Assembly (NCBI RefSeq): GCF_008831155.1
Contig: NZ_WBKB01000001.1
Location: forward strand, 372,001 to 436,000
DNA: 64,000 bases
Direction of reading: 5' to 3'
DNA from: Gulosibacter chungangensis
GTDB lineage: Bacteria; Actinomycetota; Actinomycetes; Actinomycetales; Microbacteriaceae
The position numbers were made by a program, and so were the translations under genes. The notes beneath the pieces are model-generated. The model worked only from the letters and a program-made list of their open reading frames with translations. It was not told the DNA's origin and searched no databases. This document shows positions 1-64,000 of the stretch, in pieces. Positions within the stretch are counted from its first letter, which is position 1; every line of letters begins with the position of its first letter.

Positions 1-62
1 TCCCGATTGGCGGGGTGACGTGCCAAGAAATGTCCTCAAGTCGGTGTGCAACGGTGGTGTCT

Positions 63-90
63 GGGCGAGGCGCCCAAAGGCACCTCGCCC
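63..90 (-). terminator. Hairpin downstream of tRNA-Ser
   Basis: An 8 bp perfect inverted repeat (GGGCGAGG at 63-70, CCTCGCCC at 83-90) with an inner GCC/GGC pairing lies just past the 3' end of the tRNA gene. No U-tract follows, which is common for actinobacterial hairpin terminators. It could instead be a processing stem. Confidence 0.5.
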
Positions 91-99
91 ATCACTGTG

Positions 100-184
100 C
101 GGAGGGCGTGGGATTCGAACCCACGGGACATTGCTGCCCACTGGTTTTCAAGACCAGCTCCATCGGCCGCTCGGACAGCCCTCC
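100..184 (-). tRNA. tRNA-Ser (anticodon UGA)
   Basis: The minus strand folds as a class II tRNA. It has a 7 bp acceptor stem (GGAGGGC/GCCCTCC), a five-pair anticodon stem CTGGT/ACCAG around the loop CTTGAAA with anticodon TGA, a long variable arm and a T-loop GGTTCGAATCC. The discriminator base is G, as expected for tRNA-Ser. The CCA end is not encoded. It reads UCA and wobble codons and is served by the SerRS encoded at 1212-2474. Confidence 0.95.
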
Positions 185-335
185 CGACCAAGCAACAATT
201 CGATAACGAATTACTTGGCTGCGCACAATAGTAGCGGAGTTCTTCCGGAAGAACCGAACGAATCCTGAGCGCCATTGTGCAAGCTTCCAGTGTAAAGGGA
301 ATCTCGCTCCCGAACCAGAGTTTCTCACCTCAGAA

Positions 336-385
336 GTGAGATCACACGCGGCAGATGTGAGATCACTCGCCGGATGCGAGATCAC
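336..385. repeat. Three spaced copies of GTGAGATCAC
   Basis: GTGAGATCAC occurs at 336-345 and 357-366, and the variant GCGAGATCAC at 376-385. The spacing is 21 and 19 bp, about two helical turns. Each copy has inverted GTGA/TCAC halves, which suggests a repeated protein-binding site. The array lies between the 3' end of the HAD phosphatase gene and tRNA-Ser. The rest of the 185-389 gap shows no other feature. Confidence 0.5.
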
Positions 386-389
386 ACGC

Positions 390-1202
390 CTAGCCCGGAA
401 TCTTCGCGAGCGCCTTCGCCAAACCCTCGTGATAGAAGTCCGTGGTCAGCTCGTTGCCCGCGTCAATCACTTCCTGGGGCGCATTACCCATCGCAACCCC
501 GCGACCACCGCCGGCAGCCGCCCATTGCAGCATCTCAATATCATTGCGGCCATCCCCCGCCACAAACACGCGGTCTCGGGCGATTCCGTGTGACTCGCGC
601 ACTCGTTCCAGGGCAGTTCCCTTATTGACCCCGTCCGGAGCAATATCGAGCCAGGCCGTCCAGCCCACCGAATAACTCACCGAGTGCAGCCCCGACTTTT
701 CGATATTCGCGAGGAACTCTTCAATGGTCTGGTCCGGTGAGACCACCACGAGGCGGGTCACCGGCTCCTTCGCGAGGTCCGCAAAGGGCACCTCGATTCC
801 CTGCGCCTCGAAGGTTCCTTCCGGGAAGCGACCCGAGTAGCGATAGATCCCATCCGAGCCTTCGACCGCGAAGCGGGCATCCCGCAGCACCCCGCTGAGC
901 GCCTCGAGCGCCCCAGAGGGGTCGAAGGTCTCGACCCAGCGAGCCGCATAGCCTCGCGCATCCGCCGCATCCTTCTCGAGCGTCATGGCGCCGTTTGCCG
1001 ACACGACATATTTCGGCTCAATTCCGAGCCGCTCGCGCACCGGCAGGGTGTCGCGAGCGGAACGCCCGGTCGCAAGCATCACCTCGTGACCGGCCGCAAC
1101 GAGCCGGTCAATCTCACGATGCGTGGCATCGGGGATCTCCCCGTCCACATCCAAGATGGTGCCGTCAATATCGAGTGCGATGAGCCAGGGGTCGGTGGTC
1201 AT
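390..1202 (-). CDS. Cof-type HAD-superfamily phosphatase
   Basis: Predicted cytosolic sugar-phosphate or nucleotide phosphatase of the Cof / HAD-IIB family, 270 aa, which is the usual length. Motif I, DIDGTI, is at about residues 10-15 with both nucleophile aspartates. The motif II region ATGRSARD follows near residue 46. The C-terminal motif IV, AGDGRNDIEML, is followed by GVAMGNA, both typical of Cof proteins. The gene starts 9 nt after the serS stop codon on the same strand, so it is probably co-transcribed with serS. The substrate cannot be read from the sequence. Confidence 0.9.
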   Translation of the reverse strand: MTTDPWLIALDIDGTILDVDGEIPDATHREIDRLVAAGHEVMLATGRSARDTLPVRERLGIEPKYVVSANGAMTLEKDAADARGYAARWVETFDPSGALEALSGVLRDARFAVEGSDGIYRYSGRFPEGTFEAQGIEVPFADLAKEPVTRLVVVSPDQTIEEFLANIEKSGLHSVSYSVGWTAWLDIAPDGVNKGTALERVRESHGIARDRVFVAGDGRNDIEMLQWAAAGGGRGVAMGNAPQEVIDAGNELTTDFYHEGLAKALAKIPG

Positions 1203-1211
1203 TGTGCTTGC

Positions 1212-2474
1212 TTATTCCTTCGGCAGCAGTATCTCTTGACCGCCCAGATACGGGCGGAGGGCTTCTGGGACCAGCACCGAACCGTCGGCCTGCTGGTGGG
1301 TTTCGAGCACGGCCACGAGCCAGCGCGTGGTCGCGATCGTGCCGTTCAGGGTCGCGACCGGATGCGCTTTGCCGTCTTCCCCGCGGGCCCGGATGCCGAG
1401 GCGGCGGGCCTGGAAGGTCGTGCAGTTCGAGGTGGAAGTAAGTTCGCGATACGTGCCCTGGGTCGGCACCCAGGCCTCGACGTCGTATTTACGCGCGGCC
1501 GAGGAACCGAGGTCGCCCGCCGCAGTGTCAATCACGCGGTAGTGGAGGCCCAGCGCCTGCATCATCTCTTCCTGCCAGCCGAGCAGGCGTGCGTGCTCTT
1601 CCGCCGCCTGAGCGGGGTCGGTGTAGACGAACATTTCGACCTTATTGAACTGGTGCGTGCGGATGATGCCGCGGGTGTCCTTCCCCGCCGAACCCGCTTC
1701 GCGGCGGTAGCAGGTGGACCAGCCCACGTAGCGCAGCGGCTCACTCACGTCGATAATCTCGTCGGCGTGGTAGCCCGCGAGCGCAACCTCGCTGGTCCCA
1801 GTGAGGTAGAGGTCATCCGCAGGCAGGTTGTAGACCTCGTCGGCGTGCTCGCCGAGGAAGCCGGTACCGCGCATGATTTCGGGCTTCACGAGGGTCGGCG
1901 GGGTGAGCATCACAAAGCCGTTCGAAATCGCCTTGTTCAACCCCAGCTGCATAATCGCGAGTTCCAGCTGCGCACCAATACCGCGCAGGAAGCTGAATCG
2001 AGTGCCCGAAACCTTCGCCCCGCGAGTCATATCAATCGCGCCGAGCAACTCACCGATTTCGAGGTGATCGCGCGGCTCAAAATCGAACTCGGACTTATCC
2101 CCCTCGTGACGCAGCACCACGAAGTCGTCCTCGCCACCGGCCGGCACTTCGTCCAGCACGATGTTCTCGATTTTCATGACCGCCGTGGTGAAGGCTTCTT
2201 CTGCATCGTTAGCCGCGGCCTGTGCATCCTTCACCTGCTGCGCGAGATCCTGCACGGCCGCGAGCAGGGCCGGGCGCTCATCCTTCGACGCCTTGCCGAT
2301 CTCCTTCGACTTCGCCTTCTGCTCGGCACGCAGTGACTCGAAGTGCTGCAATGCCTCACGGCGGGCAAGGTCGGCCGCAACCGCAGCATCAACCGTCGCC
2401 GGATCGTTGCCGCGAGCCTGCTGGGAGGCCTTAACGAGTTCGGGCTGGTCACGAAGGAGCTGAACGTCAATCAC
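1212..2474 (-). CDS. serS: Seryl-tRNA synthetase
   Basis: Charges tRNA-Ser with serine in the cytosol. The 420 aa from the GTG at 2474 match the family length. An N-terminal coiled-coil arm (about residues 30-100, rich in Arg, Glu and Ala) is followed by the class II core with motif 2 ([15 protein letters not shown]) and motif 3 ([15 protein letters not shown]). The GTG start is preferred because the protein then opens with [13 protein letters not shown], as SerRS proteins do. A TACCAT box (2481-2486, minus strand) lies 6 nt upstream, suggesting a leaderless transcript. It is divergent from the lipid kinase gene and has tRNA-Ser nearby. Confidence 0.96.
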
Positions 2475-2480
2475 AACGCC

Positions 2481-2521
2481 ATGGTAGCCGCCAGCGACAA
2501 CGCAGTTCTTGAAATTAGGAT
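2481..2521. promoter_or_regulatory. Divergent leaderless promoters for serS and the lipid kinase
   Basis: On the minus strand a TACCAT -10 box (2486-2481) sits 6 nt before the serS GTG. On the plus strand a TAGGAT -10 box (2516-2521) sits 6 nt before the kinase ATG. Both arrangements predict transcription starting at the start codon. The whole divergent gap is only 53 bp, so -35 contacts of the two promoters must overlap. Confidence 0.55.
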
Positions 2522-2527
2522 GCAGGT

Positions 2528-3502
2528 ATGTCGCCACGCGCAGCAGTGATCGCGAACCCAAGCAAAGTTGACCTCGGTCGGCTTCGTCGCTCACTCCCCA
2601 AATACGAGCAGGTCTACGGATGGGATTCCTCCCTCATCCTCGAAACCACCCCGGAGGATGTCGGCCACGGCCAAACACGCGAAGCGCTCGCCGCCGGAGT
2701 CGACCTGGTGATCGTCGTGGGCGGTGACGGCACGGTTCGAGTGGCCGTCGAGCAGCTCGCCGGCACCGGCATCCCGCTTGGCATCGTGCCCGCCGGCACC
2801 GGGAACCTCCTGGCCCGCAATCTCGGCCTGGATGCATTTTCGTTCGCTCGCGCGCTCCACGTTGCCTTCAACGGTCACGATCGACACATCGACCTCGGTC
2901 AGGCGGAAGTCGAGCGCCCCGAAGGCGAACACGAGACCTTTGTCTTCGCAGTAATTTCTGGCATCGGGGTGGATGCGGGGATGATCACGCACACCGATGA
3001 CGACCTGAAGCAGCGGATCGGTTGGCCGGCGTATATCGGCGGCATCCTGAAATGGATGATCGGCTCCGGTGCCTTCAATATTCGCTACCGAGTCGGTGCG
3101 GGACGCACCTGGGGTTCACGCGCATCCAGTGTCATGGTTGGGAATTGCGGGCTCCTCACCGGCGGAGTTCGGCTTATTCCCGACGCCGAACTCGACGACG
3201 GCAAGCTCGACATGGTGATCATGCGGCCGCGCGGACCGATGGGGTGGGCCGCGGTCGGCGCCGGAGTGATTGCTCGCGGGGTCGCCAAACAGTTCCGCGC
3301 GATTTCACGTCGGTTCAAAGTTCGGGGCCCACTCGGGCCACGGAAACTTCGCGTGCTCAGTTATTATCAGGACCCGGAGCTCACCTTCCGCATCGATTCG
3401 ACCCCGGAACCTTTCCAGATCGACGGGGATGCGGTCGGCGAGATTGTCGCGGCCCGCGTGACGGTGCTGCCGGAATCCCTCACCGTACGCGTGGCTCGTT
3501 AG
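2528..3502 (+). CDS. Diacylglycerol/sphingosine kinase-family lipid kinase
   Basis: Member of the DAGK catalytic-domain family (DgkB/YegS-like), 324 aa, which phosphorylates a lipid such as diacylglycerol at the inner membrane face. The nucleotide-binding loop [12 protein letters not shown] is near residue 62. [17 protein letters not shown] follows near residue 85, matching the GGDGT and GTGNDxAR-type motifs. The C-terminal half is the beta-sandwich domain ending in FQIDGDAVG. The ATG is 6 nt after a TAGGAT box, indicating a leaderless mRNA. It converges on pheA across a palindromic repeat. The exact lipid substrate is not determined by sequence. Confidence 0.9.
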
Positions 3503-3507
3503 TCGCG

Positions 3508-3563
3508 TTTCGATACGCTTCGCTACTCAACGATCGACGGCCGAGTAGACGAAGTCGTATCGA
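3508..3563. repeat. REP-like palindromic element, copy 1 (likely bidirectional terminator)
   Basis: The arms are TTTCGATACGCTTCGCTACT (from 3508) and GAGTAGACGAAGTCGTATCGA (3543-3563). They form a long imperfect inverted repeat between the convergent lipid kinase and pheA genes. Related sequences (TTCGATACG...CTACTCA and CTGAGTAG...GTATCGAA) occur at 10196-10303 and inside the coding sequence at 26247-26413, defining a dispersed repeat family. Confidence 0.75.
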
Positions 3564-3569
3564 GGCACG

Positions 3570-4529
3570 CTAGCGGACCAACCCGTCCAACCAGTCCTGT
3601 GCTTGCGCATAGTGCGCATCCGAATAGGACGGATCCACCGCCACCGGCGAAGGCACCGCGCGCGGATACGAACCGAGGAATTTCACCGAGGGACTGTAGC
3701 GACGTAAGCCGAGCAGCGCATCCGACACCCGCGCATCCTCGAGGTGGCCGTCGAGATCAATCACGAAGCGATAGCGGCCGGGGCTTTCGGGAATCGGCCG
3801 CGAGGTAATCATTGAAAGGTTGATGCCGCGCGCGGCGAACTGCTCAAGCATCGAGAGCAAGCCACCCGGCCGCTCTTCCGGCAGCGTGACGATGATCGAG
3901 GTTTTATCGCTGCCGGTGCGTGCGGGTAGATCGGTGCGCGTGGTGACGAGCAAGAACCGGGTGCGTGCGATCGAAGAGTCCTGAATGTCTTCCGCAACGA
4001 TTTCCACATCGAAGTGGTCCTGAATCGTCGGCGGGGTGATCGCCGCATCTGCGAGCCCGTCTTCCTCGAACAGCTGGCGCGCGCTTGCCACATTCGAAGA
4101 AGCCTGCACATAGAGGTGGTCCGGGAGCGTGCGGTGCAGGAACTTCCGGCACTGGCCATACGCGACCGGATGCGCCGCGATGGTTTCGATATCGCGCAGC
4201 GACTTCCCGGGCCGGACAGCGAGCACGAAGCGAATCGGCACGACATACTCGCCAAAGATGCGCAGCCCGTCCATCGTGGCCAGCGCATCCTGCGTCGCAG
4301 TCACGCCGCCCTCAACCGAATTTTCGATCGCGACCATCGCCGCGAACGACCGGCCCTGCTGCACATCCATGAGCGCCTCGAGGACATTCGTGACCGGCTT
4401 CCAGTGCTTCCCCTTGGCCTCGGGAGCGAGCTTCAGCGCCGCCTCGGTAAAGGTTCCTGCCGGCCCCAAGAACGAGACAGTCTCGGACGCATTCGGGGAT
4501 GCGGCGGGCGGCGTTTCGATTTCGCTCAT
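3570..4529 (-). CDS. pheA: Prephenate dehydratase
   Basis: Converts prephenate to phenylpyruvate in phenylalanine biosynthesis. It is a monofunctional dehydratase of 319 aa with no chorismate mutase domain. The N-terminal periplasmic-binding-like catalytic domain opens with SFLGPAGTFTEAAL and contains NSVEGGV and ARTRFLLVT, the TRF catalytic motif. The C-terminal ACT domain holds SMITSRPIPESPGRYRFV, the ESRP-type phenylalanine-binding site, so feedback inhibition is expected. The start at 4529 lies 7 nt after a TAGGGT box (4537-4542), better than the in-frame ATG 36 nt further upstream. Confidence 0.95.
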   Translation of the reverse strand: MSEIETPPAASPNASETVSFLGPAGTFTEAALKLAPEAKGKHWKPVTNVLEALMDVQQGRSFAAMVAIENSVEGGVTATQDALATMDGLRIFGEYVVPIRFVLAVRPGKSLRDIETIAAHPVAYGQCRKFLHRTLPDHLYVQASSNVASARQLFEEDGLADAAITPPTIQDHFDVEIVAEDIQDSSIARTRFLLVTTRTDLPARTGSDKTSIIVTLPEERPGGLLSMLEQFAARGINLSMITSRPIPESPGRYRFVIDLDGHLEDARVSDALLGLRRYSPSVKFLGSYPRAVPSPVAVDPSYSDAHYAQAQDWLDGLVR

Positions 4530-4591
4530 AGGTTCCACCCTAAACGGCCCGCCGACAGGCAGCATTCAATGAATATTGCGAAACTTATTCC

Positions 4592-6220
4592 ATGCATGAA
4601 CGAGCAGGCACTGTCGCCAGACCCCAGGATCTTATTGATGTCGACCAGCTGATCGGCGCGTACTACCGAAACGTGCCCGATGTGTCTGACCCCGCCCAGC
4701 GCGTGGCGTTCGGAACCTCCGGCCACCGCGGCTCGAGTTTCAAGAGCTCGTTTAACGAACAGCACATCAAGGCGATCACCCAAGCCATCGTTGAATACCG
4801 TGCCTCGCAGAAGATTCGCGGGCCGCTGTTCATCGGTCGCGACACGCACGCGCTGAGCGACCCGGCAGAAAAAACCGCACTGGATGTCCTAGCCGGCAAT
4901 GGCGTGAAGGTGCTGGCCGACTCGCGCGGTTCCTGGGTGCCAACTCCGGCGCTGTCGCGCGCGATCATCGTGCACAACAACAATCGCGATAACACCGAGC
5001 TCGCCGACGGCATCATCATCACCCCGAGCCACAACCCGCCCGAAGACGGTGGCTTCAAGTACAACCCGCCGCACGGCGGCCCGGCGGACTCCGACGCAAC
5101 CACCTGGATCGAGAACCGCGCCAATGAACTCATTGCTGGCGGCCTCGAGGGCGTGCGCGAGGTCAACTCCGACAACCGCATTGGCACCTATGATTTCCGC
5201 GCCGCCTACGTGCGGGATCTCGCAAAGGTCATCGACTTCGAAGCTATCCAGCGCGCCGGCGTGCGCATCGGCGCCGACCCGCTCGGTGGTTCCAGCGTCG
5301 AATACTGGCAGCTGATCGGTGAAACCTACGGCATTGACCTGACGGTGGTGAATCCGAACGTCGACCCCCGCTGGCCGTTCATGACGCTGGACTGGGACGG
5401 CAAAATCCGCATGGACCCGTCCTCCCCCGCGGCGATGGCCTCGGTGCTCGCGCACAAGGATGACTACGACATCCTCACCGGCAACGACGCGGATGCGGAC
5501 CGTCACGGCATCGTGACCCCGTCAAGTGGCCTAATGAACCCGAACCACTACCTCGCCGTGGCCATCGACTACCTCGCCACGAACCGGCCGGAATGGCCCC
5601 GCGGCGCGGGCATCGGCAAAACGCTCGTCTCGAGTTCGATGATCGACCGGGTCGTGAAGTCACTGCGGCGCAACCTCGTGGAGGTCCCGGTTGGCTTCAA
5701 GTGGTTCGTGCCGGGGCTGATGGACGGCTCAATTCTCTTCGGCGGGGAGGAGTCGGCGGGCGCTTCCTTCGTGCAGTTTGACGGTTCCACGTGGACGACC
5801 GATAAGGACGGCATCCTGCTGGCGCTACTCGCTGCTGAGATCGTCGCGGTGACCGGCAAGACGCCCGCGCATCGCTATCAGGAACTCACCGAGCAGTTCG
5901 GGAACCCGGCCTATCAGCGCGTGGATGCGCCAGCCACCCCGGCCCAGAAGGCGGTGCTGAAGAAGCTATCTGGCGACAGCATTACTGCCACCGAGCTCGC
6001 CGGAGAGCCGATTCTTGCGAAACTCTCAAATGCTCCGGGCAACAATGCCGCGATCGGTGGGGTCAAGGTTGTCACCGAGAACGCCTGGTTCGCGGCCCGG
6101 CCCTCCGGCACGGAGGACGTCTATAAGATTTACGCGGAATCCTTCAACGGTCCGGATCACCTCGCGATCGTGCAGGCCGAGGCCAAGGCGATTGTGGATG
6201 CGGCGCTGGCGGCCGAGTAG
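4592..6220 (+). CDS. pgm: Phosphoglucomutase (alpha-D-glucose phosphate-specific)
   Basis: Interconverts glucose-1-phosphate and glucose-6-phosphate, linking glycolysis to glycogen, trehalose and cell-wall precursor synthesis. The 542-aa protein has the family features in order: GTSGHRGSSF near residue 44, the phosphoserine loop ITPSHNPPEDGGFKYNPP near residue 136, the metal loop DADADRHG near residue 298, the sugar-binding loop GGEESAGASF near residue 380, and the C-terminal phosphate-binding RPSGTEDVYK. It is full length. It is divergent from pheA and converges on the zinc-ribbon gene across two strong hairpins. Confidence 0.96.
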   Translation: MHERAGTVARPQDLIDVDQLIGAYYRNVPDVSDPAQRVAFGTSGHRGSSFKSSFNEQHIKAITQAIVEYRASQKIRGPLFIGRDTHALSDPAEKTALDVLAGNGVKVLADSRGSWVPTPALSRAIIVHNNNRDNTELADGIIITPSHNPPEDGGFKYNPPHGGPADSDATTWIENRANELIAGGLEGVREVNSDNRIGTYDFRAAYVRDLAKVIDFEAIQRAGVRIGADPLGGSSVEYWQLIGETYGIDLTVVNPNVDPRWPFMTLDWDGKIRMDPSSPAAMASVLAHKDDYDILTGNDADADRHGIVTPSSGLMNPNHYLAVAIDYLATNRPEWPRGAGIGKTLVSSSMIDRVVKSLRRNLVEVPVGFKWFVPGLMDGSILFGGEESAGASFVQFDGSTWTTDKDGILLALLAAEIVAVTGKTPAHRYQELTEQFGNPAYQRVDAPATPAQKAVLKKLSGDSITATELAGEPILAKLSNAPGNNAAIGGVKVVTENAWFAARPSGTEDVYKIYAESFNGPDHLAIVQAEAKAIVDAALAAE

Positions 6221-6263
6221 CGCCAGGGCCGGATAACACCAGCGCCGAGTAGCCCAACGAGAA

Positions 6264-6310
6264 TTGGCGCGTGGATGCAGGGCACCTTCGGGTGCGCATC
6301 CACGCGCCAA
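6264..6310. terminator. Bidirectional hairpin, 15 bp perfect stem
   Basis: TTGGCGCGTGGATGC at 6264-6278 pairs perfectly with 6296-6310. An inner GCACC/GGTGC stem is closed by a TTCG tetraloop. It lies between the convergent pgm and zinc-ribbon genes and is self-complementary on both strands. Confidence 0.8.
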
Positions 6311-6329
6311 TGTCGTTACTGGCGTCGCG

Positions 6330-6383
6330 AACTGCCTCGAGCTGGCCGATTCGCAATAGCAGACCGGCCAGCTCGAGGCAGTT
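6330..6383. terminator. Second hairpin, 18 bp perfect stem
   Basis: An 18 bp arm starting AACTGCCTCGAG (6330-6347) is repeated inverted at 6366-6383 around an 18 nt loop. It lies directly after the first hairpin, before the 3' end of the minus-strand zinc-ribbon gene, and is probably its terminator. Confidence 0.75.
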
Positions 6384-6413
6384 GACGGTTCGGGCTAGTT
6401 AACTGGGCCTGAG

Positions 6414-8810
6414 CTAGTTGACCGGTTGGAGCTCAAACTGCGGTTCGGAGGCCGTGTCGCCGTTGGTCTCCACGCCCGAATTGAATTCGAGCGAGAAGGA
6501 TGCGCCCGAGCTGTTTTCGCAGCTCACACCGGTCGAGTAGTTGATCGAGCAGGTGTAGTCCCCCGCCTCGACGGGCTCGTCATACGCCAGTACCTCACCG
6601 CCACCGAGGTTGCTGGTCAGGCAGGGCCAGGTAATACCCTCTTCGTTGACGCCGACTGCGACTCCGGCGCCACCACCGCTCGTGCAGGCTTCATCGGGAG
6701 TGCTGAAGTTCTGCTGCAGGATCTGGCACGCGGCACCACCCTCGGGAGTGATCTGGCACCGTAGATTGCCGGATCCCGACTGGAAGGTCACCGGTTCAAA
6801 GTCAGCCGGTGCCTGCGTCTCGGGCTCTTGGGTCTCAGGGTCCTCATTCGGCTCCGGATCCGCTGGCTGCTCGGCGGTCTCCTCACCCTGCTGCTGCGTC
6901 TCATCCGCAACCGGGGTCTCCTCGTCGCCACCACGGAACAGTCCGCTGATCGCGAAGGCACCCACAATCACAACCACCGCGGCCACCGCGGCAATCAGGA
7001 TCGTCCTCAGCCCCTTCTTGCGTTGCTCGGAGTCACCACTCGAGCCGCCCCTGCCACTTCCGGAACCACTCCCAGCGCCACCGCCGAGGCCGAAGTCATA
7101 GCCCGGCCCCGGTGCGCTCGAGGCTCCGGCCGCCGCGCCCGCAGCGGCCGACCCGGCAGCGGCAGACCCCGCACCAGACTCATACCGATTCCGTGGCTCT
7201 GCCGTCTGCAGCGGCCTCGTTTCATCATCGAGTTCATCGCCGAAGGGCCAGAAATCCTCTTCTTGATCGACTGCCGCCTGGTTAGCGTCGGCTTGGTCAG
7301 TACCGGCTTGGTCGGAGCCGGTCGGTCGCGAACGACGAGCCGTCTCAGGTGTCGTCGCCTCGGTCACGAACGGCGAGCTAAACGGTGAGCTGCGTTCCGC
7401 CTCTGCACCATCTGCCGAGGACACCGGGCTGGGCTCAGTGTCAGGTGCCGGTGGCGTCGGCGCGGTCGGAGGGACTGGCGCCGCCGGAATTACTGAGGGC
7501 TGCCCATTTGGTTCATCCGCCGACGCAAAGTCAGCGTTGAGCGGCGGCAACGAAGGCATGCCCTGCCGGTTACCGGGAGCCGCGGGCGTGGTGCCATAAA
7601 ACTCGGCCGCGCGCTGTTGCGCCTGACGCTCCGCGTCAGATGCCGGCGACGGCGTCGGAGCATCCTGCTGACGCGGCGGTAGCGGCACGATCCCGGTCTG
7701 ATCAAACCCATCCGTGAGGATCGGCCGGTCCGCTGGATCATTATCGAGACCGGTGATCAGCTGCGTAAATGTCGCGTCGTCCGGGTCTGAGGGAACGTTT
7801 GCTGACGGGTTAGGAGTTGTTGACGGGTTCGAGTTTGCCGGTGCAATCCATGCGAGCGGGTCGTTCTGCGCGGGCTGACCCTGTGCGGGCTGGCCCTGCG
7901 CTGGCTGACCCTGCGAAGGCTGGCCGAAACCGCCGACACCCGGCGCCCCTGCCCCCTGGCCCTGAGGCTGTTGCTGAGCTCGTTCGCGCGCCGCTTGCTG
8001 GTCTTGGAGCGCCTTCACCTGGGCCGCACGCTGCTCGGCCGCACGACGTTCGCGCTCGGCCTGCTCCTGTCGGGCGCGCTGCTGCGCGGCAAGCTGCTCC
8101 CGCTCGGCTTGCTCGCGTTGGGCCTGCTCGCGCTGAGCTTGTTCACGCAGGGCCTGCTCGCGCTGAGCTTGTTCACGAGCTGCTTGTTCTTGGGCCGCGC
8201 GCTGTTCAGCCTCGCGACGCTGTTCCGCTTCGCGGTGCTGCTCAGCCTCGCGACGCAAAACAGCCTCTCGCTCTTGCTGGGCCTCGCGCTCAAGCCGGGC
8301 CTGCGCATCCAACTGGGCCTGCGCATCCCGCTGAGACTGATCGTTACCGGGAACATTCGCGAAGGGCGACCGTGCCGGGGCAGACGGACCCGGCTGCGCG
8401 CCCGAAGGGATATCCGCGGGCGTCGCGCTGTGCTCATCCGTGTGCTGAGGGAACAGCGGCGGCACCGAAGGCGGTGTCGGTGCTGGAGTCGATGGCGTGC
8501 CCTTCCCATTCAGGTCTGGGTTAAAGCGACGACGTGGTCGATGCGGGGCAGCCGGAATCGGGTCTTCACCCGCCACCGCAGACTTGGGGCGATATCGGCT
8601 GAAGAAGTCGTCTTCAACCTCACCGATCTGACCACTCGTCCCCAGGTCCCAGGGGTCAGGCTTGCCACCACCCGGACGGTGCGGCACCGCGTTACGGTCA
8701 TCCGGCGTTTGCGGCGTGGCGGCCTGCTGCAGTCGGGTACCGCATTCGCCACAAAATCGCTGTGACGGACTCGCTGCGGCACCGCACTGGGGACATTTCG
8801 TCATGCTCAT
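6414..8810 (-). CDS. Zinc-ribbon, Q/E/R-rich coiled-coil, single-pass membrane protein
   Basis: Uncharacterised protein of 798 aa. An N-terminal zinc ribbon (CPQCG...CGECG) is followed by about 100 disordered residues, then a long Arg/Gln/Glu/Ala coiled coil (about residues 165-280), QGQPA pentapeptide repeats and a Pro/Ala-rich stretch. One transmembrane helix (TILIAAVAAVVVIVGAF, about residue 640) leads to an acidic linker and an exported C-terminal domain. That domain has six cysteines (near RCQI, ACQI, EACTS, WPCLT, YTCSI, SCEN) and resembles DUF6636-type domains in having SGSGNLRC. The ATG at 8810 has GAGGA 4 nt upstream and gives a start just before the zinc ribbon. A signalling or envelope-scaffold role is inference. 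Confidence 0.8.
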   Translation of the reverse strand: MSMTKCPQCGAAASPSQRFCGECGTRLQQAATPQTPDDRNAVPHRPGGGKPDPWDLGTSGQIGEVEDDFFSRYRPKSAVAGEDPIPAAPHRPRRRFNPDLNGKGTPSTPAPTPPSVPPLFPQHTDEHSATPADIPSGAQPGPSAPARSPFANVPGNDQSQRDAQAQLDAQARLEREAQQEREAVLRREAEQHREAEQRREAEQRAAQEQAAREQAQREQALREQAQREQAQREQAEREQLAAQQRARQEQAERERRAAEQRAAQVKALQDQQAARERAQQQPQGQGAGAPGVGGFGQPSQGQPAQGQPAQGQPAQNDPLAWIAPANSNPSTTPNPSANVPSDPDDATFTQLITGLDNDPADRPILTDGFDQTGIVPLPPRQQDAPTPSPASDAERQAQQRAAEFYGTTPAAPGNRQGMPSLPPLNADFASADEPNGQPSVIPAAPVPPTAPTPPAPDTEPSPVSSADGAEAERSSPFSSPFVTEATTPETARRSRPTGSDQAGTDQADANQAAVDQEEDFWPFGDELDDETRPLQTAEPRNRYESGAGSAAAGSAAAGAAAGASSAPGPGYDFGLGGGAGSGSGSGRGGSSGDSEQRKKGLRTILIAAVAAVVVIVGAFAISGLFRGGDEETPVADETQQQGEETAEQPADPEPNEDPETQEPETQAPADFEPVTFQSGSGNLRCQITPEGGAACQILQQNFSTPDEACTSGGGAGVAVGVNEEGITWPCLTSNLGGGEVLAYDEPVEAGDYTCSINYSTGVSCENSSGASFSLEFNSGVETNGDTASEPQFELQPVN
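7855..7925 (-). repeat. 15-bp tandem repeats encoding QGQPA
   Basis: Four degenerate 15 bp units, with GGCTGACCCTG and GGCTGGCCCTG as recurring cores, encode consecutive QGQPA-like pentapeptides in the disordered part of the zinc-ribbon protein. The tract is a likely site of copy-number variation. Confidence 0.6.
8121..8177 (-). repeat. 30-bp direct repeat in the coiled-coil coding region
   Basis: A 27 bp sequence starting GGCCTGCTCGCGCTG occurs at 8121-8147 and again at 8151-8177, one 30 bp unit apart. It encodes repeated EQAQREQA-type decapeptides of the coiled coil. Confidence 0.65.
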
Positions 8811-9087
8811 CACTTCCTCAAGTGCCGTGACTGGGCAGTATTCGCGGGCGTCACGGCCAGGTATTGCCACAAATTTACCCGGCGCTGAAGCAATTTGCCC
8901 GTTCAAGCGCCCAGCTCACCACCGCCAACAGCCATTTCCAAGCCTCGCGGGGCCCGCAGCACCGGCAAGTTCGCAATCACCGAGTTCGCGAGCGGCGGAA
9001 CCTCGACGCCCCGAAACACGCAAAAACCACGCACCAGTCGCCCCAAAATCACGGCAAAGATTCAAACTGGCTGCCTAGGTTGGCGAC

Positions 9088-9411
9088 ATGACTCAAGCCA
9101 ATGCATCCGACACGACACCGGCCGAATACAGCTACTCCAAGGACCCGGGAAACAATCGCTATGTGGTCCACTATGACGACGAGATTGTCGGCTTCGCCTC
9201 GTACCGGGAGCTCGCCGACGGCGTGCATTTCGACCACACGGTCGTCGACCAGGCTCACCAGGGCACCGGGGTTGCCTCGAAGCTCGTGCGCTTTGCGCTC
9301 GACGATTTCGAACGCACCAGCAAGCTCGCGCTCATTCCCGACTGCTCCTACGTGGATGCCTGGCTCAAGCGGCACCCCGACTATCAGCACCTCACTGAGG
9401 CTCGGGCCTAA
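9088..9411 (+). CDS. Small GNAT-fold N-acetyltransferase (NATD1/YidJ-like)
   Basis: A 107-aa single-domain protein of the compact GCN5-related acetyltransferase group (PF14542-type). The core FDHTVVDQAHQGTGVASKLV carries the shortened acetyl-CoA pyrophosphate-binding loop (Q-G-T-G-V-A), and the C-terminal CSYVDAWLKRHPDYQ is typical of the group. The substrate is unknown. The ATG lies 6 nt after a TAGGTT box (9076-9081), so the mRNA is predicted leaderless. It is divergent from the zinc-ribbon gene. The 277 bp gap 8811-9087 shows no other recognisable feature. Confidence 0.88.
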   Translation: MTQANASDTTPAEYSYSKDPGNNRYVVHYDDEIVGFASYRELADGVHFDHTVVDQAHQGTGVASKLVRFALDDFERTSKLALIPDCSYVDAWLKRHPDYQHLTEARA

Positions 9412-9553
9412 CAGCGCCCCACGCCCAGCAACTGCCTCCTCAGTGACGACCCGCTCAATGAAGGCCCGATCAGCGCGGAGGCGCTCATCAAGTTCTCATA
9501 TTGCGCGGTCGTCCGCTCATCCGCTTCTCATCGGGGTTTCTTAACCTGAAACC

Positions 9554-10192
9554 ATGATGAACAGCACTCCACAACGCACAGCAATGGTCACCTTCGCCTC
9601 CACGGTCGTCTTGCTCGGCCTCGTTGGATGCGCTGGGACAGCAAACGACACCCAGCCGGCGGCCGAGTCCCCGGCTACCGATGCCGGCGTCGAGCAGACG
9701 ACGGCTCCAGACGCGGGCGCCACGACCGATGACAGCAACGCCGGCACCGACACTGGCGCACCTGCTCAGAGCACGGTGGACGCCTCCGAATACGCCGCGG
9801 CAATCGAGGCTGCGGAAGCATTCGTTGGCGACGGCGCGTTCGCCTTTGATCTTGATCGTGAAGACGACGACGATGATGACGACGAGATCTTCAACATCGA
9901 TGTCGCCGAAGGTACCACCGTCCACGAAATCGACATCCTCACCGATGGCACCGCGCGCCTGGACGAAACCGAAACCCGCGAGCTCGACAGCGACGATCGC
10001 CGCGAGATCGACACCGCCGAACTCACCATTATCGAGGCCATCGAAATCGCCCTCGGCCACCACAACGGCACGATCGATGAGGTCGAGCTCGAAACCGAAA
10101 ACGGCGAGGTCGTCTGGAGCATCGACTACGAAGACGACGACCAGCGGGACATCTACGTGAACGCGGTTACCGGCGAGATTACTGAGGACTAG
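9554..10192 (+). CDS. PepSY-domain lipoprotein
   Basis: Exported lipoprotein of 212 aa. A short signal peptide ends in a lipobox, LGLVGC, with the acylated cysteine near residue 25. An Ala/Thr/Asp-rich linker leads to two PepSY-like segments, the second being TIIEAIEIALGHHNGTIDEV to the C-terminus. The domain is very acidic and includes a run of about eight Asp/Glu near residue 103, suggesting cation binding. PepSY proteins often inhibit or chaperone extracellular proteases, but no partner is adjacent. The ATG is 6 nt after TAACCT (9542-9547), so it is predicted leaderless. Confidence 0.85.
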   Translation: MMNSTPQRTAMVTFASTVVLLGLVGCAGTANDTQPAAESPATDAGVEQTTAPDAGATTDDSNAGTDTGAPAQSTVDASEYAAAIEAAEAFVGDGAFAFDLDREDDDDDDDEIFNIDVAEGTTVHEIDILTDGTARLDETETRELDSDDRREIDTAELTIIEAIEIALGHHNGTIDEVELETENGEVVWSIDYEDDDQRDIYVNAVTGEITED

Positions 10193-10195
10193 TCG

Positions 10196-10303
10196 TTTCG
10201 ATACGGCCTACGGCCTACTTAACGGGCGAGCAGGAAGCCGGTCACTGAGTAGGAGCCAAGCGACGTATCGAAGTGGCTCCTTCGATACGCTCCGCTACTC
10301 AGG
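10196..10303. repeat. REP-like palindromic element, copies 2 and 3 (compound)
   Basis: TTTCGATACGGCCTACGGCC begins near 10196 and is answered by CTGAGTAGGAGCC...GTATCGAAG near 10246-10273. A further half-element, CTTCGATACGCTCCGCTACT, follows at 10281-10300. The compound repeat separates the convergent PepSY and lipoate-ligase genes and can fold on both strands, so it probably also terminates transcription. Confidence 0.7.
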
Positions 10304-10314
10304 GATCGGTGGGG

Positions 10315-11382
10315 CTAGGGGACGCGGTGCGTCCACTCGCGGCTCGCGAACTTGGTTTCGGCCAGTTCGCGAGCCCGCGCCATTTCGGCGTCGGTGATCT
10401 CATCGGGCGTGCCGCCGTGCCGCGAAACAAACGTCTCCTTGAGGCTCTCGATAATCTCCGCGCGCGGCATCCCGGTCTGTGACTTCAGCGGCGATACTCG
10501 CTTCTTCGCCGACTTCGTGCCCTTGTCGCTCATCTTTTCGCGACCGATCCGCAACACCCGCACCATCCGCTCGGCGTCGATGTCATAGGACAGGGTCGCG
10601 TGATGCAATACCGCCCCAGAACCGAGCCGCTTCTGTGCGGCACCACCAATCTTCCCGTTGGGTGAGGCGATATCGTTCAGCGGCTCATAGGTTGCCTCAA
10701 TGCCGAGGTTATTGAGCGCCTCGAGCACCCACTCATCGAGGTACGCGTACGAGTCGGCGAAACTCATCCCACCGACCAGTTCAGCTGGCACGTAGAGCGA
10801 ATAGGTCACGACCGATTCGGCTTCCATGAACATCGCGCCGCCGCCCGAGATTCGGCGAATCACCTCGACGCCTTCAGCCCGGGCCGCGGCCATATCGATC
10901 TCATTCTTGACTGATTGGAAGGAGCCGATCACCGCCGCATCCTCATCCCACTCCCAAATCCGCAGGGTGGGTCCGCGCCTACCCGCGCCGACCTCTTCGG
11001 TCAGCACCTGGTCAAGGGCAACGTGCACGCGCGGCGGCAGCGGACTGGGATGCAGAATCTGCCAATCGTAGTCACGCCAATTTCGCGCTCCGGTCAGGGC
11101 TCGTCGCACCACCACGGCGATTGCTTCCGGCGAGAAGCCGAGCAGCTGCGCATCCTTCGGCAGCGCCTCGCGCACCGCACGGACGATGTCCTCAGAAGTC
11201 GACTCCGCAGGGAGCCCCTCGAGTCCCGAATTGAGATCGTCGAGGGCCTCATCGGGCTCCAGGAAGAAGTCGCCAGCGAGTCGCACGAACTCGAGCTTGC
11301 CGTCGGTGACATCGAAATCGATCACCACCAGCTTGCCGCCCGGCACCTTGTATTCACCGTGCAAGTCGCGCTTGTCCTGCAT
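10315..11382 (-). CDS. Lipoate-protein ligase A family protein with N-terminal accessory domain
   Basis: Predicted to attach lipoate or octanoate to 2-oxoacid dehydrogenase E2 or glycine-cleavage H protein. The 355-aa protein has an N-terminal domain of about 95 residues resembling the LplA accessory domain, then the biotin/lipoate ligase fold. RRISGGGAMFMEAESVVTY is the substrate-binding motif, and SPNGKIGGAAQKR carries the catalytic lysine. The accessory domain precedes the catalytic domain, the reverse of the E. coli order. GGAGGA lies 8 nt before the ATG. It could be an octanoyltransferase instead. Confidence 0.87.
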   Translation of the reverse strand: MQDKRDLHGEYKVPGGKLVVIDFDVTDGKLEFVRLAGDFFLEPDEALDDLNSGLEGLPAESTSEDIVRAVREALPKDAQLLGFSPEAIAVVVRRALTGARNWRDYDWQILHPSPLPPRVHVALDQVLTEEVGAGRRGPTLRIWEWDEDAAVIGSFQSVKNEIDMAAARAEGVEVIRRISGGGAMFMEAESVVTYSLYVPAELVGGMSFADSYAYLDEWVLEALNNLGIEATYEPLNDIASPNGKIGGAAQKRLGSGAVLHHATLSYDIDAERMVRVLRIGREKMSDKGTKSAKKRVSPLKSQTGMPRAEIIESLKETFVSRHGGTPDEITDAEMARARELAETKFASREWTHRVP

Positions 11383-11418
11383 CTGCGTCTTCCTCCTGCG
11401 AAACCTCGTTGATCATTT

Positions 11419-12339
11419 CTACCGCGTAGCCGGAGCTTCAAAGTGCCAGCGCAACCACTCGAGCAGTTCCGCGGTCACCTCATTACGGTCAAGTTCGTTG
11501 TAGACCTCGTGACGCGACTCCGGATAGATCCGGAAGGTGACATCGCGCATCCGGGTAATGTGCCGCAGGCTCCACGCGAGCGCGCGCGGTCCGCGCACTC
11601 CGTACCCGAGCGGGTCTTCGGTGCCGGTCATAACGAGTATCGGCACGCGTGCGGCACGACCGCAGCGCGGCGCGGGTGGCGCGGTGAGCAGCTGCACTGC
11701 CCCAAGCGGCGTCCACACCGAGGAGTCGGCGATATCGAAACCGTAGGGGTCATCGATCATGGCCTGCACTTCGGCGGGATCGCGGCTGAGCCAGCTCATG
11801 CCGTGACCGTCACCGGCCCACTTGGCGTTGTAATCGCCGGGGTTCACCAGTCCCGGCAGCGCCAGAGTCGTCCCGGTCCAGACAATCGCGTCAAATATCT
11901 CCGGTTCGTTCCAAAACAGCTGCTGGCCAAGCAGCGAGCCCCAGGAGTGGCCGGCTTCAATCAGCGGGATGCCCGGGTAGCGTCCCCGAGCCCAACGCAC
12001 GGTTTCGCGCAGCATCCTTCGAGCCGCGGGCATCCCGCCGGGGCCGAGATTACTCAGCCCCCAACTGCCGACGCCGGTGCGCCCGTGGCCGAGCATGTCT
12101 GCCGCGACGACCGCGTAGCCAGCATCCCGCAGTGCGTTCGCGAGCCGCTGATAGCGACGCGCGTGGTCGCCGGCGCCGTGCGAAACGTGCACGACGCCCT
12201 TCGGCGACCGCCCAGTCGCCCACTCGTACACGTGCACGTCGACACCCTCGATTCGCAGGATGTGTTCCACGTAGTCCACCTCGAAACCATCGTTTGAGGT
12301 GTCCATTCCCGGGGTGTAAAAGCGAGCGGAGACGGGCAT
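11419..12339 (-). CDS. Alpha/beta hydrolase (serine aminopeptidase S33 / monoacylglycerol lipase-like)
   Basis: Cytosolic hydrolase of 306 aa. The oxyanion region HVSHGAGDHARRY is near residue 52, the nucleophile elbow EAGHSWGSLLG near residue 128, and a C-terminal Asp/His pair lies in TGTEDPLGYG and YPESRHEVYNE. This matches the lysophospholipase / monoacylglycerol lipase family; the substrate is not evident. The start codon at 12339 follows the rocD stop by only 2 nt (TAGCCATG), indicating translational coupling with rocD. An alternative ATG is 33 nt downstream. Confidence 0.87.
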   Translation of the reverse strand: MPVSARFYTPGMDTSNDGFEVDYVEHILRIEGVDVHVYEWATGRSPKGVVHVSHGAGDHARRYQRLANALRDAGYAVVAADMLGHGRTGVGSWGLSNLGPGGMPAARRMLRETVRWARGRYPGIPLIEAGHSWGSLLGQQLFWNEPEIFDAIVWTGTTLALPGLVNPGDYNAKWAGDGHGMSWLSRDPAEVQAMIDDPYGFDIADSSVWTPLGAVQLLTAPPAPRCGRAARVPILVMTGTEDPLGYGVRGPRALAWSLRHITRMRDVTFRIYPESRHEVYNELDRNEVTAELLEWLRWHFEAPATR

Positions 12340-12341
12340 GG

Positions 12342-13595
12342 CTACTCAGCAGCTCCGGCGGACTGCGCCTGCTGCCAGCGTGCTTCGATCACCTCGGTGA
12401 ATGCGTTGGTGATCTGCTCAATCTCTTCGCGAGACACGATGAACGGCGGCGCGAGACGGACGGTCTTGCCGCGGGTGTCCTTCGCGAGGATGCCCTTCTC
12501 GAGCAGGTCTTCGCAGACATCGTGGGCGTTGCCGATCGCGGGATCGATATCGACCCCGGCCCAGAGGCCCGCACCGCGAACATCGGTGACGCCGCGGCCG
12601 ACGAGCGCGCGCAGCGGCTCGAAGAGCACCGGATGCAGGTCCTGGCTGTTCTGCTGCCATTTACCGGTCGCGAGTTCATCCACCACGGCCTTACCGATCG
12701 CGGCCGCGAGCGGGTTGCCGCCGAAGGTGGAGCCGTGCGTGCCCGGCTCGAGCACTCCCAGCACATCCTTGTTGCCGATCACCGCCGACACCGGCAGGAT
12801 GCCGCCGCCGAGCGCCTTCGCGGTGGTGATGAGATCGGGTTCGATACCCTCAGCCTGGAAGCGGAAGGTCGTGCCGGTGCGGCCCATGCCGGTCTGCACC
12901 TCATCGAGGATGAGCAGCACATTGTGCTCGGCGGTGATCTTGCGCACCTCGGCGAGGTAGCCCGGGTCCGGAACAGCGACGCCCGCTTCGCCCTGAATCG
13001 GTTCGAGAATCACCGCGACGGTGTTCTCGTCGATTGCTGCTCGCAGCGCCTCGGCGTCGTTATAGGGCACCAGCTCGAAGCCCGGAGTAAACGGACCGTA
13101 GTCATTGCGAGCGATATCGTCGTCGCTGAGCGAAATCATGGTGGTGGTGCGGCCGTGGAAGTTCCCCTCGGCGCCAATGATCTTGGCCTGGTCGGCCGGT
13201 ACGCCCTTGACGCGGTAACCCCACTTGCGGGCGATCTTAATCGCAGTCTCATTCGCCTCGGCACCGGTGTTCATCGCCAGGATCATGTCCTTACCGGCGA
13301 GCTTCGCGAGCGCCTCGGCAAAGGCGCCAAAGCCTTCGACATATACGGCACGGGATGCAATGGAGATCTTCGAGGTCTGCTCGCGCAGCACTTCAATGAA
13401 CTTCGGGTACGAGTGCCCAAAGGTGGTGGCGCTGTAGGCCGAGAGGCAATCGATGTATCGCTTGCCGTCGACATCGGTGATCCAGGCGCCCTCGGCTGAT
13501 TCGAGGACGAGTTCGAGCGGCGCGTAGTTACTCGCGCTGTGATCCTTTACCTTGGCAATTTCGTCTATTGCGCGCGGCGATACAGAAGCGTTCAT
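12342..13595 (-). CDS. rocD: Ornithine aminotransferase
   Basis: PLP enzyme converting ornithine and 2-oxoglutarate to glutamate-5-semialdehyde and glutamate. The 417 aa show class III aminotransferase features: NTGAEANETAIKIARKWGY, NFHGRTT, LILDEVQTGMGRTG, and the Schiff-base lysine in ITTAKALGGGILPVSA near residue 255. The N-terminus, NYAPLELVLESAEGAWITD, is typical of RocD. The ATG is 6 nt after TAGGGT (13602-13607), so it has its own leaderless promoter inside the end of the upstream putA-like gene. Its product would normally be oxidised by a PutA/P5C dehydrogenase, yet the neighbouring PutA-like protein lacks the catalytic residues. Confidence 0.94.
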   Translation of the reverse strand: MNASVSPRAIDEIAKVKDHSASNYAPLELVLESAEGAWITDVDGKRYIDCLSAYSATTFGHSYPKFIEVLREQTSKISIASRAVYVEGFGAFAEALAKLAGKDMILAMNTGAEANETAIKIARKWGYRVKGVPADQAKIIGAEGNFHGRTTTMISLSDDDIARNDYGPFTPGFELVPYNDAEALRAAIDENTVAVILEPIQGEAGVAVPDPGYLAEVRKITAEHNVLLILDEVQTGMGRTGTTFRFQAEGIEPDLITTAKALGGGILPVSAVIGNKDVLGVLEPGTHGSTFGGNPLAAAIGKAVVDELATGKWQQNSQDLHPVLFEPLRALVGRGVTDVRGAGLWAGVDIDPAIGNAHDVCEDLLEKGILAKDTRGKTVRLAPPFIVSREEIEQITNAFTEVIEARWQQAQSAGAAE

Positions 13596-13610
13596 ATGGA
13601 AACCCTACCG

Positions 13611-16600
13611 CTACGCACGGCCAAGGAGGCTGGCATCCGGATCCCGCACGGTCTCGTGCGGGAAGAGGCCCCACATCCGCGCATCCGGCCGACCGTGACG
13701 GTGCGCGCAAATCGAAATTGACTGCTCACGGAGGAACGGCAGCATCTCGATGCGCCCCGCGAGGGTGACATCATCCGAGAACACCGCGATATCCACGCCG
13801 TTCTCGAGCGCCCCGCACACCTCACTGCGGGAGCCCCCAATGAGCCGCAGCCGCGGGGCCTTCGTGAGCCCAGCTGCCGCGATACGGGCAAGAAACTCGG
13901 CGTTCGATTCGATCCTTACCGCGGAGTCACGCAATTCCAGTTCTCGCGCGAGCGTGGGCGGGAGCGGCCAAGCTGTGGAAAGCATGATCCGCGCCCTGGC
14001 AACCGTGGCGGCGACGAGTACCTGACCGAGTTCATCGGCGGTGCCATCCTCCGAGAAGCGAATCACGCAGGGTGCCGGGCGGTAGCGGAAAAGATTCCGC
14101 TCCACGGGCAGATTGGTCGCATCCACGACCTCGCCGAATTCCTCATTCCAGGCAATTTGGCAGCTGAGTGCGGTGCGACGCACCCGTTCGAACTCATCGA
14201 AGGACATCCCCGGTTGCAGCGCCTCAATCAGCCTCGCCACGGGTTCTTCAAGCCCGCGCAGGTGCAGAGTGTGCGACTGTTCGTGTTCATCGGCACGCCA
14301 GCGACCGAGGTGAATCAGCGTGTTTGGACCACCCGACTTCAGCTTGGTGCCGATCATGGATTCTTTCCAACCGCCGGAGGGCTGTCGCTGCACCTGGTTG
14401 CCGAGCACATCCCGGTTCACGTAGAGGTTGCCGGCTTCAACGCCTTGCACCCACTGCGCAATCTCGGCGCGGTCGAGCGAGAAGAGCCCGGCGCCGAGGC
14501 CGTAGTCATAGCGATTTTGAATCTCGATCGCGTCTTCCAGCGTGCGCGCGGTGAGGATGTTGATCACCGGCACCGGAGCATCATTCTGCAGGGCCGTCGA
14601 GTCTGCGGCGAGGCCCGTGCGGATGCCCGGAGTCCAGAGCCGACCGGTGTCATCGAGGCTGCGCGGCTGCACGAGCCATTTTTCTTCCCCGGTGAGCTCG
14701 GTGAGCATCGCGAGTGCCTTGCCATTGGCCCGGCGCATGAGGGGACCCGCCTGTACGGAAGGATCCGAAGTATAGCCGGTTCTGGTGGAGGTGACCGCAT
14801 CGGCGAGCTGCTGAATGAAGCGTTCTGAGCGCGCCGCCGCACCCACGAGGATAACCGTGGAGGGCCGCAGCGGCATCTGCCCGGTCGCGGTCACGAGCGA
14901 GCGAGCGATCTCTGCCGCGGCCTGGTCATAGTCGGCCGCGGGAGTCACCACGACGGTGGATTTCCCGCCCACCGAACCGAGCAGCGGCAAATCCGGGCGC
15001 CACTCGAGGAAGCGCGCGGCCGTCACGTAGGCGCCCTGCATGAGCACGCGCTCGATCCGCTGATCCACGATGAGCTGTCTGCCGAACTGATCTTCATCCA
15101 TCATGCCGTGGTCGGCAGAGACCACCTGCAGCAGGTCGGCCGGCAGATCCGTGGACCACAGCACCCGCGCCAATACCGCCGCGGTCCGTGCCGTCCGGGC
15201 CGAAGCCTTGAGCACCACCGCACTCCCGGCTCCGAGCGCACCGAAGATCGTCGCCGCGTTGCTGGAAACCGGTGGGATCCAGCCAGGCACCGCGAGCGTG
15301 ACCTTTACGGGGTCGAACTGTGCCCCCTGCATCCGGTCGAGCTGGCGAGCCAGGTGGGCGTCGAAGTTCGCGAGGTCCACGGCCTTACTGACATCCGCAT
15401 CCACCTCGGCGAAGGTGAGCGAAGTCTCGTTCATCGCGACCTCGATCAACCGCGCCCGATTAGCGTCAATCGCCTTCGCGATCTGCTCGAGGCGAGCGGC
15501 GCGCTCCCAACCGCTGGTTTGACTCCAGGGCTCGCCTGCGGCTCGCGCGAGGCTGAGCACCTCGTCGATTTCGGCGGCAGATTTCAGCTTGTGACTCGCG
15601 GCCTCGGTGACCCCGAGTTCGGAATGTGCCGCGCGGCGCTGCACGCGGGCCGCCCAGTCGCGCGTGGAGCGGATGGTGGGGTCGGATGCGGGGTCATTGC
15701 GGAAGGTATTCCGCAGCAGCCGACCACGCCGCAGCCCGAGCACCACCTCGGTGAGGTTCGGGGCCGCGCCGGTGTCGGCGGGGTTGAGCTTGGCTTGGTC
15801 CGCGGCGTCGGTCGGCCGCACCTCGCGGGTTTCGCCGGCCGCCGCGGGGTCGTGGATTGTGCTGACTCCGGCTGCAGCAGTGTCGGCTTCCGCGCGCGAG
15901 CCGAGCACGGTGGTTTCGTTGGCCGTCTCGGTTGGCTGCGCGCTCCGCTCCGCGGGCGCCGACTGCGAGGGTTCGTCTTCGAGGAGCCCCTCAGGGAAGA
16001 GTTCGAGGGGAATGGATGCGGTGATGCCGGGGGCGTCTTCCGGCGCGATTCGAACTTGGCTGCGTACCGGACCGGCGTGGACCTGGTGCATCCGCGCCAT
16101 CGCCTGTAGCACCCGTTCGTCCTCTGAATGCACCCCGTCCACGCTGATATGCGCGGCCTCGTGCAGTCCGAGATCCCGCTCGGCACGGGTCACGAGCGAC
16201 CACAAATAGGTGCCCGCCGGGCGCAGTTTGTCCCCCGGAATCAATGGCACTCGTGTGCATACCCGCACGCCGAACTGCTGAAAACGGGCGCGAATCTCCG
16301 ACGCATCCGCCCGGTCAAGGACAATGCCCAAGGTGGCGTAGTTTTCGCGCATCCGCCCGAGGTGAGCGGCAAAGACCGCGTCCATCCGCACCTCGCCGGA
16401 GACCTCGAGATCAATCACGCCGCGGTGTTCCGGGGCAAGGAGTGCGTCAATCGTGCGGAACATATTCGCGTCGACATCCGCGTCTTCCACATAGCTTGCG
16501 ACCTTCCAGCCGTGCAGCACGGCATCAGCCCGTTCCTGTGCGCGATCGGCTAGGCGATACAGCGAAACGCGTACCGGTGCCCCACCGTCTTCGCGACGCA

Positions 16601-17765
16601 GGTGCGCGCGACCGGTAAGCCTTCGCAGCAGCGTGCTCGAATCGGGGAAATCCACCGGGACGACCACGCCCAGCTGGGCACGTTCGAGGCCGTGGAAATC
16701 CATCGCCCGGATCACCGTCTCGATGACCAGCTCCAGGTCGCGTGAGGAAGTCGCGCGCAATAGCAACGTGACGTTCTGCTGCATTGCCTCCTGCAGCAGC
16801 GTGGCGTAGCGCATCGCCGCCTGATCGGCATTGCCCTCAAAATTCCAGTCGCACGCCTGCGGATTGAAATCGCTCCAAGTGAGTTCGAGCTCGGTGACCG
16901 CGGGATTCGCGATCAACCCCCGCACCCGCTCGAGCACCGCATCCATCCCGACGTCGCCGAGAACCGCGTCACTCAGCGGCACGACACGGGCCGCGCCATT
17001 CTGCTCGTGAATCGATGCGAGCGCAGTCTCGAGGTTGCTTTCGCGTGTGAGCGCGTCCCCAAAGAACGCCTGCGCCCCGCGACGGACTGCCGGCACCGCT
17101 ACGAACGGAATGCCGGGCCCGGCGAAAGCGCCGAGTTTGAAGAACCGGCGAGTTTTCGGGGTAAGCGAGGGCGGAATCTCATCCCGCAGATCGCTGAGCC
17201 CGAACCCCGAGGCGAGCAGGTCATCCGGCCGAATCACATCGTCGATCAGCCGACGCAGGAAATCGGCGCCGCCGGAGGCCCGCAGCGCACGCAGGAAATC
17301 ACTTGCGGGGTCGAGCTTGTCCCGTTGTCGAGGACTCGTCGCCTCGTCCTGCGCCTTGCGGACAGCAGCATGCTCGCGCTGGTCAAGATCGCGCCATTCG
17401 GCGAGTGTGTGCAGCGTTGCGGGGATGGCCTGATCGGCTGGCACGCTCGGCCCAGCCGGTGCGAAGACCGGTTCGGGGCGTACCGCGGGCTGGATCTGGT
17501 TGGGCAGGATGATCGCATCGGGTTGGATGCTCTCACCGGGCTGGTTGACCGGATCAGGCTGGCCGAGGCCGCTCCAGCCAGCAGCTCCGGGATCATCATC
17601 GGCTTGCTTCTTTTCAAGAATTTCGCGCACGAGATCGGCGCGCTCAACGCGCCGAGCCCGAACCTGCTCAATGTCTCCGCGGTGAAGTTCGTCTTCCCCG
17701 CGACGTCCCCTGGAATCATTCGAGCGTGGCCCGTTCGCTTCATCGGGGGTGAAAGGAGTTGCCAT
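13611..17765 (-). CDS. PutA-like protein, predicted catalytically inactive (pseudoenzyme)
   Basis: A 1384-aa protein with full bifunctional PutA architecture: N-terminal helical arm, proline-dehydrogenase barrel (about residues 170-560), Ala/Thr/Glu-rich linker (590-690), P5C-dehydrogenase domain (about 700-1150) and the PutA C-terminal domain. Key residues are missing. The PRODH motif RLVKGA aligns with RVSLYR (399-404) and the paired arginines of YLVRRxxE with YLWSLV (S523, L524). In the dehydrogenase, the general-base Glu of LLAETSGKN becomes Ser931 (LLGSVGGKS), and the nucleophile Cys of GQKCSA becomes Pro965 (GQMPLRP). The Glu-to-Cys spacing of 34 residues is preserved, arguing against misalignment. 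The frame is open throughout, so this is not simple decay. Leaderless start after TAGGCT (17772-17777). A regulatory or scaffolding role is inference. Confidence 0.85.
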   Translation of the reverse strand: MATPFTPDEANGPRSNDSRGRRGEDELHRGDIEQVRARRVERADLVREILEKKQADDDPGAAGWSGLGQPDPVNQPGESIQPDAIILPNQIQPAVRPEPVFAPAGPSVPADQAIPATLHTLAEWRDLDQREHAAVRKAQDEATSPRQRDKLDPASDFLRALRASGGADFLRRLIDDVIRPDDLLASGFGLSDLRDEIPPSLTPKTRRFFKLGAFAGPGIPFVAVPAVRRGAQAFFGDALTRESNLETALASIHEQNGAARVVPLSDAVLGDVGMDAVLERVRGLIANPAVTELELTWSDFNPQACDWNFEGNADQAAMRYATLLQEAMQQNVTLLLRATSSRDLELVIETVIRAMDFHGLERAQLGVVVPVDFPDSSTLLRRLTGRAHLRREDGGAPVRVSLYRLADRAQERADAVLHGWKVASYVEDADVDANMFRTIDALLAPEHRGVIDLEVSGEVRMDAVFAAHLGRMRENYATLGIVLDRADASEIRARFQQFGVRVCTRVPLIPGDKLRPAGTYLWSLVTRAERDLGLHEAAHISVDGVHSEDERVLQAMARMHQVHAGPVRSQVRIAPEDAPGITASIPLELFPEGLLEDEPSQSAPAERSAQPTETANETTVLGSRAEADTAAAGVSTIHDPAAAGETREVRPTDAADQAKLNPADTGAAPNLTEVVLGLRRGRLLRNTFRNDPASDPTIRSTRDWAARVQRRAAHSELGVTEAASHKLKSAAEIDEVLSLARAAGEPWSQTSGWERAARLEQIAKAIDANRARLIEVAMNETSLTFAEVDADVSKAVDLANFDAHLARQLDRMQGAQFDPVKVTLAVPGWIPPVSSNAATIFGALGAGSAVVLKASARTARTAAVLARVLWSTDLPADLLQVVSADHGMMDEDQFGRQLIVDQRIERVLMQGAYVTAARFLEWRPDLPLLGSVGGKSTVVVTPAADYDQAAAEIARSLVTATGQMPLRPSTVILVGAAARSERFIQQLADAVTSTRTGYTSDPSVQAGPLMRRANGKALAMLTELTGEEKWLVQPRSLDDTGRLWTPGIRTGLAADSTALQNDAPVPVINILTARTLEDAIEIQNRYDYGLGAGLFSLDRAEIAQWVQGVEAGNLYVNRDVLGNQVQRQPSGGWKESMIGTKLKSGGPNTLIHLGRWRADEHEQSHTLHLRGLEEPVARLIEALQPGMSFDEFERVRRTALSCQIAWNEEFGEVVDATNLPVERNLFRYRPAPCVIRFSEDGTADELGQVLVAATVARARIMLSTAWPLPPTLARELELRDSAVRIESNAEFLARIAAAGLTKAPRLRLIGGSRSEVCGALENGVDIAVFSDDVTLAGRIEMLPFLREQSISICAHRHGRPDARMWGLFPHETVRDPDASLLGRA

Positions 17766-17853
17766 AGAGCGAGCCTAACGACGTCGGCCGAAAGTATGGC
17801 GTGCCACTCGCCGCAAAGGTTCGTCTCTAGCGTGTCTTCGGCGCTACCAGGCG

Positions 17854-18756
17854 CTAGCGCAGATCGTGCTGACCGGTATCCGGCCGGGCTTCATCCGAAG
17901 CCGGCACGTCTTCCTTGCTGATCAGGGCATCGTCATCCCAGGCCGCGAGCGTACGCAGGTCGATCATCGCGGTTTCCGGCATGACCTCGCCTCCCGCAAC
18001 CCATGCGAGACCGTCCAACAGCGATCCCACCGAACGGTGTCGCGCGACCACGTCAATGCGCAAGCCGAGTGCCCGCCCATCCTTCGCTGTGCGAGGACCG
18101 ATCGCGCCGAGGATGATGTCCTCCGGAATGTGGTGGAACTGCTTGATGAGCTGTTCCGCTACCGAACCGCTGGTGACAAGGATTGCGCGGATGCGGGAAT
18201 TCAGAATGTCGTGCTGGATAGATTCCGGTGCGGGGACCCCCACCGAACGGTAGGCGACCACCGACTCCACCCCGTGACCGCGGCGGCTCATACCGCGCGC
18301 GAGGGCGGGTTTGGAGGCTTCCGAGTGCAGCCAGAGCACGTTCACTTTCGGCATCCGTCGCTGAATTTCTGGCCACTCGACCAGCAAACCCTTTGCCGAG
18401 TTGTCGTGCGTGGGCACGAAATCGACCCGGTAGCCGCTGGCAGCCAGGGAGGATGCGGTGGTCTCCCCCGCGGCCGCAATCAGGGTGCCTTCGGGCACCC
18501 GCACGTTCATCGAGTGCATGACGTCGACCGCCGTGGCACTGGTCACCGCAAGCCAGTCGTAGGCACCGCCTTCGAGGCGTACGAGCGCTTCCGCGAGGAG
18601 ATCCGCGTCTTCCGGTGCGGGGCTCGCAAAATTGATCAGCGGTGCCGTGATGGGGAAAGCTCCCCGCGCGCGTACAGCTTCGGCAGCATCATTACCGAAA
18701 GTTCCACCGCGCGGCACGAGAACCTTCCAGCCCTTGAGAGGCTGGCCTGTCGTCAT
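17854..18756 (-). CDS. hemD: Uroporphyrinogen-III synthase
   Basis: Cyclises hydroxymethylbilane to uroporphyrinogen III, the branch point of heme and corrinoid synthesis. The 300-aa protein opens with GWKVLVPRGGTFGNDAAEAV and contains YDWLAVTSATAVDVM and VNVLWLHSEASKPALARG. TSGSVAEQLI and LGAIGPRTAKDGRALG follow. All are typical of actinobacterial HemD. About 40 extra C-terminal residues are acidic and probably disordered. No other canonical tetrapyrrole gene is adjacent except the degenerate HemQ-like gene upstream (58 bp gap, same strand). Whether the cell makes heme cannot be judged from this window. Confidence 0.87.
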   Translation of the reverse strand: MTTGQPLKGWKVLVPRGGTFGNDAAEAVRARGAFPITAPLINFASPAPEDADLLAEALVRLEGGAYDWLAVTSATAVDVMHSMNVRVPEGTLIAAAGETTASSLAASGYRVDFVPTHDNSAKGLLVEWPEIQRRMPKVNVLWLHSEASKPALARGMSRRGHGVESVVAYRSVGVPAPESIQHDILNSRIRAILVTSGSVAEQLIKQFHHIPEDIILGAIGPRTAKDGRALGLRIDVVARHRSVGSLLDGLAWVAGGEVMPETAMIDLRTLAAWDDDALISKEDVPASDEARPDTGQHDLR

Positions 18757-18813
18757 AGTTGCCGTCCGTTTCAGTACTTGGAGGAATACCGCTTAGTGAA
18801 TGCCATTCCTAAG

Positions 18814-19554
18814 CTATCGAAGTATCTCGTAGAGTTCAGCCGGGGTCACAAAGCGCCCTGTGCGAGGTGTCGCTACGGTCATCAGACCATTTTCCAACAA
18901 ACCGAGGGAGGGTCCGATCAGCTCGCCCGGATCATCCGCTTCCACGGCCGCAAACAGTCTGACCGGTCCGGTACCGATCTGGGCGTGCAAGCTCGTGGTT
19001 TCGAGGATCGCTTCCTGGGCGCCGGCCTCGCCGTCTGCGGCCAGATCCAGGTCTTCGAGATCCGCTGGCGTCGCCTCGGTCGTGTCATCGTCGTCTTCGA
19101 ATTCCTCGTCGAGGTTATCGATATCGGGATCGTCGATTTCCTCGCCCTCGAACTCTTCGTCAACCGGGCCGGGAGACACCGGCACGAAGCTAATCCAACC
19201 GCCGGGTTCATCCGCGAGTTCGCTCACACCCAGGGTCAGGATCGACTCAATCGCGAGCGTGTCTCCGAGGATCTGCGTGCGGTGCAGCTGTCGCTTTGCC
19301 CACTGCAGATCGTCGACGGTCTCAGAAGTGAGCCAGATCATCACCGAAGCACTCGCGTCAAAGCCGGTGAGGTCATAGACACCACGGACGCGGACATGTT
19401 CCTCGGTGAGTTCCGTAAACACCGAGTCGAGTTCTTTCGTGAGTCGAATCGCTTCGTCGCCCGAAGCGCGCGTTTCGATCAGTTCGGTCTCAGCAAATAC
19501 CAAGAACAGCGAGTAGACGGCAGCACCTTCAGTGAAATCTACAGTTTCGGTCAT
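18814..19554 (-). CDS. HemQ-like (chlorite dismutase-family) protein with heme-binding core replaced by acidic linker
   Basis: A 246-aa protein whose ends match coproheme decarboxylase HemQ. N-terminal: YSLFLVF, VRGVYDLTGFDASASVMIWL and LQWAKRQLHRTQILG. C-terminal: RLFAAVEADDPGEL and GRFVTPAELYEIL, equivalent to the EADEL and GRRVSPAEL segments. The middle, which in HemQ carries the YPFxRSxEWY tyrosine region and the proximal heme histidine, is reduced to WISFVPVSPGPV. About 55 mostly Asp/Glu residues then run from roughly 132 to 185. Neither heme-ligand nor catalytic residues remain, so decarboxylase activity is unlikely. It lies upstream of hemD in the orientation expected of a heme locus. 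Homology is inferred by eye. Confidence 0.7.
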   Translation of the reverse strand: MTETVDFTEGAAVYSLFLVFAETELIETRASGDEAIRLTKELDSVFTELTEEHVRVRGVYDLTGFDASASVMIWLTSETVDDLQWAKRQLHRTQILGDTLAIESILTLGVSELADEPGGWISFVPVSPGPVDEEFEGEEIDDPDIDNLDEEFEDDDDTTEATPADLEDLDLAADGEAGAQEAILETTSLHAQIGTGPVRLFAAVEADDPGELIGPSLGLLENGLMTVATPRTGRFVTPAELYEILR

Positions 19555-19607
19555 GACACAGCTCTCTGTCGAAATTGGATGGATGGTGTTGCCAGCCGGG
19601 TGCGCAA

Positions 19608-19883
19608 TTAGCGGCCGCGACGTGCGAGACCGATCACCCCGGCGATAATGCCACCGATAACCACCGCGGCACCGGCGGCCACGCCAATCACGGTCGCCGG
19701 GGATTCCTCGGTGGCCTTCCGCAACTGTTCCTTGCGCTCATCTGCCCACTCACCGAAACGTGCAGGGACATCGAGTTTGTATTCGAGAGCGTCGAGCGTT
19801 TCGGCAAGCTCGCGACGAGTGTGCTCGATATCGCGACGAATTTCACTCGAGCTGCGCTTGGGGGCGCTATTGGTGTTACTCAT
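19608..19883 (-). CDS. DUF3618 membrane-anchored protein
   Basis: A 91-aa protein with the DUF3618 signature SEIRRDIEHTRRELAETLDALEYKLD in its N-terminal half, followed by a basic/acidic amphipathic stretch. One C-terminal transmembrane helix (VIGVAAGAAVVIGGIIAGVIGLA) is followed by Arg residues. It overlaps the upstream holin-like gene by 8 bp, so the two are translationally coupled. GGGAG lies 9 nt before the ATG. Such proteins accompany phage-holin-family envelope proteins in many actinobacteria; their function is unknown. Confidence 0.88.
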   Translation of the reverse strand: MSNTNSAPKRSSSEIRRDIEHTRRELAETLDALEYKLDVPARFGEWADERKEQLRKATEESPATVIGVAAGAAVVIGGIIAGVIGLARRGR

Positions 19884-20355
19884 ACTTGCCGACTCCCTTA
19901 AGTGCGTTGACGTCCTGCTTGAGCGAGTTCATGCTCTCCGCTGGCATGACACCCTTCATCTTCTTGAATAGCGCGATCGCCACGAGCGCGGCGATCACCA
20001 TGATCACCAGCAGCACACCCGCCACGATCAGAGCCGACAGCCACGGTGCGAACACCGTGTTGAGCCCGAGGATTGCCGCTGCCAAAAGCACCGCCCACAA
20101 CGAGAGCGCGAAGAAGGCCACCACGGCGAAGAGTCCGGCGCCAATGCCGCCGAATTTCGCCTTTGCGGTCATTTCTTGCTTGGCGTGCTCGAACTCATCC
20201 TTCGCGAGGGACAGTGCGAGCCGGGGTACGCTCCCCGCAAGCTTGCTCACCGAGCGGCGTGATTTCGGGTTGAACTTCCCCAGTCGAGCCGGTTCTTCAG
20301 CGTTCGGGAACGGGCCGCGGCTGGGCTCGTGGGACGCCTTGTCGTAGTCGCTCAT
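19876..20355 (-). CDS. Phage-holin-family (actinobacterial holin superfamily III) membrane protein
   Basis: A 159-aa protein. The N-terminal 45 residues are polar, then SVPRLALSLAKDEFEHAKQEM is the amphipathic signature of this family. Two adjacent transmembrane helices follow (about residues 70-95 and 100-128), then a short cytosolic tail with MKGVMPAESMNSLKQDVNAL. The domain name reflects similarity only: there is no endolysin or other phage gene nearby, and the gene sits in a chromosomal DUF3618 / YtxH cluster. GGGAG is 7 nt before the ATG. An envelope-stress or turgor role is speculative. Confidence 0.85.
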   Translation of the reverse strand: MSDYDKASHEPSRGPFPNAEEPARLGKFNPKSRRSVSKLAGSVPRLALSLAKDEFEHAKQEMTAKAKFGGIGAGLFAVVAFFALSLWAVLLAAAILGLNTVFAPWLSALIVAGVLLVIMVIAALVAIALFKKMKGVMPAESMNSLKQDVNALKGVGKYE

Positions 20356-20390
20356 TGCGCTACTCCCTTTCCTTCACTCTTGAACGATGC

Positions 20391-20723
20391 CTAAGCCGGG
20401 TTCGGCACAGTGCCAGCGGGGGCTTCTGGCGCCTTCGAGGCGCGGTTCTTTGAGGCGCTGCTCTTCGAACCACTGCCCAGAATCTTGCTGACGAGCCCGG
20501 AGACCAGCTTGCCAAGGCCGCGGAAAGAAGACTCCACTGCCTTCGGCACATACTTACCGGTCAGGCCTTGAACGTTGTCTACCTGCTTCTGCACCGGACC
20601 GGAATTCCAGACCGACTTGGCACCGGCAGCGATCTGGTCATATCGCTCACGGCCAGCACGTGCACCGAGCACGTATCCGGCTGCAAGGCCAACGACGAGG
20701 GCAAGCTTGCTTGAGGTCTTCAT
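20391..20723 (-). CDS. YtxH-like small membrane protein
   Basis: A 110-aa protein. One N-terminal helix with glycine-rich motif, LALVVGLAAGYVLGARAGRERYDQ, matches the YtxH/GvpP-type pattern (G-x-x-x-G-x-x-x-A-P/R). A cytosolic amphipathic region and a Ser/Lys/Ala-rich disordered tail follow. AAGGGA lies 5 nt before the ATG. The gap to the holin-like gene downstream is 35 bp on the same strand, so the three small envelope genes probably form one transcription unit. Function unknown. Confidence 0.82.
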   Translation of the reverse strand: MKTSSKLALVVGLAAGYVLGARAGRERYDQIAAGAKSVWNSGPVQKQVDNVQGLTGKYVPKAVESSFRGLGKLVSGLVSKILGSGSKSSASKNRASKAPEAPAGTVPNPA

Positions 20724-20840
20724 CCTGGTCCCTTCGGTTCACTGCAAATTCAAACTCCAGGTTAGTCGCAGAATCGTCACGGTTACGTGTACGTCCTGCG
20801 ACAAACCCGGTTCTTGCGCCCGAAGTGGATACCGAGCTCG

Positions 20841-22814
20841 CTACCAGATTGCGACGCGCTCAGCAGGATCCAGCCACAGCGCATCCCCTTCACCGAGGCC
20901 GAAGGTCTCGTAGAACGGGTCGAGATTGCGCACGATCTGATTGCAGCGGAACTCGGCGGGCGAGTGCGGGTCAACCGCGAGCAACATTTTCATGTACTCG
21001 GGGCGACGCTTCTCTCGCCAGGCTTGCGCCCAGGACAGGAAGAACCGTTCGGCGCCGGTGAGCCCGTCGATCACGGGCGCTTCCTGGCCGTCGAGGTGTC
21101 GCTGGTACGCCTTCCAGGCGATACCGAGGCCACCGAGGTCGCCAATGTTTTCGCCGATAGTGAGCTCGCCGTTGACCGTTTCGCCGTCCACGCCTTCGGG
21201 TGAGAGCTCCGAGTACTGGCTGATCAGGGAAGCCGTGTGCTTCTCGAACGCCTCGCGGTCGGCATCCGTCCACCAATTCTCAAGCTTGCCGTCGCCGTCG
21301 TACTTGGAACCCTGGTCGTCGAAACCGTGACCAATCTCGTGCCCGATCACCGCACCGATCGCACCGTAGTTGGCGGCAGCATCCCGCTCTTCCTCAAAGA
21401 AGGGGTACTGCAGAATCGCGGCCGGGAAGACAATCTCATTCTGCGGCGGCAGGTAGTAGGCGTTCACGGTCTGCGGGGTCATCAGCCACAGTTCGCGGTC
21501 CACCGGCTGGCCGACCTTCGAATACTCCCAGTCCGCTTCGAATACGGCGGCGCGGCGCACGTTACCCACCAGATCATTCGGCGAGATGTGCAGTGCCGAG
21601 TAGTCACGCCACTTCGAGGGGTAACCGATCTTCGGGGTGAACTTCCCGAGCTTCTCGAGCGCGCGCTCCCGAGTCTCCGGGCCCATCCACTCGAGCTGCG
21701 AAATCGAATCCCGGTAGGCGGCGAGGAGATCCTCAACCAGCGCATCCATCTTCGCCTTCGCGGAAGGCTTGAAGTGACGGGCGACATATTCCTCGCCGAT
21801 AGCTTCGCCAAGGAGCGATTCGGCGTGCGAAACACCGCGCTTCCAGCGGTCCCGCTGCTCAGGGACGCCCTGCAGCGTGGTGCCGAAGAACTCGAAGTTT
21901 GCGGCCGAAATTTCGGGGCTCAGGATCGCGGCGTGCGCGAGCACGATCCGCCACACCAGCCAGTCGCGCCACTGCTCGAGACGCTCTTCGGTGAGCAGGC
22001 TCGCGAGGCCATCGGCAAAGCTCGGTTCGCTCAGCACGAAGCGCTGGAAGGTGCCCTCGGGAGCCTGGAATTCCTGCATCCAACCGCGGATGTCGCGCTC
22101 GCCAAAGCGCGCCATGAACTCATCGATCGTGGTCGGGTTGTACGTGAGGTCGGCCTCACGAGTCTTCACGACATCCCAGTGGTGGGATGCAATGGCCGTC
22201 TCGAGCTCGAAAACGTTCTTCGCGCGGTCGGCGGGCCGGGGCACATCGGTGAGCACGAACATCCGCTCAATGTGCGCGAGGTAGGCCTCGCGGATCGGCG
22301 CGTACTGCTCCTCGCGGTAGTAGGATTCGTCGGGCAGGCCCAGGCCCGACTGCTCAAAATAGAGCGCGTTCTTGGTCGGGTCGCCGAGGTCACCGATGAC
22401 GTACTGGCTGAAGAAACCACCCACGCCCTTGTGCTCGTTACGACCGAGTAGCCAGAGGAACTCGTCGATCGAGGAGACCACGAGTGCCTGCATGATGTCC
22501 TGCGCGATCGGGTCTGCGCCGAGCTTCGAAAGCAGGTCCTCATTCATAAATGCCGCGTATGCATCCGCTGCCTTGCGGAGGCCAGTGTCGGGCTGGGCAT
22601 CCTTGCTGCCCTCGAGAATCTCGCGGACGGCAACCTCTGCCTCATCGTGCAGGATGTGGAAGGAGCCGAAGGAAGCCTTATCCGAAGGGATCTCGGTGTT
22701 GGCACGCCACTTGCCGTTGACGTGGCGGAAGAGGTCGTCCTGCGGCCGGACCGCTGAGTCGAGGGATTCGAAGTCGATGCCTGAACTAAGCTGCGTGCTC
22801 TTGCTGGTCGTCAT
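20841..22814 (-). CDS. M13-family zinc metallopeptidase (PepO/neprilysin-like)
   Basis: A 657-aa oligopeptidase. The N-terminal cap is typical (DDLFRHVNGKWRANTEIPSDKASFGSF). The catalytic zinc motif HEIGH (492-496) is followed by GFDDQGSKYDGDGKL, and the third zinc ligand lies in ENIGDLGGLGIAWKAY. The protein ends with the family's CNQIVRNLDPFYETF segment. No signal peptide is seen from the chosen start, so a cytosolic location is likely, as in other actinobacterial M13 enzymes. The ATG at 22814 is preferred to upstream in-frame starts because TACCCT (22822-22827) lies 7 nt before it. Confidence 0.93.
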   Translation of the reverse strand: MTTSKSTQLSSGIDFESLDSAVRPQDDLFRHVNGKWRANTEIPSDKASFGSFHILHDEAEVAVREILEGSKDAQPDTGLRKAADAYAAFMNEDLLSKLGADPIAQDIMQALVVSSIDEFLWLLGRNEHKGVGGFFSQYVIGDLGDPTKNALYFEQSGLGLPDESYYREEQYAPIREAYLAHIERMFVLTDVPRPADRAKNVFELETAIASHHWDVVKTREADLTYNPTTIDEFMARFGERDIRGWMQEFQAPEGTFQRFVLSEPSFADGLASLLTEERLEQWRDWLVWRIVLAHAAILSPEISAANFEFFGTTLQGVPEQRDRWKRGVSHAESLLGEAIGEEYVARHFKPSAKAKMDALVEDLLAAYRDSISQLEWMGPETRERALEKLGKFTPKIGYPSKWRDYSALHISPNDLVGNVRRAAVFEADWEYSKVGQPVDRELWLMTPQTVNAYYLPPQNEIVFPAAILQYPFFEEERDAAANYGAIGAVIGHEIGHGFDDQGSKYDGDGKLENWWTDADREAFEKHTASLISQYSELSPEGVDGETVNGELTIGENIGDLGGLGIAWKAYQRHLDGQEAPVIDGLTGAERFFLSWAQAWREKRRPEYMKMLLAVDPHSPAEFRCNQIVRNLDPFYETFGLGEGDALWLDPAERVAIW

Positions 22815-22928
22815 GACCACCAGGGTACCCATGCGTGGTTGTGAACGCGGTTGCGGGTGGCGGCGCTGTAGCGGCCTAGTGACGGCGCAGTGGCGTACCG
22901 GATCGCGGTTTCCTGGGAGAATGGCCAG

Positions 22929-24254
22929 GTGACCTCCCGCTTCGAGACGACCCGCCGCATCCTGGCCCTTGCCGTGCCCGCGCTCGGTTCGCTCGTCGCG
23001 CAACCGCTGTTCGTGCTCACCGACACCGCGATGGTCGGGCACCTCGGCGAATCGGTGCTGGCGGGACTCTCGATCGGCGCGACCATCATCACCACGATTA
23101 CCGGGCTGATGGTCTTCCTCGCGTACACCACGACGCCGCTGGTCGCCCGCCGCCTGGGAGCCGGAGATCGGGCGGGCGCCGTGCGAGCCGGCATCGACGG
23201 CATGTGGCTCGGCCTTGCCTGCGGCGTGGTGCTGCTCTTACTGGGCCTGGTGATCGCGGACCCGGTGGTGCGAGTGTTCACGAATGATCAGTTCGTGTAC
23301 GAGGCGGCGATGAGTTATCTCACCGTCTCGCTCTGGGGCCTACCGGGGATGCTGTTGGTGATCGCGGGAACCGGGTTGCTGCGCGGTTTGCAAGACACCA
23401 AGACGCCACTTCTGGTGGCTGTGGGCGGCGCCGTGCTCAACGCGGGGCTGAATGCCGCGCTCATTTACGGCGCGCAGCTGGGCATCGCGGGCTCGGCACT
23501 CGGCACGGTCATCGCCGAAACGCTCATGGCGGTGATCTACATCATCGTTGGCATGCAGGCCGCGAACACCCACGGGGTGAGCCTCTCCTTCGGAATCGGC
23601 CAGCCCCGCGAGGCGCTCGTGAGTTCCTCGCTGATGATCCTCCGCACCGTGACACTGCGCATCGCGCTATTGCTACTGATGTGGGCAGGCGCGCAGCTGG
23701 GCGTTTCGGAACTCGCGACCCTGCAGGTGACCTACACGGTTTACAACGTGCTGGTCTTCACCCTGGATGCGCTGGCCATCGCAGCCCAAGCCATCATCGG
23801 CCATGATCTCGGCGCGGGTCGAGCGTCGGAGGTGAAACGACTGACCTGGATGCTGGTGTGGTGGGGTGTCGGGCTCGGCGTGGTGCTGCTGCTGGTCATG
23901 ATCGCGCTGTCGCCGGTATTCGGCTACCTCTTTGTGAACGAATTCGCGGTGCTCGATATGCTGCCTTCGGCATTCATCACCATGGCGCTCTTCCTCCCCA
24001 TCGGCGGGGTGGTCTTCGTGCTCGACGGGGTGCTGATCGGTGCGGGCGACCTGAAGTACCTCGCGATTGTGGGCATCTTCCCACTGATCGCATTCGTGTC
24101 GCTGGTCTTTATCGTGCTCGGCCTGAACGTGCAGGGGGCATACGCGGTCAACATGCTCTGGTGCGCCTTCGGCGGTTATCTCATTGGCCGCGGCATCACC
24201 CTGATTGGCCGCGTCGTGGGTGACCGCTGGATCGTACTTGGAGCATCCCGCTAA
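22929..24254 (+). CDS. MATE-family multidrug/toxin efflux transporter
   Basis: A 441-aa integral membrane protein with 12 predicted helices. MATE signatures include ILALAVPALGSLVAQPLFVLTDTAMVG at the N-terminus, then LGDR-like RRLGAGDRAGA, GLLRGLQDTKTPL, and DALAIAAQAIIGHDLGAG in the second half. It resembles the DinF branch, which exports cationic drugs or metabolites by Na+ or H+ antiport. The GTG at 22929 has GGGAGA 8 nt upstream; an in-frame ATG lies 39 nt earlier. It is divergent from the M13 peptidase gene and the specific substrate is unknown. Confidence 0.92.
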   Translation: MTSRFETTRRILALAVPALGSLVAQPLFVLTDTAMVGHLGESVLAGLSIGATIITTITGLMVFLAYTTTPLVARRLGAGDRAGAVRAGIDGMWLGLACGVVLLLLGLVIADPVVRVFTNDQFVYEAAMSYLTVSLWGLPGMLLVIAGTGLLRGLQDTKTPLLVAVGGAVLNAGLNAALIYGAQLGIAGSALGTVIAETLMAVIYIIVGMQAANTHGVSLSFGIGQPREALVSSSLMILRTVTLRIALLLLMWAGAQLGVSELATLQVTYTVYNVLVFTLDALAIAAQAIIGHDLGAGRASEVKRLTWMLVWWGVGLGVVLLLVMIALSPVFGYLFVNEFAVLDMLPSAFITMALFLPIGGVVFVLDGVLIGAGDLKYLAIVGIFPLIAFVSLVFIVLGLNVQGAYAVNMLWCAFGGYLIGRGITLIGRVVGDRWIVLGASR

Positions 24255-24305
24255 CGGGAATGCTGTTCCGAGCGACCGGCGCATAAACCCGCTACCCTTT
24301 CACGA

Positions 24306-25001
24306 ATGCGCCTCGTCATTGCTCGTTGTTCGGTCGACTATGTCGGCCGCCTCACCGCACACCTGCCGGAAGCTACGCGTCTGCTCATCCACAAGGCTGA
24401 CGGCTCGCTGCTTGTCCACAGCGACGGCGGCTCATATAAGCCGCTGAATTGGATGAGCCCGCCCGCAATTCTGAGCGTGGTTGAGCTGAGTGAAGAGCAG
24501 CAGCTCGGTGGCGTAATCGAGTGCTGGGAAGTCACGCACCGTAAGACCGGTGACAAGCTGCGCGTGAATATTTACGAGTGGATCTCCGACCAGAACTTTG
24601 AGCTCGGTGTCGACCCGGGCCTCACCAAGGACGGTGTCGAGGCTCACCTACAGGAACTCCTCGCCGCACAAATTGAGCGGCTCGGCGACGGGCACACCCT
24701 CGTGCGACGCGAACACATGACCGCGATCGGCCCCGTGGATATCCTCGCGCGGGACCCGGAGGGTAAGGCCGTGGCGGTCGAGATTAAGCGTCGTGGAGAA
24801 ATTGATGGCGTTGAGCAGCTGACGCGATATTTGGAACTCATGAACCGCGACCCGCTACTAACACCGGTGACCGGCGTTTTCGCGGCGCAGGAGATCAAGC
24901 CGCAAGCGCGCACCCTTGCCGAAGACCGCGGCATCCGCTGCGTCGTGCTCGACTATGAGGACATGCGCGGCAGCGAGTCAGGCGAACTGCGCCTGTTCTG
25001 A
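24306..25001 (+). CDS. nucS: Mismatch-specific endonuclease NucS/EndoMS
   Basis: Actinobacterial and archaeal endonuclease that cuts both strands at mismatches and substitutes for MutS/MutL. The 231-aa protein has the N-terminal DNA-binding domain ([16 protein letters not shown], then [12 protein letters not shown]) and a C-terminal RecB-type nuclease core. [10 protein letters not shown] and [21 protein letters not shown] supply the Asp, Glu-x-Lys and Gln active-site residues. The C-terminus GELRLF is a sliding-clamp interaction motif. The ATG is 7 nt after TACCCT (24293-24298), so it is predicted leaderless. It converges on the thiamine-diphosphate enzyme gene. Confidence 0.95.
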
Positions 25002-25028
25002 CGCTGCGCGTATGCGTGATTCGCTAAC

Positions 25029-26906
25029 TCAGTGCTTCAGCGCCATCGCGAGCCACCAGGACGCTCCCCCGGTGACCTTCGCATCCACAATCAGTGGCTT
25101 GCGCAAACCTTGTGCGACGAGCTCGGCCACCGCACCTAGGTCGGCAGTTGTGCGTACCATGACACCGTCGTAGCCGTAACCGCGTGCGATCGCGGCGATA
25201 TCGGTGTCCGGGAACACCACGGTCTCGCGGGGTTCGGAATCTGGCGTGAAGTGGTAGACCTCGGCGCCGTAGGCGTGGTCGTTGTAAATCACTATCAGCA
25301 TCGGGATCTCGAGGCGACCGAGCGTCTCCAGCTCTGCGATGCTCATCAGAAAACCACCGTCACCGCTCGCGAGCACCGGCAACCGATCCGGCCTCGCGAG
25401 TGCCGCACCAATCGCGGTCGATAGACCCAGGCCTATGGCTTGGAAAGCTTGCGTCATGACATAGGCGTTCTCATCCGGCACGTCGAGGTACATGCTCGGA
25501 TAGCCCATGAAGTTGCCCGAGTCGATGCTGAGCGTGCGTTCGCGCGGCAGCAGGTCATCCAGCGTGATCGACAGGGTGCGCGGATCGATCCGGTCCGCGG
25601 TGCTTTCGTCCTCGTACGGCAGGCCGCGCCACTTCACCTCCGCGGCAATGCGCGCTTTGAGCGCCTCGCTTCGGTAACCGAAGTCGCCGTCCTGAGCCGG
25701 TGACGAAACTTCGGTGGATGCGCGGTCGGGTTCAGGCTCGGATGCACCGTCGGTTGCGCGCAACAGCTCGGTCGTCGCGGCTGCCGTGGCAGCAACATCA
25801 CCAAGGACGGCAAGGTCCACGGGACGCTGTCGTTCGATGCCTGCCGGTTCGATGTCGACTTGCACGATCTTGGTCTCGGGAGCGATCATCTGACCGTGGC
25901 GGGTGGTCCACTGATTGAGGGCGGTGCCCCAGCCGACGACAAGATCCGCAGCGCCAATAAGTTCCACCGTGAGTGGGGACGAGAACCCGCCCGCAACGTC
26001 AATTGACCAGGGGTTTCCTGCGAACAGGCCCTTTGCGACCGCGCCTTCGCTGAGGAGTGCGCCGGTCTGGTCGGCGAGGGCGACGAGCGCGTCCCTCGCT
26101 GCCACACCGCGAGCGCCGCGGCCGGCGATGAAGACCGGGCGCTTAGCGGCGCGTAGCGCGTCGGCGAGATCTTGGACTGCTTCATCGGCGGCGCGTGGTG
26201 CGGGGATTGGTTCAACTGGCGTGAGACCGGTGAATTGTGGCTGGCCTTTCGATACGCGCTTCGCGCTACTCAAGGAGCGTTGGGAGGGCTCCGCGCTCCT
26301 CAAGGAACGAGAATTCCCCGCACGCTGAGTAGGCGCCGCCGGCGCCGTATCGAAGCGTGCCGCGCTACCCGAAGCCGATCGCTGAGTATGCGCCGCCGGC
26401 GCCGTATCGAAGCGCTCCGCGGGGAACTCGGTTTCCTGCACGTCCATCGGCAGGTGGAAGACGACCGTGCGTCGCTCACGCAGCGCAGTCGCGTAGGCAC
26501 GGCGAGCATCCACAATCGCAGTCTGTGGTGAGCGAAGACGGACGTTTGTCGCCCCGACCGAGGCGGCCAGCGCATCCTGGTCGATAAAGAAATTCGAGGC
26601 GGTGTCGGAGGCATCGCCGGTAATCACGATCATCGGCGTGCGGCTCTTGGCGGCCTCGCCGATCCCGGTGACGGCGTTCGTGAGTCCGCAACCGGGATGC
26701 AGCGAGACCACCGCGACTTCACCCGAGACCCTCGCGTATGCATCCGCCATCGTGGCCGCACCGCCCTCGTGACGGGCAGCCACGAACTTCACACCACCGT
26801 CGAGCAGACCGTTCGTGACGTGATAGTTGCCGCTACCGACGACACCAAAAGCTTGGCGGACGCCGAGCTGTGCGAGTGCGTGGCCGACTGCCTCGCCTAC
26901 GTTCAT
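25029..26906 (-). CDS. Thiamine-diphosphate enzyme (acetolactate synthase-like) with REP-derived insert
   Basis: A 625-aa TPP enzyme. The PYR domain contains ARHEGGAATMADAYARVSG with the conserved catalytic Glu. A central TH3 domain starts at RAAKRPVFIAGRGARG, and the PP domain contains ASGDGGFLMSIAELETLGRL...YNDHAYG, the GDG-x(n)-N magnesium/TPP motif. Residues about 165-220 are unlike the family: they are encoded by copies of a REP-like palindrome (26247-26413) and read RFDTAPAAHTQR and RFDTAPAAPTQR. They fall in the PYR-TH3 linker, explaining why the protein exceeds the usual 550 aa. The ATG at 26906 has AGGAG 8 nt upstream. The reaction is unassigned; the neighbouring cyclase suggests a shared catabolic pathway. 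Confidence 0.85.
   Translation of the reverse strand: MNVGEAVGHALAQLGVRQAFGVVGSGNYHVTNGLLDGGVKFVAARHEGGAATMADAYARVSGEVAVVSLHPGCGLTNAVTGIGEAAKSRTPMIVITGDASDTASNFFIDQDALAASVGATNVRLRSPQTAIVDARRAYATALRERRTVVFHLPMDVQETEFPAERFDTAPAAHTQRSASGSAARFDTAPAAPTQRAGNSRSLRSAEPSQRSLSSAKRVSKGQPQFTGLTPVEPIPAPRAADEAVQDLADALRAAKRPVFIAGRGARGVAARDALVALADQTGALLSEGAVAKGLFAGNPWSIDVAGGFSSPLTVELIGAADLVVGWGTALNQWTTRHGQMIAPETKIVQVDIEPAGIERQRPVDLAVLGDVAATAAATTELLRATDGASEPEPDRASTEVSSPAQDGDFGYRSEALKARIAAEVKWRGLPYEDESTADRIDPRTLSITLDDLLPRERTLSIDSGNFMGYPSMYLDVPDENAYVMTQAFQAIGLGLSTAIGAALARPDRLPVLASGDGGFLMSIAELETLGRLEIPMLIVIYNDHAYGAEVYHFTPDSEPRETVVFPDTDIAAIARGYGYDGVMVRTTADLGAVAELVAQGLRKPLIVDAKVTGGASWWLAMALKH
26247..26413. repeat. 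REP-like element copies inside a coding sequence
   Basis: TTTCGATACGCGCTTCGCGC begins at 26247. Two near-identical 32 bp blocks follow (CTGAGTAGGCGCC...GTATCGAAGCG at 26325-26356 and CTGAGTATGCGCC...GTATCGAAGCG at 26382-26413). The family is the same as at 3508-3563 and 10196-10303. All copies keep the reading frame of the thiamine-diphosphate enzyme open. Confidence 0.8.
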
Positions 26907-27030
26907 CTGGGGTACTCCTGTTCGTGACTGCAGGTTGTCTGAGGACGCGAGTCCGTTTGAATGCACGCGCAGGTGGACGCGCGCGGGCGGATGCGCGCGG
27001 GTTCCCGGTGCTGGTGAATACGGGCGGATT

Positions 27031-27078
27031 CGGGCTACGCGCGCTTCGGGCTACGCGCGCTTCGGGCTACGCGCGCTT
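27031..27078. repeat. Three 16-bp tandem repeats at the cyclase stop codon
   Basis: CGGGCTACGCGCGCTT is repeated perfectly at 27031-27046, 27047-27062 and 27063-27078. The last unit contains the stop codon and final residues of the cyclase gene. The duplication therefore probably arose from the gene's 3' end. The remaining gap 26907-27030 has no recognised feature beyond GC-rich sequence. Confidence 0.8.
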
Positions 27079-27903
27079 CGGGGCGAAGGCGAGCACGCGC
27101 GCGGGGCTTGCGGTACCGCCCACGATCGGCAGCGGGCTGACGATAATGACGGCGCCGGTGGTCGGTAGCTTCGCGAGGTTCTGCAGCGAGGTGACGCCGT
27201 ACTTGTCATTGCCGAGCAGGTAGTAGTGCACCGGCATGGGAGGTTCGAGCGAGAAGCCGTCACCCGCGTCGATGCCGACGGTCTCAACGCCGAAGCCCGC
27301 CAGCTCAGTCTCCTCGGCCAGCCACTTCGCGGCCTCGGCGCTTACCCCCGGGGTGTGGCTCTTGCCCTCGTAGAAGTTGAGGAACTGTTCCTCGTCCTGA
27401 GCGCGCGCATCCCAGCCGGTGCGGTAGAGCAGCCAGCCGCCCTTGGGCAGCTTGCCGTGCTCGGCCTCCCAAGCCTGGATGTGCTCGATCTCGAGCAGGA
27501 AGTCGGGGTTCTCGGCGGCCTCGGCGCTCTTGTCGATCACCACTGCAGGTCCGACGAGCCGCTCGACCGGGATCTGTGACACGTCGTCGCCGTCGCGGCC
27601 GCTGATCCAGTGGCTCGGAGCATCCAGGTGCGTGCCAATGTGCTCGCCGATGTGGATGTTGTTGTGTGCCCACAGCGGGCCCGGCTCATCGAATTCGCTG
27701 ACCTTTTCGAGGCTGAGGTCGATGAGGTTCGCGAAGGGTTCTGGCAGCGTGAGCGTGGGGGTGTTCGGGCTGAGCTTATTCGTGAGGTCGATGATCTCGA
27801 TGTCGCCGGTGGCGAGGCCGCCGACGAGCCCTGCGAGTACGCCCTGGTCGATGCTGGTGGAGGTTGGTTCGGTCACCCTTGATCCTTTGCTTGTGGCAGA
27901 CAC
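27067..27903 (-). CDS. Cyclase-family (kynurenine-formamidase-like) metal hydrolase
   Basis: A 278-aa protein of the cyclase / arylformamidase superfamily. The metal-binding motif HIGEHIGTHLDAPSHW (the HxGTHxDxPxH signature) lies near residues 85-100. IDLTNKLSPNTPTL marks the N-terminal domain start, and GVSAEAAKWLAEE...GIDAGD is the second conserved region. Related enzymes hydrolyse N-formylkynurenine, isatin or cyclic amides; this substrate is unknown. The same-strand neighbours suggest an operon: DUF2993-like gene 45 bp upstream and TPP enzyme 160 bp downstream. The GTG at 27903 has AGGAG upstream; an alternative GTG at 27876 is also possible. Confidence 0.87.
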   Translation of the reverse strand: MSATSKGSRVTEPTSTSIDQGVLAGLVGGLATGDIEIIDLTNKLSPNTPTLTLPEPFANLIDLSLEKVSEFDEPGPLWAHNNIHIGEHIGTHLDAPSHWISGRDGDDVSQIPVERLVGPAVVIDKSAEAAENPDFLLEIEHIQAWEAEHGKLPKGGWLLYRTGWDARAQDEEQFLNFYEGKSHTPGVSAEAAKWLAEETELAGFGVETVGIDAGDGFSLEPPMPVHYYLLGNDKYGVTSLQNLAKLPTTGAVIIVSPLPIVGGTASPARVLAFAPKRA

Positions 27904-27948
27904 AACGCTCCTAAGTATGGCGCGGATTCGCCTCGGCGTACGGCGGTG

Positions 27949-28851
27949 CTACCCAAGTCGCAGGGTGGCGATGAGGGCGCGGCCGCGGGTGCGCAGTTCG
28001 AGGTGGTCGATGCGGTAGCCCTTCGGGAGGCCGGAATTGAGGTCAATCGGCTCGCTGAGACGCGCCCGAATCTGCTTGCGGAATACGAGGAGCATCAGCT
28101 TCACGAGCGGATTACTCGACCTCAGCTTGAAGTCTTCCACCCGAGCCTTGCCAGTCGAGTTCTCGAGCACCGCATCCACTTCGGCCTTCACCTGAGCCCC
28201 AATGAACTTGTAGCCGCCATCGAGCACACCCGTCGCCCGGATGCGCTGCTCGCCACCGCGCGGCCGCTCCACCTCGATGTCGAAGTCGACCTCTTTGATC
28301 CGCACCGAATCGTCCTTCGCGGCCCGTTCGGCGAGTTCCCGAGCCAGGGCCCGAGCATCATCGATATCCGCCTGCAGTTCGCCCTGCCCCGAGAATCCCT
28401 CGAGTTTGCGCTCGCTCACAGCCAGCCACACATCGCCATTCGCGTCGGTGAGCCAGTCAACCGCGAGATTTTCCAGTTCGAAGGATGCGCTGACCGGCAT
28501 CGACTCGAGCCTCGCCGGATTCGCGCGCACTGCGACGTGGCTCAGTTCCGCTTCTACCTTCTTTTTGACGGCGGGCCCGAGATCGGGTTGTTGCTCGGAT
28601 GCTTCGTCCTGCACGGCGAGCGTCACGTTGCTGAAGTCCACGGTGACGGAGGAGATATTTGGCTGCTCGCCAAAGGCTGCAGCCACCCGCTCGGCAATCG
28701 GAACCGGCAGTGTCGCACCGTTTTCGGCAAGATCCTTCTCGATCGCTTCGATGATGCGCTGTTTGAGTTCAGCATCGGTCTCGGGGATCGGCCCTTTACC
28801 CAATGACACTGCGTCTTTCGGTACCTGGACTGGGGTCATGGCAACGGTCAC
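27949..28851 (-). CDS. DUF2993/LmeA-like lipid-binding-fold protein (tentative)
   Basis: A 300-aa protein without signal peptide or membrane span. It alternates beta-rich segments with charged helices: SSVTVDFSNVTLAVQDE, AELSHVAVRANPARLES, RPRGGEQRIRATGVLDG, and FKLRSSNPLVKLMLLVFRKQI. The pattern is reminiscent of DUF2993 (LmeA-type) proteins that bind phospholipid, but the match is by eye and LmeA proteins are normally exported. The GTG at 28851 has GAGGA 6 nt upstream; an ATG lies 12 nt further in. It is divergent from the glycosyltransferase gene. Confidence 0.6.
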   Translation of the reverse strand: MTVAMTPVQVPKDAVSLGKGPIPETDAELKQRIIEAIEKDLAENGATLPVPIAERVAAAFGEQPNISSVTVDFSNVTLAVQDEASEQQPDLGPAVKKKVEAELSHVAVRANPARLESMPVSASFELENLAVDWLTDANGDVWLAVSERKLEGFSGQGELQADIDDARALARELAERAAKDDSVRIKEVDFDIEVERPRGGEQRIRATGVLDGGYKFIGAQVKAEVDAVLENSTGKARVEDFKLRSSNPLVKLMLLVFRKQIRARLSEPIDLNSGLPKGYRIDHLELRTRGRALIATLRLG

Positions 28852-28933
28852 GGTGAGTCCTCGATCGGCGGGCGGTTCAGTGAGAGTTTATGCCGCGCGC
28901 CCCGGGTGAAGGGAGGTCGCTAAGCTCGAGGGG

Positions 28934-30058
28934 ATGCGATTTTTCTTCGATGCGCGGTATATCCGCACCGACTTTCATGACGGGATTAGCCGGTATTCGG
29001 CGCAGCTTGGCAACGCTGTGCACGCGCAGTCGCCGGACGAGGTGACCTTCCTCATCCATGACGAGCGCCAGCTCGAGCACCTTCCCACGGGCGCGAAATG
29101 GCTGCTCTTCCACTCGAATGAGTCGGCGCTCGAGCCGATCGCGGCCTTCAAACTCAATAACTACCGCCCCGATGTGGTGTTCTCGCCGCTCCAAACCATC
29201 GGCACCACCGGCCGCAAGTACAAGGCAATCGTCACCCTGCACGACCTTATTTATTACCGGCACCGCAAACCCCCCACGCACCTGAACCCGCTATTGCGGC
29301 TCGGCTGGCGCGCCTACCACCTCACTTACGGCCCGCAGCGGCTCGCGCTCAACGGGGCGGATGCGGTGGCGACCGTTTCCGAGACCACCAAGCGTGAGAT
29401 TCTTGCGGCCAAGCTCACGAAGCGCCCGGTCGTGGTGATTCCGAATGCGCCGAATGACTTGCGGGCGCTGCTGCCGGAACCCGCAGCGACCGGGCAGACC
29501 AACGCAACTGGCCAGACCAAGCCGACCGAGCGCATCCAGAACCTCGTCTATATGGGGTCGTTCATGCCCTATAAGGGTGTGGAGACGCTGATCGCTGGGA
29601 TGGCGGACCTGCCCGGGCGCGCGCTGCATCTGCTCAGCCGAATCAAGCCCGAACGCCGCCGCGAGCTCGAAGCGCTCGTGCCCGCCGGCGCGGACGTGGT
29701 GTTTCACGAGGGTGTGAGCGACGAGGAATACGCGCGACTGCTCGCCAATAACGCCGTGCTTGTGACCGCCTCGCTTGACGAGGGCTATGGGCTGCCGCTC
29801 GCTGAGGCGCTCGCGCTTGGCACCCCGGCGGTGGTCACCGACCTCGAGATCTTCCACGAGGTTGCGGGCCCCGGGGCACGCTATTTCGCCCGGGAGGATG
29901 CGCGAGACTTCGCCGCGCAGGTCCAGGCTCTGGATGACCCCGAGGTTCGGGCGGCGACGATCGCCGCTGGCCTCAAGCACATGGAGCGATTCACCTGGGA
30001 GCGATCGGCGCGCATTCTCTGGGAGACGGCGAGATCTCTCGCAGGAGGGCGCCGGTAG
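28934..30058 (+). CDS. Family 4 glycosyltransferase (GT-B fold)
   Basis: A 374-aa cytosolic glycosyltransferase. The N-terminal Rossmann domain (MRFFFDARYIRTDFHDGISRYS, VTLHDLIYY) is joined to a C-terminal domain with LVYMGSFMPYKGVETLI and the nucleotide-sugar site SLDEGYGLPLAEALALGTPAV, the E-x7-E motif of GT4. A seven-residue duplication, ATGQTNATGQTK, lies in the inter-domain linker near residue 190. Donor and acceptor are unknown; a cell-envelope glycan or glycolipid is likely. The ATG is 7 nt after TAAGCT (28921-28926), predicted leaderless. The next gene starts 9 nt downstream. Confidence 0.9.
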   Translation: MRFFFDARYIRTDFHDGISRYSAQLGNAVHAQSPDEVTFLIHDERQLEHLPTGAKWLLFHSNESALEPIAAFKLNNYRPDVVFSPLQTIGTTGRKYKAIVTLHDLIYYRHRKPPTHLNPLLRLGWRAYHLTYGPQRLALNGADAVATVSETTKREILAAKLTKRPVVVIPNAPNDLRALLPEPAATGQTNATGQTKPTERIQNLVYMGSFMPYKGVETLIAGMADLPGRALHLLSRIKPERRRELEALVPAGADVVFHEGVSDEEYARLLANNAVLVTASLDEGYGLPLAEALALGTPAVVTDLEIFHEVAGPGARYFAREDARDFAAQVQALDDPEVRAATIAAGLKHMERFTWERSARILWETARSLAGGRR

Positions 30059-30067
30059 GCTGACTGG

Positions 30068-31081
30068 ATGAGCAATACCGACGCCACCTACGAATCCGGC
30101 GACATCACCGGTCCCGTCGACGCGCCACTGCTCGAGGAAGTTGATCCCGAAGCGGAGCGCAAACTGGCGGCACGAGAAGCCGCCGGGCAAGACGCTTTCG
30201 CCGAATCCGACCACGATGAGGCCCGCACCGCGACGCTCGAGCGCCACGGTGGGGATGTTGCGCATCCCCTCGACGGCCTGCGCACGCCCACCAAACCGAG
30301 CGAACATTTTTCTCCCGCATCCGTGACCGTGGTCCAGCAGCCGCCGATTGCCCCGACCACGCTTTCGCGGCGCATCCAGCCAAAATCGCGACCGATTACC
30401 CCGGTCAATATGCCGTTGGGCACCGGGCAGCCGCCGTTCAGCGCGATCCTGTGGGACCTTGACGGCACGATTTCTGACTCTGCCGCGGGCATCATTGAGG
30501 CACTGCGGAAGACCTTCGATGTGTTCCGGATGCCAATTCCGAGTGATGAGACGCTGCTGAGTTACGTCGGGCCACCGATCATTGACTCCTTCAAGGCGAA
30601 CCACCTCGACGACCAGATCGAATTGCTGCACGCGCTCGAAACATACCGTGAAATTCACGAAGAATCGGGCCTTGTGGACTCCCCCGCATTCGCAGGCATG
30701 GCGGATCTTGTGCGGTCGGTGCGGCGGGCAGGGATTCCGCAATCCACCGCGACGAGTAAGCCCGAATCACCCGCGAACCGTGTGCTGCGCTACTACGGCA
30801 TCGCGGATGAGTTTGATTTCATCACCGGCGCGACCGATGACGAGTCGCGGTCGAAGAAGGAAGACGTGGTCGAAGAGGCGCTCCGCCGGCTGCGTGAGAA
30901 GGGCGTCGACCTGTCGAACGTGATCATGATCGGCGACCGGTTCTACGACGTACAGGGCGCCGCAGTGCACGGTGTACCGACCATCTATGTGAACTGGGGT
31001 TACGGCCACGTCGGCGAGGATGAGGGCGCCGTTGCGGTGGCCTCGAACGCGCACGAGCTGCGTGGGTTGCTGGGGCTGTAG
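30068..31081 (+). CDS. HAD phosphatase (phosphoglycolate-phosphatase-like) with disordered N-terminal extension
   Basis: A 337-aa protein. Residues 1-120 are polar, Ala/Glu/Thr/Pro-rich and probably disordered. From about 124 there is a complete HAD subfamily IA domain: ILWDLDGTISDSAAGIIEAL (nucleophile motif), TATSKPESPANRVL (motif II/III region) and VIMIGDRFYDVQGAAVHG (motif IV). That domain resembles Gph/pyrophosphatase proteins of about 215 aa, so the extension is unusual. TAGGCT (30056-30061) is 6 nt before the ATG, giving a possible internal leaderless promoter although the gene is only 9 nt after the glycosyltransferase. Confidence 0.88.
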   Translation: MSNTDATYESGDITGPVDAPLLEEVDPEAERKLAAREAAGQDAFAESDHDEARTATLERHGGDVAHPLDGLRTPTKPSEHFSPASVTVVQQPPIAPTTLSRRIQPKSRPITPVNMPLGTGQPPFSAILWDLDGTISDSAAGIIEALRKTFDVFRMPIPSDETLLSYVGPPIIDSFKANHLDDQIELLHALETYREIHEESGLVDSPAFAGMADLVRSVRRAGIPQSTATSKPESPANRVLRYYGIADEFDFITGATDDESRSKKEDVVEEALRRLREKGVDLSNVIMIGDRFYDVQGAAVHGVPTIYVNWGYGHVGEDEGAVAVASNAHELRGLLGL

Positions 31082-31089
31082 GGCTGCAG

Positions 31090-32514
31090 CTATTCCTGCC
31101 AATATCGGTGCCGTCGGCGACGACGCAGCAAGATGACCACGTAGAGCCCCGTAGCTGCGAGAAACCCCGCGGCTAGAGACACGAGCGTGAGCCAAGGACG
31201 CTCAGCGCCAGTGAGATCATCGGGATCAGTGGGGTGCTCCTCCACTGCAGAATCAGTTGCGGGTGTTTCACCGCTGTCGAGCAGCGGGTTGGCGTCGGGA
31301 AACTGGGTCGGGTCTGTGCTCAGGAAAGTGCTCGGGTCTAGGAATCCGAACCCTTCAGAATCTGTGCGAGGTAGCGCATCCACATCGAAAGTGCGGGTGC
31401 TGCGGATTGCCGCTTGAATGAGCTGGTTGCCGGTCGCATCCGGCCAGGCGGATTGCGCGAGCGCGAAAACCCCGCTCACCCAGGCCGTTGCGGGCGAAGT
31501 GCCATGGTCGAGTTCGTATCCCGAGAAGTCGGTTTTGAGCATCCGAATTCCCACGCCGGGCGCGATGAAATCGAGCCCGTCCCCGGTCACTGAGTATGCA
31601 TCCGGCTGGCCATCTTGATCGACGTTCTCGACAGAGACGACCCCCGGCAGTCCCGACAGCAGATCGAGGCTGTCACTCGATTCGTTTTGCACTGCGACGT
31701 TGACCACCAGCCCGGCCTCGAGCGCGAGGTCGATCGCGTTTTGCGCATCCATCGGGGAGTTATAGCTGATCGAGAGATTCAGGATGTCGGCACCCTGCTC
31801 GATCGCGTCAGCCACGAGATCGGCAAGCGGCGCGGCGCATTCGTCGACGGCCACATTCAGCACCGCATAGTGCAGGATCGTGGCGTCGGGTGCAACCCCG
31901 AGCACGCCCGGTTCCGCGCCGACTCCCTTGCCATTGCCGACGATGAGCGAGGCCATGGCGGTGCCGTGGCGAGCGCGCTCGGAGATCTCAATACCGGTAA
32001 AACCGGGACAGACTTCCTCGGTGCGAGGCCGGATATCGGCGTCGGCAAGGTCGGCAACCTCGAGATTGATCGGTGAGTCGATGATCGCGATTGTCACGCC
32101 CTGACCGGTGATTCCGGACGCGTGAATATCCGCAAGCTGGGTTTCGGTGAAGTACCAGAGGCCATCGGCTTCGGATGTCGTGGTGGCGTTGGGCTCGTCA
32201 AGGCTTGGTTGGATGCGCTCAGGTGCCGCCACGGCCGGGTCGATATCCGCGCCAATCCAAGCCGTCAGCAGCAGCACCGTGGTGAGCCCTGCTGCCCCGA
32301 TGACACGCGCAATCCTGCGCCGAAACCGCGGCAGTCGAAGCTGAGGCTGATTCCGACGCCGAAGCCGACCGCGAATACCGGGGCGTGCATCCTGCCCGCG
32401 CCGTTTCGACCTCTGCCCCGCTGTCAGCACTTCGCCCACTTCCCGACGAACCGCTTTCGTCAAACCTTTAATCCTGAGAGTATCGCCACAATCTTCAGGC
32501 TCTGTTTCTACCAT
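31090..32514 (-). CDS. Membrane-anchored S8 (subtilisin/mycosin-like) serine protease
   Basis: A 474-aa protease. The cytosolic N-terminus is very basic, then comes a transmembrane/signal segment (VIGAAGLTTVLLLTAWIGA), followed by a peptidase S8 domain. The triad appears intact: Asp in VTIAIIDSPI, His in ERARHGTAMASLI, Ser in DHGTSPATAWVSGV. The oxyanion Asn is in VVNVAVQNES. An acidic linker and one C-terminal helix (LVSLAAGFLAATGLYVVILL) with an RRRRRH tail anchor it with the catalytic domain outside. The layout resembles mycosins, but no type VII secretion genes are adjacent. The ATG at 32514 is chosen because longer forms overlap the divergent patatin gene. Confidence 0.87.
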   Translation of the reverse strand: MVETEPEDCGDTLRIKGLTKAVRREVGEVLTAGQRSKRRGQDARPGIRGRLRRRNQPQLRLPRFRRRIARVIGAAGLTTVLLLTAWIGADIDPAVAAPERIQPSLDEPNATTTSEADGLWYFTETQLADIHASGITGQGVTIAIIDSPINLEVADLADADIRPRTEEVCPGFTGIEISERARHGTAMASLIVGNGKGVGAEPGVLGVAPDATILHYAVLNVAVDECAAPLADLVADAIEQGADILNLSISYNSPMDAQNAIDLALEAGLVVNVAVQNESSDSLDLLSGLPGVVSVENVDQDGQPDAYSVTGDGLDFIAPGVGIRMLKTDFSGYELDHGTSPATAWVSGVFALAQSAWPDATGNQLIQAAIRSTRTFDVDALPRTDSEGFGFLDPSTFLSTDPTQFPDANPLLDSGETPATDSAVEEHPTDPDDLTGAERPWLTLVSLAAGFLAATGLYVVILLRRRRRHRYWQE

Positions 32515-32522
32515 CGTGAGAT

Positions 32523-32569
32523 TCCGGAACTTCCCAATCCCTCCCCTGAACAGTCGGGAACGTTCCGGA
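32523..32569. promoter_or_regulatory. Operator-like inverted repeat between S8 protease and patatin genes
   Basis: TCCGGAACTTCCC (32523-32535) is repeated inverted as GGGAACGTTCCGGA (32556-32569) with one extra base. The right arm contains a perfect 10 bp palindrome, GGAACGTTCC (32557-32566). The pair fills most of the 73 bp divergent gap, so a regulator binding here could control both genes. Confidence 0.55.
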
Positions 32570-32587
32570 GCTTTTGGAGATGATTGT

Positions 32588-33436
32588 TTGACCCACGGCC
32601 CCCTCGCCGCAGAGCACCTCTTTCCTTTCGCTTCCCCAGCGCCGGATGAGGACAACCCCATACAAGTCGGCATCGCCCTCGGCGGCGGTGGCGCGCTCGG
32701 TGCTGCCCACGTCGGTGTGCTGCAAGAGTTGCACGGTCGCGGGATCCGTCCCGGCATTGTGGCTGGCACCAGCATGGGCGCGATTATCGGCGCCGGCTAC
32801 GCCGCAGGGGTGCCGCTTTCCGTGCTGTATCAGCAGGCCTCGACCGCAAATATCAGCACGTTCTCGCGGCACATCTTTGGCCGCAAGCCCGAGACCGCAC
32901 AGCGAAGATTTCCCGATGGACCGGCGCTGCTGAATTCTGATGGCCTGCTGCGCACAATCGAGCAGCTCGGGGGTGATCGCAATATTGAGGAGCTACCGCG
33001 CAAGTTCGCGGCCACCGCGACCGACGTGGTCGGCCGTCGGCAGGTCGTCATGACGGAGGGCTCCGTGGCCGAGGCACTTCGAGCGAGCATGGCAATTCCG
33101 GCGATCTTCCCGCCGATTCGGAAGGGCAGGCAGTGGCTCTATGACGGCGGGCTCGTAGAGAACCTGCCGATTCGAGCAGCTAAGTCTTTAGGAGCGACGC
33201 ACGTGATTGCAGTGCGCATCCGCCCCGAACGGCCGGTGCGCAGCATGCGGCCGCTGACCCCGCACGTCTCTGACCTCGAAACTGATCCGACGACGCTCCT
33301 CATTTCACCGAAGCTCGACGGATTCTCGCAGTGGTCCTCGAAGCATGTGGATGCGATGGTTGAGGCCGGTAGAGCTGCCGCGCGTGAGGCGATCGCGGAG
33401 ATTCTGCGGCACCGGGTGCCCGCGCTGCGAGCCTAG
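32588..33436 (+). CDS. Patatin-like phospholipase
   Basis: A 282-aa cytosolic or membrane-associated acyl hydrolase of the RssA/NTE group. The oxyanion motif GIALGGGGALGAAHVGVL lies near residue 27, the nucleophile elbow GTSMGAIIG near 60, and the catalytic Asp in YDGGLVENLP near 190. The Ser-Asp dyad is intact. A TTG start at 32588 is proposed because GGAGA lies 7 nt upstream and it leaves room for the divergent protease promoter; a GTG at 32516 is in frame but would overlap that gap. The lipid substrate is unknown. Confidence 0.88.
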   Translation: MTHGPLAAEHLFPFASPAPDEDNPIQVGIALGGGGALGAAHVGVLQELHGRGIRPGIVAGTSMGAIIGAGYAAGVPLSVLYQQASTANISTFSRHIFGRKPETAQRRFPDGPALLNSDGLLRTIEQLGGDRNIEELPRKFAATATDVVGRRQVVMTEGSVAEALRASMAIPAIFPPIRKGRQWLYDGGLVENLPIRAAKSLGATHVIAVRIRPERPVRSMRPLTPHVSDLETDPTTLLISPKLDGFSQWSSKHVDAMVEAGRAAAREAIAEILRHRVPALRA

Positions 33437-33496
33437 AGGTATCTCGCACTCGCTACCCTGGCAGATGACTAGTTTTCTTCTCTGACCGGGAGCACC

Positions 33497-34357
33497 TTGA
33501 CCCGACGCACCTCCAACCGAGTCCCCCGCCGCGCAAAAGTTGCCGCGCACGCTGAACGTGCGCTGTACTCCGCAGCAGACTCTATGACTGAAATTCACCG
33601 CAGCGCCACCAGCAGCCGCACCCGGCCGCGAGCGCTTGCCCGCGTTGTTGCACCGCTCAGCCTGGTCGCACTACTGCTGACGGGATGCTCGGCCGACTTG
33701 GGCAACGACGCCGAAACCCCCGACGGCGCGCTGCCAATACTGTCGCAGTCGGTGACCGAAGCGGGCGAGGATGGAGAGACGCAGGTTGATGACTCCCTCG
33801 CAGACACCGCCCTCGAGGTGCTCGACACGATTCCGGTGGCGCCGAAGACGGAGTGGGACGGCTACTTCCAGCGGGCCGAATACTTCGGCGATGGCTGGGC
33901 CGACCTTGACGGCGATCGCTGCAATACCCGACAGGAAATGCTCGCCGAACAGCTTGAAGAAGTCGAGCTCAACCGCGACGGCTGCCGAGTCGACTCGGGT
34001 GTGCTGCACGACCCGTATACGGGCGAAACTGTGGAGTTCATCCGCGGCCAGGGCACAAGCGATGACGTACAGATCGACCACGTGGTCGCGCTCTACAACG
34101 CCTGGCGCACCGGAGCGCAAGACCTCACACAGGAAGAACGTCTCCAGCTCGCAAACGATCCGCTCAACCTCCAGCCGACGGTCGACTGGGCGAACGATGA
34201 GAAGGAATCGAGCGATGCATCCCAGTGGCTGCCGCCGGACGAGTCCTATCACTGCACCTACGTCGCCCGGCAGATCGTAGTGAAAGCAAACTACGGGCTG
34301 TGGGTGACCGAGGCCGAAGACGAGGCCATGCGCGAGGTACTCGCCGACTGCAACTAG
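33497..34357 (+). CDS. Secreted HNH/DUF1524-type nuclease lipoprotein
   Basis: A predicted exported lipoprotein. The lipobox LLLTGC follows the hydrophobic segment VVAPLSLVALLLTG. The mature domain matches the secreted GmrSD-C-like HNH family. WDGYFQRAEYFGDGW and DGDRCNTRQEM come first, then IDHVVALYNAWRTG with the DH catalytic pair, NDPLNLQPT, and NDEKESSDASQWLPP. It ends with a Cys-containing CTYVARQIVVKANYGL. Extracellular DNA degradation for nutrient scavenging is the usual suggestion. The TTG at 33497 has GGGAG upstream and a TACCCT box at 33454-33459; an ATG at 33584 is an alternative giving a shorter signal region. Confidence 0.85.
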   Translation: MTRRTSNRVPRRAKVAAHAERALYSAADSMTEIHRSATSSRTRPRALARVVAPLSLVALLLTGCSADLGNDAETPDGALPILSQSVTEAGEDGETQVDDSLADTALEVLDTIPVAPKTEWDGYFQRAEYFGDGWADLDGDRCNTRQEMLAEQLEEVELNRDGCRVDSGVLHDPYTGETVEFIRGQGTSDDVQIDHVVALYNAWRTGAQDLTQEERLQLANDPLNLQPTVDWANDEKESSDASQWLPPDESYHCTYVARQIVVKANYGLWVTEAEDEAMREVLADCN

Positions 34358-34436
34358 GCATCCGCGCGCACTCGATGTGCAGATTGCGCCGAGATCAGGC
34401 CTTTAGGCTGGGGCGCACGCAACCGGAGGGAATGCC

Positions 34437-36485
34437 GTGCATCACCAGCTCACTCGCCGACCGACATCGATCCCCGCGCTGCTCTTCGCGCTCGTACTAG
34501 GCGTGCTCGTTTTGGCAGGATTATTTGCGGCCGGGCCCGCCACGCACGCACTCGCAGCAACGGGGGCGGCAGCAGGCTCTGCGGCTAGCTCGGCAGCCTC
34601 GACAGTCAGCCCGGCCGCAGAGACAATTGCACTCCCTGCCACCGAAACCGCAGCAAATTCTGCCCCCGGCGTGAAGCAACTCGCCGCGGGTTCGGTCGAT
34701 GACTTTGAGTTCCTGAGCTGGGATTCCGAATGGCAGGTGGGCATTGAGACCACTCCCGGTGGCAAGGACCGCTCCTACGCTGAAGTGACCGAAACGATCG
34801 TCCCGGTCTTCCCCGAGCAGGACCAGAACCGCGGCATCATCCGCACGGTGCCGCTGGCGATCGGTGATGGCCGGATGGAAGCCTCCGACGTTGATGTTCG
34901 CGATGAAGACGGCAACGAGGTGGAGTTCGACAGCGACGTATCCGGTGGCGAACTGGTCGTCGAAATCGGTGATGACGAATACGTACACGGCGAACAGACC
35001 TATGTGCTGACCTACACGCTGCACGATGTTATTGCTGACCTGGGGAATCCCGAGGTGCAAGAGTTCTATGCCAATCTGCTGCCGACGACCCGCGCCCAAC
35101 CCATCGGAACGTTTTCCGCCCGGGTCACCCTGGCGCCAGAGCTGGCAGAAAAGACCGTGGGCGAAGCATCCTGCTACCTCGGTGACGTCGGCGCGACCGA
35201 ACCCTGCGAGGTGACCATCGATGGTTTGACCTATGACTTGAACCCCGGCGCGATGCCGCCGGATGAGACCGTGACGATCAATATTGGTTTTGAGCCGGGC
35301 ACTGTTCCGCAGCTGTCGCTACTCGATCGGATCGGTTGGTTCCCGCTCGTGGTGGCGTTCGTGCCACCGGTTGGACTGGTGGTGAGCCTTGTGTTCTTGG
35401 TGCTGCAGTGGCGCAAGTCGCGGCATACCCGCGGCGGTGTTGTGGTCTCGCAGTACGAGCCGCGGGCGGATCTGCCGCCGCAGCTCGCCGCCCAGGTGAT
35501 TCCGTCCCTGTCGCTGCAGGCCTTCCCCGCGAGCATCCTTCATGCTGCGGTGAAGGGTGCCCTAAGAATCGAAGAGTCGGTGGATGCGCCCGAGCAGCCG
35601 GTCGCAGGAACCACCGCGAAGCTTCGGGCCCCACAGCTTCGGCGGCTTTCGGGCGGAGCCAGCCTGCATCCGGTCGAGCGACAGTTTGTCGACGAGGTGT
35701 TATTTGCGGATGCGGGCTATGGTTCGAGCGCGGATGCTGGTCAAGGCTCAGTTACTGATGCGGATTCGATCGGTGAACCCGTACCGCTGGCTGGCAATGC
35801 GGCAATCGGCGAGGCCTATACCGAGTTCGGTAAGGACGTGCAGAATGCTGCTGCGGATGCCGGTTTCTTGGCAAAGTCGCCCGTCGCGACGGCGTGGAAG
35901 AACCGGACAATCTGGGTCACCATAGTCAGTCTGGTCGTCGCGATTGCGGCATTCATCATCCTCGTGATCGTCAACGGTGGTGGCCTGATGGCGCTGACAG
36001 CCGGGTTGTTCTTCGCGTTTGTGGCGGTGCTGGTGATCAGTGCGCTGCTGCCCACGAAACTGCGCACCGCCGAGGGCGCCGCAGCCTATGACCATCTGCG
36101 GGGCCTGCGTGACTACATCAAGCTGTCCGAAGCGGATCGCATCCGCGCGCTGCAATCGACCGACACCGCCGAACGCATCGACGGTCCAACCGGCGAAGCG
36201 CGCATCATTGAGGTCTATGAGCAGCTGCTGCCCTATGCGGTCTTGTTCGGGCTCGATCGCAAGTGGGCAAAGGAACTGCAGGCGCACTACGAAGCCGCCG
36301 ACAGCACACCCTTCTGGCTCTATGGCTACCAGCCGGTGATGTTCGGTGCCGCGATGACGCACGTCAAGCAATCGGCCCACGCCGCGATGCCCGCCAGCTC
36401 GGGCGGCGGTGCCTCTTCGAGCGGTTTCGCCGGCGGTGGCTTCGCCGGTGGTGGCGCCGGCGGCGGTTCGGTAGGTGGGCGTTAG
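34437..36485 (+). CDS. DUF2207-domain membrane protein (paralogue A)
   Basis: A 682-aa envelope protein: N-terminal signal/anchor helix, Ala/Ser-rich linker, extracellular DUF2207 domain (FEFLSWDSEWQVGIET through NIGFEPGTVPQL), and one helix near residue 300. A cytoplasmic part with two further helices near residues 495-545 follows, ending in a Gly/Ser-rich tail (GGGSVGGR). The signature FPEQDQNRGIIR is shared with paralogue B at 49042-51018 (FPQEDQNRGLVR), as are the tail and overall layout. Function unknown. The GTG start has GGAGGG 6 nt upstream and TAGGCT at 34404-34409 fits a -10 box. Confidence 0.88.
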   Translation: MHHQLTRRPTSIPALLFALVLGVLVLAGLFAAGPATHALAATGAAAGSAASSAASTVSPAAETIALPATETAANSAPGVKQLAAGSVDDFEFLSWDSEWQVGIETTPGGKDRSYAEVTETIVPVFPEQDQNRGIIRTVPLAIGDGRMEASDVDVRDEDGNEVEFDSDVSGGELVVEIGDDEYVHGEQTYVLTYTLHDVIADLGNPEVQEFYANLLPTTRAQPIGTFSARVTLAPELAEKTVGEASCYLGDVGATEPCEVTIDGLTYDLNPGAMPPDETVTINIGFEPGTVPQLSLLDRIGWFPLVVAFVPPVGLVVSLVFLVLQWRKSRHTRGGVVVSQYEPRADLPPQLAAQVIPSLSLQAFPASILHAAVKGALRIEESVDAPEQPVAGTTAKLRAPQLRRLSGGASLHPVERQFVDEVLFADAGYGSSADAGQGSVTDADSIGEPVPLAGNAAIGEAYTEFGKDVQNAAADAGFLAKSPVATAWKNRTIWVTIVSLVVAIAAFIILVIVNGGGLMALTAGLFFAFVAVLVISALLPTKLRTAEGAAAYDHLRGLRDYIKLSEADRIRALQSTDTAERIDGPTGEARIIEVYEQLLPYAVLFGLDRKWAKELQAHYEAADSTPFWLYGYQPVMFGAAMTHVKQSAHAAMPASSGGGASSSGFAGGGFAGGGAGGGSVGGR

Positions 36486-36500
36486 GCCTTAATACCCGCA

Positions 36501-36519
36501 TGCTGCTCATTTCGCAGCA
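36501..36519 (+). terminator. Weak hairpin after DUF2207 paralogue A
   Basis: TGCTGC (36501-36506) and GCAGCA (36514-36519) form a 6 bp stem with a 7 nt loop, followed by ATTAATCTTT. It lies 15 nt after the stop codon and is a plausible but weak terminator. The rest of 36520-36660 should hold the promoter of the ABC operon; no convincing operator was seen. Confidence 0.4.
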
Positions 36520-36660
36520 CATTAATCTTTGTGACGTCGTGAAGCGACATCCACAGTCATGGAAGGATGCACGATGTAGCGCCAAGTAATCCTCGCTGTT
36601 CACCGTCTGTTTTGGTTTTTACGGTTGACCCACTCAACCCACACGACAGAAGGACCGAGG

Positions 36661-38331
36661 ATGTCCCGAACACCACCCGCGCCAACCAGGCGGACACTGA
36701 CACAGCGGATTCTCCATCCCGCGACCGCATTTGCCGCGCTCGCGACCATGTCGATGACCGCCTGTGCCGGCACCGGTGCGGTCGCATCCGGCACCGGTGA
36801 GCGCGTCGAAGACGGCACCATTGTGTATGCCCACCAGCAAGAGCCCGACTGCATTTTTGGTGGCTGGATCGAGCAGTCCTATATCTCCTACAACGTGCTC
36901 GACAGTCTCTTTGCGCTGGACGAGAACGGCGAGGCAGTCCCTTGGCTCGCGAGCGGTTGGAAGCTTTCGGAGGACCGGCTCACCTACACAATCACCGTCG
37001 AGCCAGGCAACGAGTTCACCGACGGCACCCCTGTGGATGCCGAGGCCATTGCCTACAACTTCAACTACTGGGCCGAGGGCGGCAACAGCACCGCACTCGC
37101 GTGGCTCGGTGGATATTACGAATCCACCGAGGTCATTGATGAGCACACACTCGCCGTCCATCTCTCCCAGCCGTATCTGAAATTCATCGAGAACCTCACG
37201 CAGGGGTACTTTGGTATTCAATCGCCACAGGCACTTGAGACTCGCACCGAGGAAGAGAACTGCGAGGCACCGATCGGTTCGGGCGCATTCGTGGTCGACG
37301 AGTGGAATCGCGGCGAGAACCTCGTCCTTGTGCGCAATGAAAACTACACCTCAGCGCCAGCGAATGCTGACCATGACGGTCCCGCTTACGTCGAGAAAAT
37401 CGACTGGCGGTTCGTCCCCGAGGGCGTCACTCGGGTAGCCGCCTTACGTTCTGGTGAGGTGGATGCGATCTACGACATTCCCGCAATCGAATGGTCGGGC
37501 TTGGAAGACTCCGGCTACGAGCTCCAAAAGTACGTCACGGGTGGTCGCCCGCAGCAGATTTCGCTCACGACAACTCAGGGCCCGTTCGTGGACGAAAACG
37601 TTCGCAAGGCCTTCATCTACTCGCTCGACCGGCAGAGCGCAGTCGAAACTATCGGCCAGGGCGTGATCCCGTACGAGGGTAACGGCGGTGTGAGCCAGTC
37701 GACTCCCGGCTACAGCCAGGATGCGGCTGACTACTACAGTTACGACCCGGTCGAGGCGATCAAGCTGCTCGAAGCATCCGGCTGGTCTACGGTGAACGCG
37801 GATGGCTACCGCGAAAAGGACGGCGAGCTCCTCGAGATCGACATTCCTTACGGTGCCGGCTCAATCATTAATGCCGATGGTGCATCGATTCTGCAGGCGC
37901 TGCAGGAACAGGCGAAGGCCACCGGCTTCAAGGTCAATCTGATTCCGGTGCCGCAGGGCGAGTTTTTCGCGGGTGCCTACTCCACCGCCGAAGAACGGGA
38001 TGCCTACCCCGGCTACTGGACCGCGATCAACGGCGGCATTCTCTACATCAACTGGCGGCAGCACACCGAGGCATGGCCGAATTACGCGAACTCCGCGTTC
38101 TACAACAGCGAGGAGCTCGAGAACCTCATTCTCGCGGGCAACTCGGCGCCCGACCAGGAAACCCAGGATGCGTATTACGCCCAGGCCCAGGAATACATCG
38201 CCGAGCATGCGCTGTCCTTCGGCATCTACGACAGGCTGAGCACCCTCGGTGTCAACCCGCGACTGCAGGGAGTGAAGCAGGAGCACGCACAGGGAGGACC
38301 GACGTTCCATGACGCCTACTTCGTCGAATAA
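36661..38331 (+). CDS. ABC transporter substrate-binding lipoprotein (family 5, peptide/nickel type)
   Basis: A 556-aa extracellular solute-binding protein. The signal peptide ends MSMTAC with the acylated Cys near residue 36. DGTIVYAHQQEPDCIFGGWIEQ follows, then WKLSEDRLTYTITVEPGNEFTDGTPVDA, the family-5 core. It opens a five-gene operon ending in a flavin monooxygenase; comparable binding-protein/LLM-monooxygenase neighbourhoods are known in Klebsiella and actinobacteria. The ligand is probably an organosulfur or similar small molecule rather than a peptide (inference). The ATG at 36661 has GAAGGA upstream, better than the one 36 nt earlier. Confidence 0.9.
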   Translation: MSRTPPAPTRRTLTQRILHPATAFAALATMSMTACAGTGAVASGTGERVEDGTIVYAHQQEPDCIFGGWIEQSYISYNVLDSLFALDENGEAVPWLASGWKLSEDRLTYTITVEPGNEFTDGTPVDAEAIAYNFNYWAEGGNSTALAWLGGYYESTEVIDEHTLAVHLSQPYLKFIENLTQGYFGIQSPQALETRTEEENCEAPIGSGAFVVDEWNRGENLVLVRNENYTSAPANADHDGPAYVEKIDWRFVPEGVTRVAALRSGEVDAIYDIPAIEWSGLEDSGYELQKYVTGGRPQQISLTTTQGPFVDENVRKAFIYSLDRQSAVETIGQGVIPYEGNGGVSQSTPGYSQDAADYYSYDPVEAIKLLEASGWSTVNADGYREKDGELLEIDIPYGAGSIINADGASILQALQEQAKATGFKVNLIPVPQGEFFAGAYSTAEERDAYPGYWTAINGGILYINWRQHTEAWPNYANSAFYNSEELENLILAGNSAPDQETQDAYYAQAQEYIAEHALSFGIYDRLSTLGVNPRLQGVKQEHAQGGPTFHDAYFVE

Positions 38332-39370
38332 GTCAGTCGTGACGGCACCGGTCGAGCAGCCGCAGGCTGTCGCGGAGGATGCTCAGGTCATCGAATCGAC
38401 ACAGCGGGCGACCCGCGCTGCCCGTCGCCGCATCCTCACCCGTCGACTCCTCGGTTCGCTCGGTGGCGCGGTCATCGTGCTCTGGGGCTCCGCATCCCTC
38501 GCGTTTCTCGCGCAGCTCGCGCTGCCGGGAGACCGAGCGACCGCGATCTTGAATATCCGTTCCGGTCAGGTGCAGGCGCGCACTCCCGAAGAACTCGCGC
38601 CGATCAATGAGCAGTTCGGGCTCCAAAACCCCATTGTTGTGCAGTATTTCGATTATCTTGCCGGGCTTCTGCGCGGCGAGCTGGGCACGTCCTATCTGCA
38701 ATTCAAACCGGTCTGGGACGTGATTGGCGAACAGCTGGGTGCGACCCTCGCGCTTACGGTGACTGCAATCCTGCTGTCTTGGCTACTGATGATCGTCTGG
38801 GTCACGCTGACCGCGGGCCGCAGCCCGCGGCTGCGCGAGTTTGGTTCGGCGATCGACACGCTCACCGCGGGCCTGCCGCAGTACTGGCTCGGCATTCTGC
38901 TGCTGCTCGTCTTTGCCTTCCAACTCGGCTGGTTCCCGGTGATGGGCGGTTCGGGGGTGGATGCGCTGCTGCTGCCGGCACTCACCCTCGCGATCCCGCT
39001 GGCGGGGTTCATGGGCCAGGCAGTGCGCACCGAGTTTGAGCGGACGCTCGAACAGCCCTTCGTGTTGAGCGCGCGGATGCGCGGCATGAGCGATCTGCAG
39101 ATCCGGCTGTCACACGTGCTCCGACACGCATCGCTGCCCGCGATCACCCTCACCGGCTGGGCGCTGGGCGCCACTATCTCCGGCGCGGTCATCGTGGAAT
39201 CGGTGTTCTCCCGTCCCGGAATTGGCAAGACCCTCATCGACGCGGTGGGGTCGCGCGACCTGCCGGTGGTGACCGGGGTGGTGGTGCTTGTGGCCGCAAT
39301 CTACGTGCTCGCCAATCTCCTGGTGGACCTGCTCTACGCACTTATCGACCCGAGGTTGAAGACATCATGA
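38309..39370 (+). CDS. ABC transporter permease (DppB-like)
   Basis: A 353-aa inner-membrane permease. After about 45 polar residues it has the first helix (LLGSLGGAVIVLWGSASLAFLAQLALPGD), the DppB-type periplasmic loop (QFGLQNPIVVQYFDYLAGLLRGELGTSY) and further helices. The EAA-like cytoplasmic loop VLSARMRGMSDLQIRLSHVLRHASLPAI contacts the ATPase. It overlaps the binding-protein gene by 23 bp, with GGGAGGA 10 nt before its ATG, and overlaps the next permease by 4 bp (ATGA), so expression is translationally coupled. Confidence 0.92.
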   Translation: MTPTSSNKSVVTAPVEQPQAVAEDAQVIESTQRATRAARRRILTRRLLGSLGGAVIVLWGSASLAFLAQLALPGDRATAILNIRSGQVQARTPEELAPINEQFGLQNPIVVQYFDYLAGLLRGELGTSYLQFKPVWDVIGEQLGATLALTVTAILLSWLLMIVWVTLTAGRSPRLREFGSAIDTLTAGLPQYWLGILLLLVFAFQLGWFPVMGGSGVDALLLPALTLAIPLAGFMGQAVRTEFERTLEQPFVLSARMRGMSDLQIRLSHVLRHASLPAITLTGWALGATISGAVIVESVFSRPGIGKTLIDAVGSRDLPVVTGVVVLVAAIYVLANLLVDLLYALIDPRLKTS

Positions 39371-40269
39371 CCACTCCCGACACATCCACTCGCCCTGCAT
39401 CCGATCTGCCTGAAGCAAGCCCCGCCGCAGCAACTCCGCAGCGGGCCAGGTGGCAGACAACGCTCCGTCAGGTGCGTTGGAGCCCGGTCGCAGCCAGCCT
39501 CGCACTGTTGTTCTTTGCCACGGCACTGCTGATCCCATCGCTCTTAGCCACCTATAGCCCCACCGAAGTCGACTTCGCGAGGGCACTGCAGACGCCGTCC
39601 TGGCATCACTGGTTCGGCACGGATGAATCCGGCCGGGATCTCTACAGCCGCGTGATCTACGGGACGCGCGAGTCACTACTGATCGGGGTCGGGGCCGCGG
39701 GTCTCGCTCTCGCCCTCGCGGTGCCGCTCGGCGCGGTCGCCGCACTCAGCGGCCGATTCCTGGCCGCCACCATCGACCGCCTCATTGAGACGATCTTCGC
39801 CTTCCCTCTACTGCTGCTAGCGCTGCTCGTCGTGGCGATTCTCGGCCCGAGCGCCCTCACCGGCGTCATCGCAATCGGTCTCAGCACCGCTCCTGGATAT
39901 GCCCGGATGGTGCGCGGGCAGATCCTCGCCGCCAAGCATGCCGGTTATGTCGAAGCAGCCCTCGCCCTCGGGCACAGCCGCTGGCAGATCATCCGCCAGC
40001 ACATTCTGCCGAATGCCATGCGACCGCTGGTTGCCATTTTCACGATGGCCATCGGCCAGTCCATCGTCTGGGCCTCGGGGCTCGCTTTCCTCGGATTGGG
40101 CGTCGCCCCTCCCTCACCGGAGTGGGGTGCGTTGCTGGATGCTGGCCGCAGCTATGTCTTCCAGGCTCCTTGGCTGACCTTCATTCCGGGTCTCGTCATC
40201 CTCGTGCTCGCGCTGTCCGCCACGGTCCTCGGCAAGCACATTCAAACTCATCTCGAATCGGGAGACTGA
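39367..40269 (+). CDS. ABC transporter permease (DppC-like)
   Basis: A 300-aa inner-membrane permease with six predicted helices. DppC features are the N-terminal FARALQTPSWHHWFGTDESGRDLYSRVIYG and the EAA loop YVEAALALGHSRWQIIRQHILPNAMRPLV. Near the C-terminus are FLGLGVAPPSPEWG and LSATVLGKHIQTHL. The 4 bp start/stop overlap with the upstream permease and the 3 bp gap to the ATPase gene mark one operon. It pairs with the DppB-like subunit to form the channel. Confidence 0.93.
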   Translation: MTTPDTSTRPASDLPEASPAAATPQRARWQTTLRQVRWSPVAASLALLFFATALLIPSLLATYSPTEVDFARALQTPSWHHWFGTDESGRDLYSRVIYGTRESLLIGVGAAGLALALAVPLGAVAALSGRFLAATIDRLIETIFAFPLLLLALLVVAILGPSALTGVIAIGLSTAPGYARMVRGQILAAKHAGYVEAALALGHSRWQIIRQHILPNAMRPLVAIFTMAIGQSIVWASGLAFLGLGVAPPSPEWGALLDAGRSYVFQAPWLTFIPGLVILVLALSATVLGKHIQTHLESGD

Positions 40270-40272
40270 CCA

Positions 40273-42144
40273 ATGACCGCAACTGAAATTTCTACCGTGC
40301 CGGTCGGAGAACCATCGGTGACGGAAGCATCGAGAACCGAAACGCGATTCCACTCCGGGGAGGGGAACTCGGGTACCGGCGCCCCGCGACTTCGCGTGGA
40401 GCACCTCAACGTCGGTTTCGCCACTCGCGAGGGCGTACGTCCTGTGGTTCGCGACCTGTCCTTCAACTTGCACGCCGGAAAGTGCGTTGCCATCGTGGGT
40501 GAGTCCGGCTCCGGGAAAAGCGTCACCGTCCGCACCCTCGTGGGTCTCACCGGCAACGGCGCGATAGTCACCGCGGACCATCTCCAACTCGGCGACGTCA
40601 ACCTGCTCACGCAGTCTGCCGCATCCTGGCGTCGGCTGCGCGGCCGTCGTATTGGATTCATCCAGCAGGATGCATTGGTTTCGCTCGATCCGCTCCGTCA
40701 CGTCGGTCGCGAGATCGAAGAACCGCTCCGGCTGCACGGCTGGCGCGACCGAGCATCCCGCAGGCAAAAGGCGATCGATCTGCTTGCCAGCGTGGAGGTG
40801 CCCAACCCCGAGCTGCGTGCCCGCCAGCGGTCCGGAGAGCTCTCGGGAGGTCTCAGACAGCGCGCGCTAATCGCTTCGGCGGTGGCATTGGACCCCGAGA
40901 TCGTGATTGCGGATGAGCCAACCACGGCGCTCGATGTGACCGTGCAGGCCCAGGTGCTTGCCCTGCTCGCCGATATGAAGCGCCGCGGTTCTTCGCTCGT
41001 GCTCATTAGCCACGATCTCTCCGTGGTCGCGAACCTCGCCGACGAAATTTTGGTGCTGCGCGGTGGTGAAGTGGTTGAACAGGGTCCGGCCACCGAAGTA
41101 CTAGAACGACCCCAGCATCCCTACACTCGTCGCCTCATTGATGCCGTCCCGGGCGGCCACACGCGTGGCGAACGACTCGCACCGCAGGATGAGTCCGCAC
41201 CGAAACTCGCGCTGAAGACGTCCCCACGAGGCGTTTCCCTTGCGAGTTCCGAGCAGGGCAGCGCTGGCGACCACGCTGGCGATCACCCTGAGGTCGTCCT
41301 GCACGCTGATCGGTTGCGGAAAACCTTCACGGCCGCAGATGGAACACCGACGATCGCGGTCAACGATGTCTCGTTCACCGTTCGCCGCGGTGAGACGCTC
41401 GGCATCGTTGGCGAATCCGGATCGGGGAAAAGCACCACCGCACGTATCGCCTTGGCGCTTGAAACTGCCGACTCCGGCGACGTCGAACTCCTCGGCGAAC
41501 CCTGGCTGCGCATCCCGGAGAAGCGGCGACGTCGCCTCCGCAACCGAATTTCGGTGGTCTATCAGGACCCGTTGAGCTCTTTCGACCCGCGCTGGAACAC
41601 CGAACGCATCCTGCTCGACGCGATTCCGCGCGCGGACTGGCCGAGCCTTGCCGAGCGAAAAACTCGCGCCCGGGAATTGCTGCGACAGGTGGCACTGCCC
41701 GAGGAAGTCGTGCAGCGTTCTCCGCTGCGGCTTTCGGGGGGACAACGGCAACGCATCGCGATTGCCCGAGCGCTCGCGCCCTCCCCCGATCTGATCGTGC
41801 TCGATGAGGCGGTGTCTGCGCTGGATGTGTCGGTGCAAGCCCAAATCCTTGACCTGCTGGTCGATCTGCAGCGCGAATACGGCCTCAGCTACCTGTTCAT
41901 CTCGCACGATCTCGGGGTGATCCACCACATGAGTGACCGGACCCTCGTGATGAAGCACGGACACGTGGTCGAAGCCGGTGATTCCGAACAGATCTTCACC
42001 GCCCCGCAGCATCCATATACCCAAGAGCTGGTGGCTTCGCTCGCCACGCTCGAAGTCAATACTGCCAAGACGCCAACTCACAACGAAGTACCCAACAGCG
42101 AAGTAGTCAACAACACCGCATCGACCGAAGGAGTCTCCGAATGA
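40273..42144 (+). CDS. Fused double ATP-binding protein of the ABC transporter (DppD-DppF type)
   Basis: A 623-aa ATPase with two complete nucleotide-binding domains in one chain. Domain 1 (about residues 35-290) has Walker A GESGSGKSVT, signature LSGGLRQR and Walker B VIADEPTTALD. Domain 2 (about 335-600) has Walker A GESGSGKSTT, signature LSGGQRQR and Walker B IVLDEAVSALD. Both have the HPYTRRL / HPYTQEL C-terminal segment of oligopeptide transporters. It replaces the separate DppD and DppF subunits and energises the two permeases just upstream. It overlaps the monooxygenase gene by 4 bp. Confidence 0.94.
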   Translation: MTATEISTVPVGEPSVTEASRTETRFHSGEGNSGTGAPRLRVEHLNVGFATREGVRPVVRDLSFNLHAGKCVAIVGESGSGKSVTVRTLVGLTGNGAIVTADHLQLGDVNLLTQSAASWRRLRGRRIGFIQQDALVSLDPLRHVGREIEEPLRLHGWRDRASRRQKAIDLLASVEVPNPELRARQRSGELSGGLRQRALIASAVALDPEIVIADEPTTALDVTVQAQVLALLADMKRRGSSLVLISHDLSVVANLADEILVLRGGEVVEQGPATEVLERPQHPYTRRLIDAVPGGHTRGERLAPQDESAPKLALKTSPRGVSLASSEQGSAGDHAGDHPEVVLHADRLRKTFTAADGTPTIAVNDVSFTVRRGETLGIVGESGSGKSTTARIALALETADSGDVELLGEPWLRIPEKRRRRLRNRISVVYQDPLSSFDPRWNTERILLDAIPRADWPSLAERKTRARELLRQVALPEEVVQRSPLRLSGGQRQRIAIARALAPSPDLIVLDEAVSALDVSVQAQILDLLVDLQREYGLSYLFISHDLGVIHHMSDRTLVMKHGHVVEAGDSEQIFTAPQHPYTQELVASLATLEVNTAKTPTHNEVPNSEVVNNTASTEGVSE

Positions 42145-43517
42145 ATCAGCCACTGCACTTCAACGCGTTCGTCATGAACACAAACTCCCACATCCAGCAC
42201 GGTCAATGGCGCCGCCCAGACGCCGAACAGGTGAACTTTGAGGACGTCGACATTTGGATAAACCTCGCTAAGCTCCTCGAGGAAGCGAAATTCGACTCGC
42301 TGTTCTTCGCCGATGTCACCGGCCACTACGGTGACGCCGATGCCGACTATGAGGTCTACACCAGGCACGGCCTGCAGATTCCGAGTAACGACCCCACGGT
42401 GTTGCTCGGCGCGCTCGCGGTTGTGACCGAGAATATTGGCCTCGCTCTCACCTCGAATGTGGTGCAAAACCATCCCTATAACTTCGCTCGACAGATCTCG
42501 ACACTCGACCACATCTCCCGCGGCCGAATCGCGTGGAATATCGTCACCGGCCTGCAGGACAACGGCGCTCGAAACTTTGGGCTGCCGCAGCTGACCGATC
42601 ACACGGAGCGATACCGCTGGGCCGAGGAATACGTCGACGTCGTCTACAAGCTCTGGGAGGGATCGTGGGATGAGGGTGCATTGCTGAAAGACAAGGAACG
42701 CGGCATCTACGCGGATGTGTCGAAGATCCACAAGATCTATCACGAAAGTGAGCGCTACCGCGTTGAGGGCCCGCACCTTCCCTCACCTTCGCCGCAGCGC
42801 ACGCCGCTGCTGTTCCAGGCGGGTTCTTCTACCTCGGGTCGCCAATTTGCGGCACGCAATGCGGAAGCCACCTTCATCATTTCGCCGTCACCGGAAATCG
42901 CGAAACTGCAGATCGACCAGACGCGTCAGCTTGCGGTGGCCGAAGGCCGGCTGCCTGGCGACATCAAGTTCTTCCAGGGGCTGAGCTTCGTCATCGGGGA
43001 TACCGAGGTTGAAGCGAATGAGAAAGCCAACGAATACGAGCGCTGGTCGAGCAGCGAGGGATTCCTCGCACACAACACCCTGGTCGATCGGGACGGCCGC
43101 GTCTACCCCGCCGACACCCCACTTAAGGACATCGAGACGAACACCGCGCGCGGCTTCCTCGAATGGACTAGCAAGTCGATTACGGACCGGGAACCTGTAG
43201 TCGGCGACATCGCCCACCGACTCGTGCAGAACAACCGCGTGGTCGGAACCCCCGAGCAGATCGCGGACCAGCTCGAAGTATGGCAGGCTGCGGGCGTCGA
43301 CGGGATCAACGTCATCAACTGGGTGATTCCGGGATCATTCGAAGAGTTTGCCGACAAGGTGCTTCCCGTGTTGCGCGAGCGGGGCCTCGCGCAATCCGAG
43401 TACGCTCCGGGCCCGCTGCGCGAAAAGCTCTTCGGTCAGCCACGCCTCAACGAACGTCACCCCGCAACAAAGTACCGCGGTGCCTTTGCGCCTCAGACGA
43501 TAGGCCAGCCGGCGTAG
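42141..43517 (+). CDS. FMNH2-dependent LLM-class monooxygenase (NtaA/SnaA/DszA family)
   Basis: A 458-aa luciferase-like flavin monooxygenase. Family segments are LHFNAFVMNTNSHIQHGQWRRPDA, LLEEAKFDSLFFAD, and HISRGRIAWNIVTGLQDNGARNFG, which is close to the DszA/NtaA segment. LFQAGSSTSGRQFAARNAEATF, VGTPEQIADQL and WVIPGSFEEFADKVLPVL follow. Related enzymes oxidise dibenzothiophene sulfone, dimethylsulfone or nitrilotriacetate using reduced flavin from a separate reductase, which is not encoded here. GAAGGAG precedes the ATG, inside the end of the ATPase gene. The operon with a transporter and the nearby DszC-like genes suggest sulfur scavenging; the substrate is unknown. Confidence 0.92.
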   Translation: MNQPLHFNAFVMNTNSHIQHGQWRRPDAEQVNFEDVDIWINLAKLLEEAKFDSLFFADVTGHYGDADADYEVYTRHGLQIPSNDPTVLLGALAVVTENIGLALTSNVVQNHPYNFARQISTLDHISRGRIAWNIVTGLQDNGARNFGLPQLTDHTERYRWAEEYVDVVYKLWEGSWDEGALLKDKERGIYADVSKIHKIYHESERYRVEGPHLPSPSPQRTPLLFQAGSSTSGRQFAARNAEATFIISPSPEIAKLQIDQTRQLAVAEGRLPGDIKFFQGLSFVIGDTEVEANEKANEYERWSSSEGFLAHNTLVDRDGRVYPADTPLKDIETNTARGFLEWTSKSITDREPVVGDIAHRLVQNNRVVGTPEQIADQLEVWQAAGVDGINVINWVIPGSFEEFADKVLPVLRERGLAQSEYAPGPLREKLFGQPRLNERHPATKYRGAFAPQTIGQPA

Positions 43518-43536
43518 GCCTTTCAACGAGCAAGTG

Positions 43537-43570
43537 ACTGCGCGGGCGGTGTCATCACTGCCCGCGCAGT
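43537..43570. terminator. Bidirectional terminator hairpin
   Basis: ACTGCGCGGGC (43537-43547) is perfectly inverted at 43560-43570 (GCCCGCGCAGT) around a 12 nt loop. It sits between the convergent monooxygenase operon and aminotransferase gene. Its right arm overlaps the last codons of the aminotransferase gene. Confidence 0.8.
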
Positions 43571-44883
43571 ACGCGCTCGAGGGTGTCGAGGAGTTGCTCG
43601 GCATTGGTCTTGTCAAACACGAGCGGTGGGCGGATTTTCAGCGCCGCGGCAGCGGGGCCGGATGCGCTGATCAGCACACCCTCGTCGCGCATCCCGTTGA
43701 CGACCCGGGCCGCGAGCGCCGCATCCGGCTGGCCCTGCGCATCCGCAAATTCCATTGCGAGGAAGAGCCTGGCACCACGCACGTGCAACACCCGGTCATC
43801 CGTCGTGCCGATCCGCTCGAGGCCCTCCAGAAGCATCCCACCAACTTTAGCCGCGTTCTGGCGAAGGCCTTCCTGCTCAATCACGTCGAGCACGGCGCCG
43901 GCCGCGGCGATACTCACCGGGTTGCCGCCGAAGGTGTTGAAGTAGCGGATTTCCTCGCCAAATTTCTGCTGTGCTGCCGCCGTGCCGACCAACGCTGCGA
44001 TCGGGATGCCGTTACCCATGGGCTTACCGAGCACCGCCAGATCGGGCACGAGTCCGTGTCGCTCGAAGCCCCACCAATTGCCGGTGCGACCGAAGCCGGG
44101 CTGTACCTCATCGGCGATGTAGAGACCGCCAGCGTCGTGCACGAGGTCGACGAGCGGGGCGAGGAAACCGGCCGGTTCTACCTGCACGCCGTCGCTCGAA
44201 AGAATCGAATCGAGGAGAATCGCGGCGACTCCCGCTCCCGAGGCTTCGAGTTTCGCGATCGCCGCGCGCACATCCGCTTCGAGCTTGGCGGCGACCTGGT
44301 CGGCAGAAGTCCGGGCGGTGTCGATAGAGGGGATCGTCACTACATCCTCGCCGAGCGGATTATTCGGGCCGAGCGAAGGCGAGACCCCCGCTGCTGCGAC
44401 GGTGGTGCCGTGGTAGGCGTGCTCGGAGATGATGAGCCCGCGGTTCCCGGTCGCGTAACGCGCCGTGCGAATCGCAAGGTCGATGGCCTCGCTGCCCGTG
44501 CAGGTGTAGGTGACACGGTCGAGCTCGTCGGGGAACGTCGCGAGCAGTCGCTCTGAGTATTCGACCACCGTTTCGGTGAGATAGCGCGTGTGAGTGTTGA
44601 GCGTCGAGAGCTGTTTCGTTACCGCCTCAGTGACAGCCGGATGACTGTGGCCGATCACCGGAACGTTGTTGTACGCATCCAGATAGTCTCGCCCGTCAAG
44701 ACCCTTGAGCCACACGCCCTTGCCGCCCTCAATCGCGACGGGTTCGCGGTAAAAGAGGCGATAGGACGGCCCGAGCACGCGGTCGCGCCGCTCGAGGAGC
44801 TTTGCGGTTTCGGGGTTCAGATCGACATCTTCGTTGGGGTCGAAGCCCATGGCCATATGAACTCGGGAGGGAGTTGTAGACAT
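43555..44883 (-). CDS. Class III PLP aminotransferase / phospho-lyase-like enzyme
   Basis: A 442-aa fold-type I PLP enzyme. Features are SYRLFYREPVAIEGGKGVWLKG, NVPVIGHSHPAV, CTGSEAIDLAIRTAR, EHAYHGTT, YIADEVQPGFGRTG and the Schiff-base lysine in LGKPMGNGIPIAALV. This subgroup (AGXT2-like / ethanolamine-phosphate phospho-lyase) is often fused to an APH-type kinase, and here such a kinase is encoded divergently 28 bp away. That suggests the pair phosphorylates and then processes an amino alcohol (inference). The ATG at 44883 is 7 nt after CAGAAT (44891-44896), so it may be leaderless. Confidence 0.88.
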   Translation of the reverse strand: MSTTPSRVHMAMGFDPNEDVDLNPETAKLLERRDRVLGPSYRLFYREPVAIEGGKGVWLKGLDGRDYLDAYNNVPVIGHSHPAVTEAVTKQLSTLNTHTRYLTETVVEYSERLLATFPDELDRVTYTCTGSEAIDLAIRTARYATGNRGLIISEHAYHGTTVAAAGVSPSLGPNNPLGEDVVTIPSIDTARTSADQVAAKLEADVRAAIAKLEASGAGVAAILLDSILSSDGVQVEPAGFLAPLVDLVHDAGGLYIADEVQPGFGRTGNWWGFERHGLVPDLAVLGKPMGNGIPIAALVGTAAAQQKFGEEIRYFNTFGGNPVSIAAAGAVLDVIEQEGLRQNAAKVGGMLLEGLERIGTTDDRVLHVRGARLFLAMEFADAQGQPDAALAARVVNGMRDEGVLISASGPAAAALKIRPPLVFDKTNAEQLLDTLERVLRGQ

Positions 44884-44890
44884 AACAACG

Positions 44891-44905
44891 ATTCTGCCGC
44901 AGACT
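44891..44905. promoter_or_regulatory. Back-to-back -10 boxes of the aminotransferase and kinase genes
   Basis: The two start codons face away from each other across only 28 bp. CAGAAT on the minus strand (44896-44891) is 7 nt before the aminotransferase ATG. CAGACT on the plus strand (44900-44905) is 6 nt before the kinase ATG. If these are the -10 boxes, each -35 region falls at or just inside the opposing gene's start, so the two promoters would exclude one another. Confidence 0.4.
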
Positions 44906-44911
44906 GCCTGG

Positions 44912-45961
44912 ATGCCCGATAACACTGTCGCCCCGGAAGTGCTCTCGCTCGACACCGAACAGGTGCGCAAGATCCTGCTGCAGACATTTGGTGTGGCTGC
45001 GCTCGAGCTGCGTGCGATGCAGAGCGAGCTCGCAACCGTGTACCGGGTGGATTCGGCCGACGGGCGCAGGCTCGCGTTCAAGGCTTCGCGGTATTCGGAT
45101 GCCGAACTCGCCATCGCGCGCTGGCGCACCGGCGCGATGGTGCGGTTGCAGGAGCGTGGGGTCCCGGTGGGGCGGGTGTTCGCTGTGCGTGCGGATGCAG
45201 GTCCCGAAGCTGGTGCCGACCTCGCGGTTGTCGAGACCGAAGCGGGGCAGGCAATCGTGCAATTGACCGAGTGGTTAGAGGGAACGCCGCTCGATTCGTT
45301 GCAGCCTTCCTCTGAATTATTGCGAGACGTTGGCCGCGTGGCCGCAACCGTGAGCGAGGGGCTCAAGGGTTGGCCGAAGCCACCCCAGCCGATTGCGCAC
45401 CCGTGGGAACTCACCCGAACACTTGAGACGCTTGCAGCCACCATGCCTGCGGTGAGCCATGACTCGGTTATCTGGACGATCCTCGAAACCGCGTTTGGGC
45501 GGTTTGCCGAGCACGTCGCGGACAAGCTCCCCTCGCTTCCCCATCAGGTCGTTCACCACGATCTGCACGACTCGAATCTGCTGGTGACCGGGGACTCTGT
45601 CACCGGAGTTCTCGATTTTGGTGACATGGTGTGGGCACCCCGCGTGGCAGAACTGGTCGTCGCTGGAGCGTATGCGAGTCGTCGATCTCCCGACCCGGTC
45701 GCCGCATTGCTGGACGTGGTCGCCGGGTGGGGTAACCGAGTACCGCTCACTGCGGCGGAATCCGACGTGGTCTTTGACTCGGTCGTGGCTCGGCTCGCGG
45801 TAAACCTCAGCGTCTGGACGGCTCGGCTCGCGAGTGACCGGGGCGAGTACGCACAGGCCAGATCGGCTGGGGTCGTGCCGGTTCTGAATGCATATTTAGC
45901 TGCCGATCGTCCTGCAGTGATCAACGAAATCCGGAGGTGGCTCGGCCCCGCAAAAAATTAG
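44912..45961 (+). CDS. APH-family phosphotransferase (homoserine/choline kinase-like)
   Basis: A 349-aa kinase with an aminoglycoside-phosphotransferase fold. The N-lobe contains LATVYRVDSADGRRLAFKASRY with the ATP-binding lysine. The catalytic loop is VVHHDLHDSNLL (HxDxxxxN) near residue 212, and the metal-binding VLDFGDMVWAP follows near 232. Such kinases phosphorylate amino alcohols, homoserine or hydroxylysine. The same domain is frequently fused to a class III aminotransferase domain in other bacteria; here the two are divergent neighbours. It is 6 nt downstream of a CAGACT box. Confidence 0.87.
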   Translation: MPDNTVAPEVLSLDTEQVRKILLQTFGVAALELRAMQSELATVYRVDSADGRRLAFKASRYSDAELAIARWRTGAMVRLQERGVPVGRVFAVRADAGPEAGADLAVVETEAGQAIVQLTEWLEGTPLDSLQPSSELLRDVGRVAATVSEGLKGWPKPPQPIAHPWELTRTLETLAATMPAVSHDSVIWTILETAFGRFAEHVADKLPSLPHQVVHHDLHDSNLLVTGDSVTGVLDFGDMVWAPRVAELVVAGAYASRRSPDPVAALLDVVAGWGNRVPLTAAESDVVFDSVVARLAVNLSVWTARLASDRGEYAQARSAGVVPVLNAYLAADRPAVINEIRRWLGPAKN

Positions 45962-46021
45962 GCCGCAGGGAAGGCCTCCATGGCTATATAACCACGGACC
46001 CTCCGCGTGCGGCTTAATTTT
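45954..46021. terminator. Bidirectional terminator between kinase and DszC-like gene A
   Basis: AAAATTAGGCCGCA (45954-45967) pairs with TGCGGCTTAATTTT (46008-46021), with one G-U wobble. Inner pairings are AGGG/CCCT and CCATGG/CCACGG. The A/T-rich outer ends supply U-tracts in both directions. It overlaps the last codons of the kinase gene. Confidence 0.75.
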
Positions 46022-46073
46022 CTGGCGCCCGCGCATTGTCCAGATAGCTAGGCTCGCGTCGACGCGCGCGGCG

Positions 46074-47390
46074 CTACTTAGCGTCCTTCTGCGCGCCGAT
46101 CGCCCAGGCGTAGGGCAGCTCAGTACCGTTGATCGCCCAGTCGCCGACAATGCGTTCCTTGAAGATCACCGGGTTGTGCGAGGAGACAGTGCGGGCGTTG
46201 CGCCAGTAGCGGTCGAGCTTCTTCGCGTCCGAAGCGGCTGAAGCACTGAGCGCATTGAAGAGCTTGCTGGTTGCGTCGAGCGCGAGGTCGATAATGACAA
46301 TCTGTCCCTGCGCCGACTCGAGTTCGGCGCGCTGGTTGATCTGCTTCTCGACTTCTGCGTCCCCGATAAATCGTGCGAGGTAAGCCTCCTGCGATGACTC
46401 CGTCGCGCGCACCGCGATCCCGAGCGCCGCGAAACCCTGTGAAGTCGCGCGGCCCACGACCTGCTGCACGAGCGGATCCTGGCTCCACTGCGGGCTCGAA
46501 CCGTGGCTGAATACGCGCTTGCGAGCAGCGGCCTGCTGCGCGAACTCGTTCGCCGCAGCCTGCACAATGCCGGCAAGAGTCGCGAGGTGCACAAGCTGGT
46601 AGAAGGCAGTCTGGTAGCGGAAGCGTTCGGTGAACACAGTGATTTCTTCCGCCGCGACTGCGGCATTGGTGAACACGGTCGTACCGCTACCGGTGGTGCG
46701 CTGACCAAAACCATCCCAGTCATCGCTGATTTCCACGCCCGGCTGGTGCCGGTTCACGAGCGCGATCACCGGCTCGTCATCCGAGTCGCGCCCCGCATAC
46801 ACATCAAGCCAGTCGGCGTAGATGCTGCCGGTGGTGTAGAACTTCGCGCCGTTGACGACGAGGCCCTCCGAAGTCTCAGTCACCCGCGTAGCAATGTCGC
46901 CCACCTTGACCTCGCCGACTTCAGTCCACGCGTTGCCGATGGTCTCCCCCGCAACAAACCGCGCAAACCAGTTCGACTGGTCACTCGTGGCGTGCTGGTT
47001 CAAGCGGTCTTCCACGAACGCAAAGTGGCCGCGCAGCGCCTGAGTGATATTTGAGTCGGCAGCCGCGAGCTCCGCGAGCAGTTCGATCAGCTGCGGCAGG
47101 GATGCACCGTCACCGCCATATTTGCGCGGCACCCGCACGGCGCCAAAACCGGCACGCTTGAGCCAGTCGATCTCGCCGTAAGGCAGCCGACGCTCCTTCT
47201 CACGGTCGACCGCAGTGGCGGCAATCTTCGCGAAAATCGGGCGATACTTCGCCGCAAGCGCCTCATAGTCGGCACCGAGCGAGAGTTCTTCCCGTGTTTC
47301 CTCCGGGAGCCGGGCGGCTAGGCCAGCGATGGATGCGGCGGCCGGGAAGCGATCAAGTTCGGTGGTCTGGGTGGTCGTTGCGAACGTCAT
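46074..47390 (-). CDS. DszC/SfnB-like flavin-dependent monooxygenase A (acyl-CoA dehydrogenase fold)
   Basis: A 438-aa flavoprotein of the acyl-CoA-dehydrogenase superfamily. The N-terminal helical domain has LPYGEIDWLKRAGFGAVRVPRKYGG and LAAADSNITQALRGHF. The middle beta domain has VNGAKFYTTGSIYADW and ISDDWDGFGQRTTGSGTT. The C-terminal domain ends DRYWRNARTVSSHNPVIFKERIVGDW, which matches sulfur-oxidising flavin monooxygenases (SfnB, DszC) rather than beta-oxidation enzymes. AAAGGA lies 6 nt before the ATG at 47390. It is divergent from a second related gene; the pair shares a repeat-rich control region. Confidence 0.88.
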   Translation of the reverse strand: MTFATTTQTTELDRFPAAASIAGLAARLPEETREELSLGADYEALAAKYRPIFAKIAATAVDREKERRLPYGEIDWLKRAGFGAVRVPRKYGGDGASLPQLIELLAELAAADSNITQALRGHFAFVEDRLNQHATSDQSNWFARFVAGETIGNAWTEVGEVKVGDIATRVTETSEGLVVNGAKFYTTGSIYADWLDVYAGRDSDDEPVIALVNRHQPGVEISDDWDGFGQRTTGSGTTVFTNAAVAAEEITVFTERFRYQTAFYQLVHLATLAGIVQAAANEFAQQAAARKRVFSHGSSPQWSQDPLVQQVVGRATSQGFAALGIAVRATESSQEAYLARFIGDAEVEKQINQRAELESAQGQIVIIDLALDATSKLFNALSASAASDAKKLDRYWRNARTVSSHNPVIFKERIVGDWAINGTELPYAWAIGAQKDAK

Positions 47391-47420
47391 TAGCGGTCCT
47401 TTCGAATGGCGGGAAGCGCA

Positions 47421-47471
47421 GGGCCTCGAGAAGCACTGGGCCTCGACAAGCACAGGGCCTCGAGAAGTTCA
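47421..47471. repeat. Three 17-bp direct repeats upstream of DszC-like gene A
   Basis: GGGCCTCGAGAAGCACT (47421-47437), GGGCCTCGACAAGCACA (47438-47454) and GGGCCTCGAGAAGTTCA (47455-47471) are contiguous. Two further CCTCG half-units follow before 47493. They start 31 bp upstream of the gene A start codon, a position suited to a regulator that binds direct repeats. Confidence 0.75.
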
Positions 47472-47564
47472 CTGCCTCGTGGAATGCCTCGAGCCGTGCT
47501 CATGCTGCTGTGCGAAGAAAGTTACGCAGGCCCACGGATCCTGTCATCCCTTTGTGTTGAAGCA

Positions 47565-47590
47565 TGACGCGAAGTTACTTCGCAGCGTCA
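47565..47590. promoter_or_regulatory. Operator-like palindrome between DszC-like genes A and B
   Basis: The core GCGAAGT-T-ACTTCGC (47569-47583) is a perfect 15 bp palindrome. It is extended by TGAC (47565-47568) and GTCA (47587-47590) with a 3 nt asymmetry. It lies near the centre of the 350 bp gap 47391-47740, 175 bp from gene A and 151 bp from gene B. Apart from this and the 17 bp repeats, no other feature is evident in the gap. Confidence 0.65.
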
Positions 47591-47740
47591 CACGGCGTTA
47601 ATCGACGTCATGTTGCACGGTGCCCGTTGACCTGAGCACGTCTCGACAGCCAGATTTCTCGGCAAGCAATTCCGCTTCCAATCCCGACGCGCACAACCGT
47701 GTGCCGCGCCGTTCGCAGCCGCAGAAAGCGAGCATCCACC

Positions 47741-48994
47741 ATGACCGAAACTCTCACCCTCACCCAGGCGCCCGAGCAACTGCTCGACCGCTGGCAGCAC
47801 GCCTCCCGCCCCACCGACCACGCGGGGTGGCTCGCCCGCGCGCTGGAAGTCGCGGACATCCTCGCCGCCGATGCGCTTGAGCGCGACCGCGCCAATCAGG
47901 CACCTGTCAATGAGGTGCAACTGCTGAAGAACGCCGGGCTCGTCACCGTACTCGGCCCCATCGCACACGGCGGAGCAGAACTGCCTTGGCATGTGGTGAA
48001 CAAAATCGTGCGGATCATCTCGCGTGCCGACGGCTCGATCGGACAGCTGCTCGGCTACCACTACCTTTGGGCTTGGGCGGTGCGGCTCGTCGGCACCGAA
48101 GCGCAGATCGCGGCGGTCGAGGAGCTCTACACGAGCAATAATTTCTTCTTCGGCGGCGCCGTGAACCCGCGCGATAGCGACCTGAAGATCACCGAAGAAG
48201 CTGGCCAGCTCGTGTACAACGGCCACAAGTCATTCTCGACCGGCGGTCGCGTTGCCGACCTCACGGTGCTCGAGGGAGTTCTCGACGGCACCGAAACGCA
48301 TATCTTCGCGATCGTGCCGACCCAGCAGCCCGGCATTGTGTTTGCCGGTGACTGGGATAACCTCGGCCAGCGGTTGACCGAGTCCGGTTCGGTCGAGATC
48401 AAGGATGTGCGGGTCGATTGGTCCGGTGCAGCGGGCTTCGTGGACCGCGAGTTCCAGCCGCTGGTGTACAACACGCTGAATGTTCCGGGGCTGCAGGCGG
48501 TGTTCAACAATATTTATCTCGGAATCGCGGAGGGTGCGCTGGCCAGCGCCGCGGCCTACACCCGCGAATACACGCGCGCGTGGCCCTTCGGCGGCGAGGA
48601 CAAGCAGCACGGTACGGAAGAGTTTTATGTGCTGGAGGGCTACGGCCAGCTCGCCTCTAAGCTCTGGGCGGATGCGGCGCTCATCGACCAGATTGACCTT
48701 GAGATCAGCGAGGTCCTGCACGCGCCGCGTGAAGAGCTCACTGAGCGTCGTCGCGGCGAGGTCGCGGTGCGAGTCGCGGCCGGCAAGCTGCGCATCATCG
48801 AGGATGGCCTCGAGATCGCGAACAAGATCTTTGAACTCACCGGTGCGCGTGCGAGCGCGAATCGGGTGGGCTTGGACATTTACTGGCGGAACCTGCGCAC
48901 GCACAGCCTGCACGACCCGCTCCCCTATAAGAAGCACGAGGTTGGGAAATTTGTCTTGGTGAATGAGATCCCGACCCCGACTTGGTATAGCTAA
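47741..48994 (+). CDS. DszC-like flavin-dependent monooxygenase B
   Basis: A 417-aa protein, exactly the length of dibenzothiophene monooxygenase DszC. Shared segments include HVVNKIVRIISRADGSIGQLLGYHYL, YNGHKSFSTGGRVADL, and GDWDNLGQRLTESGSV. YLGIAEGALASAAAYTREYTRAWPFGG, FELTGARASANRVGLDIYWRN and LRTHSLHDPLPYKKHEVGKF follow. The conserved tail RTHSLHDPxxYK and the replacement of the acyl-CoA catalytic base region support a reduced-flavin/O2 monooxygenase. It would need FMNH2 from an unlinked reductase. The substrate is unknown, probably an organosulfur compound. The ATG at 47741 has only a weak ribosome-binding site. Confidence 0.9.
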   Translation: MTETLTLTQAPEQLLDRWQHASRPTDHAGWLARALEVADILAADALERDRANQAPVNEVQLLKNAGLVTVLGPIAHGGAELPWHVVNKIVRIISRADGSIGQLLGYHYLWAWAVRLVGTEAQIAAVEELYTSNNFFFGGAVNPRDSDLKITEEAGQLVYNGHKSFSTGGRVADLTVLEGVLDGTETHIFAIVPTQQPGIVFAGDWDNLGQRLTESGSVEIKDVRVDWSGAAGFVDREFQPLVYNTLNVPGLQAVFNNIYLGIAEGALASAAAYTREYTRAWPFGGEDKQHGTEEFYVLEGYGQLASKLWADAALIDQIDLEISEVLHAPREELTERRRGEVAVRVAAGKLRIIEDGLEIANKIFELTGARASANRVGLDIYWRNLRTHSLHDPLPYKKHEVGKFVLVNEIPTPTWYS

Positions 48995-49041
48995 GGGATG
49001 CGCCGGTGGCGGTGACGGGGGTTCGGCGGCTTCCCTGCCGG

Positions 49042-51018
49042 TTAGCGCCCGCCGACTGAACCGCCACCGAAACCGCCACCGGCTGAGCCGCCGCCCGAGT
49101 AGGAGTCGGAAGAACCGCTGTATCCCGAGCTCGAGGTGTCCGGTGGAGTGGAGATCGCCGCCGTGCTTCGTACCGAGTCCAATGTGGTCGACAGATCCAT
49201 CGCGCCGAGGTCGGGAATCCAGCTCGGCGAGTAGTTCTCTTCGCGGTAGCGCACCTGCAGTCGTTGCGCCCAAGACTTCGTGAGCCCGAAGAGTTCGGCA
49301 TAGGGCAACAAACCCTCGTACACCTCAATCACTTCGCGACCCGTGACGGCGCCAGCCCCACCGCGACCGGCAGTCTCGCCGTGAACACCAGCTATACGAC
49401 GCTCCGCAGTCTCGGCACCCTGCAGCATTTCGAGCCGATCCTGTTCCGCGAGCATGATGTACTCCTGCAGCCCGAGCAGCTCAGCTTGCAGGATCTTGCC
49501 TTCCGGGGTGAGACCGGTTGCGGTGATTGCGCTGTGGATCACAAAACCGATACTGACCAGCGCGGCGGCCGCGAGGAAGAAGCCAACGAGCGGCAACGCC
49601 ATGAGATCTTCGCTGACGTGCGCCCAGGCAAAAAATACCCAAACGTAACTCGCCACTACCAGGCCCAGCACCGCGGCGAAGAGCCAGTTTCTCCGGGCAA
49701 TTTCGGCGGAGTGTCCAATCAACCCGTCCGCGCGAGCCTGCTTCTGGATATCTTCGAGGAAGGACACCCAGCGCTGGCCCATGCTGTATTCGAAGCTGTG
49801 GATTGTGCGAAGGTCACCTTCGCTCGTGATCCGCAGCACCTTGCGCAAGAATTTGCGGGATTCCGCAGGCAAATTCGTCAGAGCGCCGACTAATCGCACC
49901 GTGGTTTCGTTGCGTTTCCCGCTCGAGTCAGTCTCCAGCGTGACGACGTCGCGAACCGCGGCGAACAGGATGCTCGCGGCGAAGGTTTTCTTATTGTCGG
50001 GCTTTCGGCCTTCGCGCAGTAGCAGTCCCGCGAGCACCGGGGGAATTTCGGAACGGTAGCGGGTGATGACTGGCACATCCACCGCGGTTTCGGGATTTCG
50101 ACGCCGCCGCACCCATAACCAAATCAGCAATCCAGCCAGGATGAGCGAGACGAGGAATACCGCCGCGGCAATAACCTGCCCGAGGTTGAGCCCGCCGAAA
50201 ACACCGGCGTGCTGCACCGCATCCTGCTCGAACTGGATGTCGAGCGTGACGTCGTCTTCCCCGAGGTTCTCTTCGGCAACAGAGATCGTCGTCACGTCAC
50301 CATCGGCTGTCACCGAGAGGTCACACTGTCGTTCGGAATCGCCGAAACCGTCCATATAGCAGCGGACATCGAGCCCTTCGAAGCCTTCATCGGGTTCGCG
50401 ATGGCGAGGTATTGGGCTGACCTTCGACCACAGCTCGCTCGGCATCCGCACTTCCGCCGAAAACGCTTCAATATCTTGGCTGCGATAGGGCGGCACAAGG
50501 TTCGGGGCGTACTGCAGGCCGTCGGTGTAGTGGAGATCGCGCAGCGTATTGACCAGGTCATACCGAATGACATAGGTGGTTTCACCGTGTACAAAATTGT
50601 CATCGCCGATTGCGATCAGCACGTCCTCGGCGCCGTGCTTTTGCGAGGTACTGAACGGTACCGGGTTCCCCGCTCCATCGGTGACCGAGAGATTCTCGAA
50701 CCGCATTGTTTGCGAACTCATTTTTACGGGAATGCCACGCACGAGACCCCGGTTCTGATCCTCCTGCGGGAATCGCGCGGTGATCGTCTCAGTGAAGGCA
50801 GAACGCACCACTTCGCCGCCCAGCGGGCCCCGCTCCACCGTCACGTCAATTTCAGTGCGCCAGCTCGCGAAGTCGAAGTTGTCCACATTCGCCTGTGCCG
50901 GCCGCGGCCCGACAAAGAGCAGCACGAGCACCATGAGGGCGCACAGCAGCACAGCGCCGACAAGTGGAGTGCGTCGGGCCGTGGTCAAACGCGCGCGGGC
51001 AAGATGCTGGGCAGACAT
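49042..51018 (-). CDS. DUF2207-domain membrane protein (paralogue B)
   Basis: A 658-aa paralogue of 34437-36485. The N-terminal helix (PLVGAVLLCALMVLVLLFVGP) is followed by the extracellular DUF2207 domain (FDFASWRTEIDVTVERGPLGG, RFPQEDQNRGLVRGIPV, SPIPRHR). A helix near residue 290 (VIAAAVFLVSLILAGLLIWLWV) leads to a cytoplasmic region with two more helices near 460-510. The Ser/Gly-rich tail ends GGGSVGGR, as in paralogue A. It is shorter in the N-terminal linker than A. Function unknown. CACAAT 6 nt before the ATG may be a -10 box. Confidence 0.87.
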   Translation of the reverse strand: MSAQHLARARLTTARRTPLVGAVLLCALMVLVLLFVGPRPAQANVDNFDFASWRTEIDVTVERGPLGGEVVRSAFTETITARFPQEDQNRGLVRGIPVKMSSQTMRFENLSVTDGAGNPVPFSTSQKHGAEDVLIAIGDDNFVHGETTYVIRYDLVNTLRDLHYTDGLQYAPNLVPPYRSQDIEAFSAEVRMPSELWSKVSPIPRHREPDEGFEGLDVRCYMDGFGDSERQCDLSVTADGDVTTISVAEENLGEDDVTLDIQFEQDAVQHAGVFGGLNLGQVIAAAVFLVSLILAGLLIWLWVRRRRNPETAVDVPVITRYRSEIPPVLAGLLLREGRKPDNKKTFAASILFAAVRDVVTLETDSSGKRNETTVRLVGALTNLPAESRKFLRKVLRITSEGDLRTIHSFEYSMGQRWVSFLEDIQKQARADGLIGHSAEIARRNWLFAAVLGLVVASYVWVFFAWAHVSEDLMALPLVGFFLAAAALVSIGFVIHSAITATGLTPEGKILQAELLGLQEYIMLAEQDRLEMLQGAETAERRIAGVHGETAGRGGAGAVTGREVIEVYEGLLPYAELFGLTKSWAQRLQVRYREENYSPSWIPDLGAMDLSTTLDSVRSTAAISTPPDTSSSGYSGSSDSYSGGGSAGGGFGGGSVGGR

Positions 51019-51096
51019 ATCCCCATTGTGGCCCGAGCCACCGACAAGCGTCGCGCGAACGTCGAAAGATCCGCTTAGGGGCGGACGCCGCGTCCG

Positions 51097-52035
51097 CTAG
51101 TCGTAGTCCGGCGCCGCATCTGCGCCGAGGAATTCCTCATAGGTCGCCGCACCGGACTCGTGGAAGTCGGCCGCCGCATCCACCCCGATAAAGCGGTAGT
51201 GCCAGGGCTCATACTCGTAACCGGTCACTGCGGTCTCCCCCTCGGGGAAGCGCAGGATGAAACCGTACTGCCAGGCATTTTCGGCAAGCCACTGACCGGC
51301 GAGCGTGTCACCGAAGCACCCGTCCAAGATGCAGAACGGGTCGGAGTCGGGAGCCGAGATATCGGCAGCGAGCCCAGTTTGGTGCTCGCTATAACCGGGG
51401 CGAGCGCTCGTGGAGTCGGCCGCTTCCTGCCCCTGCTCCTCGACGTAGCCGTCGTAAAGGTGCGTTTGCAGGTCATAATCGCGATAGCCGCTGGTCATGT
51501 CGAGCACGTGTCCAGCTTCGGCTGCCGCCGCGAACATTTCCTTCACCGCGAACGCCGCATCGTGTCGCAGCGCGTGCTCGTTGATCGAAGAGACCCCGAT
51601 CTCGTTCATGTAGACGAGGTCATCCGGCGCATAGTCGGCCGGGTCGAGCGGCACCTGCTTGTTGACCAGCACGGTGATGCTGGATGCGGTGGTGATGTCG
51701 TACTGCGGCGTCGCCTCGGTGTTACCGGGGTCGGTCGGGGCACCAGTGGTGCTCTCGGCGGATGCGGTCGCTTCATCCCCCGTTGGGTTGGCTCCAAGGT
51801 CGGTTGAGTCCCCATCAGCGGACGTGAAAGAAGGCGTCACGGTGAGCGTCAAACCGTGCGAACTATTGGCCGTGGGCGGCGCGATGCTGAGCGGTTCGCT
51901 GGGCGAACCCCAGCCGGATGCGATGCCAATACCCGCGGCGGTCGCGGCGAGGAGCGCAACGCTCGCGATCACGCGCGTGACCTGTGGTGCCTTAGATTTG
52001 GTGGGCGGCGCGGCGTCCTCGTGCTCGGTCGTCAC
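51097..52035 (-). CDS. M15B D-alanyl-D-alanine carboxypeptidase (VanY/DdcY-type)
   Basis: A 312-aa exported peptidoglycan-trimming enzyme. The N-terminal signal anchor (VIASVALLAATAAGIGIASGW) is followed by a Ser/Thr/Ala/Gly-rich linker of about 70 residues. The peptidase domain contains MTSGYRDYDLQTHLYD, then the zinc motif SEHQTGLAADIS (HxxxxxxD) and the second His in EPWHYRFIG. The extra CILDGCF pair could form a disulphide. The GTG at 52035 has GAGGAG 8 nt upstream. A HAIR-like sequence lies about 80 bp upstream. Role: cell-wall remodelling. Vancomycin resistance is not implied without other van genes. Confidence 0.92.
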   Translation of the reverse strand: MTTEHEDAAPPTKSKAPQVTRVIASVALLAATAAGIGIASGWGSPSEPLSIAPPTANSSHGLTLTVTPSFTSADGDSTDLGANPTGDEATASAESTTGAPTDPGNTEATPQYDITTASSITVLVNKQVPLDPADYAPDDLVYMNEIGVSSINEHALRHDAAFAVKEMFAAAAEAGHVLDMTSGYRDYDLQTHLYDGYVEEQGQEAADSTSARPGYSEHQTGLAADISAPDSDPFCILDGCFGDTLAGQWLAENAWQYGFILRFPEGETAVTGYEYEPWHYRFIGVDAAADFHESGAATYEEFLGADAAPDYD

Positions 52036-52090
52036 CTAGCGGTCTCCTCAATAACGTGCTGCTGCAGGGCTCAATGCTGCGGGCTAAAGA

Positions 52091-52132
52091 TTTCAGGCCT
52101 CAAGTTTCAAGCCTTAAGTAACTGGACTCAAA
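52091..52132. promoter_or_regulatory. Direct repeats and HAIR-like site upstream of the M15 peptidase gene
   Basis: TTTCAGGCCTCAAG (52091-52104) is followed immediately by TTTCAAGCCTTAAG (52105-52118). Overlapping the second repeat, CTTAAGT-N6-ACTCAAA (52113-52132) resembles the HspR operator CTTGAGT-N7-ACTCAAG but has two mismatches and a 6 nt spacer. It lies between the M15 gene and hspR, so HspR control of the peptidase gene is possible but unproven. Confidence 0.35.
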
Positions 52133-52199
52133 CGAGCCCGGGCTAGCTTTCCACATTCCAGCGAAGTCCACATTCAGACTTCCCGACCGGATGCGTCGT

Positions 52200-52664
52200 T
52201 TAGTCCTCGTCCTCATCCTGCTCGGCCGCGTAGCGCGCGGCAGCCCGAGGGTTCCACAGCACGACCTCGCTGCGAGCCCGCACCCGATGACCGCGCGCGA
52301 TCGCGACGATCTCGCCGTGCCCGGCCGCGAAGACCCGCTGGCGCTCGAGACGTTCCTCGGCAAGCTCATGCTCGAGTTCTCGCATCCGCTTACGAAGGCC
52401 GCGAACTTCTTCGCGCAACTCAACGATCCGCAGAATGCCCTCGAGGCTCACGCCCGCTTCTGAAAGCTCGCTAATCTCGCGCAGCTTCGCGATGTCCACG
52501 AGCGAATACCGCCGGACGCGACCCGAGGTGCGTTCGGGCACCACGAGCCCCATCCGGTCGTATTGCCGCAGTGTTTGCGGATGCATTTGCGCCAGTTCGG
52601 CAGCGATGGCGATCGAGAATACCGGGGCATCCTCATCAAGATTTGGCGTCGGTGGGATGGTCAT
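52200..52664 (-). CDS. hspR: Heat-shock repressor HspR (MerR family)
   Basis: A 154-aa MerR-type DNA-binding protein that represses the dnaK operon with DnaK as co-repressor. The N-terminal winged helix-turn-helix has VFSIAIAAELAQMHPQTLRQYDRMGLVVPERTSGRVRRYS. LREISELSEAGVSLEGILRIVELREEV and a coiled-coil dimerisation helix (RKRMRELEHELAEERLERQR) follow. The C-terminus is acidic. AAGGAGG lies 5 nt before the ATG. It is the last gene of dnaK-grpE-dnaJ-hspR, and its expected operators (HAIR) are present upstream of dnaK, making an autoregulatory loop. Confidence 0.95.
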   Translation of the reverse strand: MTIPPTPNLDEDAPVFSIAIAAELAQMHPQTLRQYDRMGLVVPERTSGRVRRYSLVDIAKLREISELSEAGVSLEGILRIVELREEVRGLRKRMRELEHELAEERLERQRVFAAGHGEIVAIARGHRVRARSEVVLWNPRAAARYAAEQDEDED

Positions 52665-52700
52665 CGCTGCCTCCTTTCTGGTGAGCAGTTATACGAGAGT

Positions 52701-53690
52701 TTAATTGCGAGCTTCGCGAAGCAGGTCATCGCGTGGATTGTCTTCGGGCGAAGCATCGATGAAGGCGTCGAGCGCCTTTTCTTGCTCGCTCGTGAGTCGG
52801 TTCGGCACGATCACACCGAGCTCGACGACCATGTCACCGGTCTTCGACTTGGTCTTCACACCGCGACCCTTCACGCGCAGCTTCTTGCCCGTTTGCGAGA
52901 ATTCGGGGACGCGCACCTTGACAGTCTTGCCGTCAATGGTCGGCACCTCGATCGTCGCGCCACGCACGGCTTCCGCAAAGGTAATCGGCACCTTCACGAC
53001 GATATTGTCACCGTCGCGCTCGAACACCGGGTGCGGTCGCACGGACACCTCGAGGATGAGGTCGCCGGGCTCGCCACCCTGGGGCCCCGGGGAGCCCTTG
53101 CCGCGCAGGCGAATCTTTTGGCCATCCTTCACGCCCGCGGGGATGCGCACGGTAATGACTCGGCCGTCACCGGCCTGCAGGTCGATCGTGTCGCCCTTGA
53201 TCGCGGTCATGAAGTTGAGGGTGGTGGATGCGCGCTGGTCGTTGCCCTTTCGGGGACCAGCTTGGAAGCCCGCCGGTCCCCCGGCACCGCCACCGAACAT
53301 CCCGCCGAAGAGGTCTTCGAACCCGCCGCCGGAGGTGGTGGTGTAGGTGCGACCGCTCTGGCCGTAGCCGCCCTGACCGAAAAGTCCCCCGAAGAGGTCC
53401 TCGAAGTTGCCAGCGCCGCCCGGACCGCCAGGACCGGCAGAGAAGCGCGCACCCGCACCCATGGCGCGAATCTGGTCGTACTCTTTGCGCTTTTCTTCGT
53501 CAGAAAGCACGTCATAGGCTTCGGAGATTTCTTTGAATTTCTCTTCGGCCGCTTTGTCACCCGGGTTGGAGTCCGGGTGATACTTACGCGCGAGCTTGCG
53601 GTATGTCTTGCGCAACTCGGCATCGCTGATGTCTTTGTCGACACCTAGCGTTTTATAGAAGTCCTTCTCGAACCAGTCTTGGCTCGCCAT
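52701..53690 (-). CDS. dnaJ: DnaJ co-chaperone lacking the zinc-finger domain
   Basis: Stimulates DnaK ATPase and delivers substrates. The 329-aa protein has an N-terminal J domain ([19 protein letters not shown], with HPD in [10 protein letters not shown]), a long Gly/Phe-rich region (about residues 78-150) and the C-terminal substrate-binding domains ([43 protein letters not shown]). No CxxCxGxG repeats are present, so it is a type II (CbpA-like) DnaJ. AAAGGAG precedes the ATG. The 82 bp gap from grpE contains a hairpin, unlike the tight junctions elsewhere in the operon. Confidence 0.94.
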
Positions 53691-53730
53691 GCACTTCTCC
53701 TTTCAAAGTCTCGGTGTGTGTCATGTGCAA

Positions 53731-53762
53731 ATGGGGGCACCCGCAGTAGCGAGCACCCCCAT
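53731..53762 (-). terminator. Intra-operon hairpin between grpE and dnaJ
   Basis: ATGGGGG (53731-53737) and CCCCCAT (53756-53762) form a 7 bp perfect stem with further wobble pairs inside. It lies between grpE and dnaJ, which are transcribed toward lower coordinates. It could attenuate transcription or mark an RNA-processing site that lowers dnaJ-hspR expression relative to dnaK-grpE. Confidence 0.5.
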
Positions 53763-53772
53763 CCGGTACGCC

Positions 53773-54483
53773 TTATTCGGCCGGGACAAACACCGCGACC
53801 TTGGCGGGACGAATCTCACGTTCACCAATGCGGTAGCCAAGCTGGACCACGTCGGCGATGGTGTGTTCGGTTACTTCGGGATTCGGCAGCTGAGCGATTG
53901 CCTCGTGGATCGCCGGGTCGAAGGGTTCGCCCTTCTCGCCGTAAGATTCCACGCCGAGCTTCTCGATCGTGCCGTAGAGCTTCGCGACGATCACCTGCAG
54001 GGCGCTGCCCTCAGGAAGGTCGCCCGCCGCCTCGGCACGGCCAAGGTCGTCGAGGACCGGCAGCAGCTGGGTGACCACATTGGCCGTGGCCACCTCACCG
54101 AGTTCTGCCTTCTCACGATCGGTGCGACGACGGTAGTTGGTGTACTCCGCCTGTACCCGGCGCAGGTCATCGAGGCGCTCCCGCGCGAGGCGCGCATCCT
54201 CGGTCTCTTCGACAGCGGATGCGGCGTCCTCGCCGGGCAGATCAGAAGCAGTGGATGCGTTCATCGCCTCGTTGAGGAGGTTTTGCAGTTCCTCGTCCGA
54301 GATCGTCTCGCGCTCGGCGTCAGCCTGCGCGTCGGCTACGGCGTCCTCGACGTCGTTACCTGCCGCATCCTGGTTCGGCTCACGAACCTTCCCGGTCTCC
54401 GGGTCGATCCGTCGCTTATCGCGAATGATCGGCTCTTCGTGCTGGGCTGGGTTTTCGGACCCGCTGTTCTGCTCGTTACCCAT
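53773..54483 (-). CDS. grpE: Nucleotide-exchange factor GrpE
   Basis: Releases ADP from DnaK. The 236-aa protein has an acidic N-terminal region with EEPIIRDKRRIDPETGKVRE, typical of actinobacterial GrpE, and a long dimerisation helix (LNEAMNASTASDLPG to LDDLRRVQAEYTNYRRRTDRE). The C-terminal beta domain has VVTQLLPVLDDLGRAEAAGDL, EPFDPAIHEAIAQLPNPEV and VVQLGYRIGEREIRPAKVAV. The ATG at 54483 is preferred; a GTG 12 nt upstream (54495), 3 nt after the dnaK stop, is possible. Either way it is co-transcribed with dnaK. Confidence 0.93.
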   Translation of the reverse strand: MGNEQNSGSENPAQHEEPIIRDKRRIDPETGKVREPNQDAAGNDVEDAVADAQADAERETISDEELQNLLNEAMNASTASDLPGEDAASAVEETEDARLARERLDDLRRVQAEYTNYRRRTDREKAELGEVATANVVTQLLPVLDDLGRAEAAGDLPEGSALQVIVAKLYGTIEKLGVESYGEKGEPFDPAIHEAIAQLPNPEVTEHTIADVVQLGYRIGEREIRPAKVAVFVPAE

Positions 54484-54498
54484 GTTCTGGGTCACCGC

Positions 54499-56355
54499 CT
54501 ACTTCTTGTCTTCGTCGTCTTCGTCAACAACCTCGGCGTCAACGATGTCGTCGTCACCGTCAGCCGTTGCCGCGGTCGGCTCCTGCGGGGCTTCACCTTC
54601 GGCAGCCTGCTGCGCGTAGATTGCCTCGCCGAGCTTCTGCTGCGACTCGTTGAGCTTGTCGAACGCGGTCTTTACTGCCTCGTCGTCATCACCGGCGAGA
54701 GCGGTCTTCAGTGCGTCAACGTCAGCCTGAACATCGTTCTTGACGTCGGCGGGAAGCTTCTCCTCGTTCTCCGAGATGATCTTCTCAACCTGGTAGACGG
54801 TCGACTCGGCAAGGTTGCGACGCTCGGCGGCCTCGCGGCGTTCCTTGTCTTCTGCCTCGTGCTCAGCAGCTTCCTTGACCATGCGGTCGATGTCTTCCTG
54901 CGGGAGGCTCGAGCCACCCGAAATGGTCATCGACTGCTCCTTGTTGGTGGCCTTGTCCTTCGCCGAGACGTGCACGATACCGTTCGCGTCAATGTCGAAG
55001 GTGACCTCAACCTGCGGGATTCCGCGCGGGGCCGGTGCGATACCGGTCAGCTCGAAGGTACCCAGCGGCTTGTTGTCGCGAGTGAACTCACGCTCACCCT
55101 GGAAGACCTGGATCTGCACCGAAGGCTGATTGTCTTCAGCCGTGGTGAAGGTCTCCGAACGCTTGGTCGGGATGGCGGTGTTGCGCTCGATGAGCTTGGT
55201 CATGATGCCACCCTTGGTCTCGATACCGAGGCTCAGCGGGGTGACGTCGATGAGGAGGACGTCCTTACGCTCACCCTTCAGCACACCAGCCTGGAGGGCA
55301 GCACCAACGGCGACGACCTCATCCGGGTTGACACCCTTGTTGGGCTCCTTGCCACCGGTCAGCTGCTTGACGAGCTCGGTGACGGCGGGCATACGGGTCG
55401 AGCCACCGACGAGGACGACGTGGTCGATGTCGCTGACCTTGACGCCGGCTTCCGCGATGACGTCGTTGAAGGGCTTCTTGGTGCGGTCGAGGAGGTCCTT
55501 GGTGAGCTCTTCGAACTTCGCGCGAGTCAGGCTCGCGTCGAGGTTTGCGGGGCCCTCGTTCGTGAGCGAGAGGTAAGGCAGCTGGATGCTGGTGCTGGTC
55601 GAGTTCGACAGTTCCTTCTTCGCCTGCTCAGCGGCTTCCTTGAGGCGCTGGAGGGCGATCTTGTCACCCGAGACGTCGACACCGGTCTGGCTCTTGAATT
55701 CGCCGATCAGGTAGTCAACAACGCGCTGGTCCCAGTCGTCACCACCGAGGCGGTTGTCACCGGCAGTGGCGCGCACCTGGATGGTCGAGAAGTCTTCGTC
55801 CTTACCAACTTCGAGGAGCGAGACGTCGAAAGTACCACCACCGAGGTCGAAGACGAGGATGAGCTCGTCTTCCTTACCCTTGTCGAGGCCGTACGCGAGC
55901 GCTGCTGCGGTCGGCTCGTTGATGATACGGAGGACGTTCAGGCCAGCGATTTCGCCGGCTTCCTTCGTCGCCTGACGCTCAGCGTCGTTGAAGTATGCGG
56001 GGACGGTGATGACCGCGTCGGTGACCTTGTCACCGAGGTAGGTTTCGGCGTCGCGCTTGAGCTTGCCGAGGGTACGCGCCGAGATTTCCTGGGCGGTGTA
56101 CTTCTTGTCATCGATGCCCTGGGTCCAGTCGGTACCCATGTGGCGCTTTACCGATGCAATGGTGCGGTCAACGTTCGTAACGGCCTGGCGCTTGGCGGTT
56201 TCACCGACGAGCACCTCGCCGTCCTTTGCGAACGCAACGACCGAGGGGGTCGTACGCATGCCCTCGGCGTTGGCGATGACCTTCGGCTCGCCACCTTCGA
56301 GGACAGCTACAACAGAGTTCGTGGTTCCGAGGTCAATACCAACGGCACGGGACAT
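54499..56355 (-). CDS. dnaK: Molecular chaperone DnaK (Hsp70)
   Basis: ATP-dependent chaperone and HspR co-repressor, 618 aa. The nucleotide-binding domain contains [53 protein letters not shown] and [15 protein letters not shown]. The substrate-binding domain starts near [20 protein letters not shown], and the C-terminal tail is Asp/Glu/Lys-rich. It is slightly short, lacking the long actinobacterial lid insert. AAGGAG lies 5 nt before the ATG. It is the first gene of the heat-shock operon; three HAIR operators overlap its promoter. Confidence 0.97.
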
Positions 56356-56489
56356 GTGTTCTCCTTGTGGTTTTCGTAAATATTGGTCTGCGGTTCACTC
56401 CGCACTGCCGTGTTTCTCACTTGCGTGATGTGAGTGCGGCGGCGCCGGGAGCATGTACTTCCAAGACTCAGAAGCTCTCACTCGGCAAC

Positions 56490-56510
56490 CTTGAGTGAAC
56501 CTGACTCAAG
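56490..56510. promoter_or_regulatory. HAIR operator 1 (perfect HspR site)
   Basis: CTTGAGT-GAACCTG-ACTCAAG at 56490-56510 is a perfect match to the HspR-associated inverted repeat CTTGAGT-N7-ACTCAAG. It lies across the predicted transcription start of dnaK. Confidence 0.93.
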
Positions 56511-56536
56511 TCTACTCTTGAGCCGAATCGTGTCAA
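56509..56536 (-). promoter_or_regulatory. Predicted dnaK promoter
   Basis: On the minus strand the -35 hexamer TTGACA (56536-56531) and -10 hexamer TAGACT (56514-56509) are separated by 16 nt. The -35 overlaps HAIR site 2, and the -10 abuts HAIR site 1, so HspR bound at either would block RNA polymerase. The predicted leader is about 145 nt. Confidence 0.7.
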
Positions 56537-56537
56537 G
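56517..56537. promoter_or_regulatory. HAIR operator 2 (degenerate)
   Basis: CTTGAGC-N7-TGTCAAG at 56517-56537 matches the HspR consensus at 11 of 14 arm positions and overlaps the predicted -35 box. Confidence 0.7.
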
Positions 56538-56551
56538 TTTGAAAGCTGAGA

Positions 56552-56572
56552 GTTGAGTGTATGAGACTCAGG
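56552..56572. promoter_or_regulatory. HAIR operator 3 (degenerate)
   Basis: GTTGAGT-N7-ACTCAGG at 56552-56572 matches 12 of 14 arm positions of the HspR consensus. A lone half-site CTTGAGC follows at 56587-56593. Centres of sites 1, 2 and 3 are 27 and 35 bp apart. The rest of the 326 bp gap 56356-56681 contains the dnaK leader and the MFS promoter. Confidence 0.65.
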
Positions 56573-56681
56573 TCTCGAAATCACAACTTGAGCGTTCATC
56601 GGTAGTCAATTAGCAACACGGTCGGGCTGTAGACGCCAAGCCGATACCCGGATGTCGTGGGCGCAGCCTAGAATCCGGATT

Positions 56682-58142
56682 GTGAGCACCTCGACGACGC
56701 CAGAGTCAGGCGATTCAAAGACGAAGACCTCCCTGCTGACCACGCAGGACGGTGAGCAGATTACCGTGAAGGAGCAGCGCCGTCGCGCCTTTGCTTGGCA
56801 GCTCTATGACGTGGGGAACTCCGCGTTCCAAGCGGTGGTGGTGACCTTTGTCTTCGCGACCTATCTCGCATCCGACTACTTCATCGACCCGGAGATCGTG
56901 GCCCTCGGCACCGCCAATCCCGAAGACTCGGCCTATCTTAACGCCCAGGCGGGCTCGCAGCAGATCATGAGTGGGCTCGATCTCGCCGCTGCAATCATCG
57001 TCGCGGTGATTGCTCCGGCGCTCGGTCGCTCGGCCGACGGGTCGAAGAAACGCAAGCTCTACCTCGCGCTCTTCTCGGGCGTGACGATCGCCTGCATGCT
57101 TGCAATGTTCTTTGTGTTCCCCGAGGCGAAATTCCTTGTGCTCGGCGCGACCCTGCTCTCGGTAGGCAAGGTGTTCTCCGACCTCGCGGAGGTCAATTAC
57201 AACGCGATGCTCTCGCAGGTGTCGACCAAGCAGAACGTCGGTCGCGTATCCGGAACCGGCTGGGGCCTGGGTTATATCGGCTCGATCGTGCTGCTGCTGG
57301 TGCTGCTTGTACTCTTCCTGCAGGATTTCAACGGAGATGCGCCGGGCAGTGGCCTCCTCGCCGTCGCTTCGGGGCTCGATGGGGATGCGCTCAACATTCG
57401 CCTCGCGGTCGTGGTCTCGGCACTCTGGTTTATTTGCTTCGTAATCCCGCTGCTGCGTCGTGTCCCCGAAGCGGACGCAAAAGTTGGGGTCAAGCGGGTG
57501 AGCTTCTTCCAGGCCTATGGCGAACTTTGGAAGACAATCACCTGGCTCTGGAAGCACGACCGCAAGCTGCTGCAGTTCCTTCTCTCCAGCGCGATCTTCC
57601 GCGACGGGCTCGGCGCGATCTTTGCTTGGGGTGCCGTGCTCGCTGCCCAGGTCTACGGCTTCACGAGCAGCGAGGTCATCTACTTCGCGGTGGCCGCGAA
57701 CCTCGCCGCTGGCTTCGGCACGCTCATCTCTGGCTATCTCGATGACCGATTCGGGCCGAAGGCCGTGATCATCGCATCCCTCATCTGCCTGCTGATCGTG
57801 GGCGGCACGATGATGTTCACTTCGAACGAGAAATCTGTGTTCTGGGTAGTTGGGCTGATCCTGTGCCTGTTCGTGGGCCCGGTGCAGTCCGCGTCACGTT
57901 CCTACCTTTCGCGTGCGGTGCCAGCCGGACACGAGGGTGAAATCTTCGGTCTCTACGCGACCACGGGGCGTGCAGCCGGTTGGATCGCGAACCTGCTCTA
58001 CTTCGCATTCATCACCTGGATCATGCAGCCCAAGGCCGGTGTTTGGGGCATCCTCATCACCCTTGCGCTCGGACTCGTGCTGCTGCTCACGGTTCCTGCC
58101 AAACGCGGCGTCGTGAAACTCCAGCAAGCCGACCACCAGTAG
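56682..58142 (+). CDS. Atg22/UMF1-family MFS transporter
   Basis: A 486-aa membrane protein with about 12 predicted helices. Features typical of the Atg22-like (vacuole-effluxer / UMF1) group are the N-terminal RRRAFAWQLYDVGNSAFQAVVVTFVFATYLA and APALGRSADGSKKRKLYLALFSG. NYNAMLSQVSTKQNVGRVSGTGWGLGYIGSI and VGPVQSASRSYLSRAVPAGHEGEIFGLYATTGRAAGW follow. Substrate unknown; fungal relatives export amino acids. The GTG at 56682 lies 7 nt after TAGAAT (56669-56674), predicting a leaderless mRNA; an ATG 30 nt upstream is in frame but would precede that box. Confidence 0.88.
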   Translation: MSTSTTPESGDSKTKTSLLTTQDGEQITVKEQRRRAFAWQLYDVGNSAFQAVVVTFVFATYLASDYFIDPEIVALGTANPEDSAYLNAQAGSQQIMSGLDLAAAIIVAVIAPALGRSADGSKKRKLYLALFSGVTIACMLAMFFVFPEAKFLVLGATLLSVGKVFSDLAEVNYNAMLSQVSTKQNVGRVSGTGWGLGYIGSIVLLLVLLVLFLQDFNGDAPGSGLLAVASGLDGDALNIRLAVVVSALWFICFVIPLLRRVPEADAKVGVKRVSFFQAYGELWKTITWLWKHDRKLLQFLLSSAIFRDGLGAIFAWGAVLAAQVYGFTSSEVIYFAVAANLAAGFGTLISGYLDDRFGPKAVIIASLICLLIVGGTMMFTSNEKSVFWVVGLILCLFVGPVQSASRSYLSRAVPAGHEGEIFGLYATTGRAAGWIANLLYFAFITWIMQPKAGVWGILITLALGLVLLLTVPAKRGVVKLQQADHQ

Positions 58143-58183
58143 CCCGCGCGACCGGGCCCTGTGCCCGACTAGCCGCTCAGAAT

Positions 58184-58223
58184 CGGATGCTGGGCCCACG
58201 CAACTGCGTAGGCCCAGCATCCG
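58184..58223. terminator. Bidirectional terminator between MFS transporter and SDR
   Basis: CGGATGCTGGGCC (58184-58196) is perfectly inverted at 58211-58223, and ACGC/GCGT extend the stem around an AACT loop. TTATATAG follows on the plus side. It separates two convergent genes. Confidence 0.85.
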
Positions 58224-58243
58224 TTATATAGAGGAATCGCTTG

Positions 58244-59014
58244 TTAGCGACCGACGTAACCCGCGTCCACGTGGAGGGTCGTACCCGTCACGTAGCTGGA
58301 CTGGTCAGAGATCAGCCAGAGGCTACCCTCCGCGATTTCCTTGGCCTGCCCGAAGCGGTTGAGGAGCGAGAGCTGCGGCGCGTAGCTCGCCTCATCGAGG
58401 CCGAACTCCTCCAGCGCCCCGCGGAGCATCGGCGTATCGATCGCGCCCGGTGCCACCGTGTTGACCCGGATGTTGTGCTCGCCGTTCTCCATCGCCGCAA
58501 CCTTGGTCATCCCGACCACACCGTGCTTGGCCGCGACGTAGGCAATGTTGTTCGGCTGCGGGCGGAAACCCGAAACCGACGAGATGTTCACAATCGAACC
58601 ACCCTCACCCTGCTTAAGCAGCTGCTGCAGCTCGTACTTCATGCACAGCGCCGTGCCCTTGAGATCGATCGCCATCAGGCGGTCCCAGTAATCCTCATCA
58701 AATTCCGAGACCAAGGCATTGTCCGGAGTGAGTGCGGCGTTGTTCACCGCGCCATCCAAACGACCGTACTTTTCGACGGTGGCGGCCACCATCTGCTGCA
58801 CCTGCTCGCTCTTCGAAATATCCACTTCCACGAAGGTCGCTTCGCCCCCGTTTGCGAGGATGTCATCAGCAACAGCTTGGCCCTTTTCGACGTTGAAGTC
58901 GGCAACGACAACCTTGGCTTTCGCTTCGGCAAAGAGTCTGGCGGTGGCTTCACCCATGCCCATGGCGGCACCGGTGACGATCACGACCTTGTCTTGGAGG
59001 ACGGGATATGTCAT
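58244..59014 (-). CDS. Short-chain dehydrogenase/reductase
   Basis: A 256-aa classical SDR. The cofactor motif VVIVTGAAMGMGEATARLF (TGxxxGxG) lies near residue 14, with Asp at the end of beta-2 (VVVADFN) suggesting NAD(H) preference. NNAALTPDNA, the catalytic Ser in IVNISSVSGF, and YVAAKHG (YxxxK) near residue 155 follow. APGAIDTPML and GTTLHVDAGYVG complete the fold. The substrate, an alcohol or ketone, cannot be assigned. AGGGAA lies upstream of the ATG. It is a single-gene unit. Confidence 0.92.
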   Translation of the reverse strand: MTYPVLQDKVVIVTGAAMGMGEATARLFAEAKAKVVVADFNVEKGQAVADDILANGGEATFVEVDISKSEQVQQMVAATVEKYGRLDGAVNNAALTPDNALVSEFDEDYWDRLMAIDLKGTALCMKYELQQLLKQGEGGSIVNISSVSGFRPQPNNIAYVAAKHGVVGMTKVAAMENGEHNIRVNTVAPGAIDTPMLRGALEEFGLDEASYAPQLSLLNRFGQAKEIAEGSLWLISDQSSYVTGTTLHVDAGYVGR

Positions 59015-59179
59015 TTCGGGTTCCCTGCTTTCTTCATTGGCGATGTGTTGGGGGTTGGCGCCCCTTCGCAGTCTTAGCTCACAACCCTGTGAACGACATC
59101 TGTCGGTGAAGTGCTGTGAGAAATCTCATCCTCGACATGTCATGATTCGATGAATTGACATAACCGGAGGCAAGTAAAT

Positions 59180-59698
59180 ATGGCACGCAGGAGAGGGCTT
59201 GACGGCGCTGCTCGCATCGCAACCGCGATCGAAGATCTCGGACCCCGCTCATTCGGTGGTTCCCTCGCGTGTTTTGGTGACATCCTCGGCGGTAGGGTCG
59301 ACAACTATCACGAGCTCGTGGAAGTCCACGCCTTCAGCAAGCACCTCATTCTGCTCTTCGAAGACGGCGTCTCGGTGCACGTCTGGCGCCCCATGGGCCT
59401 CACGCTCGGTGTGCCCGGGCTGGCCATCGCGGGAGCATCCAAAGTGGTCCTCGAGGTGATGCCGTTTGGTGAGCACGGCGAAGGGACCGAAACTCGCAGC
59501 ACCGAATACCTGGTGACCGACTCCGGCAAGGTCGAAATACGTACAAACGGGAACACAATCGGCCCCCGGTTCTGGCCGTTCGGACGCAAGAAACGCCAGC
59601 AGGTCGCCCCAGGGCCGGACCGGGCGCACGTGACCCTCGGCGCACCTGCCTTCGAAATCATTGATCACGTGGAGTACTTCACCCCGACGGATGCTTGA
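59180..59698 (+). CDS. Uncharacterised 172-aa protein
   Basis: Not recognised. A soluble protein with a short basic N-terminus (MARRRGLDG). A beta-rich middle follows (HELVEVHAFSKHLILLFEDGVSVHVWRPMG, LEVMPFGEHGEG, STEYLVTDSGKVEIRT), then a basic GPRFWPFGRKKRQQ segment and DRAHVTLGAPAFEIIDHVEYF. There is no signal peptide or membrane helix. GGAGG lies 9 nt before the ATG, one of the clearer ribosome-binding sites here. It is divergent from the SDR, and a DUF2252 gene follows after 70 bp. Confidence 0.8.
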   Translation: MARRRGLDGAARIATAIEDLGPRSFGGSLACFGDILGGRVDNYHELVEVHAFSKHLILLFEDGVSVHVWRPMGLTLGVPGLAIAGASKVVLEVMPFGEHGEGTETRSTEYLVTDSGKVEIRTNGNTIGPRFWPFGRKKRQQVAPGPDRAHVTLGAPAFEIIDHVEYFTPTDA

Positions 59699-59768
59699 GC
59701 CGGCTGGTGTGGCCGGCGGCCTGCCTCACAGCAGTCCACCTCACAGCGTGGACGCTCATACTTGAGCG

Positions 59769-61214
59769 ATGACGGCCACAGACGGCACTCCCCCGAGCTC
59801 AGACGATTGGCAACCCCGGAACGCAAAAGCTGACGCGACCCGCCGCATCCACCCCGCAAGTCGCGCTGAGCAATTTGCGATGGGCCGTGCGCTGCGAAAG
59901 CAGACGCCGCGAACCTCGCTCGCGCAGCGCACGCCAACCAGCCGTGACGCGGTCGCGCACTTAGAAGAGCAGAATCGGTCGCGGCTCGAGCACCTCATCC
60001 CGCTGCGTTTTGGGCGCATGCTCGCGAGCCCATTCGCGTTCTTCCGCGGCACCGCGGGGCTGATGGCGCTCGATCTTGCGCAGGATCCGCATTCGGGCAT
60101 CCCGGTGCTCTGCTGTGGGGATGCCCACCTCAGCAATTTTGGGTTCTATGCTTCCCCCGAGCGGCGGCTCGTGTTCGACCTTAATGATTTCGACGAGGTC
60201 GCGATCGCGCCGTGGGACTGGGACGTCAAGCGGCTCATCACCAGTGTGATCGTGGGTGGCGAAGACCATGGCTTTGAGCAGTCCGAGATCCGTCGTTTCG
60301 CCCTCGCCGCGTTCTCGGCCTACGCAAGCAGCTTGCGGGCGATGGTTGAGCAGAGCCCCGTGCAACGCTATTTCGTGCAGCCACATATTGAGGCGATGAC
60401 GGCGCAGATCGATAAGCAGACTCGCAAGGTGCTCGAGCGGTCAGTGGCTTCCGCACGCAAGCGCACATCCGAACGGGTGGTGCGCCGGAATACCGAGCGG
60501 GATGCGCAGGGCCAGTTGCGGTTTATCGAGCAGACGCCGCGGATGACCCGGCTCGATAATCTCAATGCGCCGCTGGTGGAACAGCTCTTTGCCGAGTACC
60601 GCGGTACCGTCACCTTCGATATCGCTTCAGTGTTGGCGCAGTACCTGCCCACCGACACGATCCGCCGCGTGGTTGGGGTTGGCAGCGTCGGCACCCGCTG
60701 CGCGCTGCAACTCCTCGAGGGCGCCGACGATGACACCCTCGTATTGCAGGTCAAGCAGGCCAATCAATCGGTGCTCGTGCAGTACGGCGGCTTTGCGCAG
60801 CCGCGGCGGTTGGTGGATGCGGTGGTACAGCGTGGCCAGGGCGCTCGCGTGATCAATGGGCAGCGGCTCTTGCAGGCTGTGTCGGATCCTTTCCTCGGAC
60901 ATCTTCGCTTTGATGACGCTGATTTCTATGTGCGGCAGTTTCACGACATGAAGGGTTCGGTGGAACTCTCGGAACTGGACGCCGAAGGTTTCCGTGACTA
61001 CGGCATTCTCTGCGCGACCCTACTCGCGCGGGCGCACTCGCAGAGCCCGCTCGCAGCGCAGGTCGTGGGCTATATCGGTACTTCGAATACCGCCGCCGAG
61101 GCGATCGTGGATTGGGCGTTTGCGTATGCGGAGCAGTCCTTTGCGGATTACCGCGCACTGCAAGCGGCTGCCGAGTCGGGACGAGTTCCGGTGGCGGTCG
61201 AGTCGGATCGGTAG
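59769..61214 (+). CDS. DUF2252-family protein (kinase-like fold)
   Basis: A 481-aa protein of the DUF2252 family. Motifs are FFRGTAGLMALDLA, CCGDAHLSNFGFYASPERRLVFDLNDFDE and APWDWDVKRLITSVIV near residues 95-160. VGVGSVGTRCALQLLEG, FDDADFYVRQFHDMKGS and LLARAHSQSPLAAQVVGYIG follow. The HLSNFG / NDFDE pair resembles the catalytic loop and DFG-like Asp of APH-type kinases, so phosphotransfer has been proposed for the family but is not established. CATACT (59757-59762) is 6 nt before the ATG, consistent with a leaderless mRNA. Confidence 0.9.
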   Translation: MTATDGTPPSSDDWQPRNAKADATRRIHPASRAEQFAMGRALRKQTPRTSLAQRTPTSRDAVAHLEEQNRSRLEHLIPLRFGRMLASPFAFFRGTAGLMALDLAQDPHSGIPVLCCGDAHLSNFGFYASPERRLVFDLNDFDEVAIAPWDWDVKRLITSVIVGGEDHGFEQSEIRRFALAAFSAYASSLRAMVEQSPVQRYFVQPHIEAMTAQIDKQTRKVLERSVASARKRTSERVVRRNTERDAQGQLRFIEQTPRMTRLDNLNAPLVEQLFAEYRGTVTFDIASVLAQYLPTDTIRRVVGVGSVGTRCALQLLEGADDDTLVLQVKQANQSVLVQYGGFAQPRRLVDAVVQRGQGARVINGQRLLQAVSDPFLGHLRFDDADFYVRQFHDMKGSVELSELDAEGFRDYGILCATLLARAHSQSPLAAQVVGYIGTSNTAAEAIVDWAFAYAEQSFADYRALQAAAESGRVPVAVESDR

Positions 61215-61220
61215 CTCGGG

Positions 61221-62645
61221 TTAGGGCTGGAGCGTCTCGATCACCTCGTCGAGGGCGACGCGATATTGCAGGGTGAACTGGTAGCCGGAGTGCGTTGCAA
61301 CCTTCCACAGGTAGCCGTTCGGGTCAGTTTCGGATGCACCGCGATCGATGGGATTGTCTTTGTCACGGTAGCTATAGATAGGGAAGCCGAGGTAGTCGGT
61401 GCGACGCCAGAGGCTGCGCCAGGCCGGCTGTGGCTCTGAGCTTGCGCCCGACGTGAGCTCTTCACGAAGTGAAGGCCCGTAGCGGGGTTCAGTAATTCTG
61501 AGCCCAGCTAGGTCCTCGTGGAATTCGTGCAGCACCTGCCGGTTCCAGGGGTCGACAGAGAACAGCTGTGGCCCCCGAGTCGGCGGTACCCCGAGCACAT
61601 CCGGACCAAGGACATCCGGAAAGATCCGCGAGAAGTAGGCGCGCAGCTGGATGCCGAAAGTGACAAGGCCAAGCCGGCCCCGTGCATCCGGTCGGGTGTC
61701 AGGCGGTGCAGATCGTTCCAGCTGGGAAGCATTCGCTTGAGCATCGTCAGCTTCATCTCTGCCGCCCGCTTGGCCGAGCGCCGCAAACAGCGTGGCGGTG
61801 GCGAGCACGCCACCCATGGAGTGCGCGGCAAGCACCACTCGGCGCTCCGTGTCACTCGGGTTATTCGGGCGGTCCGGGTCTTCCGGATGCTCTGGCGAAT
61901 CGAGCCAGTCGAGGGTGCGGGTGCTCAACTCCGGGATCGCGCGCTCCCCGTAACAGGGTGGCGCGAAGGGGTGGCCAGCCCTCGGGAAGAAGCAGAGGAT
62001 ATTCCAGAGCAGTCCCAGCGGACGTTCCTTGCTCGAAGCAGCATTGGCGATCGCCATCACAATGGCCATGCCCGCGAGTGCGATCATGACCGTGAGCGAG
62101 GCGGCGATTGCCGCATCCACCACCGCGAGGAAACTCGCGCTGGCCGTGGCCAGGGTGCCGTCGCGAGCCACCAGGCTCACCAAAACCGCCGCATCCCTGA
62201 CCGCCCCCGGACCGCTGAGCCACTCGCGGTCACCATCGGTGTTGCGGGTGATACGCCTGGTCCAATAGGCCACATTACAGAAGGCGAACGGCAGGGTCAG
62301 CAGCCACCCAATCTGCACGAAAATCGAGACGACCGCGGAGCCGAGCGAGCCTCCCGAGCGCACCATATTGCCCCAGGAATAGGCTTCGGTGCGAATGCGT
62401 CCGGGCTCGTCGGTGCGCGGCTGCGGTGTGTTCAGGTCACCGGCTTCGGGGGCGGTCGGGGATGCGGCGGGCTTCTTATAGGTCCAAAATCCGCCGAGCT
62501 CATCGCCGGCCACGCTCACGATCTCGTCACGAGGCACGCCCAGCATGGTTTCTGGCGGGGTATTTGCGATGCCGTGGATGCGCAATTCAAGAATGTGCGC
62601 GGCACGCTCTTTTGAGAATTCCTTGGTGTTGGGCTGCTCCGACAT
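61221..62645 (-). CDS. Membrane-embedded alpha/beta-hydrolase-like protein
   Basis: A 474-aa protein. It opens with ILELRIHGIANTPPETML, a His-Gly motif resembling the lipase oxyanion region. Two pairs of hydrophobic helices follow (SAVVSIFVQIGWLLTLPFAF, about residue 115, and two between 160 and 205). The C-terminal part has VVLAAHSMGGVLATATLFAAL, a serine-lipase nucleophile elbow near residue 275. The oxyanion motif and nucleophile are thus separated by about 250 residues that include the membrane segments. AAGGGGG precedes the ATG. Lipid or ester hydrolysis is likely, but no substrate can be assigned. Confidence 0.78.
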   Translation of the reverse strand: MSEQPNTKEFSKERAAHILELRIHGIANTPPETMLGVPRDEIVSVAGDELGGFWTYKKPAASPTAPEAGDLNTPQPRTDEPGRIRTEAYSWGNMVRSGGSLGSAVVSIFVQIGWLLTLPFAFCNVAYWTRRITRNTDGDREWLSGPGAVRDAAVLVSLVARDGTLATASASFLAVVDAAIAASLTVMIALAGMAIVMAIANAASSKERPLGLLWNILCFFPRAGHPFAPPCYGERAIPELSTRTLDWLDSPEHPEDPDRPNNPSDTERRVVLAAHSMGGVLATATLFAALGQAGGRDEADDAQANASQLERSAPPDTRPDARGRLGLVTFGIQLRAYFSRIFPDVLGPDVLGVPPTRGPQLFSVDPWNRQVLHEFHEDLAGLRITEPRYGPSLREELTSGASSEPQPAWRSLWRRTDYLGFPIYSYRDKDNPIDRGASETDPNGYLWKVATHSGYQFTLQYRVALDEVIETLQP

Positions 62646-62787
62646 AACGACCCCCTTGTCGCAATTGCCTCAGGGGCAGGCGTTCTTTGAGTTTAGTTCC
62701 ACCCCTGCGCTGCAACTACACAATCAGCGCACAAAACCGCTGATCATTGAAGAAACACAATGGAGTGGTGTGACCGTGAGGTGAATC

Positions 62788-64000
62788 ATGGAATCCTCGG
62801 GACAAGTCAGCAGGGCAATTGGTCTTATCGCTGCACTTTTGACGCTCGGCGCTTATCTGTGGTGGTGGCTTTCGAGTGGAAATCCGCCGAATCCCATCAC
62901 GATTACGCTCGGGGTTGCTTTGCTCGGGCTTATTGCGGTGCACGTGGTGCAGTTATCGCTCGGTGGTGGAGCACGATATTCTGCGGTGCTCACCCTGGTG
63001 GCGACGGGGCTGTGGGTGTTTCTGAGCGCGAGCCTGGTGGGGCTGATGTTCGCGGCCACCTTGATAGGCGGCGAGAAGTTAGTGTCATCGACCTTTACCG
63101 TGCAGATGCTCTATATCGCCGCGGGCATGGCGCTCTATGCTGTGGCACTGCTCGGTGTTCGCTATCGCTGGATTTTGCGGCCGCTGGCGCAGCTTTACAG
63201 TTCGGACATCACGTACCCGCTAGAACCAGATCCGCAGAACGAACGCGACGCGCAGCCAAAACAAGACACGCAGCACTATCCCCGCGTAAGCCCCTTCTCT
63301 GACGGTTATTTCATATATGAGTCGGACAGGGCGCGCGCTCGCCAGTTTGACCGCATCCGCAAAGCCTCCGGCGATGCGTTACTCGCCGAGGCCACGCATA
63401 TCCTCGCTACCACGCGAGGAAATGAGGCCGTAAAGACGGATCGTGAGGCGCTCAGCAAACTCATCGCGAAGCTCGAATGCGCAAAGAAGGCAGCCGATAG
63501 CAGCTTCGACCCGACAGCCTGTATGGACCGCATTCGACGACTCACCACCATGATCCTTGTCACGGTCAGTTCGCCTTCACCACGCTTCGTTTATCTGATG
63601 AAGGTCCAGAACCAACTCGCGATTGTGGCATTGGTACTGCTTGTCGCAGTCGGTGCGCTTAGTGCCACCGGGTGGATCGTACCGATGACGCTTGCTGCAA
63701 TCGCCGCACTCATCTTTCGAATTCGAAACCTGATGCCCGTGGGGGATCCCGAAAAATATGACGGTGGGGCGCGCTGGATGGCGCTGTTCATTACCCCGCT
63801 GCTCGGAGCGGTCTCAGCGGTGATCGGCCTCTACGCGGTTGCGGCGCTGGCCCAGGCAGAGTTGCTGAGCGATACCCTCGGCGCCAAACTCGGGCTCCCC
63901 GACGGCCTCGGCATCGAAACGAGCCCGCAGCATTTCAGTATCCTCGCTCTCGGTATCGCGATCGCGTTCGGCTGGTCCGCACGCCTCCTCGACACGATGC
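62788..64000 (+). CDS. Uncharacterised multi-pass membrane protein (incomplete, runs off the window)
   Basis: An open frame from the ATG at 62788 (GAGGTG 4 nt upstream) continues without a stop to the window end, giving at least 404 aa. It begins MESSGQVSRAIGLIAALLTL. Four hydrophobic helices lie in the first 135 residues (LGAYLWWWL, LLGLIAVHVVQLSL, VGLMFAATLIGG, ALYAVALLGVRY). A cytosolic charged stretch of about 140 residues follows (RARARQFDRIRKASGDALLAEA), then at least four more helices (LAIVALVLLVAVGALSATGW, ITPLLGAVSAVIGLYAVAAL). Not recognised. Codon choice is less GC-biased than neighbours (TTA, ATA, CTA, AGG and CGA all occur), which may reflect transfer or relaxed selection. Confidence 0.75.
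   Translation, partial: MESSGQVSRAIGLIAALLTLGAYLWWWLSSGNPPNPITITLGVALLGLIAVHVVQLSLGGGARYSAVLTLVATGLWVFLSASLVGLMFAATLIGGEKLVSSTFTVQMLYIAAGMALYAVALLGVRYRWILRPLAQLYSSDITYPLEPDPQNERDAQPKQDTQHYPRVSPFSDGYFIYESDRARARQFDRIRKASGDALLAEATHILATTRGNEAVKTDREALSKLIAKLECAKKAADSSFDPTACMDRIRRLTTMILVTVSSPSPRFVYLMKVQNQLAIVALVLLVAVGALSATGWIVPMTLAAIAALIFRIRNLMPVGDPEKYDGGARWMALFITPLLGAVSAVIGLYAVAALAQAELLSDTLGAKLGLPDGLGIETSPQHFSILALGIAIAFGWSARLLDTM

Follow-up and report, generated by a model that had tools for sequence, protein, structure and literature searches.

Why would a bacterium keep a full-length PutA in which both active sites appear to have been dismantled? The question is raised by a gene in the window (the whole stretch of 64,000 nucleotides that was analysed), whose host is a Gulosibacter of the family Microbacteriaceae. 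As an earlier note on this DNA had claimed, the gene is an uninterrupted PutA homologue of 1384 codons. Its product and the relatives that share its losses are referred to here as pseudo-PutA, while "intact" is used of any PutA whose checked motifs are present in the sequence. The locus and the domains of the encoded protein are laid out as follows.

10315 to 11382, minus strand: lipoate-protein ligase-like gene (Pfam LplA-B_cat)
11419 to 12339, minus strand, shared with pseudo-PutA: alpha/beta hydrolase gene (Pfam Hydrolase_4)
12342 to 13595, minus strand: rocD, ornithine aminotransferase, 15 bases downstream of pseudo-PutA (TIGR01885, 455.5 bits against a cut-off of 378.4)
13611 to 17765, minus strand: pseudo-PutA gene, 1384 codons, reading open between its ATG (17765) and its stop codon (13611)
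13614 to 14195, minus strand: C-terminal domain, residues 1191-1384, from sequence comparison
14196 to 15752, minus strand: ALDH (P5CDH-like) domain, residues 672-1190 (Pfam Aldedh, 222 bits), without general-base Glu or oxyanion Asn
15753 to 15995, minus strand: variable interdomain linker, residues 591-671 (49% identity between the window protein and its G153 counterpart, against 85% for the ALDH domain)
15996 to 17420, minus strand: PRODH-like (beta/alpha)8 barrel domain, residues 116-590 (AlphaFold2 and Foldseek), catalytic residues replaced
17604 to 17657, minus strand: N-terminal motif ARRVERADLVREILEKKQ, residues 37-54, core pattern R[AV][DE][LFI]V[RK], in an otherwise variable tail
17854 to 18756, minus strand: HemD-like uroporphyrinogen-III synthase gene (Pfam HEM4), the upstream neighbour

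The domain order of PutA as a homologous family, a PRODH barrel followed by P5CDH (ALDH) in one chain, is found in the window protein by alignment and by modelled fold. The AlphaFold2 model of the PRODH-like domain has a mean pLDDT of 85, and its top Foldseek match is the PutA 5ux5 (E 1.4e-16, TM 0.61 over the query); the model of the C-terminal half was poor (mean pLDDT 56) and was set aside, which we count against the explanation preferred below. The Pfam Pro_dh profile scores 23.5 on the window protein, under its cut-off of 27; in G073, G153 and G136 the pseudo copies do reach it. Scores against the NCBIfam PutA equivalogs are likewise low (137.6 of 747 bits for NF008869 and 119.5 of 1750 for NF008772), but this failure says little, since the genome's own motif-intact PutA also falls below both (363 and 280). 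A promoter consensus scan of 10200-18900 gave 0 matches against 1.0 expected by chance, and is therefore uninformative on a promoter before pseudo-PutA.

Pseudo-PutA is present in all 11 Gulosibacter genomes and in all 10 genomes of a second genus (g73), and its frame is open in 19 of these 21. The other two copies, in G154 (split between frames) and G155 (split between contigs), are left out of the 19 pseudo rows compared below. The gene lies in two frames in G. sediminis, which weighs against the preferred explanation. Across 150 family genomes, motifs were read at the 20 best-scoring places and a few more, and a different dead PutA of lower score may exist elsewhere in them. A second, intact putA, for which the earlier note had advised a search, is found in the window's own genome with every checked motif in place. 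Such a second PutA occurs in 19 of the 21 genomes (in pieces in G154 and G155), and no intact PRODH was found in G157 and G136, both of which keep pseudo-PutA.

In the barrel of the window protein, alignment shows the residues of an enzymatic proline site to be substituted (Lys to Arg, Asp to Arg, Tyr to Arg, and the Arg pair to Ser-Leu). Residues 399-404 do read RVSLYR, and the Arg pair of YLVRRxxE is Ser523-Leu524, both as the earlier note had it; to its list may be added Arg337, Thr339 and Arg505, which replace Asp225, Glu227 and Tyr393 in the numbering of the genome's own intact PutA, as well as, in the ALDH domain, Ile830 and Asp1062 with the P-V that follows it. The listed losses thus stand for the window protein but are not universal, as not every one of them is seen in all 19 relatives: both Args of the pair are retained in 3 of the 19 and the second in 12. 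The replaced barrel positions are these.

16986 to 16988, minus strand: Arg260 on beta1, where intact PutA has Asn; conserved as Arg in 19/19 pseudo copies
16755 to 16757, minus strand: Arg337 on beta3, where intact PutA has Asp; conserved as Arg in 19/19
16554 to 16556, minus strand: Arg404, directly following beta5, where intact PutA has the Lys of KGA; Arg in 18/19, positive charge kept
16404 to 16406, minus strand: Glu454 on beta6, where intact PutA has Gly; conserved as Glu in 19/19
16251 to 16253, minus strand: Arg505 on beta8, where intact PutA has Tyr; conserved as Arg in 19/19
16194 to 16199, minus strand: Ser523-Leu524, by alignment at the site of the Arg pair for the proline carboxylate

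Other new invariants are Pro370 and an acidic residue (Glu or Asp) at 294, each in 19/19 copies, so that the strand layer of the barrel in which intact PutA has its catalytic Asp, Lys and Tyr now reads R-E-R-P-R-E-V-R (R260, E294, R337, P370, R404, E454, V482 and R505, with Val at 482 in 16 of the 19). Counted over the 19 pseudo rows and 51 of the 58 comparison rows, with three repeats excluded, seven PRODH positions have changed from one invariant residue to another in every pseudo copy. The copies keep 19 of the 101 invariant PRODH positions, a figure that counts against the preferred explanation.

The ALDH domain has fared no better as an enzyme, with the following substitutions assigned by alignment.

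15276 to 15278, minus strand: Ile830, at the oxyanion-hole Asn (PPWNFP) position
14973 to 14975, minus strand: Ser931, at the general-base Glu position
14871 to 14873, minus strand: Pro965, at the catalytic Cys position

The Ser in place of the Glu of AETSGKN, and the Pro in place of the Cys of GQKCSA at a spacing of 34 residues, are as previously claimed. Three residues that PutA needs as an enzyme, namely catalytic Cys, general-base Glu and oxyanion Asn, are missing in 19/19 pseudo copies and present in every one of the 57 comparison rows in which these columns are covered (among the 58 rows, the genes of G100, G153 and G156 are represented twice, by a full and a partial read each). A replacement nucleophile was considered and rejected, as no Cys occurs in residues 690-1190 of the window protein, and in other copies Cys sits outside the nucleophile column (for example, 10 of the 19 have one at the column of residue 884 of the window protein). 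The N-terminal tail carries a mark of its own: the six-residue core of its motif occurs within the first 200 residues of 20/20 assessable pseudo-PutAs and 0/58 comparison rows. A search of the window's own genome at E 10 gave no second copy of the motif.

The 19 readable copies form a single clade (SH-aLRT 100) on a stem of 1.29. In the outgroup-rooted tree this clade is nested in a clade of 36 rows together with 17 motif-intact family PutAs (SH-aLRT 98), which we call PutA1, our own name for the motif-intact Microbacteriaceae clade; the tree omits 9 partial rows of 77, comes from a quick search without bootstrap, and does not place the three named outgroup rows on one side of a branch. The nested position depends on the outgroup, and the midpoint rooting of a first tree of 33 rows, which sets the pseudo clade opposite all intact rows, counts against the preferred explanation. 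At the level of sequence, then, it is established that every one of the 19 copies has lost the catalytic Cys, Glu and Asn, that the copies form one clade and that they share a new set of invariant residues.

Is this protein nonetheless under selection? Among five close g73 genomes, dN/dS (Nei-Gojobori, without the N-terminal tail) is 0.035-0.084 for pseudo-PutA and 0.055-0.086 for motif-intact PutA (10 pairs each). By domain, the g73 values are 0.022 against 0.078 for ALDH, and the pseudo copies are the less constrained in the PRODH domain (0.084 against 0.045) and the C-terminal domain (0.106 against 0.077), both of which tell against the preferred explanation. The pair G000-G153 is 77.9% identical in pseudo-PutA and 77.9% in the intact protein, with ALDH dN/dS of 0.073 and 0.165, respectively. 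In the pseudo pairs compared, no other folded part has a dN/dS as low as that of ALDH. The comparison of dN/dS that the earlier note had proposed gives low values in the close g73 genomes; the Gulosibacter pair G100-G151 is higher, at 0.366 overall and 0.271 in ALDH, another adverse observation (dS exceeds 1 in 3 of the 4 Gulosibacter pseudo pairs). Judged from these codon comparisons, purifying selection in the five close genomes is about as strong as on motif-intact PutA, and it is stronger on the ALDH domain.

Lost catalytic motifs combined with purifying selection, the mark of a pseudoenzyme, are thus what the sequences and dN/dS values give for pseudo-PutA. As both active sites are gone while the protein is preserved much like a working enzyme, a different job is the most likely answer, and we hold it highly probable that pseudo-PutA is a maintained, neofunctionalised pseudoenzyme. 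The earlier note's idea of a maintained pseudoenzyme is borne out by its presence in 21/21 genomes of two genera, by the low dN/dS in close genomes and by the second, motif-intact putA of its own genome. That it works as a non-catalytic, ligand-responsive scaffold is plausible, if somewhat short of an even chance; taken as a whole, a neofunctionalised pseudoenzyme that serves as a scaffold responding to a ligand is the explanation that we favour by a little. The starting point would be a vertically inherited PutA related to PutA1, often near rocD or a 4HBT gene, whose PRODH and P5CDH chemistry would have been lost in the common ancestor of Gulosibacter and the second genus, the copy then being retained for a job unrelated to proline. 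The ALDH and C-terminal parts could serve as a rigid interaction body, the conserved Arg/Glu layer of the emptied barrel may bind an anionic ligand or lock the barrel, and the flexible tail would keep a partner attached through the N-terminal motif. No neighbouring gene common to every locus read was found, so no partner can be named, which also weighs against the scaffold.

A tentative variant, which we think doubtful, is that the seven recoded strand-layer positions form a new anion- or metabolite-binding and possibly catalytic site, set upon an ALDH body that is dead but highly conserved, with a docking motif at the N-terminus. A new enzyme, in which the recoded barrel with its invariant Arg/Glu layer runs another reaction and the dead ALDH half is its structural base, we consider unlikely. 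The seven PRODH positions with swapped invariants (19/19) speak for a new enzyme, as does the placing of 6 of the 11 charged new invariants of the barrel core on strand positions, which make up 57 of the 254 core positions (Fisher p 0.018, the pattern having been seen before the test). However, the other five (381, 388, 391, 392 and 494) sit off the strands, the alternating Arg/Glu layer may be a mere salt-bridge core, no cofactor motif was recognised, and every domain comparison shows weaker constraint on PRODH than on ALDH within pseudo-PutA.

Pseudo-PutA might instead regulate or stabilise intact PutA in a mixed oligomer, or regulate the semialdehyde flux arising from RocD, as its adjacency to rocD had suggested to the earlier note. 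It shares its protein family with the second PutA held by 19/21 genomes, and rocD lies within 4 kb of it in 9/11 Gulosibacter. However, where 20 kb was read around each of 14 motif-intact PutA1 genes, 7 of them likewise had a rocD homologue in that span, so proximity looks ancestral, with a 4HBT gene or rocD near part of both the PutA1 and the pseudo-PutA loci. Moreover, a sequence search at E 1e-60, which covered 13 of the 21 genomes (neighbours were read at 8 further g73 loci), did not find rocD in 4 that keep pseudo-PutA; these include G157 and G136, where intact PRODH was not found either. Of the intact copies from Gulosibacter, the tree includes four; they are divided between two clades, which do not match the grouping of pseudo-PutA. 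The flux idea is thus left unsupported, rocD is weakened as a functional partner, and we regard either form of partnership as improbable.

A proline/P5C or NAD(H) sensor, with binding kept and catalysis lost, has about as poor a prospect, or slightly poorer. The Glu of E-x-F-G-P is retained by 8/10 g73 copies and conservatively replaced by Asp in 8/9 Gulosibacter copies (Asp1062 of the window protein, at EYFGP), and the KPA lysine is kept in 15/19; against this, the F-G of the same motif is gone in 9/9 Gulosibacter copies, the PRODH Tyr and Asp are Arg and the oxyanion Asn is lost in 19/19, and the anchor loop lacks its Thr in 19/19 and its Ala in 18/19. Ordinary decay of a redundant duplicate, despite the long stem (1.29), the two-frame gene of G. 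sediminis and the 0.366 of G100-G151, is so improbable that we take it to be ruled out by dN/dS (0.035-0.084 in the five close g73 genomes) and by conservation (an open frame in 19/21 genomes and new invariant residues).

Here a bifunctional channelling enzyme has had both of its active sites switched off in nature, yet selection on the protein is about as strong as that on its motif-intact counterpart in the same genomes. The case is of general value: since intact and dead copies stand side by side in most genomes, the role of a dead metabolic enzyme becomes directly testable. Annotation could mistake such a copy for a proline-degrading enzyme and, should the doubtful variant of a recoded barrel hold, a new function would have grown on a two-enzyme chassis. 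Among the open-licence papers searched, we found no report of a proline dehydrogenase or PutA pseudoenzyme, or of a Gulosibacter PutA.

Among known systems, the nearest solved relative is 5ux5, the PutA of Corynebacterium freiburgense (sequence match E 1.7e-107), with which pseudo-PutA shares the order PRODH, ALDH, C-terminal domain; it differs in lacking the ALDH Cys, Glu and Asn, in its substituted PRODH site, and in an extra N-terminal tail with its own motif. Its nearest intact relatives in the outgroup-rooted tree are the PutA1 proteins, of which the rows read keep their catalytic residues, whereas the pseudo clade sits on a long stem. A non-enzymatic role for a PutA has a precedent in E. 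coli, whose trifunctional type C PutA also represses genes (PMC5293562). Type C PutA joins an N-terminal RHH DNA-binding domain to its catalytic domains, and Pfam gave no RHH match in the N-terminus of the window protein at E 0.001. To our knowledge, human ALDH16A1 is not a PutA and has no PRODH barrel. This ALDH pseudoenzyme, proposed as a binding protein (PMC8160307), is like pseudo-PutA in having an ALDH fold without the catalytic Cys; pseudo-PutA differs from it in being without catalytic residues in both of its enzyme domains.

The PutA homologue that lacks the catalytic residues of both its proline dehydrogenase (PRODH) and its P5C dehydrogenase-like (ALDH) half, which we call pseudo-PutA together with its relatives, remains open over 1384 residues with no stop, and the search for a second, intact putA proposed in the earlier note did return one from the same genome:

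13611-17765 of the window, minus strand, pseudo-PutA
L033 (a locus of the same genome) 5341-8859, minus strand, further PutA of 1172 residues, all checked motifs intact

The latter is placed elsewhere in our outgroup-rooted tree than the clade of pseudo-PutA and PutA1, our name for the motif-intact family PutAs of that clade. The altered residues listed in that note were all confirmed in the window protein. Pfam recognizes an aldehyde dehydrogenase domain (residues 723-1142, 222 bits) and, weakly, a proline dehydrogenase domain (residues 295-454, 23.5 bits against a cut-off of 27), and the top sequence match among solved structures is 5ux5, PutA of Corynebacterium freiburgense (E 1.7e-107). 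The structure predicted for residues 116-600, from an alignment of seven rows of which two were motif-intact PutAs, has a mean pLDDT of 85 and eight barrel strands, with 5ux5 again its top structural match (E 1.4e-16, TM 0.61 over the query).

For Sinorhizobium PutA, one source describes roles for Cys844, Glu810, Asn707, Phe708, the anchor loop, Lys265, Tyr473, Arg488-Arg489 and Glu225 (PMC12398946). The catalytic Cys, general-base Glu and oxyanion Asn are found in none of 19 pseudo proteins, versus all 57 comparison rows, out of 58, that cover the column. We take the Sinorhizobium roles to map onto the motifs of this alignment, a transfer of our own. The PRODH Asp and Tyr positions are Arg in 19/19 and the Lys of KGA is Arg in 18/19, while both members of the Arg pair are retained in three proteins and the second Arg in 12. 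The Glu of E-x-F-G-P persists in 8/19, every one from g73, the second genus carrying pseudo-PutA; Gulosibacter copies have Asp there in 8/9 and have lost the following F-G in 9/9. As read from these residues, loss of catalysis is predicted to be common to both genera, with the NAD-contact motif more eroded in Gulosibacter.

Pseudo-PutA is present in 11/11 Gulosibacter and 10/10 g73 genomes. Among 150 genomes of the family it occurs in all five that belong to these genera, whereas the 15 places that rank next (≤715 bits, L040-L054) retain the catalytic residues; a sample of 119 genomes from the order yielded no additional match with a member-like score. Two genomes of about 2 Mb and 99% completeness (G157 and G136) keep pseudo-PutA (L106, L113), and searches of them found neither an intact PRODH nor, at E 1e-60, rocD; a motif-intact second PutA is present in the other 19 genomes of the two genera, that of G154 and G155 being in pieces and read in part. 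The observations speak against a role for which every species would need RocD or an intact PutA. In one Gulosibacter genome, G156, there is in addition a stand-alone match to proline dehydrogenase, in a frame of 377 residues (L093, G156:C49:13787-14539).

The comparison of dN/dS among related genomes (Nei-Gojobori) speaks against simple decay. In 10 pairs drawn from five close g73 genomes the ratio was 0.035-0.084 for the pseudo gene; for their intact gene, likewise in 10 pairs, it was 0.055-0.086. By domain, as ratios of means, the values for pseudo versus intact were 0.022 and 0.078 in ALDH, 0.084 and 0.045 in PRODH, and 0.106 and 0.077 in the C-terminal domain. Between the window and G153, pseudo and intact proteins are each 77.9% identical; ALDH dN/dS is 0.073 versus 0.165, with dS close to saturation, and the pseudo ALDH domain (85% identity) is about as conserved as six neighbour genes (81-90%). 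Contrary to this trend, the pair G100-G151 gave 0.366 overall and 0.271 in ALDH, and two more Gulosibacter pairs gave 0.212 and 0.174. Three genes of G154 (G. sediminis) are each spread over more than one frame, namely pseudo-PutA, the oxidase gene next to it and the second PutA (L110 6203-10685 and 4557-5982; G154:C61:110143-113691); this may be real decay or assembly error.

Of 122 ALDH positions invariant in intact PutAs, 57 are retained; the 19 pseudo proteins have 142 invariant ALDH columns among themselves. For PRODH, 19 of 101 such positions are retained and seven are switched to another residue in 19/19, and one position on each barrel strand is altered in concert.

Barrel-strand positions, intact residue to pseudo-PutA residue (window protein numbering), with occurrence among pseudo proteins
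beta1: N to R260, 19/19
beta2: S to E294, 17 E, 2 D
beta3: D to R337, 19/19
beta4: Q to P370, 19/19
beta5: K to R404, 18/19
beta6: G to E454, 19/19
beta7: E to V482, 16/19
beta8: Y to R505, 19/19

New charged invariants are enriched at strand positions (6/11 versus 57/254, p 0.018, in a post hoc test on predicted strands); the other five lie off-strand (381, 388, 391, 392, 494). A second, off-strand cluster comprises His388, Arg391 and Glu392, each 19/19 (window 16584-16604, residues 388-394). The N-terminal tail is variable apart from one fixed motif, ARRVERADLVRxIxxK. The six-residue pattern at its core occurs in 20/20 copies whose N-terminus is covered (the G163 copy is truncated where its contig ends) and, within their first 200 residues, in 0/58 comparison rows; the surrounding 42-residue stretch has a single occurrence in the window's genome.

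When the tree of 68 proteins is rooted on the outgroup, all 19 pseudo rows group as a single clade (SH-aLRT 100, stem 1.29), itself nested in a 36-row clade (SH-aLRT 98) whose remaining 17 rows are PutA1; this nesting depends on the outgroup, since a midpoint root sets the pseudo clade opposite all intact rows. Within 20 kb, seven of 14 PutA1 loci have a rocD homologue and six a 4HBT thioesterase gene, whereas neither occurs at seven loci of the other PutA type. Both genes belong to the composite pseudo-locus order, HemD - 4HBT - pseudo-PutA - GlcD-like oxidase - Zn-dependent alcohol dehydrogenase - RocD - hydrolase - LplA, which varies by species, with some genes absent and others inserted. 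The dead copy thus probably occupies the former PutA1 place, with rocD brought along. The four intact Gulosibacter copies in the tree (L128-L130, L033; ten genomes have one) fall in two clades, G000 (the window's genome) with G153 and G100 with G156, which suggests that the working gene was replaced by transfer; unlike them, the pseudo-PutA copies in the same tree put G156 with G000/G153, and it appears that the intact gene was exchanged and the dead one was not.

Downstream of pseudo-PutA, 14/21 genomes (5/11 Gulosibacter, 9/10 g73) have a gene for a GlcD-like FAD-linked oxidase, which is present at 0/21 loci of motif-intact PutAs read:

L104 7706-9073, GlcD-like FAD-linked oxidase gene; also at L105, L107, L108, L110, L113, L114, L187 and L189-L194

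As a candidate partner this oxidase ranks first, although the window's own lineage lacks it at that place.

The ALDH domain of pseudo-PutA is strictly retained and yet, by the known mechanism, unable to act as an aldehyde dehydrogenase; the barrel has a new fixed charged layer, and the flexible tail bears a short invariant motif. A scaffold or adaptor responding to a ligand fits best. The boldest remaining reading is that the recoded barrel may have a new activity. Searches of a library of open-licence papers turned up no PutA described as dead in both its halves. Precedents exist in ALDH16A1, a dead aldehyde dehydrogenase proposed as a binding protein (PMC8160307), and in type C PutA, which also regulates genes but is itself an enzyme (PMC5293562).
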